Position numbers and translations under genes: made by a program. From NCBI RefSeq assembly GCF_000687995.1, contig NZ_JIAC01000001.1, positions 992,001 to 1,056,000 of the forward strand: a DNA stretch of 64,000 nucleotides, given 5' to 3'. The notes below the pieces were generated by a model. The model ran no database searches and had not been told where the DNA came from. It saw only the letters and a list, made by a program, of their open reading frames with translations. Every line of letters begins with the position of its first letter. Within the stretch, counting starts at the first letter, position 1. The DNA is from Selenomonas ruminantium AC2024. Its GTDB lineage: Bacteria > Bacillota > Negativicutes > Selenomonadales > Selenomonadaceae. Shown one piece after another: positions 1-64,000 of the stretch.

Positions 1-41
1 CAGAGAAATGGTTTCGCTGCTGCCGATTGCCTTTATGAAAC

Positions 42-245
42 TTATGCTTCAGCACCTACAACTTCGTTGAGGTTGCTGATGAGTGCATCTATATCGATGC
101 CGTGAGCCATTGCGCCCTGTTCGATGTTTTCGAAGTGAGCGGCAGCGCAGCCCAGGCAGCCCATGCCAGCGTTCACGAATACGTCAACGGTGTCCGGGTA
201 CTTCTGTACAACTTCGATGATGCTCATGTCCTTAGTGATAGCCAT
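42..245 (-). CDS. DUF1858 domain protein
   Basis: Small 67-residue protein that is essentially a single DUF1858 domain. Residues 27-36 carry the family's Gly-Met-Gly-Cys-x-x-Cys signature (Cys30, Cys33), preceded by the usual opening that predicts a helical 'ITKDM..IIEVVQKYP' segment. DUF1858 proteins are often linked to hybrid-cluster or disulfide reductases, but the function is not established and no redox partner is adjacent. A strong AGGAGG (253-258 on this strand) lies 7 bases before the ATG, and a sigma70-type promoter lies further upstream (299-328). It is the only protein gene on the minus strand here that I accept. Confidence 0.88.
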   Translation of the reverse strand: MAITKDMSIIEVVQKYPDTVDVFVNAGMGCLGCAAAHFENIEQGAMAHGIDIDALISNLNEVVGAEA

Positions 246-298
246 TATAAAATCCTCCTATGCGAAAACGCGATAAAACTAATTTAACCAACAACCGA

Positions 299-328
299 AT
301 TATAACATAGTTAGCCCATAGGGTACAA
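299..328 (-). promoter_or_regulatory. Promoter for the DUF1858 gene
   Basis: Read on the minus strand: TTGTAC (323-328), an 18-base spacer and a perfect TATAAT (299-304). The start point would be near 292, giving a leader of about 45 bases. Confidence 0.6.
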
Positions 329-419
329 GAAACAAATGGTACGGAAAAATAAATTTGTGTGGTTTTTTTGCGGGTTTTGCTGTACAATGACAAGGTATGA
401 TTAGAGATGGAGGCGGAGC

Positions 420-1247
420 ATGAAGCGGCAAATTTTTAGCTGGCGTTATATTATAATGATAGTTTGCATATTGGCAGCGGTGGGCGCCGTGATTTTTTCT
501 CAGCAGCCCAAGCCATTGCAGGCTACGATGGTGGCGGACAGCGAGAGTGGCACGAAGGTGCTGGTGCTGAATTACCATAAGATTGACCATACCTTTATCT
601 CCTTGGCGGTGCGTCCGGAAGATTTTGACAGTCAGATGAAGTACCTGCGGAATAATGGGTACCATACCATCACGCCGGATGAATTATACGATGCCTTGGC
701 TGGCAGTAGCACGCTGCCGGAAAATCCCGTGTTGATTACCTTTGATGATGGGTATGAGGATAATTACACCAACGCTTATCCCATCCTCAAAAAGTATGGC
801 TTCAAGGCAACCATCTTCGTGGTGACGGGGTTCCTCGACAAGCACAAGAAGGGATATCTTAGCTGGGACCAGGCCCGCGAGATGGATAAGAACGGCATCA
901 ATATCGAATCCCATACGGTGAATCACAGGTCCATGACGGATTTGACGGATGATGAACTGCGCTCCGAGCTGGTGGATTCCAAGAAAAAAGCCGAGGCCGA
1001 GCTGGGGCATGCGGTTAATTATATAGCTTATCCCACCGGTACTTATAATCTCCATATCGCCCAGATGGTGAAGGAGGCAGGATATAAGGCTGCCTTTACC
1101 ATCAAGTACGGCAATGTGGATAAGGCCAGCAATATCTATGCTTTGGAGCGTGTGCCTATTTTCCATACGGAGGAAACCAATAAGGACTTTATTGAACGCA
1201 TACGGTTCCAGCCGATTTTTGAGAGCTTCGGTTGGATGAAAAACTGA
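420..1247 (+). CDS. Membrane-anchored polysaccharide deacetylase (NodB fold)
   Basis: 275-residue predicted carbohydrate esterase family 4 enzyme that removes N-acetyl groups from a surface or wall polysaccharide. Residues 8-26 form an N-terminal membrane anchor or signal. The NodB domain starts near residue 45. Visible motifs are motif 1 TFDDGY (D109, D110), motif 2 SHTVNH with the metal ligands H165 and H169, and motif 3 as YPTGTYN. The start has a purine-rich ribosome site (GGAGGCGGAG) just upstream. The gene stands alone, followed by a strong hairpin. The substrate cannot be read from sequence; poly-N-acetylglucosamine or peptidoglycan are both possible. Confidence 0.85.
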   Translation: MKRQIFSWRYIIMIVCILAAVGAVIFSQQPKPLQATMVADSESGTKVLVLNYHKIDHTFISLAVRPEDFDSQMKYLRNNGYHTITPDELYDALAGSSTLPENPVLITFDDGYEDNYTNAYPILKKYGFKATIFVVTGFLDKHKKGYLSWDQAREMDKNGINIESHTVNHRSMTDLTDDELRSELVDSKKKAEAELGHAVNYIAYPTGTYNLHIAQMVKEAGYKAAFTIKYGNVDKASNIYALERVPIFHTEETNKDFIERIRFQPIFESFGWMKN

Positions 1248-1274
1248 GTTCGGTTAACATCGATGAACTAAGAC

Positions 1275-1360
1275 GCCCGGTGGCTGATAATACTTTTCCT
1301 TTGCTTATGCAGGCTTGCCTAACGCGACGGAAAAGCATCATCAGCCACCGGGCTGTTTTC
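1275..1360 (+). terminator. Terminator-like hairpin after the deacetylase gene
   Basis: A long inverted repeat: arm 1275-1299 against arm 1329-1353, nearly perfectly complementary around a loop of about 29 bases, followed by a TGTTTTC tract. The arms are longer than a normal intrinsic terminator needs. Confidence 0.65.
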
Positions 1361-1434
1361 GTATAGAGCTTAATTCATGTTCTAAGCCGCCCCTCTCCTC
1401 CGCCTTTTAAGTCTAGATGTTAGGATTTTTTTAC

Positions 1435-1458
1435 TTATCCACAGGGAACTATGGATAA
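1435..1458 (+). promoter_or_regulatory. Pair of facing DnaA-box-like sites
   Basis: A perfect consensus DnaA box TTATCCACA on the + strand (1435-1443) faces an 8-of-9 match, TTATCCATA, on the minus strand (1450-1458). They end 5 bases before the -35 of the mraZ promoter. Binding by DnaA is inferred only from the consensus. Confidence 0.5.
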
Positions 1459-1462
1459 CCTC

Positions 1463-1491
1463 TTGATATTGGCCGTGTTTTGCTATAAAAT
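1463..1491 (+). promoter_or_regulatory. Promoter of the mraZ (dcw) operon
   Basis: TTGATA (1463-1468), 17-base spacer, TAAAAT (1486-1491). It lies between the DnaA-like boxes and the MraZ-type repeats. Confidence 0.6.
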
Positions 1492-1505
1492 AAAAAGTAC
1501 CGAAA

Positions 1506-1550
1506 GTGGGGAATTGTGGTAGAAAGTGGTAGAAAATGTGGTAAAGGTGG
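1506..1550 (+). promoter_or_regulatory. MraZ-type operator (GTGG repeat array)
   Basis: Five GTGG cores begin at 1506, 1516, 1526, 1538 and 1547, the first three exactly 10 bp apart, each preceded by an A-rich stretch. MraZ is known to bind direct repeats of a TGGG/GTGG core upstream of its own gene, so this is very probably the autoregulatory site, placed downstream of the start point. Confidence 0.7.
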
Positions 1551-1559
1551 TGAGGCAGG

Positions 1560-1997
1560 ATGTTTATGGGGGAATACACCCATTCGATTGACGCCAAAGG
1601 GCGTATCATTCTGCCTGCAGATTTCCGTCAGGAATTAGGCGTCACCTTTATCATTACCAAGGGCTTCGACAAGTGCCTTTTCCTTTACGGCCAGCAGGCT
1701 TGGGAGGAATTGGCGGCCAAGCTGCGGTCTTTGCCCATTTCCAAGCCCGAAGCGCGGGCGGTAAACCGCTTTTTCTTCTCCGGGGCCCGTACCCTGGAGT
1801 GCGACAAGCAGGGACGGTTTCTCATCCCTGCCAATCTGCGCAATCATGCGGAGATTGCCTTGAAGCAGGATGTCATCCTCACCGGTGTGGACAACCGCAT
1901 TGAGGTGTGGAGCAAAGATAATTGGAATGTTTATAACGGCGAAGTGGAGCCGGATGTTACGACCATTGCCGCGTCACTGGCGGAATTGGGAATTTAA
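1560..1997 (+). CDS. mraZ: Transcriptional regulator MraZ
   Basis: 145 residues, the usual MraZ length, with two SpoVT/AbrB-like beta domains. Each holds the conserved DxxGR loop: DAKGRIILP near residue 12 and CDKQGRFLIP near residue 80. MraZ represses or tunes the dcw operon it heads by binding repeats in its promoter, and such repeats are visible at 1506-1550. The ATG at 1560 gives the family's MFMGEY start, but a second in-frame ATG at 1566 sits better relative to the purine stretch GAGGCAGG and may be used. Confidence 0.95.
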   Translation: MFMGEYTHSIDAKGRIILPADFRQELGVTFIITKGFDKCLFLYGQQAWEELAAKLRSLPISKPEARAVNRFFFSGARTLECDKQGRFLIPANLRNHAEIALKQDVILTGVDNRIEVWSKDNWNVYNGEVEPDVTTIAASLAELGI

Positions 1998-2018
1998 GTT
2001 GGGAAGGATTCAGGAAAC

Positions 2019-2978
2019 ATGGAGTTTCATCATATCAGCGTAATGCTGGAGGAGACGGTTAAAGGTCTCGTGACAACTAAAGAGGGAACCTATGTGGACT
2101 GTACCCTGGGGGGCGGCGGCCATTCCAGCCTGATTGCCTCCATGCTCACGGAAAAGGGCCGGCTTATCGGCATCGACCAGGATGCGGCGGCCATTAGCGC
2201 AGCTTCGGAGCGGCTTAGAGGTGCCAAGTGCCGGGTGGATATCGTTCACAACAACTTCCGCAATCTGGAGCAGATTCTTGCGGATGAGAATGCTCCGCTT
2301 GTGGATGGCGTGGTCTTTGATTTGGGGGTATCCTCCCATCAGATTGATACGGCAGAGAGAGGGTTTTCCTACATACAGGATGCGCCGCTCGATATGCGCA
2401 TGAACCCGGAAGCGGATTTTAGCGCCTATGATGTGGTGAACAGCTACGAGGAAAAAGAGCTCAATCGCATCTTCAAGGAATATGGCGAGGAGCGCTGGAG
2501 CAAGCGCATTGCCCAGTTTATCGTACAGGAACGGGCTAAGAAGCCCATTGAAACCACCGGGGAGTTGGTGGATATCATCTGCAAGGCCGTACCCAAAGCT
2601 GTACGGCAGGCGGCAGGAGGTCATCCTGCCAAGCGGATTTTTCAGGCTGTCCGCATTGAGGTCAATGACGAGCTGGGGATTTTGGAAACGGCTTTCCGCA
2701 CGGCGGTAGCACATTTGAAGCCCGGCGGCCGCATTGCCATCATCACCTTCCATTCTTTGGAAGACCGTATTGCCAAGAATGTACTCAAGGAACTTTCCCG
2801 TGGCTGCATCTGCCCGCCGGAACTGCCGGTGTGCATGTGCAATCACCAGCCGGAAATCAAGATAATCGGCAAGCCCATTCAGGCTACAGCCGATGAACTG
2901 GAACATAATTCCCGCTCCAAGAGCGCAAAATTGAGAATAGCCGAGAAGTTACCGATAGCTGAGAAGGGGGGCAGATGA
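2019..2978 (+). CDS. rsmH: 16S rRNA (cytosine-1402-N4)-methyltransferase RsmH
   Basis: 319 residues, standard length for RsmH (MraW). It methylates C1402 in the decoding centre of 16S rRNA using S-adenosylmethionine. The N-terminus shows HHISVMLEE and the SAM-binding stretch YVDCTLGGGGHSS (about residues 26-38). The later FDLGVSS and the C-terminal SRSKSAKLRI are also family hallmarks. GGAAGGA precedes the ATG. The stop overlaps the ftsL start (ATGA), suggesting translational coupling. Confidence 0.96.
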   Translation: MEFHHISVMLEETVKGLVTTKEGTYVDCTLGGGGHSSLIASMLTEKGRLIGIDQDAAAISAASERLRGAKCRVDIVHNNFRNLEQILADENAPLVDGVVFDLGVSSHQIDTAERGFSYIQDAPLDMRMNPEADFSAYDVVNSYEEKELNRIFKEYGEERWSKRIAQFIVQERAKKPIETTGELVDIICKAVPKAVRQAAGGHPAKRIFQAVRIEVNDELGILETAFRTAVAHLKPGGRIAIITFHSLEDRIAKNVLKELSRGCICPPELPVCMCNHQPEIKIIGKPIQATADELEHNSRSKSAKLRIAEKLPIAEKGGR

Positions 2979-3361
2979 CCATGCTGGCCAGACAGGAAGA
3001 ATATTATGAAGAGGAAGAGCGCGTTCTGACTCCTGCGGAGGAAGAAAAGGAACTGCGCAAGTCTCCGAAGGAACCACTCTTTAAGACGGTTCTGGACACC
3101 CGCCTGCGTTCCCATGGACAACTGCTGTTCCTGACGATGACGGTGCTGGCCCTTCTGGTTACGGTGGGCAGCGGCATCAGTGCCAGCCGCGGCTATGAAC
3201 TCGTGGCCATCCAGCAGCAGGCTGACCAGATGGAGCAGGAGAACGAGCGGCTCAAGATTGAAATTGCCAAGCTCAAGTCTCCGGACCGCATCAAATCCAT
3301 CGCACAGGATCAGCTGGGAATGAGCGTACCTAAGCAGACTTATTTTAGCAGTGAGAAATAA
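2975..3361 (+). CDS. ftsL: Cell division protein FtsL
   Basis: 128-residue bitopic membrane protein. An acidic/basic cytoplasmic tail (1-45) is followed by one membrane span (about 50-70, LLFLTMTVLALLVTVGSG) and an extracytoplasmic coiled coil with heptads (about 80-105), ending in a septum-formation-initiator-like tail. FtsL normally pairs with FtsB/DivIC and FtsQ to recruit FtsW and FtsI. The assignment rests on this topology plus the fixed position after rsmH, since FtsL sequences diverge strongly. ATG at 2975 overlaps the rsmH stop; a second ATG lies at 2981. A strong terminator follows, where ftsI would usually begin. Confidence 0.85.
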   Translation: MTMLARQEEYYEEEERVLTPAEEEKELRKSPKEPLFKTVLDTRLRSHGQLLFLTMTVLALLVTVGSGISASRGYELVAIQQQADQMEQENERLKIEIAKLKSPDRIKSIAQDQLGMSVPKQTYFSSEK

Positions 3362-3373
3362 TGACCAGATATC

Positions 3374-3416
3374 AAAAATTACAGGATTTTCTGCAGAAAA
3401 ATCCTGTAATTTTTTT
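3374..3416 (+). terminator. Terminator between ftsL and murE
   Basis: 17-bp perfect stem (3374-3390 with 3397 onward), 6-base loop CTGCAG, then a run of T. It divides the dcw cluster into mraZ-rsmH-ftsL and murE onward. Confidence 0.8.
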
Positions 3417-3433
3417 GCAATCCGTTATATAAT
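3405..3433 (+). promoter_or_regulatory. Possible murE promoter
   Basis: Perfect TATAAT (3428-3433), 17 bases from a weak -35 (TGTAAT, 3405-3410). The -35 lies in the descending arm of the preceding terminator. Confidence 0.4.
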
Positions 3434-3472
3434 AGGTAACGGTTCGCATTATGAGGCGAGGGAGGATATTAT

Positions 3473-4972
3473 ATGAAGACATTAGCGCAACTGGCAGAAC
3501 TGGTAAATGGTTCTGTAGTTACCGGCGATAAGAATATAGAGATCAAGGGAATTGAGCATGACTCCCGCAAGGCAGCAGAGGGTACACTCTTTGTGTGCAT
3601 AGAGGGCTTCCATGTGGATGGTCATAAGTTTATTCCGCAGGCTGTGGAGAAAGGGGCAAAGGCCATCCTGACCACCCGCTCTGCTGAGGCGGTGGACGTG
3701 CCGGAAGGTGTTGCTGTCCTTCAGGTGCCGGAGCTGAAAGCGGCTTTGGACGTTATCGTGCCGTTCTTCCATGACTATCCTGCGCAGAAGATGCGGGTAA
3801 TCGGCATTACGGGCACCAATGGCAAGACCACGACCAGCTATCTTATCCGCGCCATCCTGCGCGAAGCTGGTTATAAGGTGGGGCTTATCGGTACCATTCA
3901 GATTATGATGGAGGAAGAAGTATTCCCCATTCACAATACGACGCCGGATGTGGTGGAACTGCAGCACACGCTGGCCATCATGCGGGACAAGGGCATGGAC
4001 TATGTGGTCATGGAGGTTTCCTCCCATGCGCTCGACCAGAACCGCGTGGCTGGTATTGAGTTTGATACGGCGGTGTTCTCCAACCTCACGCAGGACCATC
4101 TGGACTATCATAAGACGCTGGAAAATTACAAGCTGGCCAAGGCTAAGCTCTTTGATTTGCTTGGTAAAGAAGGCGTTAAGGAAAACAAGACGGCCGTGGT
4201 CAATGCCGACGATGAAGCCGGCAAGACCATGCTCGAGCATGCCAAGTGCCGTCAGCTGACCTATGGTATCGAAAACAAGGCCTCCCTGCAGGCAACTAAT
4301 GTGGAAGTTTTGGCAAGTGGAGCCAACTTCACTTTGACCGAAGAATTCCTGGGCAAGCTGGATTTACAGCTCCATATCACGGGTATCTTCAATGTCTATA
4401 ATGTCATGGCCGCTGTGGGCGCTGCCATTGCGGAGAAGATTGACCCCGCAGTGATTAAGAAAGCACTGCTGAATTTCACCAGTGTGCCGGGCCGCTTTGA
4501 ACTCGTGAAGGCCGGACAGGATTTCTCCATTATCGTGGACTATGCGCATACGCCGGACGGAGTGGAAAACGTGCTCAACACGGCCCGCCGCATTGCGAAG
4601 AAGAAGATTATTGCGGTATTTGGCTGCGGCGGTGACCGCGACCGCACGAAGCGTCCGATTATGGGCAGACTGGCCGCAGAGCTTGCCGATGTGGTTATCG
4701 CCACTTCCGATAATCCGCGCAGCGAAGACCCTGCTTTTATCCTGAGTGAAGTGGAAGCCGGTGTGAAGGAAACCATCGGCGATAAGCAACATGAGTGCAT
4801 TATCGACAGACGTGAAGCCATCTTCCGTGCCGTGGAACTTGCCGAAACGGATGATATCGTGATTATTTTGGGCAAGGGCCATGAGGATTATCAGATTCTG
4901 AAGGATAAGACGATTCACTTCGACGATAAGGAAGTTGCCCGCGAGGCTGTGGCAGCGAAAAAAGGAGCCTGA
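3473..4972 (+). CDS. murE: UDP-MurNAc-L-Ala-D-Glu:meso-diaminopimelate ligase MurE
   Basis: 499 residues, full length. Cytoplasmic ATP-dependent ligase that adds the third residue of the peptidoglycan stem. The ATP-binding GTNGKTTT lies at 114-121, the conserved central HTPDGV-type motif near 359, and DNPR at 413-416. DNPR is the known determinant for meso-diaminopimelate over lysine, which fits a Gram-negative-type wall. GGGAGGA precedes the ATG. murF follows after 3 bases, so the two are cotranscribed. Confidence 0.96.
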   Translation: MKTLAQLAELVNGSVVTGDKNIEIKGIEHDSRKAAEGTLFVCIEGFHVDGHKFIPQAVEKGAKAILTTRSAEAVDVPEGVAVLQVPELKAALDVIVPFFHDYPAQKMRVIGITGTNGKTTTSYLIRAILREAGYKVGLIGTIQIMMEEEVFPIHNTTPDVVELQHTLAIMRDKGMDYVVMEVSSHALDQNRVAGIEFDTAVFSNLTQDHLDYHKTLENYKLAKAKLFDLLGKEGVKENKTAVVNADDEAGKTMLEHAKCRQLTYGIENKASLQATNVEVLASGANFTLTEEFLGKLDLQLHITGIFNVYNVMAAVGAAIAEKIDPAVIKKALLNFTSVPGRFELVKAGQDFSIIVDYAHTPDGVENVLNTARRIAKKKIIAVFGCGGDRDRTKRPIMGRLAAELADVVIATSDNPRSEDPAFILSEVEAGVKETIGDKQHECIIDRREAIFRAVELAETDDIVIILGKGHEDYQILKDKTIHFDDKEVAREAVAAKKGA

Positions 4973-4975
4973 CGG

Positions 4976-6343
4976 ATGTTTACGCTTAATGAGATTGTAA
5001 AGGCCACCAGCGCCAACATATATAAAGAAGAGAAAAAAGAATTCAGCGCCATCGTTACCGATACCCGCAAAATCAGCAAAGGTGTGCTCTTTGTGGCCCT
5101 CAAGGGTGAGCGCTTCAATGGTGAGGATTTTGCGGCAGAGGCTTTGGAAAAGGGCGCAGCCGGTGTAGTGGTCAGTGAAGCCTGTGACGAAAAGCAGCTG
5201 GCAAAATGTCAGGGCACGGTTCTGCAGGTAAAGGACACCCTGTTGGCTTATCAGCTGATGGCCAAGGCCTGGCGCGAAAAGTTCCCGCAAATCCCCGTGG
5301 TGGCCATCACGGGCTCCAACGGCAAGACCACGACCAAAGACCTGACGGCGGCTGTGCTGTCGGCTAAAGGTGCCGTGCTCAAGACGCAGGCCAATTTCAA
5401 CAACGAAATCGGCCTGCCATTGACCTTGCTGGGACTTAAAGAGGAACATACGGCAGCCGTGGTGGAAATCGGTATGCGCGGCTTTCACCAGATTGAGGCG
5501 CTGGCGCCGATTGCTTCCCCGCAGATTGGCATTGTGACCAATGTGGGCGAAACTCATATGGAACTTCTAGGCTCGCTTGAAAATATCGCCAAGGCCAAAC
5601 AGGAACTGGTGGAAGCTATTCCTGCCGGTGGCACGGTTATCTTGAATGCCGATAACAAATATGTGGCCGGTATGCGTTCTGCCGCAAAAGAGGGTGTAAA
5701 GGTCATGACCTTCGGTCTGGAACAGGAGGCCGATGTCAAGGGAGAGGCCATTCATACGGAAGGCAATGTGACGAAGTTCATGGTGACTTATGCCAATGAG
5801 CGCCATGAATATGAAGTCAATATGGTAGGCCGTCATAATGTCTACAATACGTTGGCCGCCATTGCCGCAGGTTTTGCCATGGGCTTGACGCCAGTTGAAG
5901 TGCGCGAAGGTCTTTCGCATCTCGAAGCCACGAAGATGCGCTTTGAACTGCAGCAGGTCAAGGAATGGAACGTGGTTAATGACGCTTATAACGCCAGCCC
6001 CATGTCCATGACGGCGGCCATCAATACGCTGTCGGAACTTACAAAGGGCCGCAAGATTGCGGTGCTCGGTGATATGCTCGAATTGGGCAGCGTATCCGAA
6101 GAAGCGCATCTGCATGTCGGCGAGGAAGTGGCCGAACATGGTTTTACGGCACTTGTCACCCGCGGCGAAATGGGCGAATTTATCGCTAAAGGTGCGGAAA
6201 ACAAAGGCATGACGGCGGTTTACCGCTGTGCAAGCCATGAAGACGCGGCAGAAAAACTCCATGAACTGCTGCAGCCCGGTGATACCCTGCTCTTTAAGGG
6301 CTCCCGTGGCATGGCTATGGAAAAGATTATTGATTTACTCTGA
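4976..6343 (+). CDS. murF: UDP-MurNAc-tripeptide:D-Ala-D-Ala ligase MurF
   Basis: 455 residues. It adds the D-Ala-D-Ala dipeptide to UDP-MurNAc-tripeptide, completing the pentapeptide precursor. The ATP-binding GSNGKTTT is at about 113-120; NNEIGLPLTLL and DAYNASPMSM are typical of MurF rather than MurE. The ribosome site AAGGAG lies in the end of murE. Its dipeptide substrate is made by ddl in the same cluster. Confidence 0.96.
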   Translation: MFTLNEIVKATSANIYKEEKKEFSAIVTDTRKISKGVLFVALKGERFNGEDFAAEALEKGAAGVVVSEACDEKQLAKCQGTVLQVKDTLLAYQLMAKAWREKFPQIPVVAITGSNGKTTTKDLTAAVLSAKGAVLKTQANFNNEIGLPLTLLGLKEEHTAAVVEIGMRGFHQIEALAPIASPQIGIVTNVGETHMELLGSLENIAKAKQELVEAIPAGGTVILNADNKYVAGMRSAAKEGVKVMTFGLEQEADVKGEAIHTEGNVTKFMVTYANERHEYEVNMVGRHNVYNTLAAIAAGFAMGLTPVEVREGLSHLEATKMRFELQQVKEWNVVNDAYNASPMSMTAAINTLSELTKGRKIAVLGDMLELGSVSEEAHLHVGEEVAEHGFTALVTRGEMGEFIAKGAENKGMTAVYRCASHEDAAEKLHELLQPGDTLLFKGSRGMAMEKIIDLL

Positions 6344-6370
6344 TTGAAATATAGATAGTGAGGCATAACA

Positions 6371-7321
6371 TTGGATAGCTTTATATTGGCGGCCGTCATC
6401 GCCGCAGGTTTCGTTTTGCTGACCGGGCCGTTTTTCATCCCGGAACTGCATAAGTTGAAGTTTGGCCAGAGCATTCGCGAGGAAGGGCCGGCAAGTCATC
6501 AGGCTAAGAGCGGTACCCCCACCATGGGCGGCATTATGATTATCCTCGGGATTACCATTGCCACGCTCGTTGCGGCACCGTTTTCCACGGAAATTCTGTT
6601 GGCACTCTTTATCATGCTGGGGCATTTTGTGCTGGGCTTCCTCGATGACTATATCAAGGTGGTCAAGAAACGGAACCTGGGTCTTAAAGCGAAGCAGAAG
6701 ATGCTTGGGCAGATTATCATTGCGGTGGTTACCATGGTTATCGGCACGCGGATGCTGGGCATTGACACGACCATCTGGCTTCCGGTGCTCGACAGCCACA
6801 TCAATATCGGCGTTGGCTATTATGCTCTGGTGCTGTTCGTGATGGTGGGCACCAGCAATGCGGTAAATCTCACGGACGGTCTGGACGGTTTGGCCTCCGG
6901 TACGGTAGCCATTGCCGCCAGCTCCTATGCTGTGGTCTGCACGCTGCTCGGGCACAGCGATTTGGCTATTTTTGCTACGGCTATGGCTGCTGCCTGCGTG
7001 GGCTTCCTGCGCTTCAATGCACATCCGGCCAAGGTGTTTATGGGCGATACAGGTTCTTTGGCGTTGGGCGGTGCCATGGCGGCGTTGGGCATCCTCACCC
7101 ATACGGAAGTGCTGCTGGCGCTTATCGGCCTCGTGTTTGTCTGTGAGGCGCTGTCGGTCATCATTCAGGTGGCTTCCTTCAAGTCTACGGGCAAGCGGGT
7201 GTTCCGCATGAGCCCCATTCATCATCATTTTGAACTGGGCGGCTGGTCGGAATGGAAAGTGGTCTTCGTCTTCTGGACGGTGGGCCTGCTGGCAAGTATT
7301 ACGGCACTGAAACTGTTATAA
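6371..7321 (+). CDS. mraY: Phospho-MurNAc-pentapeptide transferase MraY
   Basis: 316-residue polytopic membrane enzyme that transfers phospho-MurNAc-pentapeptide to undecaprenyl phosphate, giving lipid I. Diagnostic motifs are GTPTMGG near residue 42, the catalytic Asp pair in LDDYIK near residue 93, NAVNLTDGLDGLA near 162, FMGDTGSLALGG near 222, and the histidine cluster PIHHHFELGGWSE near 284. The start is TTG at 6371 behind GTGAGG; no closer ATG preserves the N-terminal helix. Confidence 0.95.
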   Translation: MDSFILAAVIAAGFVLLTGPFFIPELHKLKFGQSIREEGPASHQAKSGTPTMGGIMIILGITIATLVAAPFSTEILLALFIMLGHFVLGFLDDYIKVVKKRNLGLKAKQKMLGQIIIAVVTMVIGTRMLGIDTTIWLPVLDSHINIGVGYYALVLFVMVGTSNAVNLTDGLDGLASGTVAIAASSYAVVCTLLGHSDLAIFATAMAAACVGFLRFNAHPAKVFMGDTGSLALGGAMAALGILTHTEVLLALIGLVFVCEALSVIIQVASFKSTGKRVFRMSPIHHHFELGGWSEWKVVFVFWTVGLLASITALKLL

Positions 7322-7337
7322 TTTAGGGGGATTTACC

Positions 7338-8699
7338 ATGGACTTAACGGGCAAAAAGGTACTGATTATCGGCGCTGGCATCAGCGGTTTTGCAGCGGCA
7401 AAAATCACCCGCCGTTTAGGCGCGCAGGTTACACTGAGTGATGCCAAGAACGAAGCGGATTTGGACGATGATTTTGAAGAACTGCGGGACATGGGCGTAA
7501 GCTGCGTGTTCGGCCCACAGGCGGAAGAACTCTTGGACGGGGTGAGCCTCGTGATTGTTTCCCCCGCGGTACCGGCCCGTATTCCCTTGATTCAGGAGGC
7601 CTACAAACGGAAAATCCGGGTGGCCAGCGAAGTGGAACTGGCGTATCGGCTCAAGAAAGCGCCTATCTGCGCTGTAACCGGTACCAATGGCAAGACTACC
7701 ACGGTTACATTGCTCGGTCTGCTGCTCGAAAGCCACTATGATAAAGTCGGCGTAGGCGGCAATATCGGTGTGCCCCTGTCGGAGGTGGCTTTGGAAATTC
7801 CTGCGGACGGTTATATTGCCGCTGAGATTTCCAGCTACCAGATGGAAGTCACCGAAGAATTCCATCCCCATGTGGCCACGGTCCTCAATGTGACCCCCGA
7901 CCATATCGTGCGCCATGGTTCCATCGAAGAATACCAGCGCATGAAGGAGCGTATGTTTGCCCAGCAGAAGGGCAAGGATTTCCTCGTGCTCAACTATGAT
8001 GACGAGCGCGTAAAGGATATGGCAAATCGCGCCAGTGCCCATGTGGTATTCTTCAGCCGTCAGGTGCATCTCCATGAAGGTGCGTACCTCGAAGGCGATA
8101 TGCTGACCATTGCCTGGAATGGGGAAGATTATCCACTCTGCACCATCAGCGAATTGGGCATCAAGGGTGCCCATAATGTGGAAAATGCCTTGGCTGCAGC
8201 CATGACGGCCTTCCTGGCTGGCTGCACGGCAGAAGAAATGGTGCCGGTGCTCAAATCCTTCCGCGGCGTAGAGCATCGCATTGAATACGTTCGCACGCTG
8301 GATGGGGTCGAGTATTACAATGACTCCAAAGCCACCAATACGGATTCGGCCATCAAGGCGTTGGAAACTTTTGACAACGGCATTGTGCTGCTGGCAGGTG
8401 GCGATGACAAGATGACGGATTTGACGGATTTCCTGACCCGCGTCAAAGAGCGTGTTACGGATATGGTACTCATTGGCGCTGCCGCTGACCGTTTTGAGCA
8501 GGAAGCCTTAAAGAGCGGCTATCCTGCTGAGCATATTCATCGCGCAGGCTTTTCCATGGAAGAAGCGGTCAAAATCGCGCATTCCTTAGCCAAAGCACCG
8601 CAGGTGGTACTGCTGTCGCCTGCCTGTGCCAGCTTCGATATGTACAACGGCATGGCAGAACGCGGCCGTAACTTCAAGGATTTAGTAAATAAGTTGTAA
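7338..8699 (+). CDS. murD: UDP-MurNAc-L-alanine:D-glutamate ligase MurD
   Basis: 453 residues. It adds D-glutamate to UDP-MurNAc-L-Ala. An N-terminal Rossmann-like UDP-binding domain (KVLIIGAGISGFAAA) is followed by the central ATP motif GTNGKTTT (115-122) and a C-terminal domain with YYNDSKATNTDS and the ending LSPACASFDMY, which is specific to MurD. GGGGG precedes the ATG. murG follows directly; the ftsW that often separates them is missing. Confidence 0.96.
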   Translation: MDLTGKKVLIIGAGISGFAAAKITRRLGAQVTLSDAKNEADLDDDFEELRDMGVSCVFGPQAEELLDGVSLVIVSPAVPARIPLIQEAYKRKIRVASEVELAYRLKKAPICAVTGTNGKTTTVTLLGLLLESHYDKVGVGGNIGVPLSEVALEIPADGYIAAEISSYQMEVTEEFHPHVATVLNVTPDHIVRHGSIEEYQRMKERMFAQQKGKDFLVLNYDDERVKDMANRASAHVVFFSRQVHLHEGAYLEGDMLTIAWNGEDYPLCTISELGIKGAHNVENALAAAMTAFLAGCTAEEMVPVLKSFRGVEHRIEYVRTLDGVEYYNDSKATNTDSAIKALETFDNGIVLLAGGDDKMTDLTDFLTRVKERVTDMVLIGAAADRFEQEALKSGYPAEHIHRAGFSMEEAVKIAHSLAKAPQVVLLSPACASFDMYNGMAERGRNFKDLVNKL

Positions 8700-8710
8700 G
8701 AGGGATGAAG

Positions 8711-9832
8711 ATGAAGATAATTATTTCCGGTGGCGGTACCGGCGGGCATATTTATCCCGCGCTGACCATTATGCGCACCATTGAGGAAAAATATCCGGAT
8801 ACCAGCTTCCTGTACGTCGGTACGCATAAAGGACTGGAAGCCGATATTATCCCGAAGGAAAATATTCCTTTTGCTACAGTGGATATTCAGGGATTTAAGC
8901 GCAGCCTGTCACCGGCTAATTTTGTGCGGGCAGGACTGGCGGCTGTGGGCGTGGCTAAAGCTATGAACGTAGTGCGGAAGTTCAAGCCCGATGCGGTTAT
9001 CGGTACGGGCGGCTATGTTTGCGGCCCAGTGCTTATGGCGGCCAGCATGCTCGGGATTCCGACATTGATTCAGGAACAGAACGTGGTGCCGGGGATTACC
9101 AATAAAATCCTCGCCAAGTTCGTCACGCGCATTGCGGCGGGCACGCCGGAAGCGGAGAAACATTTTCCGGCAGGCAAGGTTGTCTGCACCGGCAATCCTA
9201 TCCGCAAGGCGGTGCTTACGGCAACGCGGGAGGAAGGGGCTAAGGCCTTTGGATTTGACCCGGCGAAAAAGACGGTGCTGATTTCCGGCGGCAGCCGTGG
9301 GGCCCGCAGTATCAATAATGCCATGGTGGATGTTCTCGTTGAAGCGGCCAAACAGCGTGAGGTGCAGTACCTGCATGTGACGGGCAAGCTGGACTATGAG
9401 GATATTATCGGGAATTTGGCTGAAAAAGGTGTAAATTTAGCCGAAACACCGAACATCAAGGTGGAGCCTTACCTTTACAATATGCCGCAGGCCATGGCTA
9501 TGGCAGACTTGGTGGTTTACCGGGCAGGAGCGACAGGCCTTGCAGAACTCACCGCACGGGGGATTCCGGCGATTTTGATTCCCTATCCCTATGCGGCCGA
9601 GAATCATCAGGAACACAATGCCCGAGCCTTGGAAGCGGCCGGGGCGGCAAAAGTAATCCTGAACCGCGAGCTTAAGAGCGACATCCTGCAAAGTACCCTG
9701 CAGGAACTGCTGGCTGATGATGCGAAACTTGCCTCCATGGCAGCGGCCAGCAAATCCTTGGGCAAGCCGCAGGCGGCAGAAGATATTGCGCAAATGGTTA
9801 TCGATATGACACAGGGGAGAAAGACTAAATGA
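8711..9832 (+). CDS. murG: Lipid II synthase MurG (GlcNAc transferase)
   Basis: 373 residues from this start. Peripheral membrane GT28 enzyme that adds GlcNAc to lipid I. It has the N-terminal SGGGTGGHIYPAL glycine-rich loop, the GTGGYVCGP segment, SGGSRGA, and the donor-binding RAGATGLAEL with PYPYAAENHQ. An in-frame ATG at 8705 directly abuts the GAGGG ribosome site and leaves no spacer, so the second ATG at 8711 (6-base spacing) is preferred. The stop overlaps the murC start. Confidence 0.95.
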   Translation: MKIIISGGGTGGHIYPALTIMRTIEEKYPDTSFLYVGTHKGLEADIIPKENIPFATVDIQGFKRSLSPANFVRAGLAAVGVAKAMNVVRKFKPDAVIGTGGYVCGPVLMAASMLGIPTLIQEQNVVPGITNKILAKFVTRIAAGTPEAEKHFPAGKVVCTGNPIRKAVLTATREEGAKAFGFDPAKKTVLISGGSRGARSINNAMVDVLVEAAKQREVQYLHVTGKLDYEDIIGNLAEKGVNLAETPNIKVEPYLYNMPQAMAMADLVVYRAGATGLAELTARGIPAILIPYPYAAENHQEHNARALEAAGAAKVILNRELKSDILQSTLQELLADDAKLASMAAASKSLGKPQAAEDIAQMVIDMTQGRKTK

Positions 9833-11220
9833 AACGGCTGAAAGAGCTAAAGGATATTGAAAAAATTCATTTTGTAGGCATTGGCGGTGCCGGCATGAGC
9901 CCGCTGGCCAAGATTATGGTGGAGCTGGGCTATGAAGTCACCGGTTCCGACCGGGCAGATTCGGAAGTGATTCAGAACCTCCAGAAATTGGGGGCAAAAA
10001 TCACGTTGGACGGCCAGAAGGGCGAAAATGTCAAGGGTGCTGATGCCATTGTGGTATCCACGGCCATTCCCTTTGACAACCCGGAAGTGCTCGCGGCCCG
10101 TGACCTCGGCATCCGCAAGCTGCACCGCTCCGATATCAATGCGGCGCTCGTCAATGAGTACAAGGGTATTGCGGTAGCCGGTGCCCATGGCAAGACCACG
10201 ACGACTTCTATGCTTGGCGTGGCGCTGACCAAGGCAGGCGTATCGCCGACAGTTGTTGTGGGCGGCGAAATGCCGGACCTCGGCACCAATGCCATTCTGG
10301 GCGAGAGTGAATACCTGACCTCCGAAGCCGATGAAAGCGATGGCTCCTTCCTGAAACTCCATCCGCATATCGCCGTGGTCACCAATGTGGAAGATGACCA
10401 TATGGACCACTATGGCACGATGGAGAACATCATCAAGGCCTTCACGCAGTTCATTCAGAATGTGGACAAGGAAACGGGCTGGGCGGTACTGTGTTTCGAC
10501 AACGAGAACCTGCGCAATATTGCCAAGGTCGTTGACCGCAAGTTCTATACCTATGCCATTGACCATGAGGCCGATTACATGGCGAAAAACATCAAGACCA
10601 ATGGCAAAGGCATTGCCTTTGACGTGGTGCATGGTGAGGAACTGCTGGGCCATGTTTCCCTGAACATCCCGGGGCGTCATAACGTGCTCAACGCTTTGGC
10701 CTGCATCGTGACGGGACTTACCATAGGCGTGGAGTTTGAGAAACTGGTGGCAGGTCTTTCTGCATTCCATGGTGCCAAGCGCCGTTTCCAGACCAAGGGC
10801 AGAGCGAAAGGCGTCTGGGTGGTTGACGATTATGCGCATCATCCGACGGAAATTGCTGCGACGCTCAAGGCAGCCAAGGAACTGAATCCGCAGCGTCTTG
10901 TATGCGTGTTCCAGCCGCACCGTTATTCCCGCACACAGCTCTTGCATGAGGAATTTGGCAAGGCGTTTGTCTCTGCAGACCGGCTGATTCTCACGGATAT
11001 CTACAGTGCCGGTGAAGCGCCGATTGAGGGCATTAACGGCGAGACGATTCTCAATGAAGTGCGCAAGCAGTCCGGTCAGGATGTCATTTACATTCCGCAG
11101 CGGGAAAAACTGGCCGGGTATTTGGAAAGCGAGTCCCAGGACGGCGACTTAATCATCACCATGGGCGCCGGTGACATCTACAAAACTGGCGAAGAATTAG
11201 TGGAACTCTTGAATAAGTAA
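9829..11220 (+). CDS. murC: UDP-MurNAc:L-alanine ligase MurC
   Basis: 463 residues. First of the Mur ligases, adding L-alanine to UDP-MurNAc. It shows HFVGIGGAGMSPLA at the N-terminus, the ATP motif GAHGKTTT (118-125), SEADESDGSF, and the C-terminal DDYAHHPTEI and FQPHRYSRT that mark MurC. The ATG overlaps the murG stop (ATGA). In many Firmicutes murB follows murC; here ddl follows. Confidence 0.96.
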   Translation: MKRLKELKDIEKIHFVGIGGAGMSPLAKIMVELGYEVTGSDRADSEVIQNLQKLGAKITLDGQKGENVKGADAIVVSTAIPFDNPEVLAARDLGIRKLHRSDINAALVNEYKGIAVAGAHGKTTTTSMLGVALTKAGVSPTVVVGGEMPDLGTNAILGESEYLTSEADESDGSFLKLHPHIAVVTNVEDDHMDHYGTMENIIKAFTQFIQNVDKETGWAVLCFDNENLRNIAKVVDRKFYTYAIDHEADYMAKNIKTNGKGIAFDVVHGEELLGHVSLNIPGRHNVLNALACIVTGLTIGVEFEKLVAGLSAFHGAKRRFQTKGRAKGVWVVDDYAHHPTEIAATLKAAKELNPQRLVCVFQPHRYSRTQLLHEEFGKAFVSADRLILTDIYSAGEAPIEGINGETILNEVRKQSGQDVIYIPQREKLAGYLESESQDGDLIITMGAGDIYKTGEELVELLNK

Positions 11221-11245
11221 GATTGGAAAGCAGGATTAAGATACA

Positions 11246-12178
11246 ATGAAGCAGGATAAAATCGTAGTAGTTATGGGTGGTACGTCCACCGAAGCCGAAG
11301 TTTCCCGCCGTACCGGCAAGGCCATTTTGGATGCTCTCAAGGAAAAAGGCTATAATGCTGAGGGCATGGAACTCAATCCCAAGACCTTTGCTATGGACAT
11401 TCAGAAAGCCGGCGCTAAGATGGTATTCAATGCTCTGCATGGCAAGTTCGGTGAAGACGGCCTCTTGCAGGGAACGCTCGATATGCTCGGCATTCCCTAC
11501 ACGGGGTCCGGCGTGCTGGCGGCGGCTATCACCATGGACAAGGCTGCTTCTAAGCGAGTCTTTATCAGTGAAGGGATTTCCACACCGAAATGCCATACCT
11601 ATAACAGCTTTGAGCAGAAGCGTGACCTGGCTGGCGAAATCCTGGCTGAGTTCGGCCTGCCCGTAGTGGTTAAGGCTGCTTCGCAGGGCTCCAGTATCGG
11701 TGTGTACATCGTGGAAAAAGAGGAAGAACTGGCACCGGCCATCAAGGAAGCCTTCTCCTTCAATGACGAAATCCTGGTGGAAGAATTCATCAAGGGCCGC
11801 GAAATGACCGTTGCTGTCTGGGGTGATGAAGATAAGAAGGAAGCCTTCCCGATTATCGAAATCACGACGACTTCCGGCCGTTATGACTACAACAGCAAGT
11901 ACACGAAAGGTGCTTCTGCACATATCATTCCGGCGCCGGTCAGCGAAGAAAAGACCCGTGAAATGCAGGAATTGGCAATTAAGACCTACACGGCCTGTGG
12001 CTGCAAGGGCGTAGCCCGCGTGGATATGATGTACAGCGAGGATGAAACGCCCTATGTCATCGAAGTGAATTCCGTACCGGGCATGACGGAAACCTCTCTG
12101 GTACCGGATGCCGGCCGGGCGATGGGCATTGAATTCCCGGAACTGTGTGAGCGTATTTTGGAAATGGCAGGTTTCTAA
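11246..12178 (+). CDS. ddl: D-alanine:D-alanine ligase
   Basis: 310 residues, the short Ddl (DdlB-like) form with an ATP-grasp fold. It shows VVMGGTSTEAEVS at the N-terminus, ALHGKFGEDG near residue 64, PVVVKAASQGSSIGV in the grasp domain, and EVNSVPGMTETS holding the metal-binding Glu/Asn near residue 275. It supplies D-Ala-D-Ala for MurF in the same operon. The binding-site Tyr/Phe that decides vancomycin-type D-lactate use was not judged. Confidence 0.95.
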   Translation: MKQDKIVVVMGGTSTEAEVSRRTGKAILDALKEKGYNAEGMELNPKTFAMDIQKAGAKMVFNALHGKFGEDGLLQGTLDMLGIPYTGSGVLAAAITMDKAASKRVFISEGISTPKCHTYNSFEQKRDLAGEILAEFGLPVVVKAASQGSSIGVYIVEKEEELAPAIKEAFSFNDEILVEEFIKGREMTVAVWGDEDKKEAFPIIEITTTSGRYDYNSKYTKGASAHIIPAPVSEEKTREMQELAIKTYTACGCKGVARVDMMYSEDETPYVIEVNSVPGMTETSLVPDAGRAMGIEFPELCERILEMAGF

Positions 12179-12239
12179 AAAAGCCTTCGCGCAATGCGGC
12201 GGCTGAAGTTTGCTGGCAGATATGAAAGGAGGCAAAACA

Positions 12240-13067
12240 ATGGACGAAAAAGAAATAGCCGAGGCAGAAGAGCAGGAATTGGGCAACCAGTTTCCGCCGC
12301 CGAAAAAGCTTCGCCGCAGTCCCCGGCGCCTGCTAAAGGGGCTGGCCTTTCTCATCATCTGCGGCGGCATTATGTCCATTATCGTCTATTCGCCTCTTTT
12401 CACCCTGCAGCGGGTGGTGCTTACGGGGAATACTTATCTGAATGAGGAGGATATCCTGACCAGCGGGCGGCTGCATAAGGGCGAACCGCTGTTTCAGCTG
12501 CAGACCAGTGAAGTTACCCAAAATCTCATGAAGGATTTGCGTATTGAAAGTGCCGTAGTGCGGCGGCGCGTGCCAGATACTTTGGAGATTGAGGTCAAGG
12601 AGCGGATGCCAGTGGCAACCGTGGCCTGCGAGTATGGCTATCTGGATTTGGACAGGCAGGGAAAGGTCATCGGCAGTTATAAAAAACTGCGGAAGATGCC
12701 CATCCCGCTGATTACCGGTACCAAGATGCATGATATGTACATTGGGGATGATAACAAGGACAAGCGGGTGGCCAAAGTGTTGGAATTCCTGTCCCAGTTG
12801 GATGAGGAAGCCCTGAATCATCTGTCCGAAGTCAATGTGACCAATCCTGACGCCATTATGGCTTATACCAATCAAGCCGTGCAGATACGATTGGGGAATT
12901 TCGAACGCTGGGATGAGAAAGCAAAACTCACCCGGGATTTCCTGCTGAATTTGCCCCATGCCCGCCATCAGATTGAGTATGTGGATTTCAGTTATACCGC
13001 GCCTTTTATCCGGCTGAAAGATAAGCTGGTTGACCCGGATGTGAAGGTCAATGAAAAAGCGCAGTGA
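12240..13067 (+). CDS. ftsQ: Cell division protein FtsQ/DivIB
   Basis: 275 residues from the ATG at 12240, which sits 6 bases behind AAGGAGG; a longer reading from a TTG at 12210 would put the ribosome site inside the gene. The protein has a short charged cytoplasmic tail, one membrane span (about residues 37-57), a POTRA domain (LQRVVLTGNTYLNEEDIL) and the FtsQ beta domain. It is a divisome scaffold that joins FtsL and FtsB outside the membrane. A short terminator follows, separating it from ftsZ. Confidence 0.9.
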   Translation: MDEKEIAEAEEQELGNQFPPPKKLRRSPRRLLKGLAFLIICGGIMSIIVYSPLFTLQRVVLTGNTYLNEEDILTSGRLHKGEPLFQLQTSEVTQNLMKDLRIESAVVRRRVPDTLEIEVKERMPVATVACEYGYLDLDRQGKVIGSYKKLRKMPIPLITGTKMHDMYIGDDNKDKRVAKVLEFLSQLDEEALNHLSEVNVTNPDAIMAYTNQAVQIRLGNFERWDEKAKLTRDFLLNLPHARHQIEYVDFSYTAPFIRLKDKLVDPDVKVNEKAQ

Positions 13068-13092
13068 ATTCGCCATCATAGTGATATAAAAT

Positions 13093-13114
13093 GGAGCCGT
13101 TTGGCTCCTTTTTT
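13093..13114 (+). terminator. Terminator after ftsQ
   Basis: GGAGCC / GGCTCC stem (13093-13098, 13103-13108) with a GTTT loop, followed by TTTTTT. Confidence 0.85.
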
Positions 13115-13140
13115 CGTGCATAAATGGGGATTTATGATTT

Positions 13141-13169
13141 TTGTTAATTTTTTTCGGGAAAGTTATAGC
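13141..13169 (+). promoter_or_regulatory. Possible ftsZ promoter
   Basis: TTGTTA (13141-13146), 17-base spacer, TATAGC (13164-13169), in the about 200-base gap after the ftsQ terminator. A separate promoter is expected because of that terminator, but the -10 is poor. Confidence 0.35.
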
Positions 13170-13285
13170 ATTATAAGCCAATAAATGGTAGAATTAAGGG
13201 GTATATTTGTGTGGACTAGAAATCCCGGTGGACAGTTTACTGTTTGCACGGGATATAGAATACGAACGTCATGGGGGTTAACGCT

Positions 13286-14410
13286 GTGTTTGAATTGGAT
13301 GATAATGGCCTCGACCAGTTGGCCAAGATTAAAGTAATTGGTGTAGGCGGCGGCGGCAGCAATGCTGTTAACCGCATGATAAACTTCGGACTGCAGGGGG
13401 TCGAGTTTATCGCAGTAAATACCGACGCTCAGGCGCTGTTGAAGTCTTTGGCTCCGAAGCGTATGCAGATTGGCGAGAAGCTCACCCGGGGATTAGGTGC
13501 AGGTGCTCGTCCGGAAATCGGGCAGAAAGCGGCCGAGGAAAGCCGCGACGATATTTTGGAAGCTCTGCGCGGGGCTGATATGGTTTTCGTTACCGCTGGT
13601 ATGGGCGGCGGTACTGGTACTGGTGCTGCACCGGTAGTCGCAGAATGCGCACGGGAAATCGGCGCACTGACGGTTGGCGTTGTGACCAAGCCCTTCGGCT
13701 TCGAAGGCAAGAAGCGTGAACGCAATGCAGAATCTGGTATTGCGAACCTCAAGCAGCATGTGGATACCATCATCACGATTCCGAACGACCGCCTGATGCA
13801 GGTCGTGGATAAAAAGACGCCGATTACGCAGGCTTTCCAGATTGCGGATGATGTTCTGCGTCAGGGTGTTAAAGGTATCTCCGATTTGATTGCCCTGCCG
13901 GGTCTGGTAAACCTGGACTTTGCTGACGTGCAGAGCGTAATGAGCAACGCTGGTTCTGCCCTCATGGGTATCGGCGAGGCTTCCGGTGAAGGTGCTGCCA
14001 TTGAGGCTGCTAAGGCAGCTATTGCTTCTCCGCTGCTGGAGACGAGCATCGATGGTGCGCGTGGTATCCTCCTCAACGTCACCGGTGCCGAAGAAAACCT
14101 CAGCATGTACGAAATTCAGGAGGCTTCCGAAGCCATCCATGATGCTGCTGACAGTCAGGCTAACATCATCTGGGGTGCGTCCATTGACAATACCATGGGC
14201 GACAAAGTTCGCGTGACCGTTATCGCTACGGGCTTTGATGCACCGGAAACCATCGGTGTACAGCCGCAGGCAGCTCCTTCCGCTGCTCAGCCGGTAATGC
14301 CGAACCTTAATCTGAGTCAGGGTGCACCTGCCGCTGATGGCGATGCACAGCAGACGGTATCTCCGGCTGCAGACTTCATTGATATTCCGGTTTGGATGCA
14401 GAAAAAATAA
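13286..14410 (+). CDS. ftsZ: Cell division GTPase FtsZ
   Basis: 374 residues from a GTG at 13286. Tubulin-like GTPase forming the cytokinetic ring. The N-terminus has [17 protein letters not shown], the tubulin signature [10 protein letters not shown] lies near residue 110, and the C-terminal peptide [12 protein letters not shown] is the conserved tail that binds membrane tethers such as FtsA or SepF. An ATG at 13271 gives 5 more residues but has no ribosome site; the G-run at 13273-13277 spaces well for the GTG. No ftsA is next to it. Confidence 0.95.
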
Positions 14411-14429
14411 TTATATGGAAAAATAATTA

Positions 14430-14458
14430 TTGACAAGCGTTGAGAATATAGATATAAT
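14430..14458 (+). promoter_or_regulatory. tRNA promoter
   Basis: Perfect consensus TTGACA (14430-14435), 17-base spacer, TATAAT (14453-14458), 31 bases before tRNA-Tyr. Confidence 0.9.
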
Positions 14459-14489
14459 ATATCTTGTTCTTAACGCTTGTTGCGTTAAT

Positions 14490-14575
14490 GGGTAGGTGGC
14501 CGAGTGGTTAAAGGCAACAGACTGTAAATCTGTCATCTTCGGATTACGATGGTTCGAATCCATCCCTGCCCACCA
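14490..14575 (+). tRNA. tRNA-Tyr (GTA)
   Basis: 86 nt. The acceptor GGGTAGG pairs with CCTGCCC including one G-U. The anticodon GTA sits in an ACTGTAAAT loop, the variable arm is long (class II), the T arm is GATGG/CCATC, and CCA is encoded (14573-14575). Confidence 0.96.
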
Positions 14576-14579
14576 CTTT

Positions 14580-14656
14580 GGCGGCATAGCTCAGTTGGCT
14601 AGAGCATGCGGTTCATACCCGCAGTGTCAGGAGTTCAAATCTCTTTGCCGCCACCA
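14580..14656 (+). tRNA. tRNA-Met (CAT), elongator type
   Basis: 77 nt. The acceptor GGCGGCA pairs with TGCCGCC, anticodon CAT, encoded CCA (14654-14656). The anticodon stem TGCGG/CCGCA lacks the three G-C pairs of initiator tRNA and the acceptor is fully paired, so it is the elongator. A lysidine-modified tRNA-Ile with CAT is not excluded. Confidence 0.9.
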
Positions 14657-14670
14657 ATATGAAGTCTTGA

Positions 14671-14695
14671 GCACATCGGCGATGATGTGCTTTTT
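14671..14695 (+). terminator. Terminator after the tRNA pair
   Basis: GCACATC / GATGTGC stem (14671-14677, 14684-14690) followed by TTTTT. Confidence 0.8.
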
Positions 14696-14752
14696 CTTTG
14701 CGCGAGTGCAGGGACTAAATTCCCTAATGTATTCTTAATATTTATCATAAAT

Positions 14753-14780
14753 TTTTCAGAAACAGATATTATAATATAAT
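14753..14780 (+). promoter_or_regulatory. Possible promoter of the amidase gene
   Basis: TTTTCA (14753-14758), 16-base spacer, TATAAT (14775-14780). An overlapping TATAAT at 14770 makes the exact register uncertain. Confidence 0.4.
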
Positions 14781-14801
14781 CCGTCGTTTGGTAAGATTGG
14801 A

Positions 14802-15431
14802 ATGGTTGGCATGAAACGCAGAGACTTCTTGAAAAACTTGATACTGCTGAGTACTGGTGCAGTACTGCTGCCTCAACTGTGGAAAGCAAAGGCAGCGGAA
14901 GCAGCCTGGAACGCTGATGGGGGTGCAGTGAACGCTGAGGGACGTGATTCGCTGCTGGGAATTCCCATTCAAGAAACGAATTTTGAATTCTCTTCTTTGC
15001 AGAACCGGGAAACCACGGATGCTATCGTCATTCATCATGTGGGTAATACCAATCGGGATGTATCCGCAGCGGAGATTGACCGCTGGCACAAGAATAACGG
15101 CTGGGCCGGCATTGGCTATCACTTCGTCATCCGCAAGGATGGCACCATCGAGCGGGGGCGTCCTATGGATATGCTCGGGGCTCACTGCTATGGAGAAAAC
15201 TGGCATACGATTGGCGTAAACATTGTGGGCGAATTCGACAATAACGAACCGGAGCCAGCACAGATGCAGTCAGCAGCAAAACTTTTGGCAGCCCTCTGTC
15301 GTTACTATGGCATTGCTCCAGACCGCCAGCATATCGTGGGGCATCGGGATTATAATTCCACTGCCTGCCCTGGACAGCTGCTTTATGACAGACTGCCCCG
15401 GCTGGTGACCATGACCCGCAAATACTATTAA
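14802..15431 (+). CDS. Tat-exported N-acetylmuramoyl-L-alanine amidase
   Basis: 209 residues. The N-terminus has a twin-arginine motif (KRRDFLKN), a hydrophobic stretch and an AEAA-type cleavage region, so export in a folded state is likely. The rest is an Amidase_2/PGRP domain that cuts the MurNAc-L-Ala bond. The first zinc histidine is in VIHHVGN, HFVIRKDGTIERGR is the substrate-site strand, GAHCYGEN is the central motif, and the last ligands are in VGHRDYNSTACPG. ATG at 14811 is an alternative start that puts the arginines closer to the N-terminus; neither start has a strong ribosome site. A peptidoglycan remodelling or recycling role is inferred. Confidence 0.85.
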   Translation: MVGMKRRDFLKNLILLSTGAVLLPQLWKAKAAEAAWNADGGAVNAEGRDSLLGIPIQETNFEFSSLQNRETTDAIVIHHVGNTNRDVSAAEIDRWHKNNGWAGIGYHFVIRKDGTIERGRPMDMLGAHCYGENWHTIGVNIVGEFDNNEPEPAQMQSAAKLLAALCRYYGIAPDRQHIVGHRDYNSTACPGQLLYDRLPRLVTMTRKYY

Positions 15432-15443
15432 GGAGCGAGGAAG

Positions 15444-15782
15444 ATGCGTTACCGCTGGTTTGTTGATGAGGAAAAACAGACAGATGAATATGGCGTGCCA
15501 GTGAGCCGGGCGGAGTATGATGAAGCATTGCATCCGCAAAAGACTCCTGTATACCAGCCGAAGGAAATGCTGGCCATAGCTGTGGTGGCGTTTATCCTGG
15601 TTTATGAATGGTTTGTTGGAGACAGCGCTCATGTCATGTTTATGTGTGTGTCTTTCCTGACATTTGAACTGCGTCCTTTAGCCAGACTTTGTTTGGGGAA
15701 AAACGGTCGGGCCGTAAGCAATGCACTGACAGGTTTCAGTATTGCTATGTTCGTGGGGACACTGTTTTGGACATTTTTGTGA
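15444..15782 (+). CDS. Small membrane protein, function unknown
   Basis: 112 residues, not recognised. A hydrophilic N-terminal third (about 1-40, with VDEEKQTDEYG) is followed by hydrophobic segments at about 43-60, 64-76 and 92-112, so probably two or three membrane spans. It begins 12 bases after the amidase stop, behind AAGGAG, so it is probably cotranscribed with it. The 350 bases that follow hold no gene. Confidence 0.7.
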   Translation: MRYRWFVDEEKQTDEYGVPVSRAEYDEALHPQKTPVYQPKEMLAIAVVAFILVYEWFVGDSAHVMFMCVSFLTFELRPLARLCLGKNGRAVSNALTGFSIAMFVGTLFWTFL

Positions 15783-16135
15783 ATTTGCGTTTATTAATGC
15801 AAATTTTCGCACATTTGCCAAAAATAATTATAAAAAATTATTTACATTTTTTTGCAATGGCAGCAGGAGATTGGTGCCGCAGGGCGAATATTAAATAATA
15901 TGAGATTGATTGTTAGTGGAAAACAATCACCTGTAGTTGCGTTCTGTCTCTACCATGATATGCGTCATAATAGCATGACAAATGTAACAATTTCAATTCT
16001 GCTGTAAAAAATAGATAAAAAGCAGGAAAAACTGTATACTAACAGATGAATATCTGTTAAAATATATATAAAAGGTAAACTTTAGTCGAATAAGGGGAGA
16101 TTATTGTTTACTATGATATCCAAGGGGGATTTTTT
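15783..16135. promoter_or_regulatory. Long AT-rich leader of the glycogen operon, with a palindrome
   Basis: 353 bases with no gene. The one clear structure is an 8-bp inverted repeat, TAACAGAT and ATCTGTTA, with a 4-base centre (16040-16059), 77 bases before glgC. It overlaps a TA-rich stretch that could hold the -10, so it may be an operator. No confident -35/-10 pair was found and no known riboswitch motif was recognised. Confidence 0.4.
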
Positions 16136-17290
16136 ATGAGAAAGACAGAATGCTTGGCCATGATCTTGGCCGGTGGTCAGGGCAGCCGCCTCGGCGCGCT
16201 AACCAAAAAAATTGCAAAACCGGCTGTACCGTTTGGGGGAAAGTACCGCATTATTGACTTCCCGCTCAGTAACTGCGCGAATTCCGGTATTGACAAGGTT
16301 GGTGTTCTTACCCAGTATCGTCCGCTGGAACTGCACAATTACTTAGCTTCCGGCAGTGCCTGGGATTTGGACCAGAAGGATGGCGGTATCTTTATTTTGC
16401 CGCCGTATGCTCGTGAAAAAGGTGCTGACTGGTATCAGGGAACGGCAGATGCCATTTACCAGAATCTCAATTTCATCGATTTAGCAGATCCTGAGTATGT
16501 TCTCATTCTGTCTGGCGACCACATCTACACGATGGATTATTCCTGGATGCTGGAAGCTCATAAGATGAACAAGGCTGAGGCTACCATCGGCGTTATTGAA
16601 GTGCCTTGGGAAGAAGCTCCGCGCTTTGGTATCATGAACACGGACAAGACGGGCCGCATCGAAGAATTCGAAGAAAAGCCGGCTAAACCCAAGAGCAATC
16701 TGGCTTCCATGGGTATTTATGTATTCAATAAGAACTTCCTCAAGAAGTATCTGGAAGAAGATGCCAAGGACGAAACCAGCAGCCATGACTTCGGCAAGAA
16801 CATCATTCCGAAGATGCTGAAGGACAATGCCCGCCTGTACTCCTACGCCTTCGAAGGCTACTGGAAGGATGTGGGCACCATCGAAAGCCTCTGGCAGGCC
16901 AACATGGATTTGCTGCAGGATGAACCTCCCTTCGACCTCAAGGGAGAGAAGAAAATCTACTCCTCCAATGCATCCATGCCGCCGCATTACATCGGCCCGG
17001 ATGCCAAGGTAAAGAACTCTATGATCAGTGAAGGCTCCATGGTTCTCGGTGAAGTGGAAAATTCCGTTATCTTCCCGGGCGTGCGCATCGGCAAGGGCGT
17101 AAAGGTAACCAATTCCGTCATCATGCCTTCTACGGTTATCCGTGATGGCGCTGTGGTGGATTACGCTATCCTGGCCCAGAACTGCGAAGTGGCAGCTGGT
17201 GCCAAGGTAACCGGTGAGCTGGGTGCTATTACGGTAGTCGCTGAAGGCGAAACCGTCATGGCAGAAGCTAGCGGCAAGCAGGCCGGCTGA
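16136..17290 (+). CDS. glgC: Glucose-1-phosphate adenylyltransferase, catalytic subunit GlgC
   Basis: 384 residues. It makes ADP-glucose from glucose-1-phosphate and ATP, the committed step of glycogen synthesis. The N-terminal nucleotidyltransferase loop [12 protein letters not shown], the conserved [28 protein letters not shown] with the metal-binding Asp, and [17 protein letters not shown] are all intact. The C-terminal part is a left-handed beta helix of hexapeptide repeats (about 290-370). GGGGGA precedes the ATG. It opens a six-gene operon and probably works as a heteromer with GlgD. Confidence 0.96.
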
Positions 17291-17337
17291 GCATTTCCCT
17301 ATCGATACAGCCTAGATACAGCAAGGAGTGGAAGAAA

Positions 17338-18444
17338 TTGAAAGATGTAATGGGGATTATCAATCTTCAAGAAGATAATAAATTAATTCGTGAACTTACG
17401 GATAGGCGAGCAGTGGAATCCATGCCGTTTGCCGGGCGTTACCGGCTGATTGACTTTACGTTGTCCAGCATGGTGAATTCCGGAATTCTGAATGTGGGCG
17501 TTATGCTTCCCGATAAGCCGCGTTCTGTGCTTGACCATCTTCGTTCCGGTAAGGATTGGGATTTGGCCCGCCGTCATGACGGCCTGTTCTACTTGCCGTC
17601 CCCAAGTGAAGAAGACAGTATCCGCAAGGGCGATTTGAAGAATTTTTATCACAATCTGGATTTCTTCGAACACAGCAGTCAGAAATATGTGCTCTTAACC
17701 AGCGGCAGCTTCGTCTACAATGTAGACTTTTCCCAGATGCTGCGCTTCCATCAGAACACCTCGGCGGATATCACGATGGTGTACTACACGGCAAAGGAAG
17801 AGCAGCCGGGCCGCAATGTGGTTCTGGAAACAGCAGAAAACGGACTGGTAACGGATTTGGCTGAGAAACCAGCCATTTATGATGACTCCAAGGTAGCGAT
17901 GAATGTTTATCTCATCGAGAAACGCATTTTTGTTGAATTGGTGCGTTATACCTACGAGCATGGTGGTCAGGATCTCCTGATGGATGGCATCATCCGCCGG
18001 GCAAACGAGTATAACATCTATGCCTGCGAGCACGATGGCTACGTAGCCCATGTGGATTCGACTGCTGCGTATTACAAAGCGAATATGGATCTTTTACAGC
18101 CGGAGGTTTGGGAAGAGCTCTTTATGGGCAACAATTCCATCTACACCAAGGGCAAGGATGAGGTCCCAGTTCAATATAAGGAGACAGCAAAGGTAAAAAA
18201 TTCGCTGATTGCCAATGGCTGCGTTATTCGCGGCGAAGTGGAAAACAGCATTTTGTTCCGAGGTGTCACCGTAGGCAAGGGCGTAAAAATCAAGAATTCC
18301 ATTATCATGCAAAAATGTGATATACAGGATGATTCCTTGGTGGAAAATGTCATCTGCGACAAAAACGTGGTTATCTCGAAGGAGAAATGGCTCAAAGGTG
18401 CTAATAATTACCCGCTGATTATCACGAAGAACGTCGTAATCTGA
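17338..18444 (+). CDS. glgD: GlgD, non-catalytic subunit of glucose-1-phosphate adenylyltransferase
   Basis: 368 residues. It has the same two-domain plan as GlgC, but the glycine-rich catalytic loop is degenerate: the N-terminus reads MGIINLQEDNKLIRELT and the catalytic Asp motif is SGSFVYNVDF in place of [10 protein letters not shown]. GlgD in Firmicutes is a regulatory partner that raises GlgC activity. The start is TTG at 17338 behind AAGGAG. Confidence 0.94.
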   Translation: MKDVMGIINLQEDNKLIRELTDRRAVESMPFAGRYRLIDFTLSSMVNSGILNVGVMLPDKPRSVLDHLRSGKDWDLARRHDGLFYLPSPSEEDSIRKGDLKNFYHNLDFFEHSSQKYVLLTSGSFVYNVDFSQMLRFHQNTSADITMVYYTAKEEQPGRNVVLETAENGLVTDLAEKPAIYDDSKVAMNVYLIEKRIFVELVRYTYEHGGQDLLMDGIIRRANEYNIYACEHDGYVAHVDSTAAYYKANMDLLQPEVWEELFMGNNSIYTKGKDEVPVQYKETAKVKNSLIANGCVIRGEVENSILFRGVTVGKGVKIKNSIIMQKCDIQDDSLVENVICDKNVVISKEKWLKGANNYPLIITKNVVI

Positions 18445-18450
18445 TATTAG

Positions 18451-18513
18451 AGAGGCCGTTGTAACGAGGCAATCTGCCTATAACGGGCATAAGCCAAGTT
18501 ATGACGGTCTCTT
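18451..18513 (+). other. RNA stem between glgD and glgP
   Basis: About 15 pairs between 18451-18465 and 18498-18512, including three G-U pairs, enclosing a smaller internal hairpin. No T tract follows, so it is more likely an RNA processing or stability element than a terminator. Confidence 0.4.
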
Positions 18514-18552
18514 CTTGTGTTGTGTTGAAGCTGAAAAAAGGGAGTGTTTTTT

Positions 18553-21021
18553 TTGGCAAAGAAAAAAGTTAACGATGCGGAGTTTAAGAAGCTCAAAGAA
18601 AAACTAAAGACCCGCTTTATCGCTACCGCCCATATCATGTGGGGCCGTGAGTTGGATGAACTGACGGAAAATGAAATCTATCAGACGGTAGCCGCTACGG
18701 CTAAACAGTATATTTCGGAAAACTGGATTAAGACGAACAAGGCTTATATGGAACGTGAAGAGAAACAGATTTACTATTTCTCCATTGAGTTCCTCATGGG
18801 CCGTCTGCTGAAGTCCAACCTGATTAATTTGGGGCTGGAAGAAGCTATTCGTGATGTATTAGGCGATTTCAAGCTGGATTTGGATAAGGTCTATGAAGAA
18901 GAACCGGATGCAGGTCTGGGCAACGGCGGTTTGGGCAGACTTGCTGCCTGCTTTATCGATTCCATGGCTGCTCATCATCTGCCGGGCCACGGCTGCAGCA
19001 TCCGCTATCAGTATGGTCTTTTCGAGCAGAAAATCATCAATGGCAACCAGGTTGAGATTCCCGATAACTGGCTCAAGAATGGTTTTGCCTGGGAGTACCG
19101 CAAGCCGGATAAGGCCATCGATGTCAAGTTCTACGGCAATGCCTATATGAAGGAAATGCCGGATGGCAGCCTGAAACTCGTGCATGAAGACCCCATGGTG
19201 GTTATGGCTGTACCATATGATGTTCCGGTTGTCGGCTATCATAACAGTACGGTAAACAACCTGCGCCTTTGGAATGCGGAAGTTAACCGCGACTTCTCCG
19301 ACTACGGTTATCTCACGCAGGAACAGATTCGCCAGAAAAACGATTACCGTAATTTCGTTGAGAGTATTACGCGTTATCTCTACCCGGATGACAGTACCTG
19401 GGAAGGCCGCAAGATGCGCCTGATTCAGGAATACTTCATGACCTCTGCCGGCGTGCAGAGCATTGTACGCCATTATGTCAAGACGGGCATGAAGATTCAT
19501 GACCTCAGCCAGAAAATTGCTATTCATATCAACGATACCCATCCGGCAGTGGCTGTGGCAGAACTCATGCGCATCCTGATTGATGAATACGGTTTGGAGT
19601 GGAGTGAGGCCTGGGCTATTACCAAGAACACCATCGCTTACACCAACCATACTATCATGCCGGAAGCCCTCGAAACTTGGCCGGTGGATATGTTCAAGGA
19701 ACTGCTGCCGCGTGTCTACATGATTATCGAGGAAATCAACCGCCGTCATCTCGAAGATGTACGGGAACGCTATCCGGGTAACGATGCCAAGGTTCAGGCC
19801 CTGTCCATTCTGGAAAACGGCATGGTGCACATGGCCAGACTGGCTATCGTGGGCGGTCACAGTGTAAACGGCGTAGCCAAGATTCACTCCGACATCCTGA
19901 AGGCTTCGACGCTGCATGACTTCTATGAATACAACCCCAAGATGTTCAACAACAAGACCAACGGCATCACGCATCGCCGCTGGCTGATGGGAGCTAATCC
20001 GGAACTGGCCGGCCTTATTGATGATACCTTGGGCAGCCGTCGCTGGCACCGCTATCCGGAACAGCTGGATTTGCTCAACGATTATGTAAACGATAAGCCC
20101 TTCCTGGCAGAACTGGGGAAAATCAAGCACCTGCGCAAGGAACATCTGGCCAAATATATTCTGGAGCATAACCTCATCAAGGTTAATCCGGACAGTATCT
20201 TTGATATCCAGGTGAAGCGAATTCATTCCTACAAGCGTCAGCTGATGAATATCCTCCATATCATGTATCAGTACGACCTGCTGAAAAATGATAAGGGCTA
20301 TGATATGATTCCGACCACCTATATCTTCGGTGGTAAGGCTGCGCCGGGCTATTATATCGCTAAGGAAACCATCCGCCTGATCAATGCAGTGGCGGAAAAG
20401 GTCAACAACGACAGAACCATCAAGGATAAGATGAAGATTGTCTTTATCGAAAACTTCGGTGTATCCATTGGTGAAATCGTCTATCCTGCTGCTGATGTCA
20501 GCGAACAGATTTCCACGGCTTCCAAGGAAGCTTCCGGTACTGGCAACATGAAGTTTATGATGAATGGTGCCATTACCCTGGGAACCATGGACGGCGCCAA
20601 CGTCGAAATCCGCGAGGCAGTCGGTGGCGACCATGGCGGCGATGACCACTGCGTCATCTTCGGTTTGCGGGCAGAGGAGGTACTGTCCTATTACATGACG
20701 GGTTCCTATTCTGCCTGGGACGAATACAACAGCAATGAAATGGTGCGCTTCGTGATGAACCAGCTCATTGATGGCACCTATGGCGATTTCCGTTCCCTCT
20801 ATGACTACCTGATTCACGGCAATGATGAATTCTTCATTTTGAAGGACCTGAGCTCTTACGCCTGGGGTCATGAAGAAATCATGCGCCGCTATAAGAACAA
20901 GCTGGGCTGGCTGACTTCTTCGGCAATGAATATCGCCAACTCCGGTCAGTTCTCCTCGGATAGAACCATTGACGAATATGCCAACGAAATCTGGCACGTT
21001 AAACCCGTGAGAATTTCGTAA
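18553..21021 (+). CDS. glgP: Glycogen phosphorylase GlgP
   Basis: 822 residues from TTG at 18553, which is 8 bases behind GGGAG; a GTG at 18544 overlaps that site and is less likely. It cleaves alpha-1,4 ends of glycogen with phosphate, releasing glucose-1-phosphate. The pyridoxal phosphate lysine is in EASGTGNMKFMMNGA near residue 664, and other family blocks are GNGGLGRLAACF near 120 and QVKRIHSYKRQLMN near 556. A degradative enzyme inside a synthesis operon suggests continuous turnover. Confidence 0.96.
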   Translation: MAKKKVNDAEFKKLKEKLKTRFIATAHIMWGRELDELTENEIYQTVAATAKQYISENWIKTNKAYMEREEKQIYYFSIEFLMGRLLKSNLINLGLEEAIRDVLGDFKLDLDKVYEEEPDAGLGNGGLGRLAACFIDSMAAHHLPGHGCSIRYQYGLFEQKIINGNQVEIPDNWLKNGFAWEYRKPDKAIDVKFYGNAYMKEMPDGSLKLVHEDPMVVMAVPYDVPVVGYHNSTVNNLRLWNAEVNRDFSDYGYLTQEQIRQKNDYRNFVESITRYLYPDDSTWEGRKMRLIQEYFMTSAGVQSIVRHYVKTGMKIHDLSQKIAIHINDTHPAVAVAELMRILIDEYGLEWSEAWAITKNTIAYTNHTIMPEALETWPVDMFKELLPRVYMIIEEINRRHLEDVRERYPGNDAKVQALSILENGMVHMARLAIVGGHSVNGVAKIHSDILKASTLHDFYEYNPKMFNNKTNGITHRRWLMGANPELAGLIDDTLGSRRWHRYPEQLDLLNDYVNDKPFLAELGKIKHLRKEHLAKYILEHNLIKVNPDSIFDIQVKRIHSYKRQLMNILHIMYQYDLLKNDKGYDMIPTTYIFGGKAAPGYYIAKETIRLINAVAEKVNNDRTIKDKMKIVFIENFGVSIGEIVYPAADVSEQISTASKEASGTGNMKFMMNGAITLGTMDGANVEIREAVGGDHGGDDHCVIFGLRAEEVLSYYMTGSYSAWDEYNSNEMVRFVMNQLIDGTYGDFRSLYDYLIHGNDEFFILKDLSSYAWGHEEIMRRYKNKLGWLTSSAMNIANSGQFSSDRTIDEYANEIWHVKPVRIS

Positions 21022-21048
21022 GTTTCAGGGGCTAAGGGGGATTAATAT

Positions 21049-23229
21049 TTGAAGACTTCGGATTTAAGCGAGTTTGACCTGTACTTGTTCCATCAGGGCA
21101 CAAACTATCATGCGTATGAAATGCTGGGGGCGCATTTTGCAAAGCAGGGCAGCAAGAAAGGCATCCGCTTTGCAGTTTGGGCACCCCATGCCAAGTCCGT
21201 CAGTGTAGTGGGGGACTTCAACAACTGGGATACCCGGGTAACACCCATGCACAAGATCGGTGATGGGGAAATCTGGGTGGCCTTTGTGGAAAAATTGAAG
21301 GAAGGCGAACTTTATAAGTACGCCATTGAGCCCCAGTGGGGAGGCCCGCATATCATGAAGGCCGACCCGTACGGGTTCTATGCGGAAAAGAAGCCGGATA
21401 CGGCTTCCCGCACCTTTGACATGAACCACTACAAGTGGGGCGATGATGCCTGGAAGGTTCAGAAGAACCGGGAAGCGTCTTACGACCGTCCCATGCTGAC
21501 TTATGAGGTGCATTTAGGCTCCTGGCGCAGGGGGGAAGATGGGGAATATCTCTCCTACCGGGAGGCTGCTGACCAGCTCATTGATTACGTCAAAGACATG
21601 AACTACACCCATATTGAGTTCATGCCCCTTTGTGAGCATCCCTTTGATGGTTCCTGGGGATATCAGGCTACCGGCTATTATGCAGTGACCAGCCGTTATG
21701 GCACCCCGGATGACTTCCGTTATCTCGTGGACCGCGCCCATCAGAATGGCATCGGCATCATCATGGATTGGGTGCCGGGACACTTCTGCAAGGACGAGCA
21801 GGGGCTGCGCCACTTTGATGGCCAGAACCTCTACGAGTCTGACAATGAGCAGCGGGCGGAGAACTGGGAGTGGGGAACCACCAACTTCGACTACGGCCGC
21901 ACAGAAGTGCAGAGCTTCCTCATATCCAACGCGATGTTCTGGTTTGAGGAATTCCATATTGACGGCCTGCGCATTGACGCAGTAGCCAATATGCTCTATC
22001 TGGACTATGGCCGCAAGGACGGGGAATGGGTGCCCAACAAGTACGGCGATACAGGGAATCTGGAAGCCATGGATTTCCTGCGCAAGCTCAATGAAGCCAT
22101 CTTCAAATTCCATCCGCAGGCCCTGATGATTGCCGAGGAATCCACATCCTGGCCGCTTATCTCCAGACCCGTCTATATGGGCGGTATGGGCTTTAACTAC
22201 AAGTGGAACATGGGCTGGATGAATGACATGCTGAAGTATGTGAGCCTGGATTCCATTTATCGTAAATGGAACCATGACAAGGTGACCTTCTCCTTCATGT
22301 ATGCCTTCTCCGAGAACTTTGTCCTGCCCCTGTCCCATGATGAGGTCGTACATGGCAAATGTTCCCTCATCAGTAAGATGCCCGGTGATTACTGGCAGAA
22401 ATTTGCAGGCTTGCGAGGATTCTTCGGGTACTGGATGGCCCATCCCGGCAAGAAGCTCCTCTTTATGGGCGGTGAGTTCGCTCAGTTTGCCGAGTGGAAC
22501 TTCGATGACAGTCTGGACTGGCATCTGGTACAGGAATTTGATATGCATAGAAAGATGCAGGCCTATTCCAGGACGCTCAATAAATTCTATGTAGATACCC
22601 GTGCATTTTGGCAGGTTGATTTTGACTGGAATGGCTTCCAGTGGATTGACCCCAACGACAATAACAACAGCATTGTCTCCTTTATCCGCAAGGCGGAGGA
22701 TAGCAATGACTTTGTTATCTGCATCAGCAACTTTACGCCGGAAGTCCATCAGGATTACCGCATTGGCGTACCGGCCAAGGGCAGCTATATCGAGGTCTTT
22801 AACTCCGATGGGGAAGACTTCGGTGGCAGCGGCGTGAAGAATGCAGGGGAAATCCAGAGCCAGGATGTACCCTGGCACAATCGGGAACAGTCCATTAAGC
22901 TGACCATCCCGCCACTTTCCACCATTTATCTGCGTCTCAAGCGGCAGGATGGCTCGAATGCCTCCTTTCCCGAGGTGAATGAACAGGTGGAGGCCAGAGG
23001 TTTTGCAGTTGATGGGGAAAAAGATTCCACAGAAGTTGCAGCCAAGGTGAAAAGAGGGACTGCCAAAAAGACGGCAGCGAAAACAACGACGAAAAAGGCA
23101 AGTAAGAAAACCACAGCAGTCAAGGCGCCAAAAGCCAAGGCAAACACCAAGGCCAAGGCAGCATCTAAAACTGCGACTCGCAAGAGGGCGGTCAAAACTC
23201 CGCTGGAGGAAGCCGCGGTTAATGCTTAG
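21049..23229 (+). CDS. glgB: 1,4-alpha-glucan branching enzyme GlgB with a lysine-rich tail
   Basis: 726 residues, TTG start behind AAGGGGG. It forms alpha-1,6 branches in glycogen. An N-terminal CBM48 domain (about 35-115) is followed by the GH13 barrel with the nucleophile Asp in GLRIDAVANML near residue 309, the acid Glu in MIAEESTSWP near 364 and LSHDEVVHGK near 429, then a C-terminal beta domain ending near 630. Unusually, residues from about 665 to 726 are a Lys/Ala/Thr-rich, histone-H1-like tail (runs such as AKKTAAKTTTKKASKK). That tail is not part of the known fold. Confidence 0.95.
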   Translation: MKTSDLSEFDLYLFHQGTNYHAYEMLGAHFAKQGSKKGIRFAVWAPHAKSVSVVGDFNNWDTRVTPMHKIGDGEIWVAFVEKLKEGELYKYAIEPQWGGPHIMKADPYGFYAEKKPDTASRTFDMNHYKWGDDAWKVQKNREASYDRPMLTYEVHLGSWRRGEDGEYLSYREAADQLIDYVKDMNYTHIEFMPLCEHPFDGSWGYQATGYYAVTSRYGTPDDFRYLVDRAHQNGIGIIMDWVPGHFCKDEQGLRHFDGQNLYESDNEQRAENWEWGTTNFDYGRTEVQSFLISNAMFWFEEFHIDGLRIDAVANMLYLDYGRKDGEWVPNKYGDTGNLEAMDFLRKLNEAIFKFHPQALMIAEESTSWPLISRPVYMGGMGFNYKWNMGWMNDMLKYVSLDSIYRKWNHDKVTFSFMYAFSENFVLPLSHDEVVHGKCSLISKMPGDYWQKFAGLRGFFGYWMAHPGKKLLFMGGEFAQFAEWNFDDSLDWHLVQEFDMHRKMQAYSRTLNKFYVDTRAFWQVDFDWNGFQWIDPNDNNNSIVSFIRKAEDSNDFVICISNFTPEVHQDYRIGVPAKGSYIEVFNSDGEDFGGSGVKNAGEIQSQDVPWHNREQSIKLTIPPLSTIYLRLKRQDGSNASFPEVNEQVEARGFAVDGEKDSTEVAAKVKRGTAKKTAAKTTTKKASKKTTAVKAPKAKANTKAKAASKTATRKRAVKTPLEEAAVNA

Positions 23230-23264
23230 AAACATACGCTTAAAGGTTAGGGAGGAAATCCGAA

Positions 23265-24701
23265 ATGAAAGTTCTTTATGTAGCATCGGAAGCTGTACCT
23301 TTTGTCAAGACGGGGGGCTTGGCTGACGTGGCCGGGTCTTTGCCCAAAGCACTTTTGAAAGAAGACGTGGATATTCGGGTAATCATGCCGAAGTATGGTG
23401 CGATTGCCAAGGAATTTGTAGACCAGATGGAACATGTTTATGACGGCGAACTCGAAGTTGCCTGGCGCAGCAAGTATGTCGGTCTGGACAAGCTGGTTTA
23501 CAACAACGTAACCTATTATTTCGTAGATAATCAGGAGTACTATAATCGTGAAGGCTTCTATGGTTATGACGATGATGCCGAGCGTTTCTCCTTCTTCAGC
23601 CGTGCGGTACTCAACCTCCTGCCGGCTATGGACTTCTGGCCCGATGTCATTCACAGCAATGACTGGCATGCAGGTCTCGTGAATGTGTTCCTGAAGCTGG
23701 AGCACATGGATGATGAACGCTATCAGAAAATCAAGACGCTGTATACGATTCACAATCTCAAATATCAGGGTGTGTTCCCCAAGAATGTCATGGAGGATGT
23801 ACTCGGACTTGACTGGAAGTATTTCAACAACGGCGATTTGGAATTCTACGATGCGGTGAACTTCATGAAGGGCGGTATCATTTATGCCGACTATGTATCC
23901 ACCGTCAGCAAGACCTACGCACAGGAAATTCAGTATGAATACTTCGGTGAGCATCTGGACGGCCTGCTGCGCAGCCGCCGGGATGACCTCTTTGGCATCG
24001 TCAACGGCATCGACTATGATGTGTACAATCCGATGACGGATAAGAACCTCTTTGAAACCTATGATGTGGACAGCCAGGACCGCAAGATGGACAACAAGGT
24101 TGCCCTGCAGAAGATGCTGGGTCTGCCGGAAGGCCGCCGTACGCCGGTTGTCGCTCTGGTTTCCCGTCTGGTAGCCGCCAAGGGCCTTGACCTCATCGTG
24201 CGTATGATGGATGAAATCCTCATGCATGAGGATATCCAGTTCATCGTGCTGGGTACCGGCGACAAGGAATATGAAGACTGGTTCAAGGGGCTGGCATGGC
24301 GCTTCCCGCACAAGGTGTCCGGCAACATCAAGTTCTCCAATGAACTGGCACAGCGCATCTATGCCGGTGCGGATATCTTCCTGATGCCTTCCAATTACGA
24401 ACCCTGCGGTATCGGCCAGATTGTAGCAATGCGCTACGGTACGATTCCTGTAGTACGTGAGACGGGCGGCCTCAAGGATACGGTGCAGCAGTATGACAAG
24501 TACACCCAGACAGGTAATGGCTTCGTCTTCAGCGACTACAACGCGCATGAGATGATGTATGCGCTGAAGCGTGCCCTGAGTTCCTATGAAAACTACGAAG
24601 AATGGAACCATATCGTTCACAACGCTATGGCAACGGACTTCAGCTGGGATAATTCGGCTAAGGAATATAAGAAGCTCTATGAGCAGCTGGCAAATAAATA
24701 A
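23265..24701 (+). CDS. glgA: Glycogen synthase GlgA
   Basis: 478 residues, GT5 family. It elongates glycogen from ADP-glucose. The ADP-glucose binding motif KTGGLADVAGSLPKAL lies at 16-31, HSNDWHAGL near residue 130, and the C-terminal SNYEPCGIGQ and ETGGLKDTV segments complete the donor site. GGAGG precedes the ATG. It uses the product of glgC/glgD and hands chains to GlgB. Confidence 0.96.
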   Translation: MKVLYVASEAVPFVKTGGLADVAGSLPKALLKEDVDIRVIMPKYGAIAKEFVDQMEHVYDGELEVAWRSKYVGLDKLVYNNVTYYFVDNQEYYNREGFYGYDDDAERFSFFSRAVLNLLPAMDFWPDVIHSNDWHAGLVNVFLKLEHMDDERYQKIKTLYTIHNLKYQGVFPKNVMEDVLGLDWKYFNNGDLEFYDAVNFMKGGIIYADYVSTVSKTYAQEIQYEYFGEHLDGLLRSRRDDLFGIVNGIDYDVYNPMTDKNLFETYDVDSQDRKMDNKVALQKMLGLPEGRRTPVVALVSRLVAAKGLDLIVRMMDEILMHEDIQFIVLGTGDKEYEDWFKGLAWRFPHKVSGNIKFSNELAQRIYAGADIFLMPSNYEPCGIGQIVAMRYGTIPVVRETGGLKDTVQQYDKYTQTGNGFVFSDYNAHEMMYALKRALSSYENYEEWNHIVHNAMATDFSWDNSAKEYKKLYEQLANK

Positions 24702-24765
24702 GGATTAGGTTGTACGGGGCGGCAAGCATTTGCCGCCCTTAACCGCAAAAAAAGGAGGGGTTAGG

Positions 24766-27700
24766 TTGCTTGTACGCAATGAAGTTGAACATAACTCCCA
24801 TAACGTGTACTATCGCAGTCCGATAGGGGCTGCTGAGGCAGGGAGCAAGGTGAGACTGGGGCTGCAGATTAAGTCAAAGCAGCAGATTAATCAGGTATTG
24901 CTGCGACTTTGGCAGGACCAACAAGGGGAAAAACTTTTGCCATTGACCACCAAAGACCCTCAGGAAGCAGAGGTCCGTTACTATTCTCTGGAAGTGGAGA
25001 TGCCGGCAAAGGGCTGTCTGCTCTGGTATTATTTCATTATTTCCTGCAGTGATGGTACCTGTTATTATGGCAACAATATGGAGCATTTGGGGGGCAGCGG
25101 TGGTGTTTATCCCAATGTGCCGCCATCCTATCAGATTACCGTCTACAACAAGGGCGCAAAGACTCCGGACTGGTTCAAGCATGCGGTGATGTACCAGATT
25201 TTCCCCGACCGGTTTTATCGTCAGGGAGATAAGCTCATCGAAAAAGAAGGTGCTGTTTACCATGCCAGCTGGACAGATGACCCTTGCTACTACAAGGACC
25301 CGGACACCAAGGAAATCGTATCTTATGACTTCTATGGCGGCAATATTGCCGGCATCATGGCCAAGCTTGACTATTTGAAGGAACTGGGCATCAGCGTTAT
25401 TTACCTCAATCCGGTGTTTGAATCCGAGAGCAATCATCATTATGATACCGGGGATTACCATAAGATTGACCCCATCTTGGGCACGAATGAGGAGTTCCGG
25501 GATTTTGTGGAAGTGGCGAAAAAGAAGGGCATCCGCATCATTCTCGATGGTGTGTTCAGCCATACAGGCAGCAACAGCCGGTACTTCAACCGCAAGGGGA
25601 AGTATGAAGGTGTAGGTGCTTTTCAGTCAGAAAAATCGCCCTATTATGAATGGTATAATTTCCGCAATTTCCCCTATGAGTACGATTGCTGGTGGAACTT
25701 TGACACTTTGCCCAATGTAACGGAAACCAACCCGTCCTATATGGATTTCATTTACCGTGCCCCGGACAGTGTGCTTCATCACTGGCTGAGCGAAGGGATT
25801 GCGGGCTGGCGTCTGGATGTTATCGATGAATTGCCGGAACCATTCTCGCAGGGATTCTATGCAGAGCTCAAAAAGACAGATAAGGATGCCGTGATGATAG
25901 GCGAGGTTTGGGAGGATGCTTCCAACAAAATCGCCTATGGCACGCCTAGAAAATATCTTTGCGGTCAGGAAATGGATTCGGCCATGAATTATCCCTTCCG
26001 CAAGATTTTGCTGGATTATCTGCTCGGATATGTGACAGCTCATAATACCATGCTGCAGCTGAACAGTCTGCGGGAAAATTATCCGCGGGAAAATTTCTAC
26101 GCCATGATGAATCTGATTGGCAGTCATGATGTGCAGCGAGCTATTACCCTCTTAGGGGAAACGCCCTATTACGACGGCATGCCGGCCGTTGAACAATGCC
26201 GGGCAAAACTCACGCCGGAAATGTACAAGATAGGCAAGGCACGTCTCAAGATGGCGGCGCTATTCCAGATGGCTTATCCCGGTGTCCCCTGCATCTATTA
26301 TGGGGATGAAATCGGCATGGAAGGGTTCAAGGACCCCACGAACCGCCGGCCTTACAAATGGCAGGGCGGCGATGAGGAACTGCGGGAATATTACCGCACC
26401 ATCATCAAGGCCCGCAATGAACACGATGCCCTCCAGACCGGTGAATTGTTGTCCCTGACGGCAGAAGGAGATGTTCTGGCCTTTGCCCGGGTGGTGCGCA
26501 GTGGTCATGATGTATTCGGTGCTGATGCGGACAGCGGCGCCTTTATCGCTGTCTTTAATCGCAGCCGCAGTGAGTCCCATACCGTCACGCTGGATATCAG
26601 CGACTTTGCCGATGGGCAGTTTGCGGATATGGTGGCGGTGGAAGGTGTGAAGGTCGAAAAACTTGTTTCCGTACGGGGCAAGCTGACGGTGAAAATGCCG
26701 CCGCTGACGGCAAGACTGCTCGAATATGAGCCACTGCCCCGGAAATACGAGCGGGGGGCTGGCATCCTGCTGCATCCCACCTGCCTGCCATCTAAGTACG
26801 GTATTGGGGATATGGGCAAAGAAGCCTATAAGTTTGTAGACTTTTTGGCAGAAGCCGGACAGAAAGTTTGGCAGATTCTACCCTTGGGGCCGGTGGGCTT
26901 TGGGTACTCACCCTATCAGTCACCCTCGGCCTTTGCGGGAAATCCGCTGCTCATTGATGTGGATGAATTGTTAGAGCAGGGCTGGCTGACACCGGCCGAA
27001 GTAAAGATGCCTTATGCCAGCAAATCCTCCTTTATCGACTTTGAGCGGGTTATCTCCTTCAAGCAAAAATGCTTCAAGAAGGCATGGCTGGCTTTCCAGA
27101 AGAGCAAAGATGTGGAGATAAAAGGTCAGTTCCAGGCCTTTACCGAGGAAGCTGCCAGCTGGCTGGATGATTATGCTCTCTTTGATGCGGCCAAGAAGGA
27201 CTTTAAGTATAAGGCTTGGTATGAATGGCCGGAACCCATCAAGAGCCGCGATAAAAAAGCCTTGGCGAAACTGGCTGAGCGGCTGGAGGAGAATGTGGGC
27301 TATGCCAAGTTCGTGCAGTTTATCTTCCATAAACAATGGAGCAAGCTTCACGAATATGCAGCCAGCAAGGGCATTAAAATCATGGGAGATATGCCTATCT
27401 TCATTTCCCATGACAGTGCGGATGTCTGGGCCAACCAGAAACTCTTTGACTTGAACGAAGATGGCACGGCCAAGACCGTGGCGGGCGTTCCCCCCGATTA
27501 CTTCAGTGCGAACGGTCAGCTTTGGGGGAATCCCCAGTATGACTGGAAGGCCATGGAGAAGGAAAATTATGCCTGGTGGAAGAAGCGCTTTGAAAATCTG
27601 CATCGGCTGGTGGACATCGTGCGTATCGACCATTTCCGGGGCTTCGAGTCCTATTGGGAAGTGGATGGCAAAGCGGAAACGGCCATTAACGGCCATTGGC

Positions 27701-28239
27701 GTAAGGGCCCGGGCAAGGCATTCTTTGACATCATCCGCAAGGAAGTTCCGGGACTCGAAATCGTGGCGGAGGATTTGGGCATTATCACCGACGAAGTGGA
27801 AGCCCTGCGGGAGGACTGCGGCTTCCCGGGCATGAAAGTTCTGCACTTTACCCTGCACTTCAACGAACAGGGGCGGTTAGGCTTTGTGGCTCCGGAAAAC
27901 AGCATTGTCTATACCGGCACCCACGACAACAATACCACCGTGGGCTGGTACAAGCAGGACATCGATGAAGCCACCCGGGCTGCGGTGGCCGCCCTGCTGA
28001 ACAAGCCGATGGACAGACCCAAGGAGATTGCCAAAGGGCTGCTGAAATTTGCCTATGCGAGCGAGGCCAGATTGGCCATTGCGCCCATGCAGGATTTGCT
28101 CGGACTTGACGAGCGCGGCCGCATGAATACGCCAGGCACTGTAGGACTCAACTGGAAGTGGTGTCTGAAGCCGGATTATTTGCTGGAACTCGAACCGGCA
28201 GAACTGAAAGCCATGTGTAAAAAGTATGAACGTTGCTAA
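24766..28239 (+). CDS. GH13 alpha-glucan hydrolase fused to 4-alpha-glucanotransferase (GlgX/MalQ-type)
   Basis: 1157 residues from a TTG at 24766, 6 bases behind AAGGAGGGG; a longer reading from 24730 would contain the ribosome site. The N-terminal part (about 1-120) looks like a CBM34-type beta domain. A GH13 domain follows with YQIFPDRFYR near 143, nucleophile Asp351 in GWRLDVIDE, acid Glu in MIGEVWED and NLIGSHDVQR. From about residue 664 to the end it is a GH77 4-alpha-glucanotransferase with SPYQSPSAFAGNP, nucleophile Asp955 in VRIDHFRGFE, acid Glu in VAEDLG and GTHDNNTTVGWY. Together the halves could trim and disproportionate the short chains GlgP leaves. It is probably the last gene of the glg operon. 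Confidence 0.9.
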   Translation: MLVRNEVEHNSHNVYYRSPIGAAEAGSKVRLGLQIKSKQQINQVLLRLWQDQQGEKLLPLTTKDPQEAEVRYYSLEVEMPAKGCLLWYYFIISCSDGTCYYGNNMEHLGGSGGVYPNVPPSYQITVYNKGAKTPDWFKHAVMYQIFPDRFYRQGDKLIEKEGAVYHASWTDDPCYYKDPDTKEIVSYDFYGGNIAGIMAKLDYLKELGISVIYLNPVFESESNHHYDTGDYHKIDPILGTNEEFRDFVEVAKKKGIRIILDGVFSHTGSNSRYFNRKGKYEGVGAFQSEKSPYYEWYNFRNFPYEYDCWWNFDTLPNVTETNPSYMDFIYRAPDSVLHHWLSEGIAGWRLDVIDELPEPFSQGFYAELKKTDKDAVMIGEVWEDASNKIAYGTPRKYLCGQEMDSAMNYPFRKILLDYLLGYVTAHNTMLQLNSLRENYPRENFYAMMNLIGSHDVQRAITLLGETPYYDGMPAVEQCRAKLTPEMYKIGKARLKMAALFQMAYPGVPCIYYGDEIGMEGFKDPTNRRPYKWQGGDEELREYYRTIIKARNEHDALQTGELLSLTAEGDVLAFARVVRSGHDVFGADADSGAFIAVFNRSRSESHTVTLDISDFADGQFADMVAVEGVKVEKLVSVRGKLTVKMPPLTARLLEYEPLPRKYERGAGILLHPTCLPSKYGIGDMGKEAYKFVDFLAEAGQKVWQILPLGPVGFGYSPYQSPSAFAGNPLLIDVDELLEQGWLTPAEVKMPYASKSSFIDFERVISFKQKCFKKAWLAFQKSKDVEIKGQFQAFTEEAASWLDDYALFDAAKKDFKYKAWYEWPEPIKSRDKKALAKLAERLEENVGYAKFVQFIFHKQWSKLHEYAASKGIKIMGDMPIFISHDSADVWANQKLFDLNEDGTAKTVAGVPPDYFSANGQLWGNPQYDWKAMEKENYAWWKKRFENLHRLVDIVRIDHFRGFESYWEVDGKAETAINGHWRKGPGKAFFDIIRKEVPGLEIVAEDLGIITDEVEALREDCGFPGMKVLHFTLHFNEQGRLGFVAPENSIVYTGTHDNNTTVGWYKQDIDEATRAAVAALLNKPMDRPKEIAKGLLKFAYASEARLAIAPMQDLLGLDERGRMNTPGTVGLNWKWCLKPDYLLELEPAELKAMCKKYERC

Positions 28240-28265
28240 GCACGTTTCGCTATTTTGATTGGGAC

Positions 28266-28311
28266 TACCACCAAAGTAGTAGAATGACTCATATTATATA
28301 CTTTGGTGGTA
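28266..28311. repeat. 13-bp perfect inverted repeat after the glycogen operon
   Basis: TACCACCAAAGTA (28266-28278) and its exact complement (28299-28311) around a 20-base AT-rich centre, 27 bases after the last glg gene. No T tract follows, so it may be a 3'-end stabiliser or a protein site rather than a terminator. Confidence 0.5.
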
Positions 28312-28430
28312 TTGTCCTTGGTAATATTCAATCGTATAATAGCAATTGTCACTTGGGGAAGTGATGACACACATGCCTTTCTTTGTGAAATAAAGTGGGG
28401 AAGCTTTACAGGTAAAGGAATTATTATGAT

Positions 28431-28466
28431 AAAAGCCGCAGGTTATCGTGCCTGCGGCTTTTCCTT
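28431..28466 (+). terminator. Probable terminator of the glycogen operon
   Basis: 12-bp perfect stem (28431-28442 with 28451-28462), 8-base loop, followed by TTTTCCTTTTT. Confidence 0.85.
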
Positions 28467-28481
28467 TTTGAGTTTTATATA

Positions 28482-28620
28482 AAAAAATCCTGCCATGGGG
28501 AATGGCAGGTAAAAGTTGGGAATGCTTCACCCGGTTAGGATAAAAGCTCTATATAAAATCAGTACGCTCGCTGTGAGAATAAAAATATTACCGATTAAGG
28601 AAACATCCCTATGTCACAAC
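28482..28620 (-). ncRNA. Predicted small RNA, divergent from guaA
   Basis: A complete minus-strand transcription unit with no reading frame. The promoter is at 28627-28655. The end is an intrinsic terminator: stem 28489-28496 with 28502-28509, followed on this strand by a run of T at 28481-28488. The RNA would be about 139 nt. Its inside can form a rod: GGGATG near the 5' end can pair with CATTCCC near 28525, then CGGT with ACCG, with bulges between. A rod with bulges recalls 6S RNA, but I did not recognise any conserved 6S sequence. Existence of the unit is fairly well supported; its identity is not. Confidence 0.5.
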
Positions 28621-28626
28621 GGTGCT

Positions 28627-28655
28627 ATTATAGCAAGTTCCCAACGTCCAGGCAA
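28627..28655 (-). promoter_or_regulatory. Promoter of the predicted small RNA
   Basis: On the minus strand: TTGCCT (28650-28655), 17-base spacer, perfect TATAAT (28627-28632), also with a TGC extension before the -10. Confidence 0.7.
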
Positions 28656-28765
28656 GCGAAGAAAATGGGAGGATTAAGGAGAAAGATGGTCATATAGGCA
28701 GATATTCAGCTGTATACAGGAATAAAACAATTTTTTTAGTTCTTTGTTGAAAATATGCTGACCGC

Positions 28766-28794
28766 TTTTAATTCGTGTGTCCTTATGATATAAT
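28766..28794 (+). promoter_or_regulatory. guaA promoter (extended -10)
   Basis: TGATATAAT gives a perfect extended -10 (TATAAT at 28789-28794). The -35 region (TTTTAA, 28766-28771) is weak, as is usual for extended -10 promoters. Confidence 0.6.
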
Positions 28795-28839
28795 CGTTAA
28801 AAAGCTTTATGGACATATAGAAAACAGGAGGAAGATATT

Positions 28840-30393
28840 TTGAGCAAGCCGGCAAATGAAATGATTTTGGTGTTGGATTTCGGCGGGCAGTACAATCAGC
28901 TGATTGCCCGGCGGGTGCGGGAAAACCATGTGTATTGCGAAGTACATCCGCATACATTGTCTTTGGATGCGATTCGGGAAATGGCACCCAAGGGCATTAT
29001 CCTCACTGGCGGCCCCAACAGCGTGTATAAGGAAGATTCGGCTACTTGCAGCGAAGAACTCTTTAAGCTGGGCATTCCGGTGCTGGGCATCTGCTATGGT
29101 TCCCAGCTGATGGCCCATAAGCTGGGCGGCAAGGTGGATACGGCACCTACCAGCGAATACGGCAAGACGGAAGTCACCATCAAAGAGCAGGCTTCGAAGC
29201 TCTTTGCGGGTGTGGAGGCCAAGACCATCTGCTGGATGAGCCATACGGATTATATCGCCAGTGCCCCGGCTTCTTTCAAGGTTACGGCAGATACTCCTGT
29301 TTGTCCGGTGGCCGCCATGGAAAATGCGGCGGAAAACCTCTATGCCGTGCAGTTCCATCCGGAAGTTATGCATACGGTGCAGGGGCAGACCATGCTCAAG
29401 AACTTCGTCTACAATGTTTGCGGCTGTGCCGGTGACTGGAAGATGGATTCCTTCGTGGAAAAGACCATTGCGGAACTCAAGGCAAAAATCGGTGGTGGCA
29501 AGGCGCTCTGCGCTCTGTCCGGCGGCGTGGATTCGTCTGTGGCAGCTGTCCTCATGTCCAAGGCCATCGGCAAGCAGCTGACCTGTGTGTTCGTTGACCA
29601 TGGCCTCTTGCGCAAAGATGAAGGTGACCAGGTAGAGGCAGTGTTTGGTGAAAACGGTCCCTATGATGTGAACTTTATCCGCGTAAATGCTAAGGACCGT
29701 TTCTATGCTAAGCTCAAAGGCGTAACGGAGCCGGAAGCCAAGCGCAAGATTATCGGCGAGGAATTTATCCGTGTGTTTGAGGAAGAAGCCAAGAAGATTG
29801 GTGCAGTGGACTTCCTCGTGCAGGGCACGATTTATCCGGATGTTATCGAAAGCGGTCTGGGTAAATCGGCTGTGATTAAATCCCATCACAACGTGGGCGG
29901 CCTGCCGGATTTTGTGGACTTCAAGGAAATCGTGGAGCCTCTGCGCCTGCTCTTTAAGGATGAAGTGCGCAACGCCGGCCGTGAACTGGGCATTCCCGAA
30001 TATCTCGTGAGCCGTCAGCCGTTCCCAGGGCCGGGGCTTGGCATCCGCATCATCGGTGAGGTTACGGAAGAAAAGGTCAAAATCGTGCAGGAAGCGGATG
30101 CCATCTACCGTGAAGAAGTGGCTAAAGCCGGTGCTGACAAGAATCTGGGCCAGTATTTTGCCGCGCTTACCAATATGCGCTCCGTTGGCGTTATGGGTGA
30201 CGGTCGTACCTATGATTACGCCATTGCCCTGCGGGCGGTTATGACTTCTGACTTTATGACGGCGGAAAGCGCACAGCTTCCCTGGGAAGTTCTGCAGACG
30301 GTTACCACGCGTATCGTCAACGAAGTCAAGGGCGTCAACCGCGTCATGTACGACTGCACGGGCAAGCCGCCTGCAACCATTGAGTTTGAATAA
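28840..30393 (+). CDS. guaA: GMP synthase (glutamine-hydrolysing) GuaA
   Basis: 517 residues, TTG start behind AGGAGGAAG. It converts XMP to GMP with glutamine and ATP. The N-terminal class I amidotransferase shows the GGPNSVY oxyanion segment, the nucleophile Cys in GICYGSQLM near residue 84 and the His/Glu in QFHPEV near 173. The ATP pyrophosphatase domain has the P-loop SGGVDSS near 229. The C-terminal dimerisation domain ends in the typical KPPATIEFE. It is a single gene with its own promoter and terminator. Confidence 0.97.
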
Positions 30394-30454
30394 GAATTTT
30401 TCTTCGTGCACAACAAATTAAATTTTCATTAAAATTTGTGATTAGCTATTAATT

Positions 30455-30496
30455 AATCCTGCATTTATACGATAGTATAGATGCAGGATTTTTTCT
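30455..30496 (+). terminator. guaA terminator
   Basis: 10-bp stem (30455-30464 with 30481-30490) with a 16-base loop, followed by a TTTTTT run. Confidence 0.8.
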
Positions 30497-30521
30497 GACG
30501 TTTGTGGAAAGGAGGATACGC

Positions 30522-30848
30522 ATGAGTATTAATACGATTGCGTCAACCAGCAGCCTCAATTACTGGCAGCAGGAAGCCAAAGCCAGAACCGATTACAATC
30601 TGCATTCGGCGGCGGGAACTTTTGGCCAGATTCTGGCTAAGCTGACATCGAGCGAGGCTGCAGCGGATTCCGAAGTGGAAAGTGGTGTGGGGGCAGTGAC
30701 CCTGACCAAACTGCTGGCGGATGGTTCGCTGGTCATTCTGAAGGTGGAAGGAAACCGTGTGATTTCCGAAGCCAAACTGGATGGCACGAGCGTACTGGAA
30801 CAGCAGCATCTGCTGGGGAATACGGTTTCAGCCAGTACGACGGCTTGA
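30522..30848 (+). CDS. Small protein, function unknown
   Basis: 108 residues from the ATG at 30522, 6 bases behind AAGGAGG; an upstream GTG at 30504 precedes the ribosome site and is rejected. Not recognised. It has no signal peptide or membrane span. The first half is rich in Ser, Ala and Gln (TIASTSSLNYWQQEAKAR); the second half looks beta-rich (TLTKLLADGSLVILKVEGNRVISEAKLDG). It is isolated between guaA and eno with a strong terminator after it. The ribosome site and terminator are the main evidence that it is real. Confidence 0.65.
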   Translation: MSINTIASTSSLNYWQQEAKARTDYNLHSAAGTFGQILAKLTSSEAAADSEVESGVGAVTLTKLLADGSLVILKVEGNRVISEAKLDGTSVLEQQHLLGNTVSASTTA

Positions 30849-30932
30849 TGCCAAAGGCTGATGAAGGGATTAAAATGCTAGACTCGCTGTGAGGAGATGG
30901 CGGGAAAGGGAATTATGGATAAGGGAATAGCC

Positions 30933-30975
30933 AAAAGGTTCTGACCGGTCAGTTGATTGGTCAGAACCTTTTTTT
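30933..30975 (+). terminator. Terminator after the 108-residue protein gene
   Basis: 14-bp stem (30933-30946 with 30959-30972), 12-base loop, T run. It lies 85 bases after the stop; the interval holds no gene. Confidence 0.85.
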
Positions 30976-31000
30976 ATGTGGTCTTTGTGTCATAGGCATA

Positions 31001-31158
31001 ACAAAAGGCCACGGAGTGGGATTGACTCCGTGGCCCTCTAGGGAAGGGATGATAAAAAATTTGAGAAATGGGAAGCAAGAAGGGTGGGATATTCCTTCTT
31101 GTCTAGGGAATCAATAAGAACACCAGCCTGGGGGATTAACCAAGCAGTTCTTATCGAC
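31001..31158 (-). ncRNA. Predicted small RNA, divergent from eno
   Basis: A second minus-strand unit. It has an extended -10 promoter (TGCTATTAT, 31165-31173 on this strand) and a strong terminator (11-bp stem 31007-31017 with 31025-31035, then TTTTGTT). The RNA would be about 158 nt. GGATG at the 5' end can pair with CATCC near 31045-31049, enclosing two hairpins: ATAAGAAC/GTTCTTAT (about 31154-31117) and CAAGAAGG/CCTTCTTG (about 31103-31078). No reading frame of note. It resembles the guaA-side unit in position and layout; whether the two are homologous is unclear. Confidence 0.5.
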
Positions 31159-31248
31159 ATCCTTATAATAGCAAAGTTTTATGAAAAGAATATGTAACTT
31201 GAGTTACAAAAAAAGAAAAAATGTATTTTTTTTGCGAGATTTATGATA

Positions 31249-32620
<1,372 letters not shown>

Positions 32621-32638
32621 GCCAATTCTTTTCTGAAT

Positions 32639-32727
32639 AAAATCACCTCATATCCGAAGTGTTTTCAGCTATTTCTAATCAATTTGTGGTAGAATAAAGC
32701 AAATGCTTATGGATATGAGGTGATTTT
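32639..32727 (+). promoter_or_regulatory. 17-bp inverted repeat: eno terminator that contains the next gene's ribosome site
   Basis: 32639-32655 is the exact complement of 32711-32727, and the right arm runs into a T stretch, so for transcripts from eno it is a terminator. The same right arm contains the GAGGTG ribosome site (32717-32722) of the M48 protease gene, whose TTG start lies just after it. The 55-base loop holds a possible -10 (TAGAAT, 32690-32695). Confidence 0.6.
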
Positions 32728-32728
32728 T

Positions 32729-34546
32729 TTGTGGAAGAATAGCAAATGGCATAAAAAATTGACGGCTCTTATCGTGATGGGGGCCTTGGGAATAAGTGTG
32801 GCGGCGCCGCTGCCCAAAGCGGAGGCGGTGGATGCCTGGGGGGCAGCAGCGCAGGCCTTGGGCGTTTATGCGGCCTATAAGTCCAGTCTGGCAGGCATTC
32901 TGGCGCTGGGCAATGATGTCAATGCCCAGGTGCAGAGTCGGATTCAGGATGTGCAGAAGAATGGCCTTGATGGCAATGACAACGATGTGCAGGTGGTGAA
33001 TTCCGTCATGGCACAGCTGCTGGCGAAGGGGAACTATGTGCTCAAGGTCAATTCCCTGCCCTTTGTCTGGGCCGTGAACGACAGCAAGGATTTCAATGCC
33101 GCCTGCTATCCTACCAATTACATCAGCATCAACCGGGCCTTGGTGCGGGGTCTTAATATGGAACCGGATGAGCTGGCGTCGGTATTCGCCCATGAAATGA
33201 CGCATGGCCTCGAACAGCACAGTGCCAAGAATTATGCCCAGGCGGTGGCGCAGTACATGGGCATGAGCATGATTAATATGGATACCAACTCCATGGACTG
33301 GAATAAGCTCAACGGTTTGGTGAACTATTCCATTGCCAAGAACATCACGTTGCCCACAGAGTACGAGGCCGACGAGGGCGGCTTTTACCTGATGGCCAGT
33401 GCCGGTTTCAATCCCGGCGGCGGAGCTGCGGCCATGGCCCGCATGGCCTACTACCTGACCTATGAAACGCAGAATTTCCTGGAATATCAAGACCCGGACA
33501 CCAAGCGGCAGGAGCGGGAAAGCTACAGCGACCATCCCGAGACGAAACTGCGGGAAGACAAGCTGGCGCAGATGATGTCCGATTATGGCTGCGCACATGT
33601 GACGGTAAAGGATAGGAAGGACATCTATGTGGATGGGGAAAAGCTGCTTTCGGCAGAGTCCACTTCCGAGGATTACGACAATACAGCGGAAACGGCTTAT
33701 CTGGTGGCTGGTGCGCTGGCCAAGGCCTTCCATGATTACGACAGCATCACGGGCTGGAATTTCCGTCAGGATGGGCAGGGGAATCTGACCTGTCTTTCGA
33801 ATGACAGGGTGAATGCGCTGCTGCAGAAGTTTCTAGTAAAGGCGCAGGCCGGAGCAAAACTCCAGTCCCTGGTGGAAAGAGCCTATGCCGGGGAAGCGGC
33901 CAGCGGTGCCCGTAACAAGATGCTGGCTGAAGAAAGTAAGCGGAACCAGAAGCTGGCCGAACGACGAGAAGAAGTGTTAAACGCTGACGGCAAGGCGGTC
34001 AAGAAGCTGCGGGAGAATGCGGACGCCTACAGTGATTACGGTCAGGGCGACAAGGCGTTGGCGCAGATGCAGCGGGTCTTGGCCAGCCGCAATATGGACA
34101 ATCTGGCGGAAAGTCAGGCCATCAACGCCCGGGCTAAGGCGGTAAGCGGTGACTTTGCCGGAGCGCTCAGCGAAGCGGATAAGGCGGTAGCTGCGGACAA
34201 TAAGAACATCTACACCTATTTGAACCGGGCCGACATCTATCATATGCTGGGCGAGCTGGACAAGGCGCTGGCAGATATCGCCCAAGCGAAGGAAATTGAC
34301 AAAAAGAACGCAGTTTCCTATTATTTGGCGGCGGTCATTGAAGATGAACAGGGCAACACGGAGCAGGCCAAGGCTGATTTTGCCGAGCTTTACCGTCTGC
34401 AGCCCAAGGCCGTGAGCCGTATTCCGGACGAATACCTGCAGGCCATTTCGCAGAAGGAATACGAGAAGCGCCAGAAGGATAAGGCGGAAGCGCGGAAAAA
34501 ATATGCCGAAGAATGGAAAAAGGCGCATAAGGACAAGGACAAATAA
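32729..34546 (+). CDS. Secreted M48-family metalloprotease with TPR-like C-terminus
   Basis: 605 residues from TTG at 32729. A cationic N-terminus and hydrophobic core ending AEAVDA (about residues 10-33) make a signal peptide, so the protein acts in the periplasm. The M48 zinc site is HEMTH (H155, H159) with the third ligand Glu213 in YEADEGG. The second half is helical, with a KNAVSYYLAAVIEDEQGN-type TPR stretch (about 460-560) and a highly charged Lys/Glu tail. It is similar in plan to BepA-type periplasmic chaperone-proteases of outer-membrane bacteria, though the order and length differ. Substrates are unknown. Confidence 0.85.
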   Translation: MWKNSKWHKKLTALIVMGALGISVAAPLPKAEAVDAWGAAAQALGVYAAYKSSLAGILALGNDVNAQVQSRIQDVQKNGLDGNDNDVQVVNSVMAQLLAKGNYVLKVNSLPFVWAVNDSKDFNAACYPTNYISINRALVRGLNMEPDELASVFAHEMTHGLEQHSAKNYAQAVAQYMGMSMINMDTNSMDWNKLNGLVNYSIAKNITLPTEYEADEGGFYLMASAGFNPGGGAAAMARMAYYLTYETQNFLEYQDPDTKRQERESYSDHPETKLREDKLAQMMSDYGCAHVTVKDRKDIYVDGEKLLSAESTSEDYDNTAETAYLVAGALAKAFHDYDSITGWNFRQDGQGNLTCLSNDRVNALLQKFLVKAQAGAKLQSLVERAYAGEAASGARNKMLAEESKRNQKLAERREEVLNADGKAVKKLRENADAYSDYGQGDKALAQMQRVLASRNMDNLAESQAINARAKAVSGDFAGALSEADKAVAADNKNIYTYLNRADIYHMLGELDKALADIAQAKEIDKKNAVSYYLAAVIEDEQGNTEQAKADFAELYRLQPKAVSRIPDEYLQAISQKEYEKRQKDKAEARKKYAEEWKKAHKDKDK

Positions 34547-34635
34547 AGCATAAAAGAACGGACAACAGCAATGCCACCTTTGATAATATGATGTATATCA
34601 GGGGGAAGATAGATATTATCGTTGCAAAAAGTTAG

Positions 34636-34698
34636 TTTTGACAAGTCAAAAACATTATGTTAAAGTGTGTTTATAAAGTTACTTTATAAACACACTTT
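34636..34698 (+). promoter_or_regulatory. Promoter and operator candidates of the ROK regulator
   Basis: TTGACA (34638-34643), 17-base spacer, TAAAGT (34661-34666). The -35 lies in a palindrome (TTTTGAC and GTCAAAA, 34636-34651). A second, perfect 17-bp inverted repeat (34662-34678 with 34682-34698, 3-base centre) covers the -10 and start point and ends in T, 15 bases before the gene. It could be an operator, an attenuator or both; ROK repressors commonly bind such palindromes. Confidence 0.55.
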
Positions 34699-34713
34699 TT
34701 TGAGGTTTGAAGC

Positions 34714-35700
34714 ATGGATAAAAAAGATATACGCAGGGCCAATATGCAGATTCTGCAGCAGGCACTGATGGACTTGGGTCAGGCAACCAAACCGCAGTTA
34801 GCTGAGGCTTCGGGATTCAGTGTGGTGACCGTCAACGCTTTGTTGAAAGAATTGGTGGAAGCAGGTGTGGCCGAAACAGTGGAGGCGGCAGTTCCTGGAG
34901 AGGCGGGCGGCAGACCAGCCCAGAAGTTTGCTTACTGCCGCAACCGGAAGCTGGTGCTATTGCTCTATATGTTTGAGGAGCAGGGCCGGGATAAGCTGGT
35001 GCTGGCCGTGGAAAACCTGCTGGGGGAAATTATCTGGCAGAAGGATGTGTTTCCTGTTGAGATTACGGAAGCGGTTTTGCTGGCGGAACTGCAAGAAGCC
35101 AGCAAGGAATTTCCTGAAGTCTGCCAGATACTGCTGGGGATGCCCGGTGTGGAAGTGGCAGGCAAAATGCTGGTTATTGACTATCCTGAGCTGCGGGATT
35201 TGACTTTGACATTTGACTTGTCAAAAAAGCTGGGCTTACCGGTCCATTTTTGCAATGATATCAATGCGGCGGTGAGCGGGTACGGCAGGGCTTGCCCAAA
35301 CGCTGATGAGGAAACCATTGTCGGCCTTTACTGGCCCCACGGCTATCCGCCAGGAGCGGGGATTTTGCTGGGTGGCAGACTTTATACAGGCCGGGATGGT
35401 ATTGCCGGGGAAGTGGGCTGCCGTTTTTCGTCTGGTGAGTCCTATCAGGAAGGCGATTTTTCCCGGATGGCGGCCACGGAAATCATCCGGCTGGTGCGGT
35501 ATTGGAATCCCCATCGGTTAGCGATTTACCGGGAAGGACTGACGGAAGGCGAGTTGGCTGGAATCCTGACGGAATGTCAACAGGAACTGCCCCGCGAATT
35601 GCTGCCGCAGGTAGAGCTTAGCGTCTCTTTTGCACAGGATTATGTGGCGGGGCTACAGCAGATAGGAAGAGAATTGATTTGCGCTGAGGGAGGCTGTTAA
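34714..35700 (+). CDS. ROK-family transcriptional regulator
   Basis: 328 residues. An N-terminal winged helix-turn-helix (about 5-60, KPQLAEASGFSVVTVNALLKEL) is joined to a ROK sugar-kinase-like domain with CNDINAAVSGYG near residue 186 and GAGILLGGRLYTGRDGIAGEVGC near 214. Such proteins usually repress sugar uptake genes and are released by a sugar ligand. The canonical ROK zinc cysteines of the CxCGxxGC type are not evident, and the N-terminal ATP loop is not recognisable, so kinase activity is unlikely. It starts an operon with a phosphatase and a transporter. Confidence 0.85.
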   Translation: MDKKDIRRANMQILQQALMDLGQATKPQLAEASGFSVVTVNALLKELVEAGVAETVEAAVPGEAGGRPAQKFAYCRNRKLVLLLYMFEEQGRDKLVLAVENLLGEIIWQKDVFPVEITEAVLLAELQEASKEFPEVCQILLGMPGVEVAGKMLVIDYPELRDLTLTFDLSKKLGLPVHFCNDINAAVSGYGRACPNADEETIVGLYWPHGYPPGAGILLGGRLYTGRDGIAGEVGCRFSSGESYQEGDFSRMAATEIIRLVRYWNPHRLAIYREGLTEGELAGILTECQQELPRELLPQVELSVSFAQDYVAGLQQIGRELICAEGGC

Positions 35701-35701
35701 G

Positions 35702-36568
35702 ATGCTGGCAGATTATCATGTGCATACGGAATTCAGTGATGATTCCCAGGAATTGATGGAGGAACAGGTCAAAAAGGCCATCGATCTGGGGCTGGACGAG
35801 CTTTGCATCACCGACCATGTGGACTATGGTGTCAAAAAGGATTGGACGGAGGGCGATATCGTGTATCGGCCCGGTGACGGCATCGGGCTGGCCATAGAGG
35901 AGCAGCAGCCCTTGGCTAATGTGGATTATCCGGCGTATTTTGCCAAGTTCCGCCGCTTGCGCGATGAATTCAGCCGGGAGATTAACCTGCGCTGCGGCTT
36001 GGAATTTGGCGTGCAGACGGGGACGATTCACCGCTATGAGGAACTCTTTGCCCGGTATGAACAGGAGCTGGATTTCGTTTTGCTCTCCATCCATCAGGTG
36101 GAGAACAAGGAATTTTGGAATCAGGAGTTTCAGCAGGGGCGGACGCAGAAAGAATACAATGAGCGATATTATCAGGAAATGTACAACGTGATTAAGGCTT
36201 TCAAGCATTATTCTGTGCTGGCCCATGTGAATCTGATCAGCCGCTATGACAAGCAGGGCAAATATCCCTTTGCCGCGGTTCGGGATATGGTGGCGGAAAT
36301 ATTAAAGCTGGCCATCGCAGACGGCAAGGGGATTGAACTTAATACATCGTCCTGGCATTACGGCCTTGATGATACCATGCCTTCCCGTGATATTTTGCGC
36401 TTGTATAAGGATTTGGGCGGTAAGATTATCACCATTGGCTCCGATGCCCATTCCACGAAATATCTGGCGGATCATATGCGCGACGCCTGGGAAATCCTGG
36501 TCAATGAAATCGGCTTCGCCAAAATCTATACCTTTGCACATGGCGAGCCTATAGCCCACGATTTTTAA
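35702..36568 (+). CDS. PHP-domain phosphatase (histidinol-phosphatase HisJ-like)
   Basis: 288 residues, PHP superfamily. The metal-binding DYHVHTEFSDDS is at residues 4-15, CITDHVDYG near 38, and the last ligands are in TIGSDAHSTKYL near 247. The family includes histidinol-phosphate phosphatase, but no his genes are nearby; the ROK regulator and MFS neighbours suggest instead a sugar or other phosphate ester. It begins 1 base after the regulator stop with GAGGGAGG upstream, so it is in the same transcript. Confidence 0.8.
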   Translation: MLADYHVHTEFSDDSQELMEEQVKKAIDLGLDELCITDHVDYGVKKDWTEGDIVYRPGDGIGLAIEEQQPLANVDYPAYFAKFRRLRDEFSREINLRCGLEFGVQTGTIHRYEELFARYEQELDFVLLSIHQVENKEFWNQEFQQGRTQKEYNERYYQEMYNVIKAFKHYSVLAHVNLISRYDKQGKYPFAAVRDMVAEILKLAIADGKGIELNTSSWHYGLDDTMPSRDILRLYKDLGGKIITIGSDAHSTKYLADHMRDAWEILVNEIGFAKIYTFAHGEPIAHDF

Positions 36569-36585
36569 TTCGACGAGAGGATTTT

Positions 36586-37758
36586 ATGGAAATGACACAA
36601 TCACTCCGGGAAGCGGAGTTTAATCCGGCAGATGTTTGGACACAGCATGCCACGAGGGCCGTGTTTTTTATCGGCGGTTTTGGTGCGGCCTCCTGGGCAC
36701 CGCTGGTGCCGTTATTACGCCAGAGATTGGCGATTGGGGAGGATATTTTGGGACTGTTGCTGCTCTGTATCGGCATCGGCTCCCTGCTGACCATGCCCCT
36801 GTCCGGCGCGGCAGCCGTAAGGCTGGGCTGTAGAAAGGTGCTGACCTTTTCCAGCATTGCCTTTGCCCTGCTGCTGTTCCTGCTGAGCCAGGTCAGTGAT
36901 ATCCTGCTGGCTATACCCGTATTGTTGCTCTTTGGCGCCATTATGGGTTGTATTGATGTGGTGGCCAATGTGCAGGCTGTTATCGTGGAAAAAGCTGCGG
37001 GCAAACGGCTGATGTCCGGCATGCACGGCCTTTGGAGCGTAGGCGGTTTTGCAGGGGCGGGGCTGTTTGGCGTCTGGGTAGGCGGACTGGGATTTACCCC
37101 CACGGTTTCTACTTTGATTGCCACAGGCATTATGGTGACGGTGATTCTGTTCTTTGCCCGCTTTTTACTGCCCTATGGCGGGGAAGCTGGTGGCAAGATG
37201 CTGGCTGTACCCAAAGGCATCGTGGCATTTGTGGGTGTTATCGCCTGCATTGCCTTTCTGGTGGAAGGCGCCATCATGGACTGGAGTGGTGTGTTCCTGA
37301 CTACGGTGCGAGGCTTTGACATGTCAATGGCGGGCACGGGCTTTACGGTCTTTTCCGCCGCCATGCTGACGATGCGTCTGGTGGGGGATAAGCTGGTACA
37401 GAAAATGGGGCAGAAAATCATTATCTTAGGCGGCAGTGTGCTGGCCTTTGCGGGATTCCTCGCCGTGATTTTTGCGCCCCAGGCTTGGCTGCTGTACGCA
37501 GGCTTCTTCGCTATCGGTGTGGGCAGTGCCAATGTCGTGCCGGTGTTCTTCTCCCTGTTGGGTAAGCAGAAGGATATGCCCATCGGCCTGGCGGTGCCTG
37601 CGGTGAGCACGCTGGGGTATCTGGGCATCCTCATGGGCCCTGCAGCCATCGGCGCCTTGGCTCATGCCACCAGCCTTTACGCAGCCTTCGGCCTGCTGGC
37701 CGGGCTCGTGGCTCTGCAGCTTGTGATTGCCCGCTATGTTTATCGGAAGGTCTTATAG
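36586..37758 (+). CDS. MFS transporter
   Basis: 390 residues with about 12 membrane segments. The layout (PLVPLLRQRLAIGEDILGLLLLCIGIGSLL, then GAAAVRLGCRKV as the loop 2-3 signature) resembles the YbjJ/FucP-like branch of the major facilitator superfamily. The substrate is not readable; a sugar is suggested by the ROK regulator two genes upstream. It closes the operon and a terminator follows. Confidence 0.82.
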   Translation: MEMTQSLREAEFNPADVWTQHATRAVFFIGGFGAASWAPLVPLLRQRLAIGEDILGLLLLCIGIGSLLTMPLSGAAAVRLGCRKVLTFSSIAFALLLFLLSQVSDILLAIPVLLLFGAIMGCIDVVANVQAVIVEKAAGKRLMSGMHGLWSVGGFAGAGLFGVWVGGLGFTPTVSTLIATGIMVTVILFFARFLLPYGGEAGGKMLAVPKGIVAFVGVIACIAFLVEGAIMDWSGVFLTTVRGFDMSMAGTGFTVFSAAMLTMRLVGDKLVQKMGQKIIILGGSVLAFAGFLAVIFAPQAWLLYAGFFAIGVGSANVVPVFFSLLGKQKDMPIGLAVPAVSTLGYLGILMGPAAIGALAHATSLYAAFGLLAGLVALQLVIARYVYRKVL

Positions 37759-37814
37759 GCATGAAGACTGCATCCTGCATTTCGGCGTAGATAAACAACA
37801 ATTAATTCCCTTTG

Positions 37815-37857
37815 GCGGTTGGACTGTGTCTTTTTCAGCAGTTCAGCCGCTTTTTTT
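37815..37857 (+). terminator. Terminator after the MFS gene
   Basis: 12-bp stem with two wobble pairs (37815-37826 with 37839-37850) followed by TTTTTTT. Confidence 0.8.
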
Positions 37858-37872
37858 ATAAGCTGGCCTTAA

Positions 37873-37901
37873 TTGACTTATGTACCTGTCTTTGTTAATA
37901 T
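37873..37901 (+). promoter_or_regulatory. secA promoter
   Basis: TTGACT (37873-37878), 17-base spacer, TAATAT (37896-37901). Confidence 0.65.
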
Positions 37902-37941
37902 TGTAAGGTAGGTTTATTTTTAATGTTAGGAGTGATTTTGT

Positions 37942-40542
37942 TTGCTGGGATTTCTCAAAAGATTCTTAGGCGACAATAACGATAAAGAGATTGCCCGTTA
38001 TCGCGAGGTTGTCGAAAAAATCAATGCCCTGGAGCCACAGATGGCAAATCTGACGGACGACAAGCTGACGGGTTATACAGGAAAATTCAAGGAGCGTCTG
38101 GCAAATGGCGAGACTTTGGATGACTTGCTGCCGGAGGCCTTTGCGGTAGTCCGCGAAGCATCCCGCCGTACGCTCGGTATGCGCCACTTTGATGTACAGA
38201 TGATTGGCGGCATGTGCCTGCATGAAGGCCGTATCGCAGAAATGCGTACCGGTGAAGGTAAGACGCTGGTGGCAACACTGCCGGTATACCTCAATGCGCT
38301 GACGGGCAAGGGCGTCCATGTCATTACGGTAAATGACTATCTGGCCCGCCGCGACAGCGAGGAAATGGGTAAGCTCTACCGCTTCCTGGGCCTCACTGTT
38401 GGCCTCGTGGTGCACGATATGGACTTCCCGGAACGCAAGTATGCTTATAGCTGCGATGTGACCTTCGGTACCAACAATGAATTCGGTTTTGACTATCTGC
38501 GCGACAACATGGTTATCCATCAGGACCAGATGGTACAGCGTGAGCTCAACTATGCCATCGTCGATGAAGTGGACTCCATCCTCATCGATGAAGCGCGTAC
38601 GCCGCTGATTATTTCCGGCCCCGGTGCCAAGTCTACGGATATGTATGCCACCATGGCCCGGGCAGTAGCCACCCTCAAAGAGGGCGAGGACTACACCGTT
38701 GATGAGAAGCAGAAGACGGTAGCGCCGGCCGATAATGCCATTCCCAAGATTGAAAAAATGCTGGGCATTACGAATCTGTATGCCCCGGAAAATATCGAAC
38801 AGTCCCACTGCTTTACGGCAGCGCTCAGAGCTAAGGCGCTCATGAAGCGTGACCGCGATTATGTGGTGCGCAATGATGAAGTCATCATTGTCGATGAATT
38901 CACGGGCCGTCTCATGGAAGGCCGCCGTTATTCCGATGGCCTGCATCAGGCTATTGAAGCGAAAGAGGGCGTAAAGATTCAGCGCGAATCCCAGACGCTC
39001 GCGACGATTACCTTCCAGAACTACTTCCGTATGTATAACAAGCTCTCCGGTATGACCGGTACGGCTAAGACGGAAGAAGACGAGTTCTTGAAGATTTACA
39101 ATCTGCCCGTTATCGTGGTGCCCACCAACAAGCCAGTGCAGCGTATTGACCATCCGGATGTTATTTACAAGAATAAGGCGGCCAAGTACCGTGCGGTAGG
39201 TAAGTTCGTCAAGGAACTGCACGAAAAGGGACAGCCGGTGCTTATCGGTACGACTTCCATCACGCAGTCGGAAGAACTTAGCAGCGTACTCAAGAAAAAC
39301 GGCATTCCGCATAGCGTGCTGAACGCCAAGTTCCATGAGAAGGAAGCGGAAATCATCGCCGATGCCGGTCAGCGCGGTGCGGTTACCATTGCCACCAACA
39401 TGGCAGGCCGTGGTACGGATATCAAGCTCGGTGAAGGTGTGCCGGAACTCGGCGGCCTCTTCATCGTGGGTACGGAACGCCATGAATCCCGCCGTATCGA
39501 CAATCAGCTGCGCGGCCGTTCCGGCCGTCAGGGTGACCCTGGTGCTTCCCGTTTCTTCCTGTCCCTGGAAGATGACCTGCTGCGTCTCTTCGCATCTGAC
39601 CGTATTGCGGGCATGATGGACAAGCTGGGCATGGAAGAGGACGAACCCATCGAGCATCGCATCATCACCAACTCCATCGAGCACGCCCAGAAGAAGGTGG
39701 AAGCCCGTAACTTCGACATCCGTAAGCACGTGCTCGAATATGATGATGTTATGAATCAGCAGCGTGAAGTCATGTACGGCGAGCGCCGCAAGATTCTGCT
39801 CGGCGAAAACCTGCGCGAAAACATCATGGGCATGGTCAACCACATCATCAAGGCAGAGATGAACCAGTATGCCAACGAACAGCTCTATCCGGAAGAATGG
39901 CAGCTTGACGGCCTGATTGAGGACGCCGAAAAGATTTACGCTCCGGCTGGTGCCCTCAAGAAGGAAGAACTGGTAGAACTTTCCCGTGATGAACTCAAGG
40001 AAAAACTGGAAAGCACGGCAGAAACGGGCTATCATCAGCGCGAACTCCTCTTTGGCGAAGAAAATATGCGCGAGCTCGAAAAGGTCGTTATGCTTCGCGT
40101 GGTGGACAGCAAGTGGATGGAACACTTAGACCACATGGATATGCTGCGTGACGGCATCAACCTGCGGGCTTATGGCCAGCGCAATCCGCTCGTGGAATAC
40201 AAGATTGAAGCACTTGATATGTTCGAGGAGATGGAATCGGCCATCATGGACCAGATTGCTTCCCTGATGTATCATGTGAGCATTATAACGCCGCAGCAGC
40301 AGGAAGCAGAAATGAAAGGCCAGCCTGCAGAGGCCAGCGTCACCCAGAAACAGAAGATGGAAGAAACCATCAGGGCACAGCGCTCGCAGCTCTCCGACCA
40401 CTTGAGCAGTGCACGGGCCAGCCACGGTGACGAAGTCAGCACCGCTACGGCAAAAAAGGCAGCAGCTGAAAAAATTGGCCGCAATGACCCCTGTCCCTGC
40501 GGCAGCGGCAAGAAGTATAAGAACTGCTGTGGGCGGCGTTAA
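37942..40542 (+). CDS. secA: Preprotein translocase ATPase SecA
   Basis: 866 residues, TTG start 9 bases behind AGGAG. Motor of the SecYEG export channel. Walker A is MRTGEGKT (101-108), the DEAD-type motif is [12 protein letters not shown] near 208, and motif VI is in [20 protein letters not shown] near 522. The C-terminus carries a linker and a SEC-C zinc finger ([13 protein letters not shown]) that binds SecB or phospholipid. Full length, intact. Confidence 0.97.
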
Positions 40543-40681
40543 GCTGATTAGCAGTCTATATATGATGGCTAGTATGATGGATTAAGTATTCATAATGAAG
40601 GAACGGTAAAGCCGCGGGAGTCCGGTGGACTCCCCGGACAAGCCGTTACTTGGACTGCCAAATGAGGTGTGAAAGGAAAAC

Positions 40682-41788
40682 ATGTTAGAAGATTTGAAAC
40701 CCCGCTTAGGCGAACTCAAAGAAAAACTCGACCATATGGGCGAGTCTTTGGAAATTCCCCGCAAGGAAGAAAAAATCGCCGAGCTCGAATATAAGATGGG
40801 CGAACCCACTTTTTGGGATGATGCGGAAGCTGCCCAGAAAATCAATCAGGAACTGGCGGACTTAAAATCCAGCGTGGATAAGTATAAGTCCCTGGTGTCC
40901 AAGCATGAGGATGCAGAAACCCTGCTGGAAATGGGCCTCGAAGAAGATGACCCCAGCATGGAAGATGATGTAAAAGCCGAACTGGACGCTGTAGCGGAAG
41001 GCCTCGAAGCCCTGCAGCTCGAAGTCCTGCTCTCCGGCCCCTATGATGGCAACAACGCCATTTTGACGCTGCATGCCGGTGCGGGCGGAACGGAAGCTCA
41101 GGACTGGACGCAGATGCTTTTGCGCATGTACGGCCGCTGGGCGGAACGCCATGGCTTCACCGTGGAAACGGCCGATTTACTGCCCGGTGATGAAGCCGGT
41201 GTAAAATCCGCGACGCTCTTTATTAAGGGCCATAACGCCTACGGTTTCCTGAAATCGGAAAAGGGTGTACACCGCCTCGTGCGCATCTCGCCCTTTGATG
41301 CCAATGCCCGCCGTCATACGTCTTTCTCGGCTTGCGATATCATGCCGGAAATCGACGATGCGGTGGAAGTGGATATCAACATGGCTGATGTGCGTGTGGA
41401 TACCTACCGCGCCTCCGGTGCCGGTGGTCAGCACATCAACAAGACGTCTTCGGCTGTACGTATGACCCATGAGCCTACGGGCATCGTGGTGCAGTGCCAG
41501 AACGAGCGTTCCCAGCTCCAGAACCGCGAGCAGTGCCTCAAAATGCTCCGCGCCAAGCTCTTTGAACTGGAAATGGAGAAGAAGGAAGCAGAGCTGGCTA
41601 AATTGGAAGGCGACCAGCAGAACATCGAATGGGGCAGCCAGATTCGCTCCTATGTGTTCCAGCCTTATACCATGGTTAAGGACCACCGCACGAGCCAGGA
41701 AACCGGTAACGTGCAGGCGGTTATGGACGGGGATATCGACCCCTTCATCCGGGCATTCCTCGCCGCCAAGGCCAATCATGAAATTTAA
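40682..41788 (+). CDS. prfB: Peptide chain release factor 2, without programmed frameshift
   Basis: 368 residues in one uninterrupted frame. It releases nascent chains at UAA and UGA. The anticodon-like SPF tripeptide is at 203-205 (RF2-specific), and the catalytic GGQ at 248-250. The usual in-frame UGA and CUU-UGA slippery site near codon 25 is absent: the equivalent place reads TCT TTG GAA ATT. AAAGGA precedes the ATG. The 139-base gap after secA holds no gene but a possible GC-rich hairpin near 40613-40645. Confidence 0.96.
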   Translation: MLEDLKPRLGELKEKLDHMGESLEIPRKEEKIAELEYKMGEPTFWDDAEAAQKINQELADLKSSVDKYKSLVSKHEDAETLLEMGLEEDDPSMEDDVKAELDAVAEGLEALQLEVLLSGPYDGNNAILTLHAGAGGTEAQDWTQMLLRMYGRWAERHGFTVETADLLPGDEAGVKSATLFIKGHNAYGFLKSEKGVHRLVRISPFDANARRHTSFSACDIMPEIDDAVEVDINMADVRVDTYRASGAGGQHINKTSSAVRMTHEPTGIVVQCQNERSQLQNREQCLKMLRAKLFELEMEKKEAELAKLEGDQQNIEWGSQIRSYVFQPYTMVKDHRTSQETGNVQAVMDGDIDPFIRAFLAAKANHEI

Positions 41789-41794
41789 GTAATG

Positions 41795-41820
41795 AGCCTT
41801 CCCCAGTGGGGGAAGGCTTG
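41795..41820 (+). terminator. Hairpin after prfB
   Basis: Stem AGCCTTCCCC (41795-41804) with GGGGGAAGGCTT (41808 onward), 3-base loop. The T tract is short, so termination may be partial. The same stem sequence recurs after csaB. Confidence 0.6.
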
Positions 41821-41844
41821 TATCATTCAAGGGGGGCACTGATT

Positions 41845-42540
41845 TTGCGAAAGGGCTTGACTATTGCAGGTGCTTTATTCATAATAATAATCGTGTTTAG
41901 TGAGACATTGCTTCCCTGGCTGGCGCGGGAAACCCTGCAGACCCGCATGAATCAGCGGATGGTAACCAGTGATGCCCAGGTGTCGGTGGACAGCCGTCCG
42001 GGAATCTTGCTGGCCCTCGGTGAGATTCAGCATCTTCATGCTGTGGCTCATCAGGCCAAGGTGGGGCAGGTCTATTTCCGGGAACTCAGCCTTTCCGGGG
42101 AAAACGTGCGCCTGAACATAGGGGATTTGCTCAAGGCGGGAAAAGTAGCCTTGAAATCCGCAGACAAACTGGAATTAAAGGGTGTCGTGGATGAGGAAAA
42201 CCTTGAGGAAGTCCTGACCCGCAAGCTGGACAAGGTGGAAAATGTGCAGGTCAGCATCTCGCCAACAGGCGTGCTGGCCACAGCAAATACCAAACTCTTT
42301 GGGCGGCTCGTGGATATTGAATTAGAGGGAAATGTAATTGAAGAAAGCGGCTCGCTCTATTTTCAGATGACGCATCTGGCCTTTAAGAACAGCCGGTTGG
42401 GCACAGCCAAGTTAGGCGAGATGTTCGGCAATATTCAGCTGGCTCCGCCGGGGAGATTGCCCATGGGGATGCAAATCAGCGATGTGCAGCAGACAAATGG
42501 TGCCATCGTGATTACGGCTAAACGTGAGAATGTGGAATAA
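41845..42540 (+). CDS. DUF2993 (LmeA-like) lipid-binding protein
   Basis: 231 residues from TTG at 41845, 9 bases behind AAGGGGGG; the longer frame from 41806 begins inside the preceding hairpin. One N-terminal membrane anchor (about 5-23) is followed by a DUF2993 domain: repeated beta strands such as ELSLSGENVRLNIGDLL and LKGVVDEENLEEVL. LmeA of mycobacteria binds phosphatidylinositol-type lipids; here a role in envelope lipid or polymer handling is only inferred. It is grouped with DUF5693 and csaB. Confidence 0.75.
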   Translation: MRKGLTIAGALFIIIIVFSETLLPWLARETLQTRMNQRMVTSDAQVSVDSRPGILLALGEIQHLHAVAHQAKVGQVYFRELSLSGENVRLNIGDLLKAGKVALKSADKLELKGVVDEENLEEVLTRKLDKVENVQVSISPTGVLATANTKLFGRLVDIELEGNVIEESGSLYFQMTHLAFKNSRLGTAKLGEMFGNIQLAPPGRLPMGMQISDVQQTNGAIVITAKRENVE

Positions 42541-42555
42541 GGTGGAAAGAGGATA

Positions 42556-44613
42556 ATGAAGGATTTCAAATACAACCGGGGCTTGGTGCTGATTATAATG
42601 GTTGGCTTAATCGCTTCTCTTATGATTAGTTTTGCCCGACATGGCGTGGAGGAAAACAACCGCCAGATAGATTTGGCAACCAATTATGAGGATTTGCTGG
42701 AACTGGCCGACAGGGAAGGCCTGCCAGCAGAGGAAGTGATGGCTAAGGCCAAGGAAGCCGGCATCACCTCTTTGGCGGTTTACGATACCACCTTTAAGAA
42801 ACTCAATGCCAACGGCAAGGCTACGGCCATTGCCGGCAGTGAGCTTTTGGGCAGTTATCATAGCGGCACGCTGACAGACCCCTTGTGGCGTCAGCTCGTG
42901 GCCGAGGGGAAGATTCAGGGCAACGAAGTCTACATCGTAGGCCATGATGCCCGCACCTGGCAGGAACTCAAAGAAGATGTGCCCCGCCGCTTAGGCAAGG
43001 ACAGAGTGCAGCTGCTGAAAGTCGGGGACGAAGAAGTCATGGCCGCCAAGGCCCATTTCGAGTCCTTCGTGAAGATGGATATCGGCATGCCTACGGACGA
43101 AATGGAAGCGGTGAACAAGGCCGGTTTCCACGTTATCGCCCGCCCCAGCAACTTCAACAAGTGCACGGAAGATGATGTGAAGGCTGTGTTCAAGCGGCTG
43201 GACGGCATGGATATCTCCGAAGTGGTATTCTCCGGTTCTCAGGTACTCGGGGCCAATAAGTCCCTGCAGACCACCATTGATGAAATGAAGGCCCGCAATC
43301 TCAACATGGGTCTTATTGAAGGCGTGACCCAGCTGCAGTTCTACAAGCAGGACGGCATGGAGGAAATCGCCAAGGGCATTGGTTACGACAAGATTGTCCG
43401 CCTCTACGCCATTCCCAAGGACGAGCAGCCCAAGCTGAAAATCTCCACCGCAGTGGAACGCTGGGCTAACACCGACGAAGAACGCAATATCCGCATCGAC
43501 CTCTTGCGGATTTACGATAAGCCCTCGCCGAATATGAGCCTGATGGAAACCAATATGCAGTATTTCAAGGATACGCATGATATTCTGGTGGCTCATGGCT
43601 ATACGGTGGGGCCTGCCGGTACCTTTGCTTCCTTCTATCCCAGCAAGTACCTGCGGGCGCTGGTGATGGCCGGTGTAGCAGCGGCAGCTGTGCTCTATCT
43701 GAGCCTCGTTATTCCGGCGCTCAATACCGCAGTGAAAAAGCAGTGGCTTTTGTTCGTTATCTTTGCCCTCTGTGCAATGGTACCGATTCTTATGGGCACT
43801 GGTGCCAAAATTCGTGTGCTGGCAGCTTTGGCCAGCGCGAACCTGTTCCCGGCACTGGCGGTTATCTTCCAGTTGGACCGAATCCGTCATCTGCGGGATA
43901 AAATTACGCTGGGCTTTGGCAAGATGCTCATCACGGGCATTATCGCTCTATTGGTAACGGGCACCCTGTCTTATATCGGTGCGGCTTACCTGTCTGCATC
44001 GCTGGCGGATACGGAATATCTGCTTGAATTCCAGATTTTCCGTGGCATCAAGCTGACCTTTGTCCTGCCGCTGATTCTGGTGGGCATTGCCTTCCTGCAG
44101 CGCTTTGATATCTTTGACGGCCGTATGGATGATACAGACGGCGTTCTGAATCAGCTCAAAAAAATCATGGATATGCCTGTGAAGGTCAAGACGCTGTTCG
44201 TGCTGTTCCTGGTACTCGTTGCCGGGGTGGTCTTTGTGGCCCGCAGCGGTCATACCTCCGGTATGCCGGTATCGGCAGCCGAACTCAAGTTCCGCGCCTT
44301 TTTGGAACAGGCCCTTTATGCCCGCCCCCGTACCAAGGAACTGATGATTGGCCATCCGGCTTTCCTCATGGCGGTTATGGCTTTCTGGCGCAAGTGGCCC
44401 ACCATGATTTTCTTCGGCCTGGTGCTCATTGCCACCATCGGCCAGGGCTCCATGGTAGAAACCTTCGCCCATATGCGGACGCCTGTATTCATGTCCTTTA
44501 TGCGGGGCATTGGCGGCATTGTCTTAGGTGCCGGTATCGGCGCCGTCGCCATGATGTTGGTACAGCTGTGGCAGACTGTTATTTCACGAGCAAAGGAGCG
44601 TAAGTCAGCGTAA
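42556..44613 (+). CDS. DUF5693 family membrane protein
   Basis: 685 residues. One membrane span at about 12-26 is followed by a large extracytoplasmic domain (about 30-360, LATNYEDLLELADREGL) and a cluster of about eight membrane spans in the C-terminal half (about 370-680). DUF5693 proteins usually sit beside csaB, as here (the stop overlaps the csaB start). The function is unknown; a part in exporting or assembling the pyruvylated wall polymer is a reasonable guess. Confidence 0.82.
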   Translation: MKDFKYNRGLVLIIMVGLIASLMISFARHGVEENNRQIDLATNYEDLLELADREGLPAEEVMAKAKEAGITSLAVYDTTFKKLNANGKATAIAGSELLGSYHSGTLTDPLWRQLVAEGKIQGNEVYIVGHDARTWQELKEDVPRRLGKDRVQLLKVGDEEVMAAKAHFESFVKMDIGMPTDEMEAVNKAGFHVIARPSNFNKCTEDDVKAVFKRLDGMDISEVVFSGSQVLGANKSLQTTIDEMKARNLNMGLIEGVTQLQFYKQDGMEEIAKGIGYDKIVRLYAIPKDEQPKLKISTAVERWANTDEERNIRIDLLRIYDKPSPNMSLMETNMQYFKDTHDILVAHGYTVGPAGTFASFYPSKYLRALVMAGVAAAAVLYLSLVIPALNTAVKKQWLLFVIFALCAMVPILMGTGAKIRVLAALASANLFPALAVIFQLDRIRHLRDKITLGFGKMLITGIIALLVTGTLSYIGAAYLSASLADTEYLLEFQIFRGIKLTFVLPLILVGIAFLQRFDIFDGRMDDTDGVLNQLKKIMDMPVKVKTLFVLFLVLVAGVVFVARSGHTSGMPVSAAELKFRAFLEQALYARPRTKELMIGHPAFLMAVMAFWRKWPTMIFFGLVLIATIGQGSMVETFAHMRTPVFMSFMRGIGGIVLGAGIGAVAMMLVQLWQTVISRAKERKSA

Positions 44614-45704
44614 TGAGCAGAATCGTCGTGTCGGGTTACTACGGCTCGAAAAATGCCGGGGATGAGGCAATGCTTTCCGCAATGCTGGAAGTCCTCAGTG
44701 ACCTGGACCCAAAACTTCATATTACGGTGATTTCTGCCGACCCCGAGGATACCCGCAAGCGTCATGGAGTGGATGCTATCTCCTGGCTGGGTTTCCCCGC
44801 CATCATCAAGGAACTGCGGCAGGCGGATCTCCTGATTAGCGGTGGCGGCAGTCTCCTGCAAAACGTCACCAGCCGCCGCAGCCTCTATTACTATATGTTC
44901 ATCATCATGCTCGCGCATTTCCTGGGCACCAAGGTCATGCTTTATGCGCAGGGCATCGGCCCGATTATCGGCCGTGTGGCGGAAATGGCCATGCGCTTTT
45001 TGGGCAATCATGTGGACTTAATCACCGTCCGGGATGAAGGTTCTCTGAAGGAACTGGCCCGGCTGGGAATTCATAAAACCATTATCGAATGTACCGCTGA
45101 CCCGGTGCTGGCCATCCATCCTGTAGGCAAGGAAGCCGGCCGGGCCATCTTCAAGGCCTACCATGCGGATGGGGCCAAGCCTGTATTGGGCATTTCCGTG
45201 CGGGAATGGCAGGGCTGGCGCCATTATAAGGAAGTGCTGGCGGAAGTTTCCGATATGGTGGTGCGGGAATTGGGCGCAAGGGTGGTATTCATCCCCATGC
45301 AGTTCCCGGATGATGTGAAGGCGGCTCAGGCTATCGCCTCTCTTACCAAAGAGGAATGCACGGTGCTCAAAGATGAGTACACCACCAGCGAGTTCCTGTC
45401 CTTGGTAGGGAATATGGATTTGATGCTGGGCATTCGCCTGCATGCTTTGATTTTTGCCGGTGTTATGGGGGTTCCCATGCTGGGCATCTCCTATGACCCC
45501 AAGATTGACCGCTTCCTGGCCTCCATTGGGGAAGAGCCTGTGGGCAATCTCAAGGATGTTACCGCCGAAGAACTGATGGTGGAAATCCGCCGCAAGTGGA
45601 ATGACAAACAGACTTTCCGGCAGAAGAATGGCGAGCTTCTCGCCCAACTGCGGGATATGGCCGCTCATAATGCAGAGCTGGCAGTGAACTTAGCACATAA
45701 ATGA
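44613..45704 (+). CDS. csaB: Polysaccharide pyruvyl transferase CsaB
   Basis: 363 residues. It adds a ketal pyruvate to a wall polysaccharide, the modification that SLH domains of surface proteins recognise in many Firmicutes. The N-terminus reads VSGYYGSKNAGDEAMLSAML (typical), followed by ISGGGSLLQNVTSRRSLYYY and the C-terminal GIRLHALIFAGVMGVP. The ATG overlaps the previous stop (TAATG), so it is translationally coupled to DUF5693. Confidence 0.93.
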   Translation: MSRIVVSGYYGSKNAGDEAMLSAMLEVLSDLDPKLHITVISADPEDTRKRHGVDAISWLGFPAIIKELRQADLLISGGGSLLQNVTSRRSLYYYMFIIMLAHFLGTKVMLYAQGIGPIIGRVAEMAMRFLGNHVDLITVRDEGSLKELARLGIHKTIIECTADPVLAIHPVGKEAGRAIFKAYHADGAKPVLGISVREWQGWRHYKEVLAEVSDMVVRELGARVVFIPMQFPDDVKAAQAIASLTKEECTVLKDEYTTSEFLSLVGNMDLMLGIRLHALIFAGVMGVPMLGISYDPKIDRFLASIGEEPVGNLKDVTAEELMVEIRRKWNDKQTFRQKNGELLAQLRDMAAHNAELAVNLAHK

Positions 45705-45708
45705 TAAT

Positions 45709-45735
45709 AGCCTTCCCGGAGGGGAAGGCTTTTTT
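45709..45735 (+). terminator. Terminator after csaB
   Basis: 9-bp stem AGCCTTCCC (45709-45717) with GGGAAGGCT (45722-45730), 4-base loop, then TTTTT. Only 15 bases separate it from the jetA start, leaving no room for a promoter after it. Confidence 0.8.
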
Positions 45736-45750
45736 ATAAGGGGGATTTTT

Positions 45751-47211
45751 ATGCCCAAAAAGAATAAATACATGAGCTACGAGCACCTGCGGGATTTGCG
45801 GCAGAATCATGCCGCCTGGCGGCTGCTGCGGGCCGATTATGCGCCTTTGGCGGCGGCGTTTTTCTATCAGACGTTTATTGGCCCTAAGCGCCGCGGCATT
45901 GAAGCGCAGGAACTGTTGGAAGCACTGGATATGTTCCTCTACGACTGCACCCGGCAGGAAGGAGAATTTGCCCGCTCGCCCAAGGATTATCTGGAAATGT
46001 GGGCAGACAGCAGTTATGGCTGGCTCAGAAAATACGAATACCATGGGGACTGGTACTACGATTTGACTGCACCGGCCCAGAAGGCGGTGGAGTGGCTGCT
46101 GAGCCTCCATAAGCAGGACTTTATCGGTACAGAGTCTCGCCTGCGTACGGTGTTCAACCTACTGCACGAAATCTCCCAGGAAACGGATACTAATGCCGAG
46201 CACCGGCTGGCGTATCTCACGAGTCAGCAGGAAAAAATTGCCGCTGAAATCAAAGCCATCGAGGAAACCGGCGAGGTGAAGCCGCAGCTGGATGATGTGC
46301 AGGTCAAGGAGCGCTTCTTGCAGGCCGAGGCCACGGCGACGGCTATCCTCGCGGATTTCCGCGAAGTGGAGGAAAACTTCCGGGAATTGACGCGTCAGGT
46401 GCAGGCTGATGTGGTGAAGTGGACCCGCGGCAAGGGCGAACTCTTGGAAAAGATTTTCAGCGAAAGCGACATCATCCGCAAGTCGGAGCAGGGCCGCAGT
46501 TTTATGGCCTTTTGGCGTTTTTTGATGCTGTCCCAGCAGCAGGACGATTTGCGTGAGACGCTGCAGCAGGTGGAAAGTGCCGAAGTAGTCCAGGGAATTG
46601 TTCAGGAGCACAGTCTGCGGGATATTCACCGGGAATGGGTGCAGGCCGCAGCCGCCGTGCAAAAGACATTGGGGCAGCTTTCTGCCCAGCTTCGCCGCTA
46701 TGTGGATGAGGATTATCTGCGGGAGGAGCGCAGCATCTATCAGCTCATTCAGAGCATCGAAAGCAAGGCTGTAGACAGGCGGGGAGCGGGGACTTCCGGC
46801 CTGGTCATGGAAATGGATACCCTGCCCAAAGTCCAACTGCCCATGGAGCGGCGCCTTTATGCTCCGCCGAAAAAGACACGGCTCGAAAGTCCGGAACTTA
46901 CCGAGGGGGATGGCAGCAGTGGCAGCATTGCCGCCATCTTCGAGCAGGTCGTGGTGGACAAGGAAAAACTAAAGGCCCATGTGGCGGATTTACTGGCCGA
47001 GCGGGATGAAGTGACGCTCGCTGAGGTTTTGGCGGTTCATCCGCTGGAACTGGGGCTGTCGGAACTCTTGGGCTATCTGGTGCTGGCCAGCCGGGATGCG
47101 GCAGGCTTTACCGAGGACAGGCTGGAACGTCTGGTCTTTGAGCGGGACGGCCGCAAATTACTGGCGGTCTGCGAGCAGATTACCTTTCGGAAAGGAGCAG
47201 GGGCGTTTTGA
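45751..47211 (+). CDS. jetA: JetA/MksF-like kleisin subunit (DUF3375)
   Basis: 486 residues, matching the DUF3375 family, the kleisin-like subunit (JetA; MksF in other naming) of type I Wadjet and MksBEF complexes. The N-terminal third opens LRQNHAAWRLLRADYAPLAA and ends with KYEYHGDWYYDLT, typical of this family. A helical, coiled-coil-rich middle follows (about 140-345). The C-terminal 90 residues carry a winged-helix-like segment (LAEVLAVHPLELGLSELLGY). It begins just after a terminator, so expression depends on read-through or an internal promoter. The stop overlaps jetB. Confidence 0.85.
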   Translation: MPKKNKYMSYEHLRDLRQNHAAWRLLRADYAPLAAAFFYQTFIGPKRRGIEAQELLEALDMFLYDCTRQEGEFARSPKDYLEMWADSSYGWLRKYEYHGDWYYDLTAPAQKAVEWLLSLHKQDFIGTESRLRTVFNLLHEISQETDTNAEHRLAYLTSQQEKIAAEIKAIEETGEVKPQLDDVQVKERFLQAEATATAILADFREVEENFRELTRQVQADVVKWTRGKGELLEKIFSESDIIRKSEQGRSFMAFWRFLMLSQQQDDLRETLQQVESAEVVQGIVQEHSLRDIHREWVQAAAAVQKTLGQLSAQLRRYVDEDYLREERSIYQLIQSIESKAVDRRGAGTSGLVMEMDTLPKVQLPMERRLYAPPKKTRLESPELTEGDGSSGSIAAIFEQVVVDKEKLKAHVADLLAERDEVTLAEVLAVHPLELGLSELLGYLVLASRDAAGFTEDRLERLVFERDGRKLLAVCEQITFRKGAGAF

Positions 47212-47873
47212 GTACAGTAGAAGAAATGACGGAACGCAATGAAGAGAATTTTTCCCGGGCTGCGATAACCCTTTTGAAGGGGATTGTGAGCCGCGGCAGG
47301 GACGAAGTCCTGTGGCAGTTTATCGTAAATGACAGGAGTGCGCTCAGTGATTATTTCCGGCGCATTGGCCTGATTCTAATAATAGATGAAGTGGATGAGT
47401 ATGCTTACCTTAAGCAGGAGGATGCGGCAGGGCTGCCCCGGTTGGTACAGCGCTATCAGTTGAGTTACCCCGTGTCCATGCTGTTGGTGCAGCTTAGAAA
47501 GGCGTTAGGCGAGCAGGATACTGCCAGCGGTGATACCCGTCTGGTCATATCCTTTGCTGATATCATGCGGCGCATGGAACCCTTCCTGCCTGTGCCCGGT
47601 AACGAAATGAAATTCCGCCAGTCTTTGGAACATACCATTGGACAGGTGATGCAGCTGGGCTTTTTGCAGAAGCTCAAGGGCTCGGAGGATGAGTATGAGG
47701 TACGCCCTGTGCTGCGCAGTTTCGTGGATGCCCAGTGGCTCAGCGATTTCAATGAGAAGCTTGCGGAATACGAAGCCCATGGACAGATGCTTCATCAGGG
47801 CGCAGCCGAAGATAAGAGCGATGAAAATGAGGGAGAGGAGGGGCTGTTAGATGAATTTGTTCGCAACGAATGA
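47208..47873 (+). CDS. jetB: JetB/MksE-like subunit (DUF4194)
   Basis: 221 residues matching DUF4194, the KITE-like winged-helix subunit that binds the kleisin. It opens with AAITLLKGIVSRGRDEVLW, includes QRYQLSYPVSMLLVQLRKAL near residue 83, and ends in an acidic tail (DKSDENEGEEGLLDEF). The TTG start at 47208 overlaps the jetA stop (TTGA) with AAAGGAG upstream. Its last 23 bases overlap jetC. Confidence 0.84.
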   Translation: MSTVEEMTERNEENFSRAAITLLKGIVSRGRDEVLWQFIVNDRSALSDYFRRIGLILIIDEVDEYAYLKQEDAAGLPRLVQRYQLSYPVSMLLVQLRKALGEQDTASGDTRLVISFADIMRRMEPFLPVPGNEMKFRQSLEHTIGQVMQLGFLQKLKGSEDEYEVRPVLRSFVDAQWLSDFNEKLAEYEAHGQMLHQGAAEDKSDENEGEEGLLDEFVRNE

Positions 47874-50800
47874 GGAAAATGAAAATATCCCCTTGGGCTT
47901 CCGTCTGGAACGTCTGGAGGTTTATAACTGGGGCACTTTTGATAGCCGGATTTGGTCGTTGGAGTTAAGCGGGGAAATGTCGCTTTTGACCGGTGATGTG
48001 GGCTCGGGCAAGTCCACCCTGGTGGATGCCCTGCTGACCCTGCTCGTGCCCCCGCGGAAAGTCACCTACAACAAGGCAGCCGATGCCAGCGCCAAGGAGC
48101 GCAGTCTGACGTCCTATGTGCGGGGCTACTATGGTCAAAAGCGCACGGATAACGGCGGTGGCCGTCCCGAAGCCCTGCGCGATAAGAATAAATACAGCGT
48201 GATTTTGGGCGTCTTTGCGGATAAAAACTTTGGCCGCACGGTGACTTTGGCGCAGGTGTTCTGGTTCCCAGAGGAAACGGCCAGCTATCCCAAGCGCTTC
48301 TATGTGCTCGCGCAGAAGACCCTTTCCATCAAGGACAGGTTCTCCCAGATTGGCGGGGATATGCGAGCTTTCCGCAAGGCCTTGGAAAAAGATGCCTTCA
48401 TCAAGACCTTTGACGATTATCCGCAGTATGGTCACGAGTTTCGTAAGATTTTCGGCATCCGTCAGGTACAGGCCATGGATTTGTTCCAACAGACCGTGTC
48501 CATGAAGAAGGTGGACAGCCTCACGAGCTTCGTACGCCAGAATATGCTCGAAGTGCCGGAGACGGAGCAGGAAGTGGAACTGATGCTGCGGCAGTACCAT
48601 GATTTGGAAGCTGCCCATCAGGCTGTGCAGAAGGCCAAGAAACAGCAGAAGATGCTCCAGCCCATCGAAGTGCTTGGGGAAAGCTATGCCCGGGACAACC
48701 GTCAGCAGGACGAGTTTCAGGCCATGCAGAAGGTGCTCGAAAGCTGGTATGCCCAGCAGGACTACAAGGCCAGAGAAGAACAGTTAGCAGCCATGGAGCC
48801 GCAGCTTAGGCGCCTGGAAGAGAAAATTACGCAGCAGGGCAAGAGCATGCAGGAAAAGCAGGGAGAGCTAACGGTACTGCAGGGCAATATCGCCCGCAAC
48901 GGCGGTGCGCAGCTCGACGAAGTGCGCCATCAGCTCGACAAGGTTACGGAGCGCAAGGCGCAGTGCGAAGCCAGCCGGGAAAAATTCCAGCAGGAACTTT
49001 CCGCATTAGAAATGACTTTGCCCGCGGACGAGGAAGACTTCGCCCTGCTGCAGGAAAAACTGGCCAGCCGCAAGGCAGAGTGCGAGGCACAGCAGGAAGA
49101 ATTGACGGCGGAAGCCAGCACCATGAAGGCCAACCGTCAGGAAGCGGAGCAGGAGGAGCGCCGCATTCAGGCAGAAATCGATTCGCTGGCCAGACGCAAG
49201 TCCAATATTCCCCAGAAATTCATCGCTGTGCGCGAGGAAATCTGCAAGGCCCTGAATCTTGCCGAAAGTGAAATGCCCTTTGCCGGGGAACTTATCGCCG
49301 TGAAAGAGGAGGAGGCTGAGTGGGAAGGTGCCATTGAGCGCTTGCTGCGCAGTTTCGGCATATCCCTGCTGGTGCCAGAGGTTCACTATGGGGAAGTGGC
49401 TGACTGGATGGAACGCCATGACCTCAAGATGCGCATGGTTTACTTCCGTGTGCCGGCCTACCCTGAACAGGTCAATGCCAATGTGCACGAGGACGCCGTG
49501 TGTCAGAAACTCCATATCAAGGAGGACAGTCCACTGGCTCCCTGGCTCGAAGCGGAACTTCTGACCCGCTTCAACCATATCTGCTGTGAGAACATCAAGG
49601 AATTCCGGCAGGCAAAATTTGCCCTGACCAAAGCTGGTCAGGTCAAGACTGGCGGTAAGCGCCACGAAAAGGACGACCGCCACGATATCCACGACCAGCG
49701 CTATTATGTATTGGGCTTTTCCAATCTCAAAAAGATTCAGGCCCTGCAGATGGAAATGGAAGACCGGCGCGAGGAGCAGAAGTTCTTCTTGCAGAAGGAA
49801 AATCAGGCGAAACGGGCCGTGAAAAAACTCCGGGAGCAGAGCGAGGCCATCGTCCGGGCCGGAGTGGTAACCTCCTTTGCGGAAATCCATATAGAGCCGC
49901 TGCTGGAGCGTATGGCACAGCTCAAGGCACAGGTGGAAAAACTGCGGGCGGAAAATGATGTACTCAAACAGCTGCAGGCCGAAGAACAGCGCCTCAAGCA
50001 GGAAATCGGCGCAGATTATGCGGCGCTGGATGACTATAAGAATCAGCGCAGCCAGCTGGCTGAACGCATTCGCCTGCACAAGGCGGAAATGGTCATGGAT
50101 GAGGAACTCTTTGCCGGGGCAGAAAGTGACGACCGGGAGAAGGGCTATCCCCTGTTGCAGCATTACGCCGCCCTGGCCTTGGAGAAATTGGGCAGTCCGC
50201 AGTTTGATATGCAGAAGCGCAGCCTGCAGCAGAAGGAGTATAACCAGTGGCTGAACACCCGCACCCATCAGTTGGGGGAAAAACTGCAAAAGACCAGCGA
50301 AGAACTGGTCAAGGCCATGACGGAGTTCCGGCAGGAATATCCGGAGTCGGCCAGTGAACTGCTGGCTGCTCCGGAGGGCTATCAGGATTATACGGCACTG
50401 CTGCACCGTCTGCAGGAAGATGATTTGCCGAAGTTTGAAAGCCGGTTCAGCCATCTGCTGCGGGAAAACACCATCAATCAGATTGCCCTGTTCCAGACTC
50501 ATCTGGAGGAGGCCTGCCATGAGATTCACGACAGGATTGCGCTGATTAATGACTCACTGGCGGAAATCGACTACAATGAGGGCCGCTACATTCAGATTGA
50601 GTGCAACCCTGCCGTCAGCGATACCATTCAGCAGTTCCGCCGTGATTTGCGGGCCTGCACCGATGATGCCCTGACAGGGAATATGGACAACAGCTACAGC
50701 GAGGAAAAATTCCAGCAGGTGGCCAGAATTTTGGAACGCCTGCAGGGCCGTCCTGGCATGACAGATGTGGATGCCCGCTGGCGCAGTGAGATTATCGATG

Positions 50801-51246
50801 TGCGCAACTGGTTTGTCTTTGCGGCTTCGGAATTGTGGCGCAATCCTGCTCCGGATATGGACAAGGAGTACGAGCACTACACCGACTCCGGCGGTAAGTC
50901 CGGCGGTCAGAAGGAAAAGCTGGCCTATACGATACTGGCCGCCAGCATTGTCTACAACTTCGGACTGCGGGGCAGACGCGCCGGTGAGCAGTCCTTCCGC
51001 TTTGTTGTCATTGACGAAGCCTTCCTCAAGAGCTCGGATGAAAGTGCCCGCTTCGGCTTGGAACTGTTCAAGAAACTCGATTTGCAGCTGCTCGTGGTGA
51101 CGCCGCTCCTAAAAATCGCCACGATTGAGCCCTTCGTCAGCCATGTAGGGTTCGTGTATCAGAGAGATGAGGAGCATAAGTCCTACTTGCGGAATCTTAC
51201 GATTGAGGAACTGCAGGCAGAGAGAAATGCATACAATGCCAAATGA
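47851..51246 (+). CDS. jetC: JetC/MksB-like SMC ATPase
   Basis: 1131 residues, SMC/MukB-like. The N-terminal head has the P-loop GDVGSGKS (48-55). A long coiled coil (about 250-480 and 620-860) surrounds a globular hinge-like region (about 485-620, ICKALNLAESEMPFAGELI). The C-terminal head has a signature SGGKSGGQKEK (1013-1023) and a Walker B FVVIDE (1051-1056). In Wadjet this ATPase senses and extrudes plasmid DNA, which JetD then cuts. GAGAGGAGGGG precedes the ATG. No jetD follows: the next 586 bases hold no gene. Confidence 0.86.
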   Translation: MNLFATNEENENIPLGFRLERLEVYNWGTFDSRIWSLELSGEMSLLTGDVGSGKSTLVDALLTLLVPPRKVTYNKAADASAKERSLTSYVRGYYGQKRTDNGGGRPEALRDKNKYSVILGVFADKNFGRTVTLAQVFWFPEETASYPKRFYVLAQKTLSIKDRFSQIGGDMRAFRKALEKDAFIKTFDDYPQYGHEFRKIFGIRQVQAMDLFQQTVSMKKVDSLTSFVRQNMLEVPETEQEVELMLRQYHDLEAAHQAVQKAKKQQKMLQPIEVLGESYARDNRQQDEFQAMQKVLESWYAQQDYKAREEQLAAMEPQLRRLEEKITQQGKSMQEKQGELTVLQGNIARNGGAQLDEVRHQLDKVTERKAQCEASREKFQQELSALEMTLPADEEDFALLQEKLASRKAECEAQQEELTAEASTMKANRQEAEQEERRIQAEIDSLARRKSNIPQKFIAVREEICKALNLAESEMPFAGELIAVKEEEAEWEGAIERLLRSFGISLLVPEVHYGEVADWMERHDLKMRMVYFRVPAYPEQVNANVHEDAVCQKLHIKEDSPLAPWLEAELLTRFNHICCENIKEFRQAKFALTKAGQVKTGGKRHEKDDRHDIHDQRYYVLGFSNLKKIQALQMEMEDRREEQKFFLQKENQAKRAVKKLREQSEAIVRAGVVTSFAEIHIEPLLERMAQLKAQVEKLRAENDVLKQLQAEEQRLKQEIGADYAALDDYKNQRSQLAERIRLHKAEMVMDEELFAGAESDDREKGYPLLQHYAALALEKLGSPQFDMQKRSLQQKEYNQWLNTRTHQLGEKLQKTSEELVKAMTEFRQEYPESASELLAAPEGYQDYTALLHRLQEDDLPKFESRFSHLLRENTINQIALFQTHLEEACHEIHDRIALINDSLAEIDYNEGRYIQIECNPAVSDTIQQFRRDLRACTDDALTGNMDNSYSEEKFQQVARILERLQGRPGMTDVDARWRSEIIDVRNWFVFAASELWRNPAPDMDKEYEHYTDSGGKSGGQKEKLAYTILAASIVYNFGLRGRRAGEQSFRFVVIDEAFLKSSDESARFGLELFKKLDLQLLVVTPLLKIATIEPFVSHVGFVYQRDEEHKSYLRNLTIEELQAERNAYNAK

Positions 51247-51272
51247 TTACGCTGCTCTGGTTCGAGGCAAAA

Positions 51273-51471
51273 GGCGCAACAGGCGGGGATTGGCTGGCAT
51301 GCGCTGAGGCGCGGAACTAAAAATATTTTTTATCTTCAATAAAGGGGCTGGAAAAGTCAAAACTCGCTGTCGCTCAGACAGTTGACTTTTCCAGCCCCTT
51401 TTTGATAAAAAATATTTTCTTAACGTTCCGCGCCAAACGCTCCTGTCAGCCAGCCCCCGCCTGTCGCTTGC
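51273..51471. repeat. Large imperfect inverted repeat after jetC
   Basis: 51273-51361 resembles the reverse complement of 51380-51471 over about 90 bases, with small mismatches and indels. The innermost 20 bp (51341-51360 with 51382-51401) are perfect, and the right side runs into T, so it also works as a terminator for jetC. A loop with CTGTC/GACAG lies at the centre. The size and the near-symmetry suggest a MITE-like or REP-like insertion. The rest of 51247-51832 is AT-rich with no gene. Confidence 0.6.
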
Positions 51472-51707
51472 TTTGTACTGCTGGTTGATTCATTCGGATT
51501 GACATGTCAATTTAGGGGAGGGGCCATCTTTATCTATAAACTCATATGATGAATACAAAAAATATACATGAGTATATTAGCGTGAGTTATACGATATGTA
51601 TCACAAATAAAGTATAATAATGAAAAAACACCTATATAAACTAGAATGATATGGTTATATATCTTAATTAGTGTGAAAATAATCATCAATTTACCGATTA
51701 TGAATAA

Positions 51708-51832
51708 ACTTTTCTAGTGCAAAAGTCCCAAATTCATGTTATGATTCTAAAGTGATTTTCACAGAATCATAAAGATGTAAACAGAACCGAGCGGCCGAGG
51801 GATACGGCCAACGTAGAAAGGCGTGTGAGGAA
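51708..51832 (+). ncRNA. Structured leader RNA of the first MCP gene (copy 1)
   Basis: 125 bases ending at the start codon. Hairpin 1: ACTTTT/AAAAGT (51708-51713 with 51721-51726), loop CTAGTGC. A TCCC follows at once (51726-51729). Hairpin 2: 10 bp, 51739-51748 with 51763-51772. Hairpin 3: GGCCG/CGGCC (51793-51797 with 51805-51809), loop AGGGATA, whose GGGA can pair with the TCCC as a pseudoknot. A conserved ACGTAGAAAGGC block then reaches the ribosome site. The same layout recurs at 53730-53869. Confidence 0.55.
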
Positions 51833-53539
51833 ATGAGATTAAAAGACATTCGTATTGGAGTTAAAATCTTGGTGTTGGTGGTAATAGGTATTATCGGCAT
51901 GGCGATTCTGAGTTTTTCAGGCTATAGTGCCATGAGCAAGGCCGGGGATGACCTGGATAATATGTACCACCGCAAATTAAAGGCAACCCGCCTGCTGGGA
52001 AATGAAATCAACTATACCCGCAAAGTTCAGCTGGGGGTTACCAAGCATATCATTGATCCTAAGGATGAGCAGATTGTTACCTATGTGAAAGAATCTTTGG
52101 AAAGCTATGAAAAGACCTGGCCACAGTACCGGGAACTGGCTATGCGGGCTGATAATGTTGCCCCGCATATTCCTGAAGTGGAGAAACAATGGGTTGAATA
52201 TCGTCAAGGAATTATGGAAGTAAAGCGGCTTACGGATGCAGGTAAAAAACAGGAAGCTTGGGAACATTACAAAAAGATGGAAAATGGCATTACCAAGGAT
52301 TTGGTGGCCAGTCTGCATAATCTGGAGAAACTGGCCAATGACAATGCGGATGCGATGAATGAGGAAGTCACAGCGACCAATGCACATGAGATGTTCATGA
52401 TGATTGTGACGACGGTATTGTGTTTCCTGGCTTTGATGGCGGTGGCCTTCTTCATCATCCGCGACATTATGACCACTTTGGACAAGATGGTGGCAGAGTG
52501 TAATGAGATGAAGACAGGGGACTTCCGTCTTAATGATCATTACGAACCGCGTGGAGACGAGTTGGGACAGATGGAAGCTGCTATGCAGGAAATGCGCAAG
52601 GAACTCAACGATTTGATGCGCAAGGTCAGCGAATCTGCCGAACAGATGGCGGCTTCGTCTGAAGAACTTTCTGCCAGTGCCGGGCAGGCTGCTCAGGCTG
52701 CAACACAGGTGGCGCAGTCGTCTACGGATGTGGTGGAGTCGGTGGAACACCAGCAGAAAGCTGTTATGGAAAGCAATGTGTCCGTACAAAATGCGGAAAG
52801 CTCCGTGGAGGAAATTCGTCAGCAATCCGCCAAGGTGGAGGAAAATTCCGCAGCTGTTGCTCAGCGGGCAGATGAAGGCAATCAATCCATTGATGTGTCT
52901 GTGCGTCAGATCAAGGATGTAGAGGTAACAGTAACTTCCTCTGCCATGATGGTAGAACGTTTGGGTGAACGCTCCAAGGAAATTGGGGAAATCGTGGACA
53001 CCATGACAGGAATTGCCGAACAGACCAATCTGTTGGCGTTGAATGCTTCTATCGAAGCGGCCCGCGCCGGTGATCATGGTCGTGGCTTCAAAGTGGTGGC
53101 AGAAGAAGTGGGCAAGCTGGCGCATGAATCCAAAGAATCTGCAGAAAAGATTGCGAGCCTTATCAAGGAAATTCAGAGTGATACAGAAGATGCGGTTATC
53201 GCCATGCGTTCTGGCAAGGCTGCTGTTATTGAAGGCGCACAAAGTGTTGGGGGACTGCGCACCATGTTTGAGGAAATCAATCAGTTGGTAGTGGGAGTGT
53301 CCGAGGAAATCAGCCAAGTTACGGAAGCTATTCATTCGGTTGCTGATGCCACCAACGAAATAGTTGGTGAGATGAATGATATCAACACCTACAGCGGCAA
53401 AGTGGCCAGTGAAATGCAGTCGGTATCTGCCGCCACGGAAGAACAGTCTGCTTCGGCAGAGGAAATCGCTGCAGCCAGTGAAGCACTGGCAACGTTGGCG
53501 CAGAGTCAGCAGGAAGCGTTGTCTCACTTCCGTTTTTAG
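51833..53539 (+). CDS. Methyl-accepting chemotaxis protein (copy 1)
   Basis: 568 residues. Membrane span 1 (about 10-30), a periplasmic four-helix-bundle sensor (4HB_MCP, about 35-190), span 2 (about 192-213), a HAMP domain (about 214-268), and the MCP signalling domain whose hairpin tip is [25 protein letters not shown] near residue 395. It controls CheA at the pole in response to a ligand that cannot be inferred. It ends without a CheR-binding pentapeptide. It is paralogous to the next gene over its full length. Confidence 0.95.
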
Positions 53540-53645
53540 GAAATATGCTGATAATGATTTTAGTTTCAACCATAAGAAAAAAATATAGATGGTATTTATT
53601 AAAGGAAAATGTCGCTTATAGGTAACTAAAATATAAATATATCCT

Positions 53646-53690
53646 AAGAATGACCGCTAATCACAAATAGATTAGCGGTCATTCTTTAAT
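53646..53690 (+). terminator. Terminator of MCP copy 1
   Basis: 16-bp perfect stem (53646-53661 with 53671-53686), 9-base loop; the following T tract is short (TTAATTT). Confidence 0.75.
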
Positions 53691-53729
53691 TTGTATAAAA
53701 ATAATAATCAATTCGTTAATTATGAATAA

Positions 53730-53869
53730 ACTTTCCTAGTGCGAAAGTCCTAAACATGTGATAAAGTTAGCACATATTTTTGGCAAAAATATAGCGAGAA
53801 TGGAAAAAAGACGTAAGTAAAATCGAGAGGCCGCAGGGATACGGCCGACGTAGAAAGGCATGTGTGGAA
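53730..53869 (+). ncRNA. Structured leader RNA of the second MCP gene (copy 2)
   Basis: Same plan as copy 1. Hairpin 1 is ACTTTC/GAAAGT (53730-53735 with 53743-53748), a compensatory change (U-A to C-G) with the loop CTAGTGC unchanged. TCCT follows (53748-53751). Hairpin 2 (about 53774-53780 with 53786-53792) has an unrelated sequence but the same position. Hairpin 3 GGCCG/CGGCC (53829-53833 with 53842-53846) has loop CAGGGATA. The ACGTAGAAAGGC block is again next to the start codon. Confidence 0.55.
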
Positions 53870-55576
53870 ATGAGACTAAAGGACGTTCGTATTGGAGCCA
53901 AGATATTGGTGCTGGTTGTTATCGGCATCATGGGCATGGCAATTTTGAGTTTTTCTGGTTATCGGGCTATGAGTCAGGCAAGTGACGATATTGACAACAT
54001 GTATTCCCGTAAACTGAAAGCAACCCGTATGTTGGGCGATGAAATCAATTACATGCGTATGATTCAGGTGCGCATTGTAAAGCATATTCTCGACCCGAAG
54101 GATGCACAGATTAATGCTTCTATCGACGAAGCGATGAAAAGCTATGAAACGAAATGGCCGGAATATAAGGCTTTGGGCATGAGAGCAGATAAAGCAGCTG
54201 CCGAAATTCCCAATACGGAAAAGAAGTGGGCGGAATATAAAAATGGGATTCAGGAAGCCCGCAAGCTGGCAGATGCCGGCAAAACCCAGGAAGCTTGGGT
54301 GTATTACAAAGGCGTGGAAGCCGGTGTAACACAGGAACTCTTAAAGAGTCTTGTAGCTTTGCAGAAGGTAGCAGATGACAATGCGGATGCACTCAATGAG
54401 GAAATCGTTGAACGCAATGCCAGCACCATGACTGCGATGATTGTTACGACTCTGTTGTGCTTTGCGGTGCTGATGGGCATTGCCTTCTTCATCGTTCGCG
54501 ATATTATGACCAATCTGGACAGAATGGTTATGGAATGCAACCGCATGAAGGATGGGGACTTCCGTCTCAATAGCAATTATGAACCCCGTGGGGACGAACT
54601 GGGTCAGATGGATGCCGCTATGCAGGATATGCGTAAGACCCTGAACAAGCTGATGCGTCATGTCAGCGAATCTGCTGAACAGCTGGCAGCTTCCTCCGAG
54701 GAACTCACGGCCAGCGCTGGTCAGGCTGCTCAGGCTGCTACGCAGGTAGCGCAGTCTGCCACGGAGGTTGTGGAATCTGTTGAGCATCAGCAGAAATCTG
54801 TCATGGACAGCAATGAAGCCGTTCAGAGCGCCGAGGCTTCTGTAGAAGAAATCCGTCAGAAGTCCGACCAGGTAGAGGCAAATTCCAACGCCGCTGCTAC
54901 GCGCGCTGAAAAGGGCAATCAGGCCATTGATGATTCCGTCCGTCAGATTAAGGATGTTGAGGAAACCGTTACGGCTTCTGCCAAGATGGTTGACCGTCTG
55001 GGTGAACGCTCCAAGGAAATCGGTGAAATCGTAGATACCATGACGGGCATCGCCGAACAGACCAATCTGCTGGCCCTTAACGCTTCTATCGAAGCGGCCC
55101 GCGCTGGTGAACATGGCCGTGGCTTTACGGTGGTAGCCGGTGAAGTCGGCAAGCTCGCGCAGGAATCCAAGGAATCTGCTGAAAAAATTGCCAAAATCAT
55201 CAAGGAGATTCAGGGCGATACGGAAGAAGCTGTGCTTTCTATGCGTACCGGCCGTGAAGCAGTGGTGGAAGGCGCACAGAGCGTGGAATCCCTGCGTACC
55301 ATGTTTGAGGAAATCAATCAGCTGGTAGTCGGTGTATCCGGCGAAATCAGCCATGTGACGGAGTCTATCAACGCCATGGCAGATGCCACCAATGACATCG
55401 CCAGCGAGATGAACGATATCAACAGCTACAGCGGCAAGGTGGCCAGCGAAATGCAGGCTGTATCCGCTGCCACGGAAGAACAGTCCGCCTCTGCTGAGGA
55501 AATTGCCGCAGCCAGTGAAGCACTGGCCAAACTGGCACAGGACCAGCAGGCTGCTCTGTCCAGCTTCCGCTTCTAA
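53870..55576 (+). CDS. Methyl-accepting chemotaxis protein (copy 2)
   Basis: 568 residues from the ATG at 53870; a GTG at 53864 is possible, but the ATG matches copy 1 (MRLKD(I/V)RIG). The architecture is the same as copy 1: two membrane spans, a 4HB_MCP sensor, HAMP and signalling domain ([25 protein letters not shown]). The signalling half is almost identical to copy 1, while the sensor half has more changes (for example [19 protein letters not shown] against [19 protein letters not shown]), so the ligand range may differ. Confidence 0.95.
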
Positions 55577-55608
55577 TTTCATAATATAGGCAAGGATATT
55601 TGCCGGTT

Positions 55609-55643
55609 AAAAGGGTTGGCCAAATGTTGGCACAACCCTTTTT
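55609..55643 (+). terminator. Terminator of MCP copy 2
   Basis: Stem AAAAGGGTTGGCCAA (55609-55623) with TTGGC and CAACCCTTTT (55627-55642), one bulged base, loop ATG, ending in T. Confidence 0.8.
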
Positions 55644-55695
55644 CCGTGATATGATAGTAATATCTAATTTAAGTTGCTTTCAGGAGGTTTGCCAG

Positions 55696-57066
55696 TTGTT
55701 GAAATCAGGAAAAGTCCGTCTGTTGACGGGAATGCTGGCCCTGGCTGCCGGCATGTTGCTGAACATGGGCGGTGCCAGCGCGGAAACCCAGACCGACAAT
55801 GTGCGGATAAATTTTGGCCATACGGTGGTCAATACGGAGAAGACGGCCCCGCCAAGTGAGGGTCAGACAGCTATGCAGATAAAAAATGTGCAATTAGTAT
55901 GGAAGGAAATTCCCAGTGCGGTACGCTATCAGGTGGTTATCCTGAAATCGGCGGAAGATACCCGGGAAAATATTGCCCTTACCTATAATCAGGTGTATAC
56001 CAACGGTCTCACGGTGGATTTATCATCCTTTGGCGCCGAGGCCGCAGGCTTTTACTGGAAAGTCTGCCCGCTGGATTACAACGGCAGGCCAGTGGGGAAT
56101 ATGCACTTTTCCAAGCCCAAACCCATCACGGCGGGTGGCAAGCTGAATGTGAATGCGCCTAAGCCGACTACTCAGTTTGAGCACATGGACTATATGCCCC
56201 TTTACCCGGTATTTTCCTGGATTCCTTATGGCAAGGCTAAGCAGCATGAGGTGCAGGTCTATCGGGTGACAGAGGCTGGAGAAAAACTTATCCGTACCCT
56301 GAACGGGGGCGAATATGATGTTTACGAGGATGGCGGCTACACCCTGCCGGGGAAATATTACTGGCGGGTGCGCTCCTTAAACAGCGACGGCAGTCCGTTA
56401 AGCGGCTGGTCGGAAAAAAGCTATTTCACGGTAGAAGGGGAAAAGCCTCCCTTTGCGGCACTTGGGGACAGCATTACCCACGGGGGCGGCGCCATGTCGG
56501 TATCCCCGGGCTATCTGCTCTATGACTGGGAATCCTACAGTCAGGTTCCAGTGAAGAACCTGGGCTTTAGCGGCAATACCACCGAGGCCATGCTGGAACG
56601 CTTCGAGCGGGATGTACTGCCGGCTTCGCCCAGAGTTTTGGTCGTAATGGGTGGCGTCAATGACTATCGCCTGGGCACCTTTGGCTCACAGACTGTAGCC
56701 AATCTGCAGGCCATCAAGGAAAAATGCGATGCCTATGGCATTATCGTGGTATTTTTGACGCCCACGCCTATCAATCCGACTATGATGGTGAGCCGGGCAC
56801 ATATTGACCAGCCGCCTTATGACTGGAAAAAACATCAGCAGTATGTCAATGACTGGGTAATGCGCCAGCAGTATCATGTGGATGTGGCCACGGCTCTGAC
56901 GGACAGCATGGGCAATCTGCGGTCAACTTATACCACCGACGGGCTGCACCCTGACTACTATGGCAAAAAATATATTGGAGAACAGGTGGGACGCTACTTG
57001 GCAATGAATTTTGGCTGGCTGACCAGTAAACTGACCAAAAAAGCTATTCCTACCTATAATAATTGA
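55696..57066 (+). CDS. Secreted SGNH/GDSL-family hydrolase
   Basis: 456 residues from TTG at 55696, 8 bases behind AGGAGG. The signal peptide is about residues 1-30, ending in GGASAE. A beta-rich region (about 45-250) resembles fibronectin-type modules (YYWRVRSLNSDGSPLSGWSE). The SGNH catalytic domain follows: block I ALGDSITHG (nucleophile Ser), block II LGFSGNTT, block III VMGGVNDYR, block V TTDGLHPDYYG (Asp/His). It is likely an esterase on an envelope or dietary polysaccharide; the exact substrate is unknown. Confidence 0.85.
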   Translation: MLKSGKVRLLTGMLALAAGMLLNMGGASAETQTDNVRINFGHTVVNTEKTAPPSEGQTAMQIKNVQLVWKEIPSAVRYQVVILKSAEDTRENIALTYNQVYTNGLTVDLSSFGAEAAGFYWKVCPLDYNGRPVGNMHFSKPKPITAGGKLNVNAPKPTTQFEHMDYMPLYPVFSWIPYGKAKQHEVQVYRVTEAGEKLIRTLNGGEYDVYEDGGYTLPGKYYWRVRSLNSDGSPLSGWSEKSYFTVEGEKPPFAALGDSITHGGGAMSVSPGYLLYDWESYSQVPVKNLGFSGNTTEAMLERFERDVLPASPRVLVVMGGVNDYRLGTFGSQTVANLQAIKEKCDAYGIIVVFLTPTPINPTMMVSRAHIDQPPYDWKKHQQYVNDWVMRQQYHVDVATALTDSMGNLRSTYTTDGLHPDYYGKKYIGEQVGRYLAMNFGWLTSKLTKKAIPTYNN

Positions 57067-57070
57067 CAAC

Positions 57071-57091
57071 AAGGCGCTTGGGCGCCTTTTG
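57071..57091 (+). terminator. Terminator of the SGNH hydrolase gene
   Basis: AAGGCGC/GCGCCTT stem (57071-57077 with 57082-57088), TTGG loop, T run. Confidence 0.8.
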
Positions 57092-57206
57092 TCGTATTTG
57101 GCATAATTTTTAATTGAATTTTAATGACTTTGTCAACAATTTTGCTTAAATTATGTAGTATAATATACGATATAAAAGTAGAAGCTTAATTCTGGGGAGG
57201 GTGGAT

Positions 57207-58253
57207 ATGATGAGAAGGATGTTGATGGGGGCCCTGCTTTGGGCTGTGTGCTGTCTGGTGGGGCTTCCGGCTATTGGTGCGGCTGCCCCGCAGATTATAA
57301 CGGCCAGCGGCGTGTACATCATGGGGGAAAATGATTCGCCGAAAATTGCCAAGGATGCAGCCCGACAGGAGGCTATGCGCTCCGCTACGGAAAAAGCAGG
57401 GGTATATGTGGAAAGCTACTCCCGCAGTCAAAATATGGAGCTTAGTGCGGATGATGTGAAGATTATATCCGGTGCCGTGCTGAAGGTCATGCAGGAAAAG
57501 GCAGAACCGACACTTACGGCAGGTGTATGGAAATACACCGTCACCCTTACCTGTGAAGTGGATACGGATAAGATTGACTTGAAAAATCTGCTGGAAAACC
57601 GCAACAAGCTGGAAAAGTTGCAGCAGGAGCGGGATGCACTCAAAAAGCAGAATGAGGAACTCTTAGAGAAATACAAGCAAGCCAAGGGTCAGGAAAAGAA
57701 GAAAATCGGCACGGAACTGGAAAACCAGTATTCGCTGCAGGATGTCTTTGACCGCTGTGCCCGTTACATTCAGCAGGGCGAACAGCGCCGGGCTATCGCA
57801 GAACTTGATAAGGTCATCGCCGACAGCAAGGTGACGGACAGTCCGCTAGCCTATGCTTATTACCTGCGGGGCCGCGCTTACTATGAGCGCAATCTGGACA
57901 ATCAGGCGCTGAATGATTTTTCCGCTGCAGAATCCACTCCTCACAATGATAAGATATATCCAGTCTGGCGGACTTACTACTATCAGGGACTTATCTATTC
58001 CGACCGGGAACAGTGGGAAATGGCTTATGGGAAACTGGCCCGGGCTTGGGATGCTTCGGGACATCAGGACCGTGATATCGAGGCGGCTATGCTGCGCGCT
58101 AAGCGCCATGCTTATCCACCTGCCGCTGAGGAACCGCGGAAAAAGCAGACACCGCAGCGGAACAGCCGCGAATTTGACTGGGAAAAGGTGGTTTCGGATG
58201 TGTTAATCAGCATTCTCAAGGACCAGGCGGCAAAACAGAGCATATATAGCTAA
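57207..58253 (+). CDS. Secreted protein with coiled coil and TPR-like repeats
   Basis: 348 residues from the ATG at 57207, 6 bases behind GGGGAGG (57210 is also possible). The signal peptide is about 1-27 (cleavage near GAAAP). The domain at about 28-120 resembles LPP20/FlgT-N type domains, with DSPKIAKDAARQEAMRSATEKAGVYVES typical of that fold. A short coiled coil follows (about 125-165), then TPR-like helices (about 175-285). Function is unknown. It is located between an envelope hydrolase and an HD-GYP protein, but with terminators on both sides. Confidence 0.72.
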   Translation: MMRRMLMGALLWAVCCLVGLPAIGAAAPQIITASGVYIMGENDSPKIAKDAARQEAMRSATEKAGVYVESYSRSQNMELSADDVKIISGAVLKVMQEKAEPTLTAGVWKYTVTLTCEVDTDKIDLKNLLENRNKLEKLQQERDALKKQNEELLEKYKQAKGQEKKKIGTELENQYSLQDVFDRCARYIQQGEQRRAIAELDKVIADSKVTDSPLAYAYYLRGRAYYERNLDNQALNDFSAAESTPHNDKIYPVWRTYYYQGLIYSDREQWEMAYGKLARAWDASGHQDRDIEAAMLRAKRHAYPPAAEEPRKKQTPQRNSREFDWEKVVSDVLISILKDQAAKQSIYS

Positions 58254-58280
58254 AATTTTCATGTCGGATGCTTGATTTTT

Positions 58281-58318
58281 TCTGCAAAATAGGGCAAAAT
58301 GAATTGCAGAGTTTTTTT
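58281..58318 (+). terminator. Weak terminator after the TPR protein gene
   Basis: TCTGCAA (58281-58287) with TTGCAGA (58304-58310), 16-base loop, then TTTTTTT. Confidence 0.6.
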
Positions 58319-58344
58319 CTAGTCAAGCAAGGACGATCGAATAC

Positions 58345-59385
58345 ATGCAAATTTCCCAAATGATGCAGACTTCCGTGCTGGTGGTTGACGGTATTGACAG
58401 CGACCGCATGAGACTTCAGCAGATGCTTGAACCCCGTGTGCAGTTTGACGGGGTTAAGACCGGTGGCGAAGCTTTAACGTACATTAAAAGGAATAACGTT
58501 GATTTGCTGCTGTTGTCGGTCAAGCTCCCCGATATGGACGGTTTTGAGCTTCTGCGTACGTTGCGTGCGGATTCTCGGTTTGAAGACCTGCCCGTCATTA
58601 TGCTGAGCAGTGACCAGACACAGAAGGCAGAGGCTGCGGTGGTTATGGCAGGCGGTACTGATATTATCCGCAAGCCGTTTATCCCCATCATCGTAGTCAA
58701 AAAGGTGGAACAGGTACTGGAGATGGAGTACCTGCACCGCAAATTAAAAGAAGAGGTTCATCGTCAGACCAAGCTGGCAGAAGACCGGCTGGCGGCCAGT
58801 GAACGGCTCTTTGAAGAGACGGTTATGGCACTGGCAAAGACCATCGATGCCAAGGACGCCTATACCCGCGGTCATTCCCAGCGTGTGGCCCGCTATGCTC
58901 GTCATATTGCTCATAAATTGGGTTGGCTCGAGGAAGAGCAGCGCAAGATATACTTTATGGGGCTGCTCCATGATATTGGCAAAATCGGTGTGCCGGAAGC
59001 CATCATCAACAAGACCACACGTCTTACGGATTATGAATATGGACAGATTAAGCAGCATACGGTTATCGGCTCCGAGATTCTGGATTTGGTAGCCGAGTTC
59101 CCGGAGCTTTCCGTGGGCGCCCGTTCCCATCATGAGCGTTATGATGGCAAGGGTTATCCGGACGGTTTTGCCGGTAGTCAGATTCCGGTTTATGCCCGGG
59201 TGATTGCTGTGGCGGATGCTTATGATGCCATGACATCCCGGCGCAGTTACCGCGATGTGCTGCCTCAGAATGTGGTGCGCAGTGAAATTGCCAAGGGCCG
59301 TGGTACTCAGTTTGACCCGCAGTTTGCGGATGTCATGCTGCAGATTATCGACAGCGATACGGACTATCAGCTGTGTGAGCATTGA
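58345..59385 (+). CDS. HD-GYP phosphodiesterase with a degenerate receiver domain
   Basis: 346 residues. The HD-GYP domain (about 150-335) has the metal-binding H209-D210 in LLHDIGKIG and the full HHERYDGKGYP (262-272), so it probably hydrolyses cyclic di-GMP. The N-terminal domain (about 8-125) has a receiver fold (LPVIMLSS, IRKPF), but the phosphoacceptor position is Ser58 (LLLLSVKLPDMDGF, where Asp is expected) and the acidic pocket keeps fewer residues (VVDGIDSD). So it is unlikely to be phosphorylated in the usual way. No histidine kinase is adjacent. AAGGA precedes the ATG. Confidence 0.9.
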   Translation: MQISQMMQTSVLVVDGIDSDRMRLQQMLEPRVQFDGVKTGGEALTYIKRNNVDLLLLSVKLPDMDGFELLRTLRADSRFEDLPVIMLSSDQTQKAEAAVVMAGGTDIIRKPFIPIIVVKKVEQVLEMEYLHRKLKEEVHRQTKLAEDRLAASERLFEETVMALAKTIDAKDAYTRGHSQRVARYARHIAHKLGWLEEEQRKIYFMGLLHDIGKIGVPEAIINKTTRLTDYEYGQIKQHTVIGSEILDLVAEFPELSVGARSHHERYDGKGYPDGFAGSQIPVYARVIAVADAYDAMTSRRSYRDVLPQNVVRSEIAKGRGTQFDPQFADVMLQIIDSDTDYQLCEH

Positions 59386-59396
59386 TTGCTGTATAT

Positions 59397-59433
59397 AAAA
59401 TCCTCGCAGGAACTTATACCTGTGGGGATTTTT
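59397..59433 (+). terminator. Terminator of the HD-GYP gene
   Basis: About 13-bp stem (59397-59410 with 59419-59432), 8-base loop, T run. Confidence 0.82.
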
Positions 59434-59507
59434 ATATTTTTAGAAGGAATCTGGGCGGAAGTGTGGAATAATAACTAAGAGTCAAATTTAGAAGGGGTGT
59501 TTCTTTT

Positions 59508-60080
59508 ATGAATCGATTGGCAAAGTTTTTGGCATGTGCATTGTTGGCATCTTCCGTAGTAGCTGGTTCTGCAGCTTCTGCCAGTGCTATGAATATTACC
59601 GGTGTAAGCCAGGCAATGACCATTGCCAATAAAACGGTTACGGCCAGTGATGAGAATGGGCAAAAGATTAAGTTCGTGTCGGATGGCAAGGTTCTGCGCC
59701 TGATGAGTGCAGATGGCACGAAGGATTTCCTGTCCTTCAGCAGCTTCGATGGCATTTACAGCGGTGTGGACTACAGCGTAAGAGCCGTGGAAACTGCAGA
59801 TCCGGCTATGCGTATTTTTGAAATCGCTGCTACCCGTGAGGGTAAGAACTGCGGCTACTGGCTCGTGGGAAATCATATTGGCGGTGCCTGGACCACGTAT
59901 GTGTCCTGGAACAGCTTTGCCAATCTGGGATTCCGTACCGATAGATGGCATGAACTGAAGGCGACCATTGAGAACCAGCAGCTCATTATTACGAGCTATA
60001 CTGCCCGTGGAAATATGGACTGGCGGGCACAGGTTTTCTGGAATGCACAGGACGGCTGGTTCGGTCTGAAAAGATTTTGA
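59508..60080 (+). CDS. Secreted protein, function unknown
   Basis: 190 residues, not recognised. A clear signal peptide (about 1-27, ending SASA). The mature part is probably beta-rich, with several aromatic residues near the end (GGAWTTYVSWNSF, DWRAQVFWNAQDGWFGL), as in surface or carbohydrate-binding proteins, but I cannot assign a family. A purine-rich GAAGGGG lies 11 bases before the ATG. It is a single gene directly before the tRNA-Thr promoter. Confidence 0.75.
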   Translation: MNRLAKFLACALLASSVVAGSAASASAMNITGVSQAMTIANKTVTASDENGQKIKFVSDGKVLRLMSADGTKDFLSFSSFDGIYSGVDYSVRAVETADPAMRIFEIAATREGKNCGYWLVGNHIGGAWTTYVSWNSFANLGFRTDRWHELKATIENQQLIITSYTARGNMDWRAQVFWNAQDGWFGLKRF

Positions 60081-60090
60081 AAAAAAGATA

Positions 60091-60120
60091 TTGACATAAG
60101 TGGCCACTTTCGCTTATAAT
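60091..60120 (+). promoter_or_regulatory. Promoter of the tRNA-Thr pair
   Basis: TTGACA (60091-60096), 18-base spacer, TATAAT (60115-60120). Confidence 0.85.
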
Positions 60121-60153
60121 ATAGTCTGTCAGTCACGGAAAGTGGCAGATGTT

Positions 60154-60229
60154 GCTGATTTAGCTCAGTTGGTAGAGCAGCTCATTCGTAATGAGCAGGT
60201 CGTAGGTTCGAATCCTATAATCAGCTCCA
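60154..60229 (+). tRNA. tRNA-Thr (CGT), copy 1
   Basis: 76 nt. Acceptor GCTGATT with AATCAGC, anticodon CGT in the loop TTCGTAA, T loop TTCGAAT, CCA encoded (60227-60229). Confidence 0.95.
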
Positions 60230-60237
60230 TAAATATT

Positions 60238-60313
60238 GCTGATTTAGCTCAGTTGGTAGAGCAGCTCATTCGTAATGAGCAGGTCGTAGGTTCAAGTCCT
60301 ATAATCAGCTCCA
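60238..60313 (+). tRNA. tRNA-Thr (CGT), copy 2
   Basis: 76 nt, the same as copy 1 except for two changes in the T loop (TTCAAGT for TTCGAAT). Both fit the normal TTCRANY loop. CCA is encoded. Confidence 0.95.
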
Positions 60314-60324
60314 TTGAGGATTAC

Positions 60325-60349
60325 GGCTCCGCATTTGCGGAGCCTTTTT
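60325..60349 (+). terminator. Terminator of the tRNA-Thr pair
   Basis: GGCTCCGC (60325-60332) with GCGGAGCC (60337-60344), loop ATTT, TTTTT. Confidence 0.88.
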
Positions 60350-60402
60350 GTTGTGCAAATTGCAGTTTGTCAATGCGTTATTAAATACAACCTGTTACAA
60401 CT

Positions 60403-60608
60403 CAGTGGGGCGGAGGTGGGAATACTTTTGCGCCGCTCGCTAAAATGACCCGCCAGCATAAATAGCGCTTTCTAGTTACCAGCGCCGGGCAGGCCGGCGG
60501 CGCGTATGTTCAACTCAATATCCAGTAACTAATGTTTGCGGGCCATCCCTCACTGCGTTCGGGCAGTCGCTCGTTTGCGCAAAAGCATCCCCACCTCCGC
60601 CCTAAGTG
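60403..60608 (-). repeat. Structured repeat element, copy E1
   Basis: About 206 bases with outer arms 60403-60433 and 60577-60608 that pair with each other. Inside are three blocks shared with E2 in opposite orientation: 60547-60572 (GAGCGACTGCCyGAACGCAG on this strand), 60472-60504 (GCCTGCCCGGCGC with GGTAACT) and 60438-60450 (GGTCATTTTAGCG). The outer arm sequence is not shared with E2. The two arm mismatches are A-C on the + strand but G-U on the minus strand. No reading frame. Confidence 0.65.
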
Positions 60609-60710
60609 ATGTTCGTATAAGATGGCATTTTCACGGTGACAAGCAGCAAGCACATCAATGTTCTTGTAACGGGAGCAACGAGTTCTTGCCGATTGCATAA
60701 TCCGCAGTTT

Positions 60711-60904
60711 GGGGCGGGCGGGGAGTGATTTTTCTGTCAGGAGCGACTGCCTGAACGCAGTGAAGGCCGGCCCCTGTAGGAAGCAACTAAGCAAATACGC
60801 TGAAAGCAGCGCCGTTGGCCTGCCCGGCGCGGGTAACTGGACATTGCTATTTTCCGAGGGGGTCGTTTAGCGGAAAACAGAAAAATCACTTCTCGTTCGT
60901 CCCA
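60711..60904 (+). repeat. Structured repeat element, copy E2
   Basis: About 194 bases with outer arms 60711-60737 and 60877-60904. All 27 arm positions can pair on the + strand: 22 Watson-Crick and 5 G-U. The shared blocks lie at 60741-60766, 60808-60840 and 60861-60872. Internal stems ACTGC/GCAGT and GCGCCG/CGGCGC occur as in E1. The 102 bases between E1 and E2 (60609-60710) show nothing recognisable. Confidence 0.65.
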
Positions 60905-60955
60905 GATAACGTATGAACGGGATAACTTTAGCACGAGTTAACTGGTAATCTGGAA

Positions 60956-60999
60956 TAAAAAGGAGCTGCGGCAAATGCTTTTGCATTTGTTGCAGCTCC
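60956..60999 (-). terminator. Terminator of the tRNA-Ser pair
   Basis: On the minus strand: GGAGCTGC...CAAATGC pairs with GCATTTG...GCAGCTCC (60962-60999) with an internal loop, followed by TTTTT. Confidence 0.88.
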
Positions 61000-61010
61000 G
61001 TATTTTCTAG

Positions 61011-61101
61011 TGGCGGAGTGGAGAGGATTCGAACCTCCGCACCGGTTACCCAGCCTAACGATTTAGCAAACCGTCCTCTTCAGCCTCTTGAGTACCACTC
61101 C
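61011..61101 (-). tRNA. tRNA-Ser (GCT)
   Basis: 91 nt on the minus strand. Acceptor GGAGTGG with CCACTCC, anticodon GCT, long variable arm, T arm with GGTTCGAATCC, CCA encoded (61011-61013). Confidence 0.95.
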
Positions 61102-61111
61102 ATTATTTATA

Positions 61112-61200
61112 TGGCGGAGAGGGTGGGATTCGAACCCACGCACCCTTTCGAGCCTACCGGTTTTCAAGACCGGACTCTTCAACCACTTGAGTACCTCTCC
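61112..61200 (-). tRNA. tRNA-Ser (TGA)
   Basis: 89 nt on the minus strand. Acceptor GGAGAGG with CCTCTCC, anticodon TGA in loop CTTGAAA, long variable arm, CCA encoded. It lies 10 bases upstream of tRNA-Ser(GCT) in the same transcript. Confidence 0.95.
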
Positions 61201-61216
61201 ATTAGTCAACAGAATT

Positions 61217-61246
61217 ATTATAGCAGGTGGCCCCTAAACTTGTCAA
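61217..61246 (-). promoter_or_regulatory. Promoter of the tRNA-Ser pair
   Basis: On the minus strand: TTGACA (61241-61246), 18-base spacer, TATAAT (61217-61222). Confidence 0.88.
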
Positions 61247-61336
61247 ATGACGGTGATTGCGCTATACTATCATACGTTGCTACTTTGTTTCGTTACATAT
61301 TAAAGATAGAATTTGCAAGTTCAGGAGTTGAGGGCG

Positions 61337-62116
61337 TTGAAAATTGCCTTTTTTGATTCCGGCATGGGAGGCCTTTCGGTACTGCATCATGCTATGAAGG
61401 TTCTGCCCCATGAGGAGTTTATATTCTATGCCGATGAGGATAATGTTCCTTACGGCACCAAGAGCACGGAGGATGTGCAAAGATTTGTGGGCGAGGCCTT
61501 TGACTTCTTATTGAAACAGGATGTAAAGGCCATTGTGGTGGCCTGCAATACGGCAACCTCGGTGGCGGTGGCGGAGATGCGCCGCCGTTATGATTTGCCC
61601 ATTATCGGCATGGAGCCGGCGGCCAAGAAGGCGCTGGATATGGACGGCACGAAACGCGTGCTGGTGACGGCTACGCCCATTACCGTAAAGGGGCGCAAGA
61701 TGGAACTTTTGATTGAAAAAGTGGATAAGGACCATCTGGTGGATAGACTGGCTTTGCCGGAGCTGGTGACATTTGCAGAACGCCAGGAGTTCAACTCGCC
61801 GGCGGTGACGGATTACCTGCGGGGGGAGCTTGCGCAATTTGACTTGTCAAAATACTCCTCGCTGGTATTGGGCTGCACGCACTTCAACTATTTTAAGGAC
61901 ACCTTACGGGAACTTTTGCCGGACAATGTGCAGTTTGTGGACGGCAATGAGGGCACGGTGCGGGAACTTATCCGCCGCCTCAAGGAGCGCAATCAGCTGG
62001 AGCACAATCCCCAGACGGTCACGTACTTTTACTCCGGCCGTCAGGTCACGGATGTCGTGGAATTGGAACGGCTGGAAAACTGCCTTTCCCGGCTGGAGAA
62101 GATGTATCGGATTTAA
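61337..62116 (+). CDS. murI: Glutamate racemase MurI
   Basis: 259 residues from TTG at 61337, 9 bases behind AGGAG; an upstream reading from 61313 includes that site and is rejected. It makes D-glutamate for MurD. FFDSGMGGLSVL at the N-terminus holds the first Asp/Ser pair, and the two catalytic cysteines are in VVACNTATS and LGCTHFNYF. With rph downstream, it recalls the racE-rph neighbourhood of other Firmicutes. Confidence 0.94.
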   Translation: MKIAFFDSGMGGLSVLHHAMKVLPHEEFIFYADEDNVPYGTKSTEDVQRFVGEAFDFLLKQDVKAIVVACNTATSVAVAEMRRRYDLPIIGMEPAAKKALDMDGTKRVLVTATPITVKGRKMELLIEKVDKDHLVDRLALPELVTFAERQEFNSPAVTDYLRGELAQFDLSKYSSLVLGCTHFNYFKDTLRELLPDNVQFVDGNEGTVRELIRRLKERNQLEHNPQTVTYFYSGRQVTDVVELERLENCLSRLEKMYRI

Positions 62117-62192
62117 GGCATTCATAACTTGACTTTACGGTGTTTTTGTTCTAGTCTATACATTGTGCGTAAAGTGTTAAGGAGGAATTCTT

Positions 62193-62636
62193 GTGCCAGT
62201 AAATATCGAACATCATGTAAACTTCTACGACACGGACGCCATGGCGGTGGTTCATCACGCCAACTACATCCGTTGGTTTGAAATCGGCCGGGTGGCGTAC
62301 CTGCGCGAGATTGGCATTACGTTGACGGAAATGATGGATGACGGCTATGTGTTCCCCATTACGGACATCAGCGCCAAATACGTTTCTCCGGGTAAGTTTG
62401 ATGATAACCTCATCATTGAAACCACGGCTACGGCTCTTACCAAGGTCAAGATGTGTTTCAAATACCGCATCTTGCGGAAGGAGACCGGGGAAGTGCTGGT
62501 GACGGGCAAATCCCAGAACGTCTACACCAGCAAGGAGACGGGCCATATCACCCGTCTGCCGGAAAAGTATCTTACGCGTCTGCAGGCTGCTATGGAAAAA
62601 GAAAAGGCAGTGGCAGAGGCGCAAAATAAAGAATAA
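62193..62636 (+). CDS. Acyl-CoA thioesterase (4HBT, YbgC/FadM-like)
   Basis: 147 residues, GTG start behind AAGGAGG. A single hotdog-fold 4HBT domain with FYDTDAMAVVHHANYIRWFE at about 11-30, where the Asp is the likely catalytic residue. The family hydrolyses short to long acyl-CoA or acyl-ACP thioesters; the chain length cannot be read. TTGACT at 62129 with a poor -10 may be its promoter. Confidence 0.85.
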   Translation: MPVNIEHHVNFYDTDAMAVVHHANYIRWFEIGRVAYLREIGITLTEMMDDGYVFPITDISAKYVSPGKFDDNLIIETTATALTKVKMCFKYRILRKETGEVLVTGKSQNVYTSKETGHITRLPEKYLTRLQAAMEKEKAVAEAQNKE

Positions 62637-62662
62637 GCAGGGAATTCTAGGGAGGAATTATC

Positions 62663-63214
62663 GTGAGTTTTTTGACCATAGTGTTACTCGTCATCCTGAT
62701 TGTTATCTGCGTGACGAAACTCGTTTTGGCCTATCTGGGCTGGGAGGACATCCGCGTGGATACGAGCAGCCCGGTAGAACTTTTGAGCAAGGACGAAAAC
62801 AGTCTTGTTCTGTCCAAGAAGCTGCACTTCTATAATGAAGGCAAGCAGTGCGCAACCATCATGGATGCTATCTGCCGCAGCCAGTTGCCCTACGAGCAGT
62901 ATGACGGCATTGAAGTGCGTGCCAAGGCGGAGCGCGAGGGCGAAGTTCGTGAGGACGATTACTTCGAGGCCGTTATCATCCAGAAGAAGGGCGACAAGGC
63001 TGGCGAAGACAGCCTGAACGTCTTTGCCAAAATCAAGCTGACCCCGCGCAAGGGCATGAGCCTTGATGAAGCACTGTCTCATATGGTTGACCTGCCTGTG
63101 GACTTCATCTGGCAGGAAACGGGCCGCGCTGTTCAGCATTACAACAAGCTGCGCATCGAAATCACGGCGGAAGAAATTGCAAAACTGGCTGGCGTACAGC
63201 TGGTGAAGGACTAA
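62663..63214 (+). CDS. Membrane-anchored protein, function unknown
   Basis: 183 residues, GTG start behind GGGAGG. One N-terminal span (about 2-24) is followed by a soluble domain, with no family recognised. The region around 60-110 holds CATIMDAICRSQLPYEQYDGIEVRAKAE and looks alpha/beta. It has close spacing on both sides (26 bases after the thioesterase, 12 before the CofE-like gene), so it probably belongs to that operon. Confidence 0.75.
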   Translation: MSFLTIVLLVILIVICVTKLVLAYLGWEDIRVDTSSPVELLSKDENSLVLSKKLHFYNEGKQCATIMDAICRSQLPYEQYDGIEVRAKAEREGEVREDDYFEAVIIQKKGDKAGEDSLNVFAKIKLTPRKGMSLDEALSHMVDLPVDFIWQETGRAVQHYNKLRIEITAEEIAKLAGVQLVKD

Positions 63215-63226
63215 GGAGGCACTGAA

Positions 63227-63886
63227 ATGGCTGACGAAATGAAACTTATCCCGGTGCCTACGCGCATCCTGACGGAAAAAGATGATATTGTGGATGCCAT
63301 CGAGCATTACACGAAAGATAAAATCGGTGAAAATGACCTGCTCTGCTGCGCTGAATCTGTAGTAGCCATCACCCAGGGCCGCTTCGTGCGTCCTGAGGAC
63401 CTCAAAATCTCCGGTCTGGCTAAATTCTGCTGCCGCTTCATTCCGGACTACGGTTCTCTTGCTTCGCCGCATGGCATGCAGTCCCTGATGGATGTAGAAG
63501 GCAAATGGCGGGTAGCCTTTGCTCTGTTCGCTGGCTTTGTGGCCAAAATCTTTGGCAAGAGCGGTATGTTCTACGTTTGGGGCGGCAAGGAAACGGCCAT
63601 GATTGACGATGTTACGGGCACCATGCCTCCGTTTGATAAGTGCATCGTTTACGGGCCGGGCGAACCGTATGAAGTCGTAAAGCGCATCAAGGAACGCCTG
63701 GGCTGCTTTGGTGCTATGATTGCTGACGTTAATGACCTCAAGCGCAGCCGCGTGGTGGGCATTACCGAAGGTACGGACGGCGAGATTGCCCGCAATCTGC
63801 TCATTGATAATCCGTTCGGCAACGCTTCCCAGAAGACGCCAATCTGCATTATTAAGAATTACAAGCAGTATCAGGAAAGCAAATAA
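63227..63886 (+). CDS. Coenzyme F420-0:L-glutamate ligase-like protein (CofE family)
   Basis: 219 residues, about the length of archaeal CofE. N-terminal [22 protein letters not shown], central [18 protein letters not shown] and later [32 protein letters not shown] are the pattern of this family. CofE adds glutamate to F420-0, but Negativicutes are not known to make F420 and no other cof gene is seen here, so the true substrate is uncertain. GGAGG precedes the ATG. Confidence 0.7.
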
Positions 63887-63899
63887 AGTGATTGTAAGG

Positions 63900-63928
63900 A
63901 GAGCTGTGCTAGTTCACGGCTCTTTTTT
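63900..63928 (+). terminator. Terminator before rph
   Basis: AGAGCTGTG (63900-63908) with CACGGCTCT (63915-63923), one wobble, loop CTAGTT, T run. Only 13 bases separate it from the next start codon. Confidence 0.8.
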
Positions 63929-63940
63929 AGGAGTGATGAT

Positions 63941-64000
63941 ATGGAGCGTTTTAGGCACCGTGCCGCAGACGAACTGCGCCCCTGTAAAATTCACCGCAAA
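63941..64000 (+). CDS. rph: Ribonuclease PH (partial, N-terminus only)
   Basis: Twenty codons from the ATG at 63941 to the window end. The encoded RHRAADELRPCKIHRK matches the RNase PH opening (R-x-x-D-E-L-R-P-x-K-I). RNase PH trims tRNA 3' ends with phosphate. The ribosome site AGGAG lies 9 bases upstream. The position after murI fits the common racE-rph neighbourhood. Confidence 0.75.
   Translation, partial: MERFRHRAADELRPCKIHRK

Follow-up and report, generated by a model that had tools for sequence, protein, structure and literature searches.

The closest described systems are mRNA leaders controlled by CsrA. Known CsrA sites combine an ANGGAN hexaloop with a GGA at the Shine-Dalgarno sequence, the two being bridged by a CsrA dimer (PMC7652899; PMC4894983), and the stems of hairpins obtained by SELEX mostly have four pairs or fewer (PMC7652899). 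The Escherichia coli glgC leader has a hairpin just upstream of the Shine-Dalgarno sequence with a CsrA site in the loop, from which a tethered dimer bridges to the ribosome site (PMC7652899). The Bacillus subtilis hag leader has two CsrA sites, one overlapping the Shine-Dalgarno sequence, and FliW as the antagonist (PMC7652899). In the Campylobacter jejuni flaA leader, 5'UTR hairpins with ANGGA loops and compensatory changes in relatives are accompanied by a GGA at the ribosome binding site and by FliW-CsrA in the genome (PMC4894983).

Comparable features are predicted upstream of two chemoreceptor (MCP) genes of Selenomonas ruminantium AC2024. The differences are as follows. The flaA target is a flagellin, with 21 nt between the GGAs and measured binding, whereas here the gene encodes a chemoreceptor, the GGAs are 29 nt apart and the site is predicted (PMC4894983). 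The glgC target is a metabolic gene with four CsrA sites (PMC7652899). Compared with hag, the candidate target is again a chemoreceptor gene, and its second GGA follows the Shine-Dalgarno sequence, ahead of the start codon, whereas that of hag falls within the Shine-Dalgarno sequence (PMC7652899).

The chemoreceptor locus and its orthologues

The window analyzed in this study is a stretch of 64,000 nucleotides, positions 992001-1056000 of the 2.83 Mb single-contig AC2024 genome. The MCP gene pair is preceded by an SbcC-like gene and has the following layout (window positions).

51833..53539, plus strand: MCP gene 1, with domains 4HB_MCP_1, HAMP and MCPsignal
53646..53686, plus strand: terminator-like hairpin between MCP 1 and MCP 2
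53870..55576, plus strand: MCP gene 2, with domains 4HB_MCP_1, HAMP and MCPsignal; the open reading frame list starts it at an upstream GTG, 53864

Since the terminator-like hairpin separates the two genes, MCP 2 is probably a transcription unit of its own with its own promoter. The gap between the SbcC-like gene and MCP 1 also holds a very long inverted repeat (51320-51420; GGGGCTGGAAAAGTCAA...TTGACTTTTCCAGCCCC with flanks), probably a terminator or a small repeat element.

The initial annotation described two similar leaders with common blocks ahead of the two MCP genes. Both the stretches (51708-51835 and 53730-53872, each upstream of one gene) and the strings (CTAGTGCNAAAGTCCY, GGGATACGGCC and ACGTAGAAAGGC) are real; with at most one mismatch, AGTGCNAAAGTCCYAA was found twice in the window versus 0.01 expected. 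The proposal that they form one structured leader did not hold in full, as it joins two different things, apparently promoter DNA and a 5'UTR hairpin. If this reading is right, the comparison with divergent orthologues shows how an apparent "structured leader" can separate into promoter DNA and a hairpin bound by a protein.

Clear MCP orthologues (at least 47% identity, with the MCP sensor region as the query) are present in 19 of the 22 same-genus genomes and are paired in nine of these 19. The exact string CTAGTGCNAAAGTCC occurs in ten of 189 family genomes; nine of them, AC2024 included, belong to the same genus and have it upstream of this MCP family, and in the tenth (G115) the surroundings are unlike the leader. 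A covariance model of the region from hairpin 3 to the ATG, built from eight leaders and applied to the 189 family genomes with E up to 0.1 and strict filters, gave 17 matches in 13 genomes. Sixteen of them map to this MCP locus, in 12 of the 22 same-genus genomes, one being a gene-less remnant (G155), and the seventeenth is a weak match in apparently coding sequence (G050, L087). In the AC2024 genome, the model scores just the two given leader copies. The outcome that the initial annotation had named as refuting its proposal, a lack of further copies outside recent MCP duplications, is therefore largely what was observed, G050 being the only exception to the confinement of the matches to the MCP locus. 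Most of the low-scoring BLAST matches of the leader looked coding by eye.

The G155 remnant is a leftover leader without an MCP gene (contig C62, approximately 6980-7047; L044/L058), about 330 bases upstream of an intact leader. It has a compensated hairpin 3, GGCUG-CAGGGAUA-CAGCC, and is apparently what remains of a lost tandem copy.

For the comparisons below, 28 leaders were collected by the AGAAAGG string, G151 (L026) being left out as it has no Shine-Dalgarno block. They were thinned to 20 non-redundant leaders (less than 85% identity). Promoter positions and folds were determined on 19 of these, the remnant in G155, which has no gene, being excluded.

Hairpin 3 and the start codon region

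The downstream part of each leader contains the following features.

51793..51809, plus strand: copy 1 hairpin 3, GGCCG-AGGGATA-CGGCC; loop AGGGAU (ANGGAN), stem changed but paired in relatives
53829..53846, plus strand: copy 2 hairpin 3, GGCCG-CAGGGATA-CGGCC
51815..51821, plus strand: copy 1 Shine-Dalgarno sequence AGAAAGG, its first base 18 nt from the start codon
53852..53858, plus strand: copy 2 Shine-Dalgarno sequence AGAAAGG
51829..51831, plus strand: copy 1 second GGA, adjoining the start codon; mostly paired in the predicted fold (probability of being unpaired 0.23)
53866..53868, plus strand: copy 2 second GGA, adjoining the start codon; kept though the GAGG of copy 1 is GTGG here

Hairpin 3 is present in both window copies as annotated (GGCCG-[C]AGGGATA-CGGCC), and on comparison of the leader sequences it is a real, conserved element of the predicted 5'UTR. 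Its loops, AGGGAUA and CAGGGAUA, place a GGA at the apex of a short hairpin. In relatives, the loop rather than the stem is conserved: ten different pairs of arms were observed among 12 hand-picked leaders (GGCCG/CGGCC, GGCUG/CAGCC, AGCCU/AGGCU, GGCUC/GAGCC, GCUCA/UGAGC and others), with the loop GGGA kept. The arms were picked for pairing, with near-duplicates, leaders lacking a clear stem and G162, whose stem is longer, excluded, so the 59 of 60 paired cells in this set are circular.

The hairpin with a GGGA loop is enriched relative to shuffled sequences. With a stem of at least 5 bp, it occurs in 16 of the 20 non-redundant leaders, against a mean of 2.0 and a maximum of 6 in 300 shuffles, and a GGA loop occurs in 18 (mean 6.7, maximum 13). 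Among loop tetranucleotides, GGGA ranks first (16 of 20) and GGAT second (10). Larger leader sets are inflated by relatedness and the thinned sets are fairer. Among leaders less than 70% alike, GGGA loops are found in 10 of 12 (mean 1.1, maximum 5 in 1000 shuffles), and among those less than 60% alike in five of seven (mean 0.9, reached by one of 1000 shuffles); for the GGA loop, also five of seven in the latter set, 75 of 1000 shuffles do as well. GGA occurs frequently in the vicinity of ribosome sites. As window background, GGGA-loop hairpins were found in three of 46 gene leaders, one of them that of MCP copy 1, and GGA-loop hairpins in ten; MCP copy 2 was missed here, probably because its open reading frame was called from the upstream GTG.

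The position of the loop motif is likewise conserved: 18 of the 19 leaders have a GGGA 32-44 nt ahead of the start codon, and in G150a it is at -56. The GGGA at the hairpin 3 position is inside a minimum-energy hairpin loop in 13 of the 19 predicted folds and outside in six; two folds (G160a and G150b) have no GGA in any hairpin loop. In G149a, G158a and G160a, the CUGGGGAYRAG string is kept with at best a 4-bp stem. The folding energy of the element is unexceptional (z of -1.8 and -0.9 for the two copies).

Shared ancestry alone might account for the similarity of the leaders, if orthologues and tandem duplicates simply kept them and hairpin 3 were a weak translational or stability element with no specific binder. 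The copies do belong to one MCP family, which is paired in nine of the 19 genomes with clear orthologues, but the stems of orthologues differ and yet pair around the retained GGGA, and the loop enrichment exceeds that of shuffles; we consider this explanation unlikely.

The ACGTAGAAAGGC block, annotated as fixed at the start codon of both leaders, is indeed present. We take its AGAAAGG to be complementary to the 3' end of 16S rRNA (CCUUUCU), and this fit identifies the fixed block as the Shine-Dalgarno sequence. The GGA that follows is at -4 in both window copies and at -3 to -7 in 16 of the 19 leaders; together with the loop GGA at -33, it gives the spacing of 29 nt in the window copies.

The remaining hairpin of the predicted 5'UTR is variable.

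53774..53792, plus strand: copy 2 hairpin 2 (ATATTTTT-GGC-AAAAATAT), at the predicted 5' end of the transcript; loop without GGA

As the initial annotation stated, hairpin 2 is unrelated between the window copies. Several relatives have a hairpin with GGGA or GGA in its loop at this position, and another GGGA is found at -73 to -80 in seven of the 19 leaders. The hairpin 2 loop lacks GGA in both window copies, which counts against control by CsrA.

Candidate control by CsrA and FliW

The hairpin of the MCP leaders is most plausibly a further target of an established regulator: the two leaders are probably 5'UTRs under translational control by CsrA, with FliW, as in hag, flaA and glgC. From the sequences we infer CsrA binding, repression as its direction, the coupling to FliW and the start of transcription. 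Two CsrA loci of the AC2024 genome score over the Pfam cut-off.

143498-144042 and 1611976-1612110 (genome positions): CsrA loci, one beside fliW, the other a divergent paralogue elsewhere

Further, the flagellin leader of AC2024 has a hairpin with the same loop, ACAGUC-AGGGAU-GGCUGU, and its layout is comparable to that of the B. subtilis hag leader (PMC7652899). Among the matches listed, 25 of 29 distinct flagellin leaders (30 loci) have a hairpin with a GGA loop and 12 of 29 with a GGGA loop, and by our own count 16 of 29 have the hexaloop A[GU]GGAU; these are raw counts without a shuffle control, over a stretch that extends into the Shine-Dalgarno sequence. The flagellin leader stems are compensated in relatives, for instance as ACGGGC/GUCCGU.

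Given the CsrA-site anatomy of the MCP leaders, the two CsrA loci with FliW, and the loop of the flagellin leader, CsrA probably represses receptor translation until FliW removes it. By the predicted starts, the MCP 5'UTRs would be 80 and 95 nt long. The GGGA in the loop of hairpin 3 would serve as a tethering site for one side of the CsrA dimer, and the other side would reach the start-codon GGA downstream of the Shine-Dalgarno sequence, blocking ribosome entry. Export of flagellin would free FliW, which would release CsrA, so that receptor synthesis would follow flagellar assembly. If this is true, the control by CsrA and FliW extends from flagellin to a Selenomonas chemoreceptor family, and a receptor would be made only while filaments are built.

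A further possibility, which we put forward as doubtful, is that the mRNA of a chemoreceptor takes part in the flagellin-FliW-CsrA assembly checkpoint, and that its leader, which has as many as three GGA sites, may titrate CsrA as well and so affect the translation of flagellin. Among the literature matches listed, no title or abstract dealt with CsrA control of a Selenomonas MCP leader or with a link between chemoreceptor mRNA and this checkpoint.

The GGGA loops might instead bind another partner, either a C-rich small RNA by kissing or a different RNA-binding protein. The GGGA varies less than ANGGA, the minimal CsrA motif, and the A of ANGGA is replaced by C or U in the hairpin 3 loops of G147a, G148, G144b, G143a, G162, G157 and G150b. 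However, AC2024 encodes csrA and fliW and carries the same loop in the leader of flagellin, the textbook target of CsrA, which makes a different partner improbable. These C or U loops count against a CsrA site as well, and so do the 5-6 pairs of the hairpin 3 stems, more than in most SELEX hairpins (PMC7652899), the three orthologues that keep GGGGAY with no good stem, and the largely paired GGA at -4 of copy 1.

Other MCP genes of AC2024 were also inspected. Several of their starts (L122, L123, L126, L127, L130, L131 and L133) are preceded by GCAGG[AG] and then a stretch rich in T; a search of the window with a loose pattern for the GCAGGA-type motif before other MCP genes showed nothing clear.

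The upstream block and the predicted promoters

Upstream of the predicted 5'UTRs, each copy has the following elements.

51708..51729, plus strand: copy 1 hairpin 1 with TCCC (ACTTTT-CTAGTGC-AAAAGT-CCC); conserved core at a fixed distance upstream of the -10 box, probable promoter or upstream DNA element
53730..53751, plus strand: copy 2 hairpin 1 with TCCT, probable promoter or upstream DNA element
51737..51745, plus strand: copy 1 predicted extended -10 box, TGTTATGAT
53759..53767, plus strand: copy 2 predicted extended -10 box, TGATAAAGT

The -10 box string TGNTANNNT is found at -85..-102 in all eight main-clade leaders (shuffles: mean 0.24, maximum 3), and all 11 divergent leaders have a TTGNNN-17-TANNNT promoter (mean 0.78, maximum 5), which is downstream of hairpin 1 where the latter is present. 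In the 19 intact leaders, the start codon follows the end of the -10 box by 85-115 nt (148 in G162). A point against the promoter reading is that a simple sigma-70 scan, which also requires a -35 box, did not call the -10 boxes of the window copies, neither of which has a good -35.

An AAAGTCC-like core lies upstream of the predicted -10 box in 15 of the 19 leaders, that is, in every leader having the core. The distance from the GT of the core to the end of the -10 box is 19 bases in the eight main-clade leaders and 52-53 in the seven divergent ones. The remaining four leaders showed no forward core within 220 nt, and G160b (L118), one of the four, has the AAAGTCCTA core inverted, as TAGGACTTT, 146 nt before the start codon and upstream of the promoter of the second MCP copy. 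The fixed distances and the inverted core suit a protein site on DNA, although shared ancestry alone could keep the core distances within a clade.

As an RNA helix, hairpin 1 gives a mixed picture. In the alignment 90.5% of its cells pair, above any slid version, and of its six pairs 4-6 form in each of the eight main-clade leaders tested and 2-6 in the seven divergent leaders (six in G143a, five in G162). An assumption that the divergent orthologues all lack the 5' arm and that G148 and G144b have lost it was rejected: in G148, G144b and G143a the pairs do form, and in G162 most of them. The covariation of the helix is no better than in shuffles (185 of 500 at least as high), and with the core upstream of the -10 box, conservation of hairpin 1 as an RNA structure was not seen across the relatives. 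The change from U-A to C-G, annotated as compensatory, does exist between the window copies, but eight of 14 aligned copies (two of seven distinct rows) have a C.A mismatch at this pair, which adjoins the loop. Part of the inverted repeat of hairpin 1 is retained, as would also be expected of a DNA operator.

The deciding argument for reading hairpin 1 as DNA is its position relative to the -10 box. The promoter positions suggest that the block of hairpin 1, CTAGTGC and TCCY is most likely promoter or regulator-site DNA, outside the RNA. The pairing of TCCY with the GGGATA of hairpin 3 is possible on paper, but in the same 15 leaders TCCY is upstream of the predicted -10 box.

The structured leader that was proposed initially is thus supported for hairpin 3, a conserved structured 5'UTR element whose loop fits a CsrA site, and not for a riboswitch-like leader of three hairpins with a pseudoknot. 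No Rfam family was accepted for the leaders: the whole window at the gathering score gave tRNAs only, and a permissive scan (E up to 10) of 51500-53900 gave four sub-threshold matches, none in the two leaders, with two further loci also scanned at E up to 10. The initial annotation had likewise matched the leaders to no known class. The c-di-GMP-I and c-di-GMP-II riboswitches are found before chemotaxis genes in some bacteria; neither matched in the window at the gathering score, nor in 51500-53900 at E up to 10. A new riboswitch, in which hairpins 1-3 and the TCCY-GGGATA pseudoknot bind a small ligand and control MCP translation, would agree with the conserved blocks, the changed but paired stems of hairpin 3, the lack of Rfam matches and the better pairing of hairpin 1 than of its slid versions, but is highly improbable given the shuffle-level covariation of hairpin 1, its place upstream of the -10 box, the core inverted in G160b, the restriction of the model matches to this MCP locus, and the single short hairpin and Shine-Dalgarno region shared by most leaders, which leave little for an aptamer.

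Finally, two genomes (L021, AC2024 near 824760; L037, G156) also have AGTGCNAAAGTCCYAA upstream of a gene with GGDEF in its translation; other matches with one mismatch look unrelated to the leader. On the reverse strand of L021 and L037, at about 1500, AGTGCTAAAGTCCCAA, with the core as upstream of the MCP genes, is just ahead of the TTGCAA-17-TATAAT promoter of the GGDEF gene. This may be a common regulator site for MCP and c-di-GMP genes.
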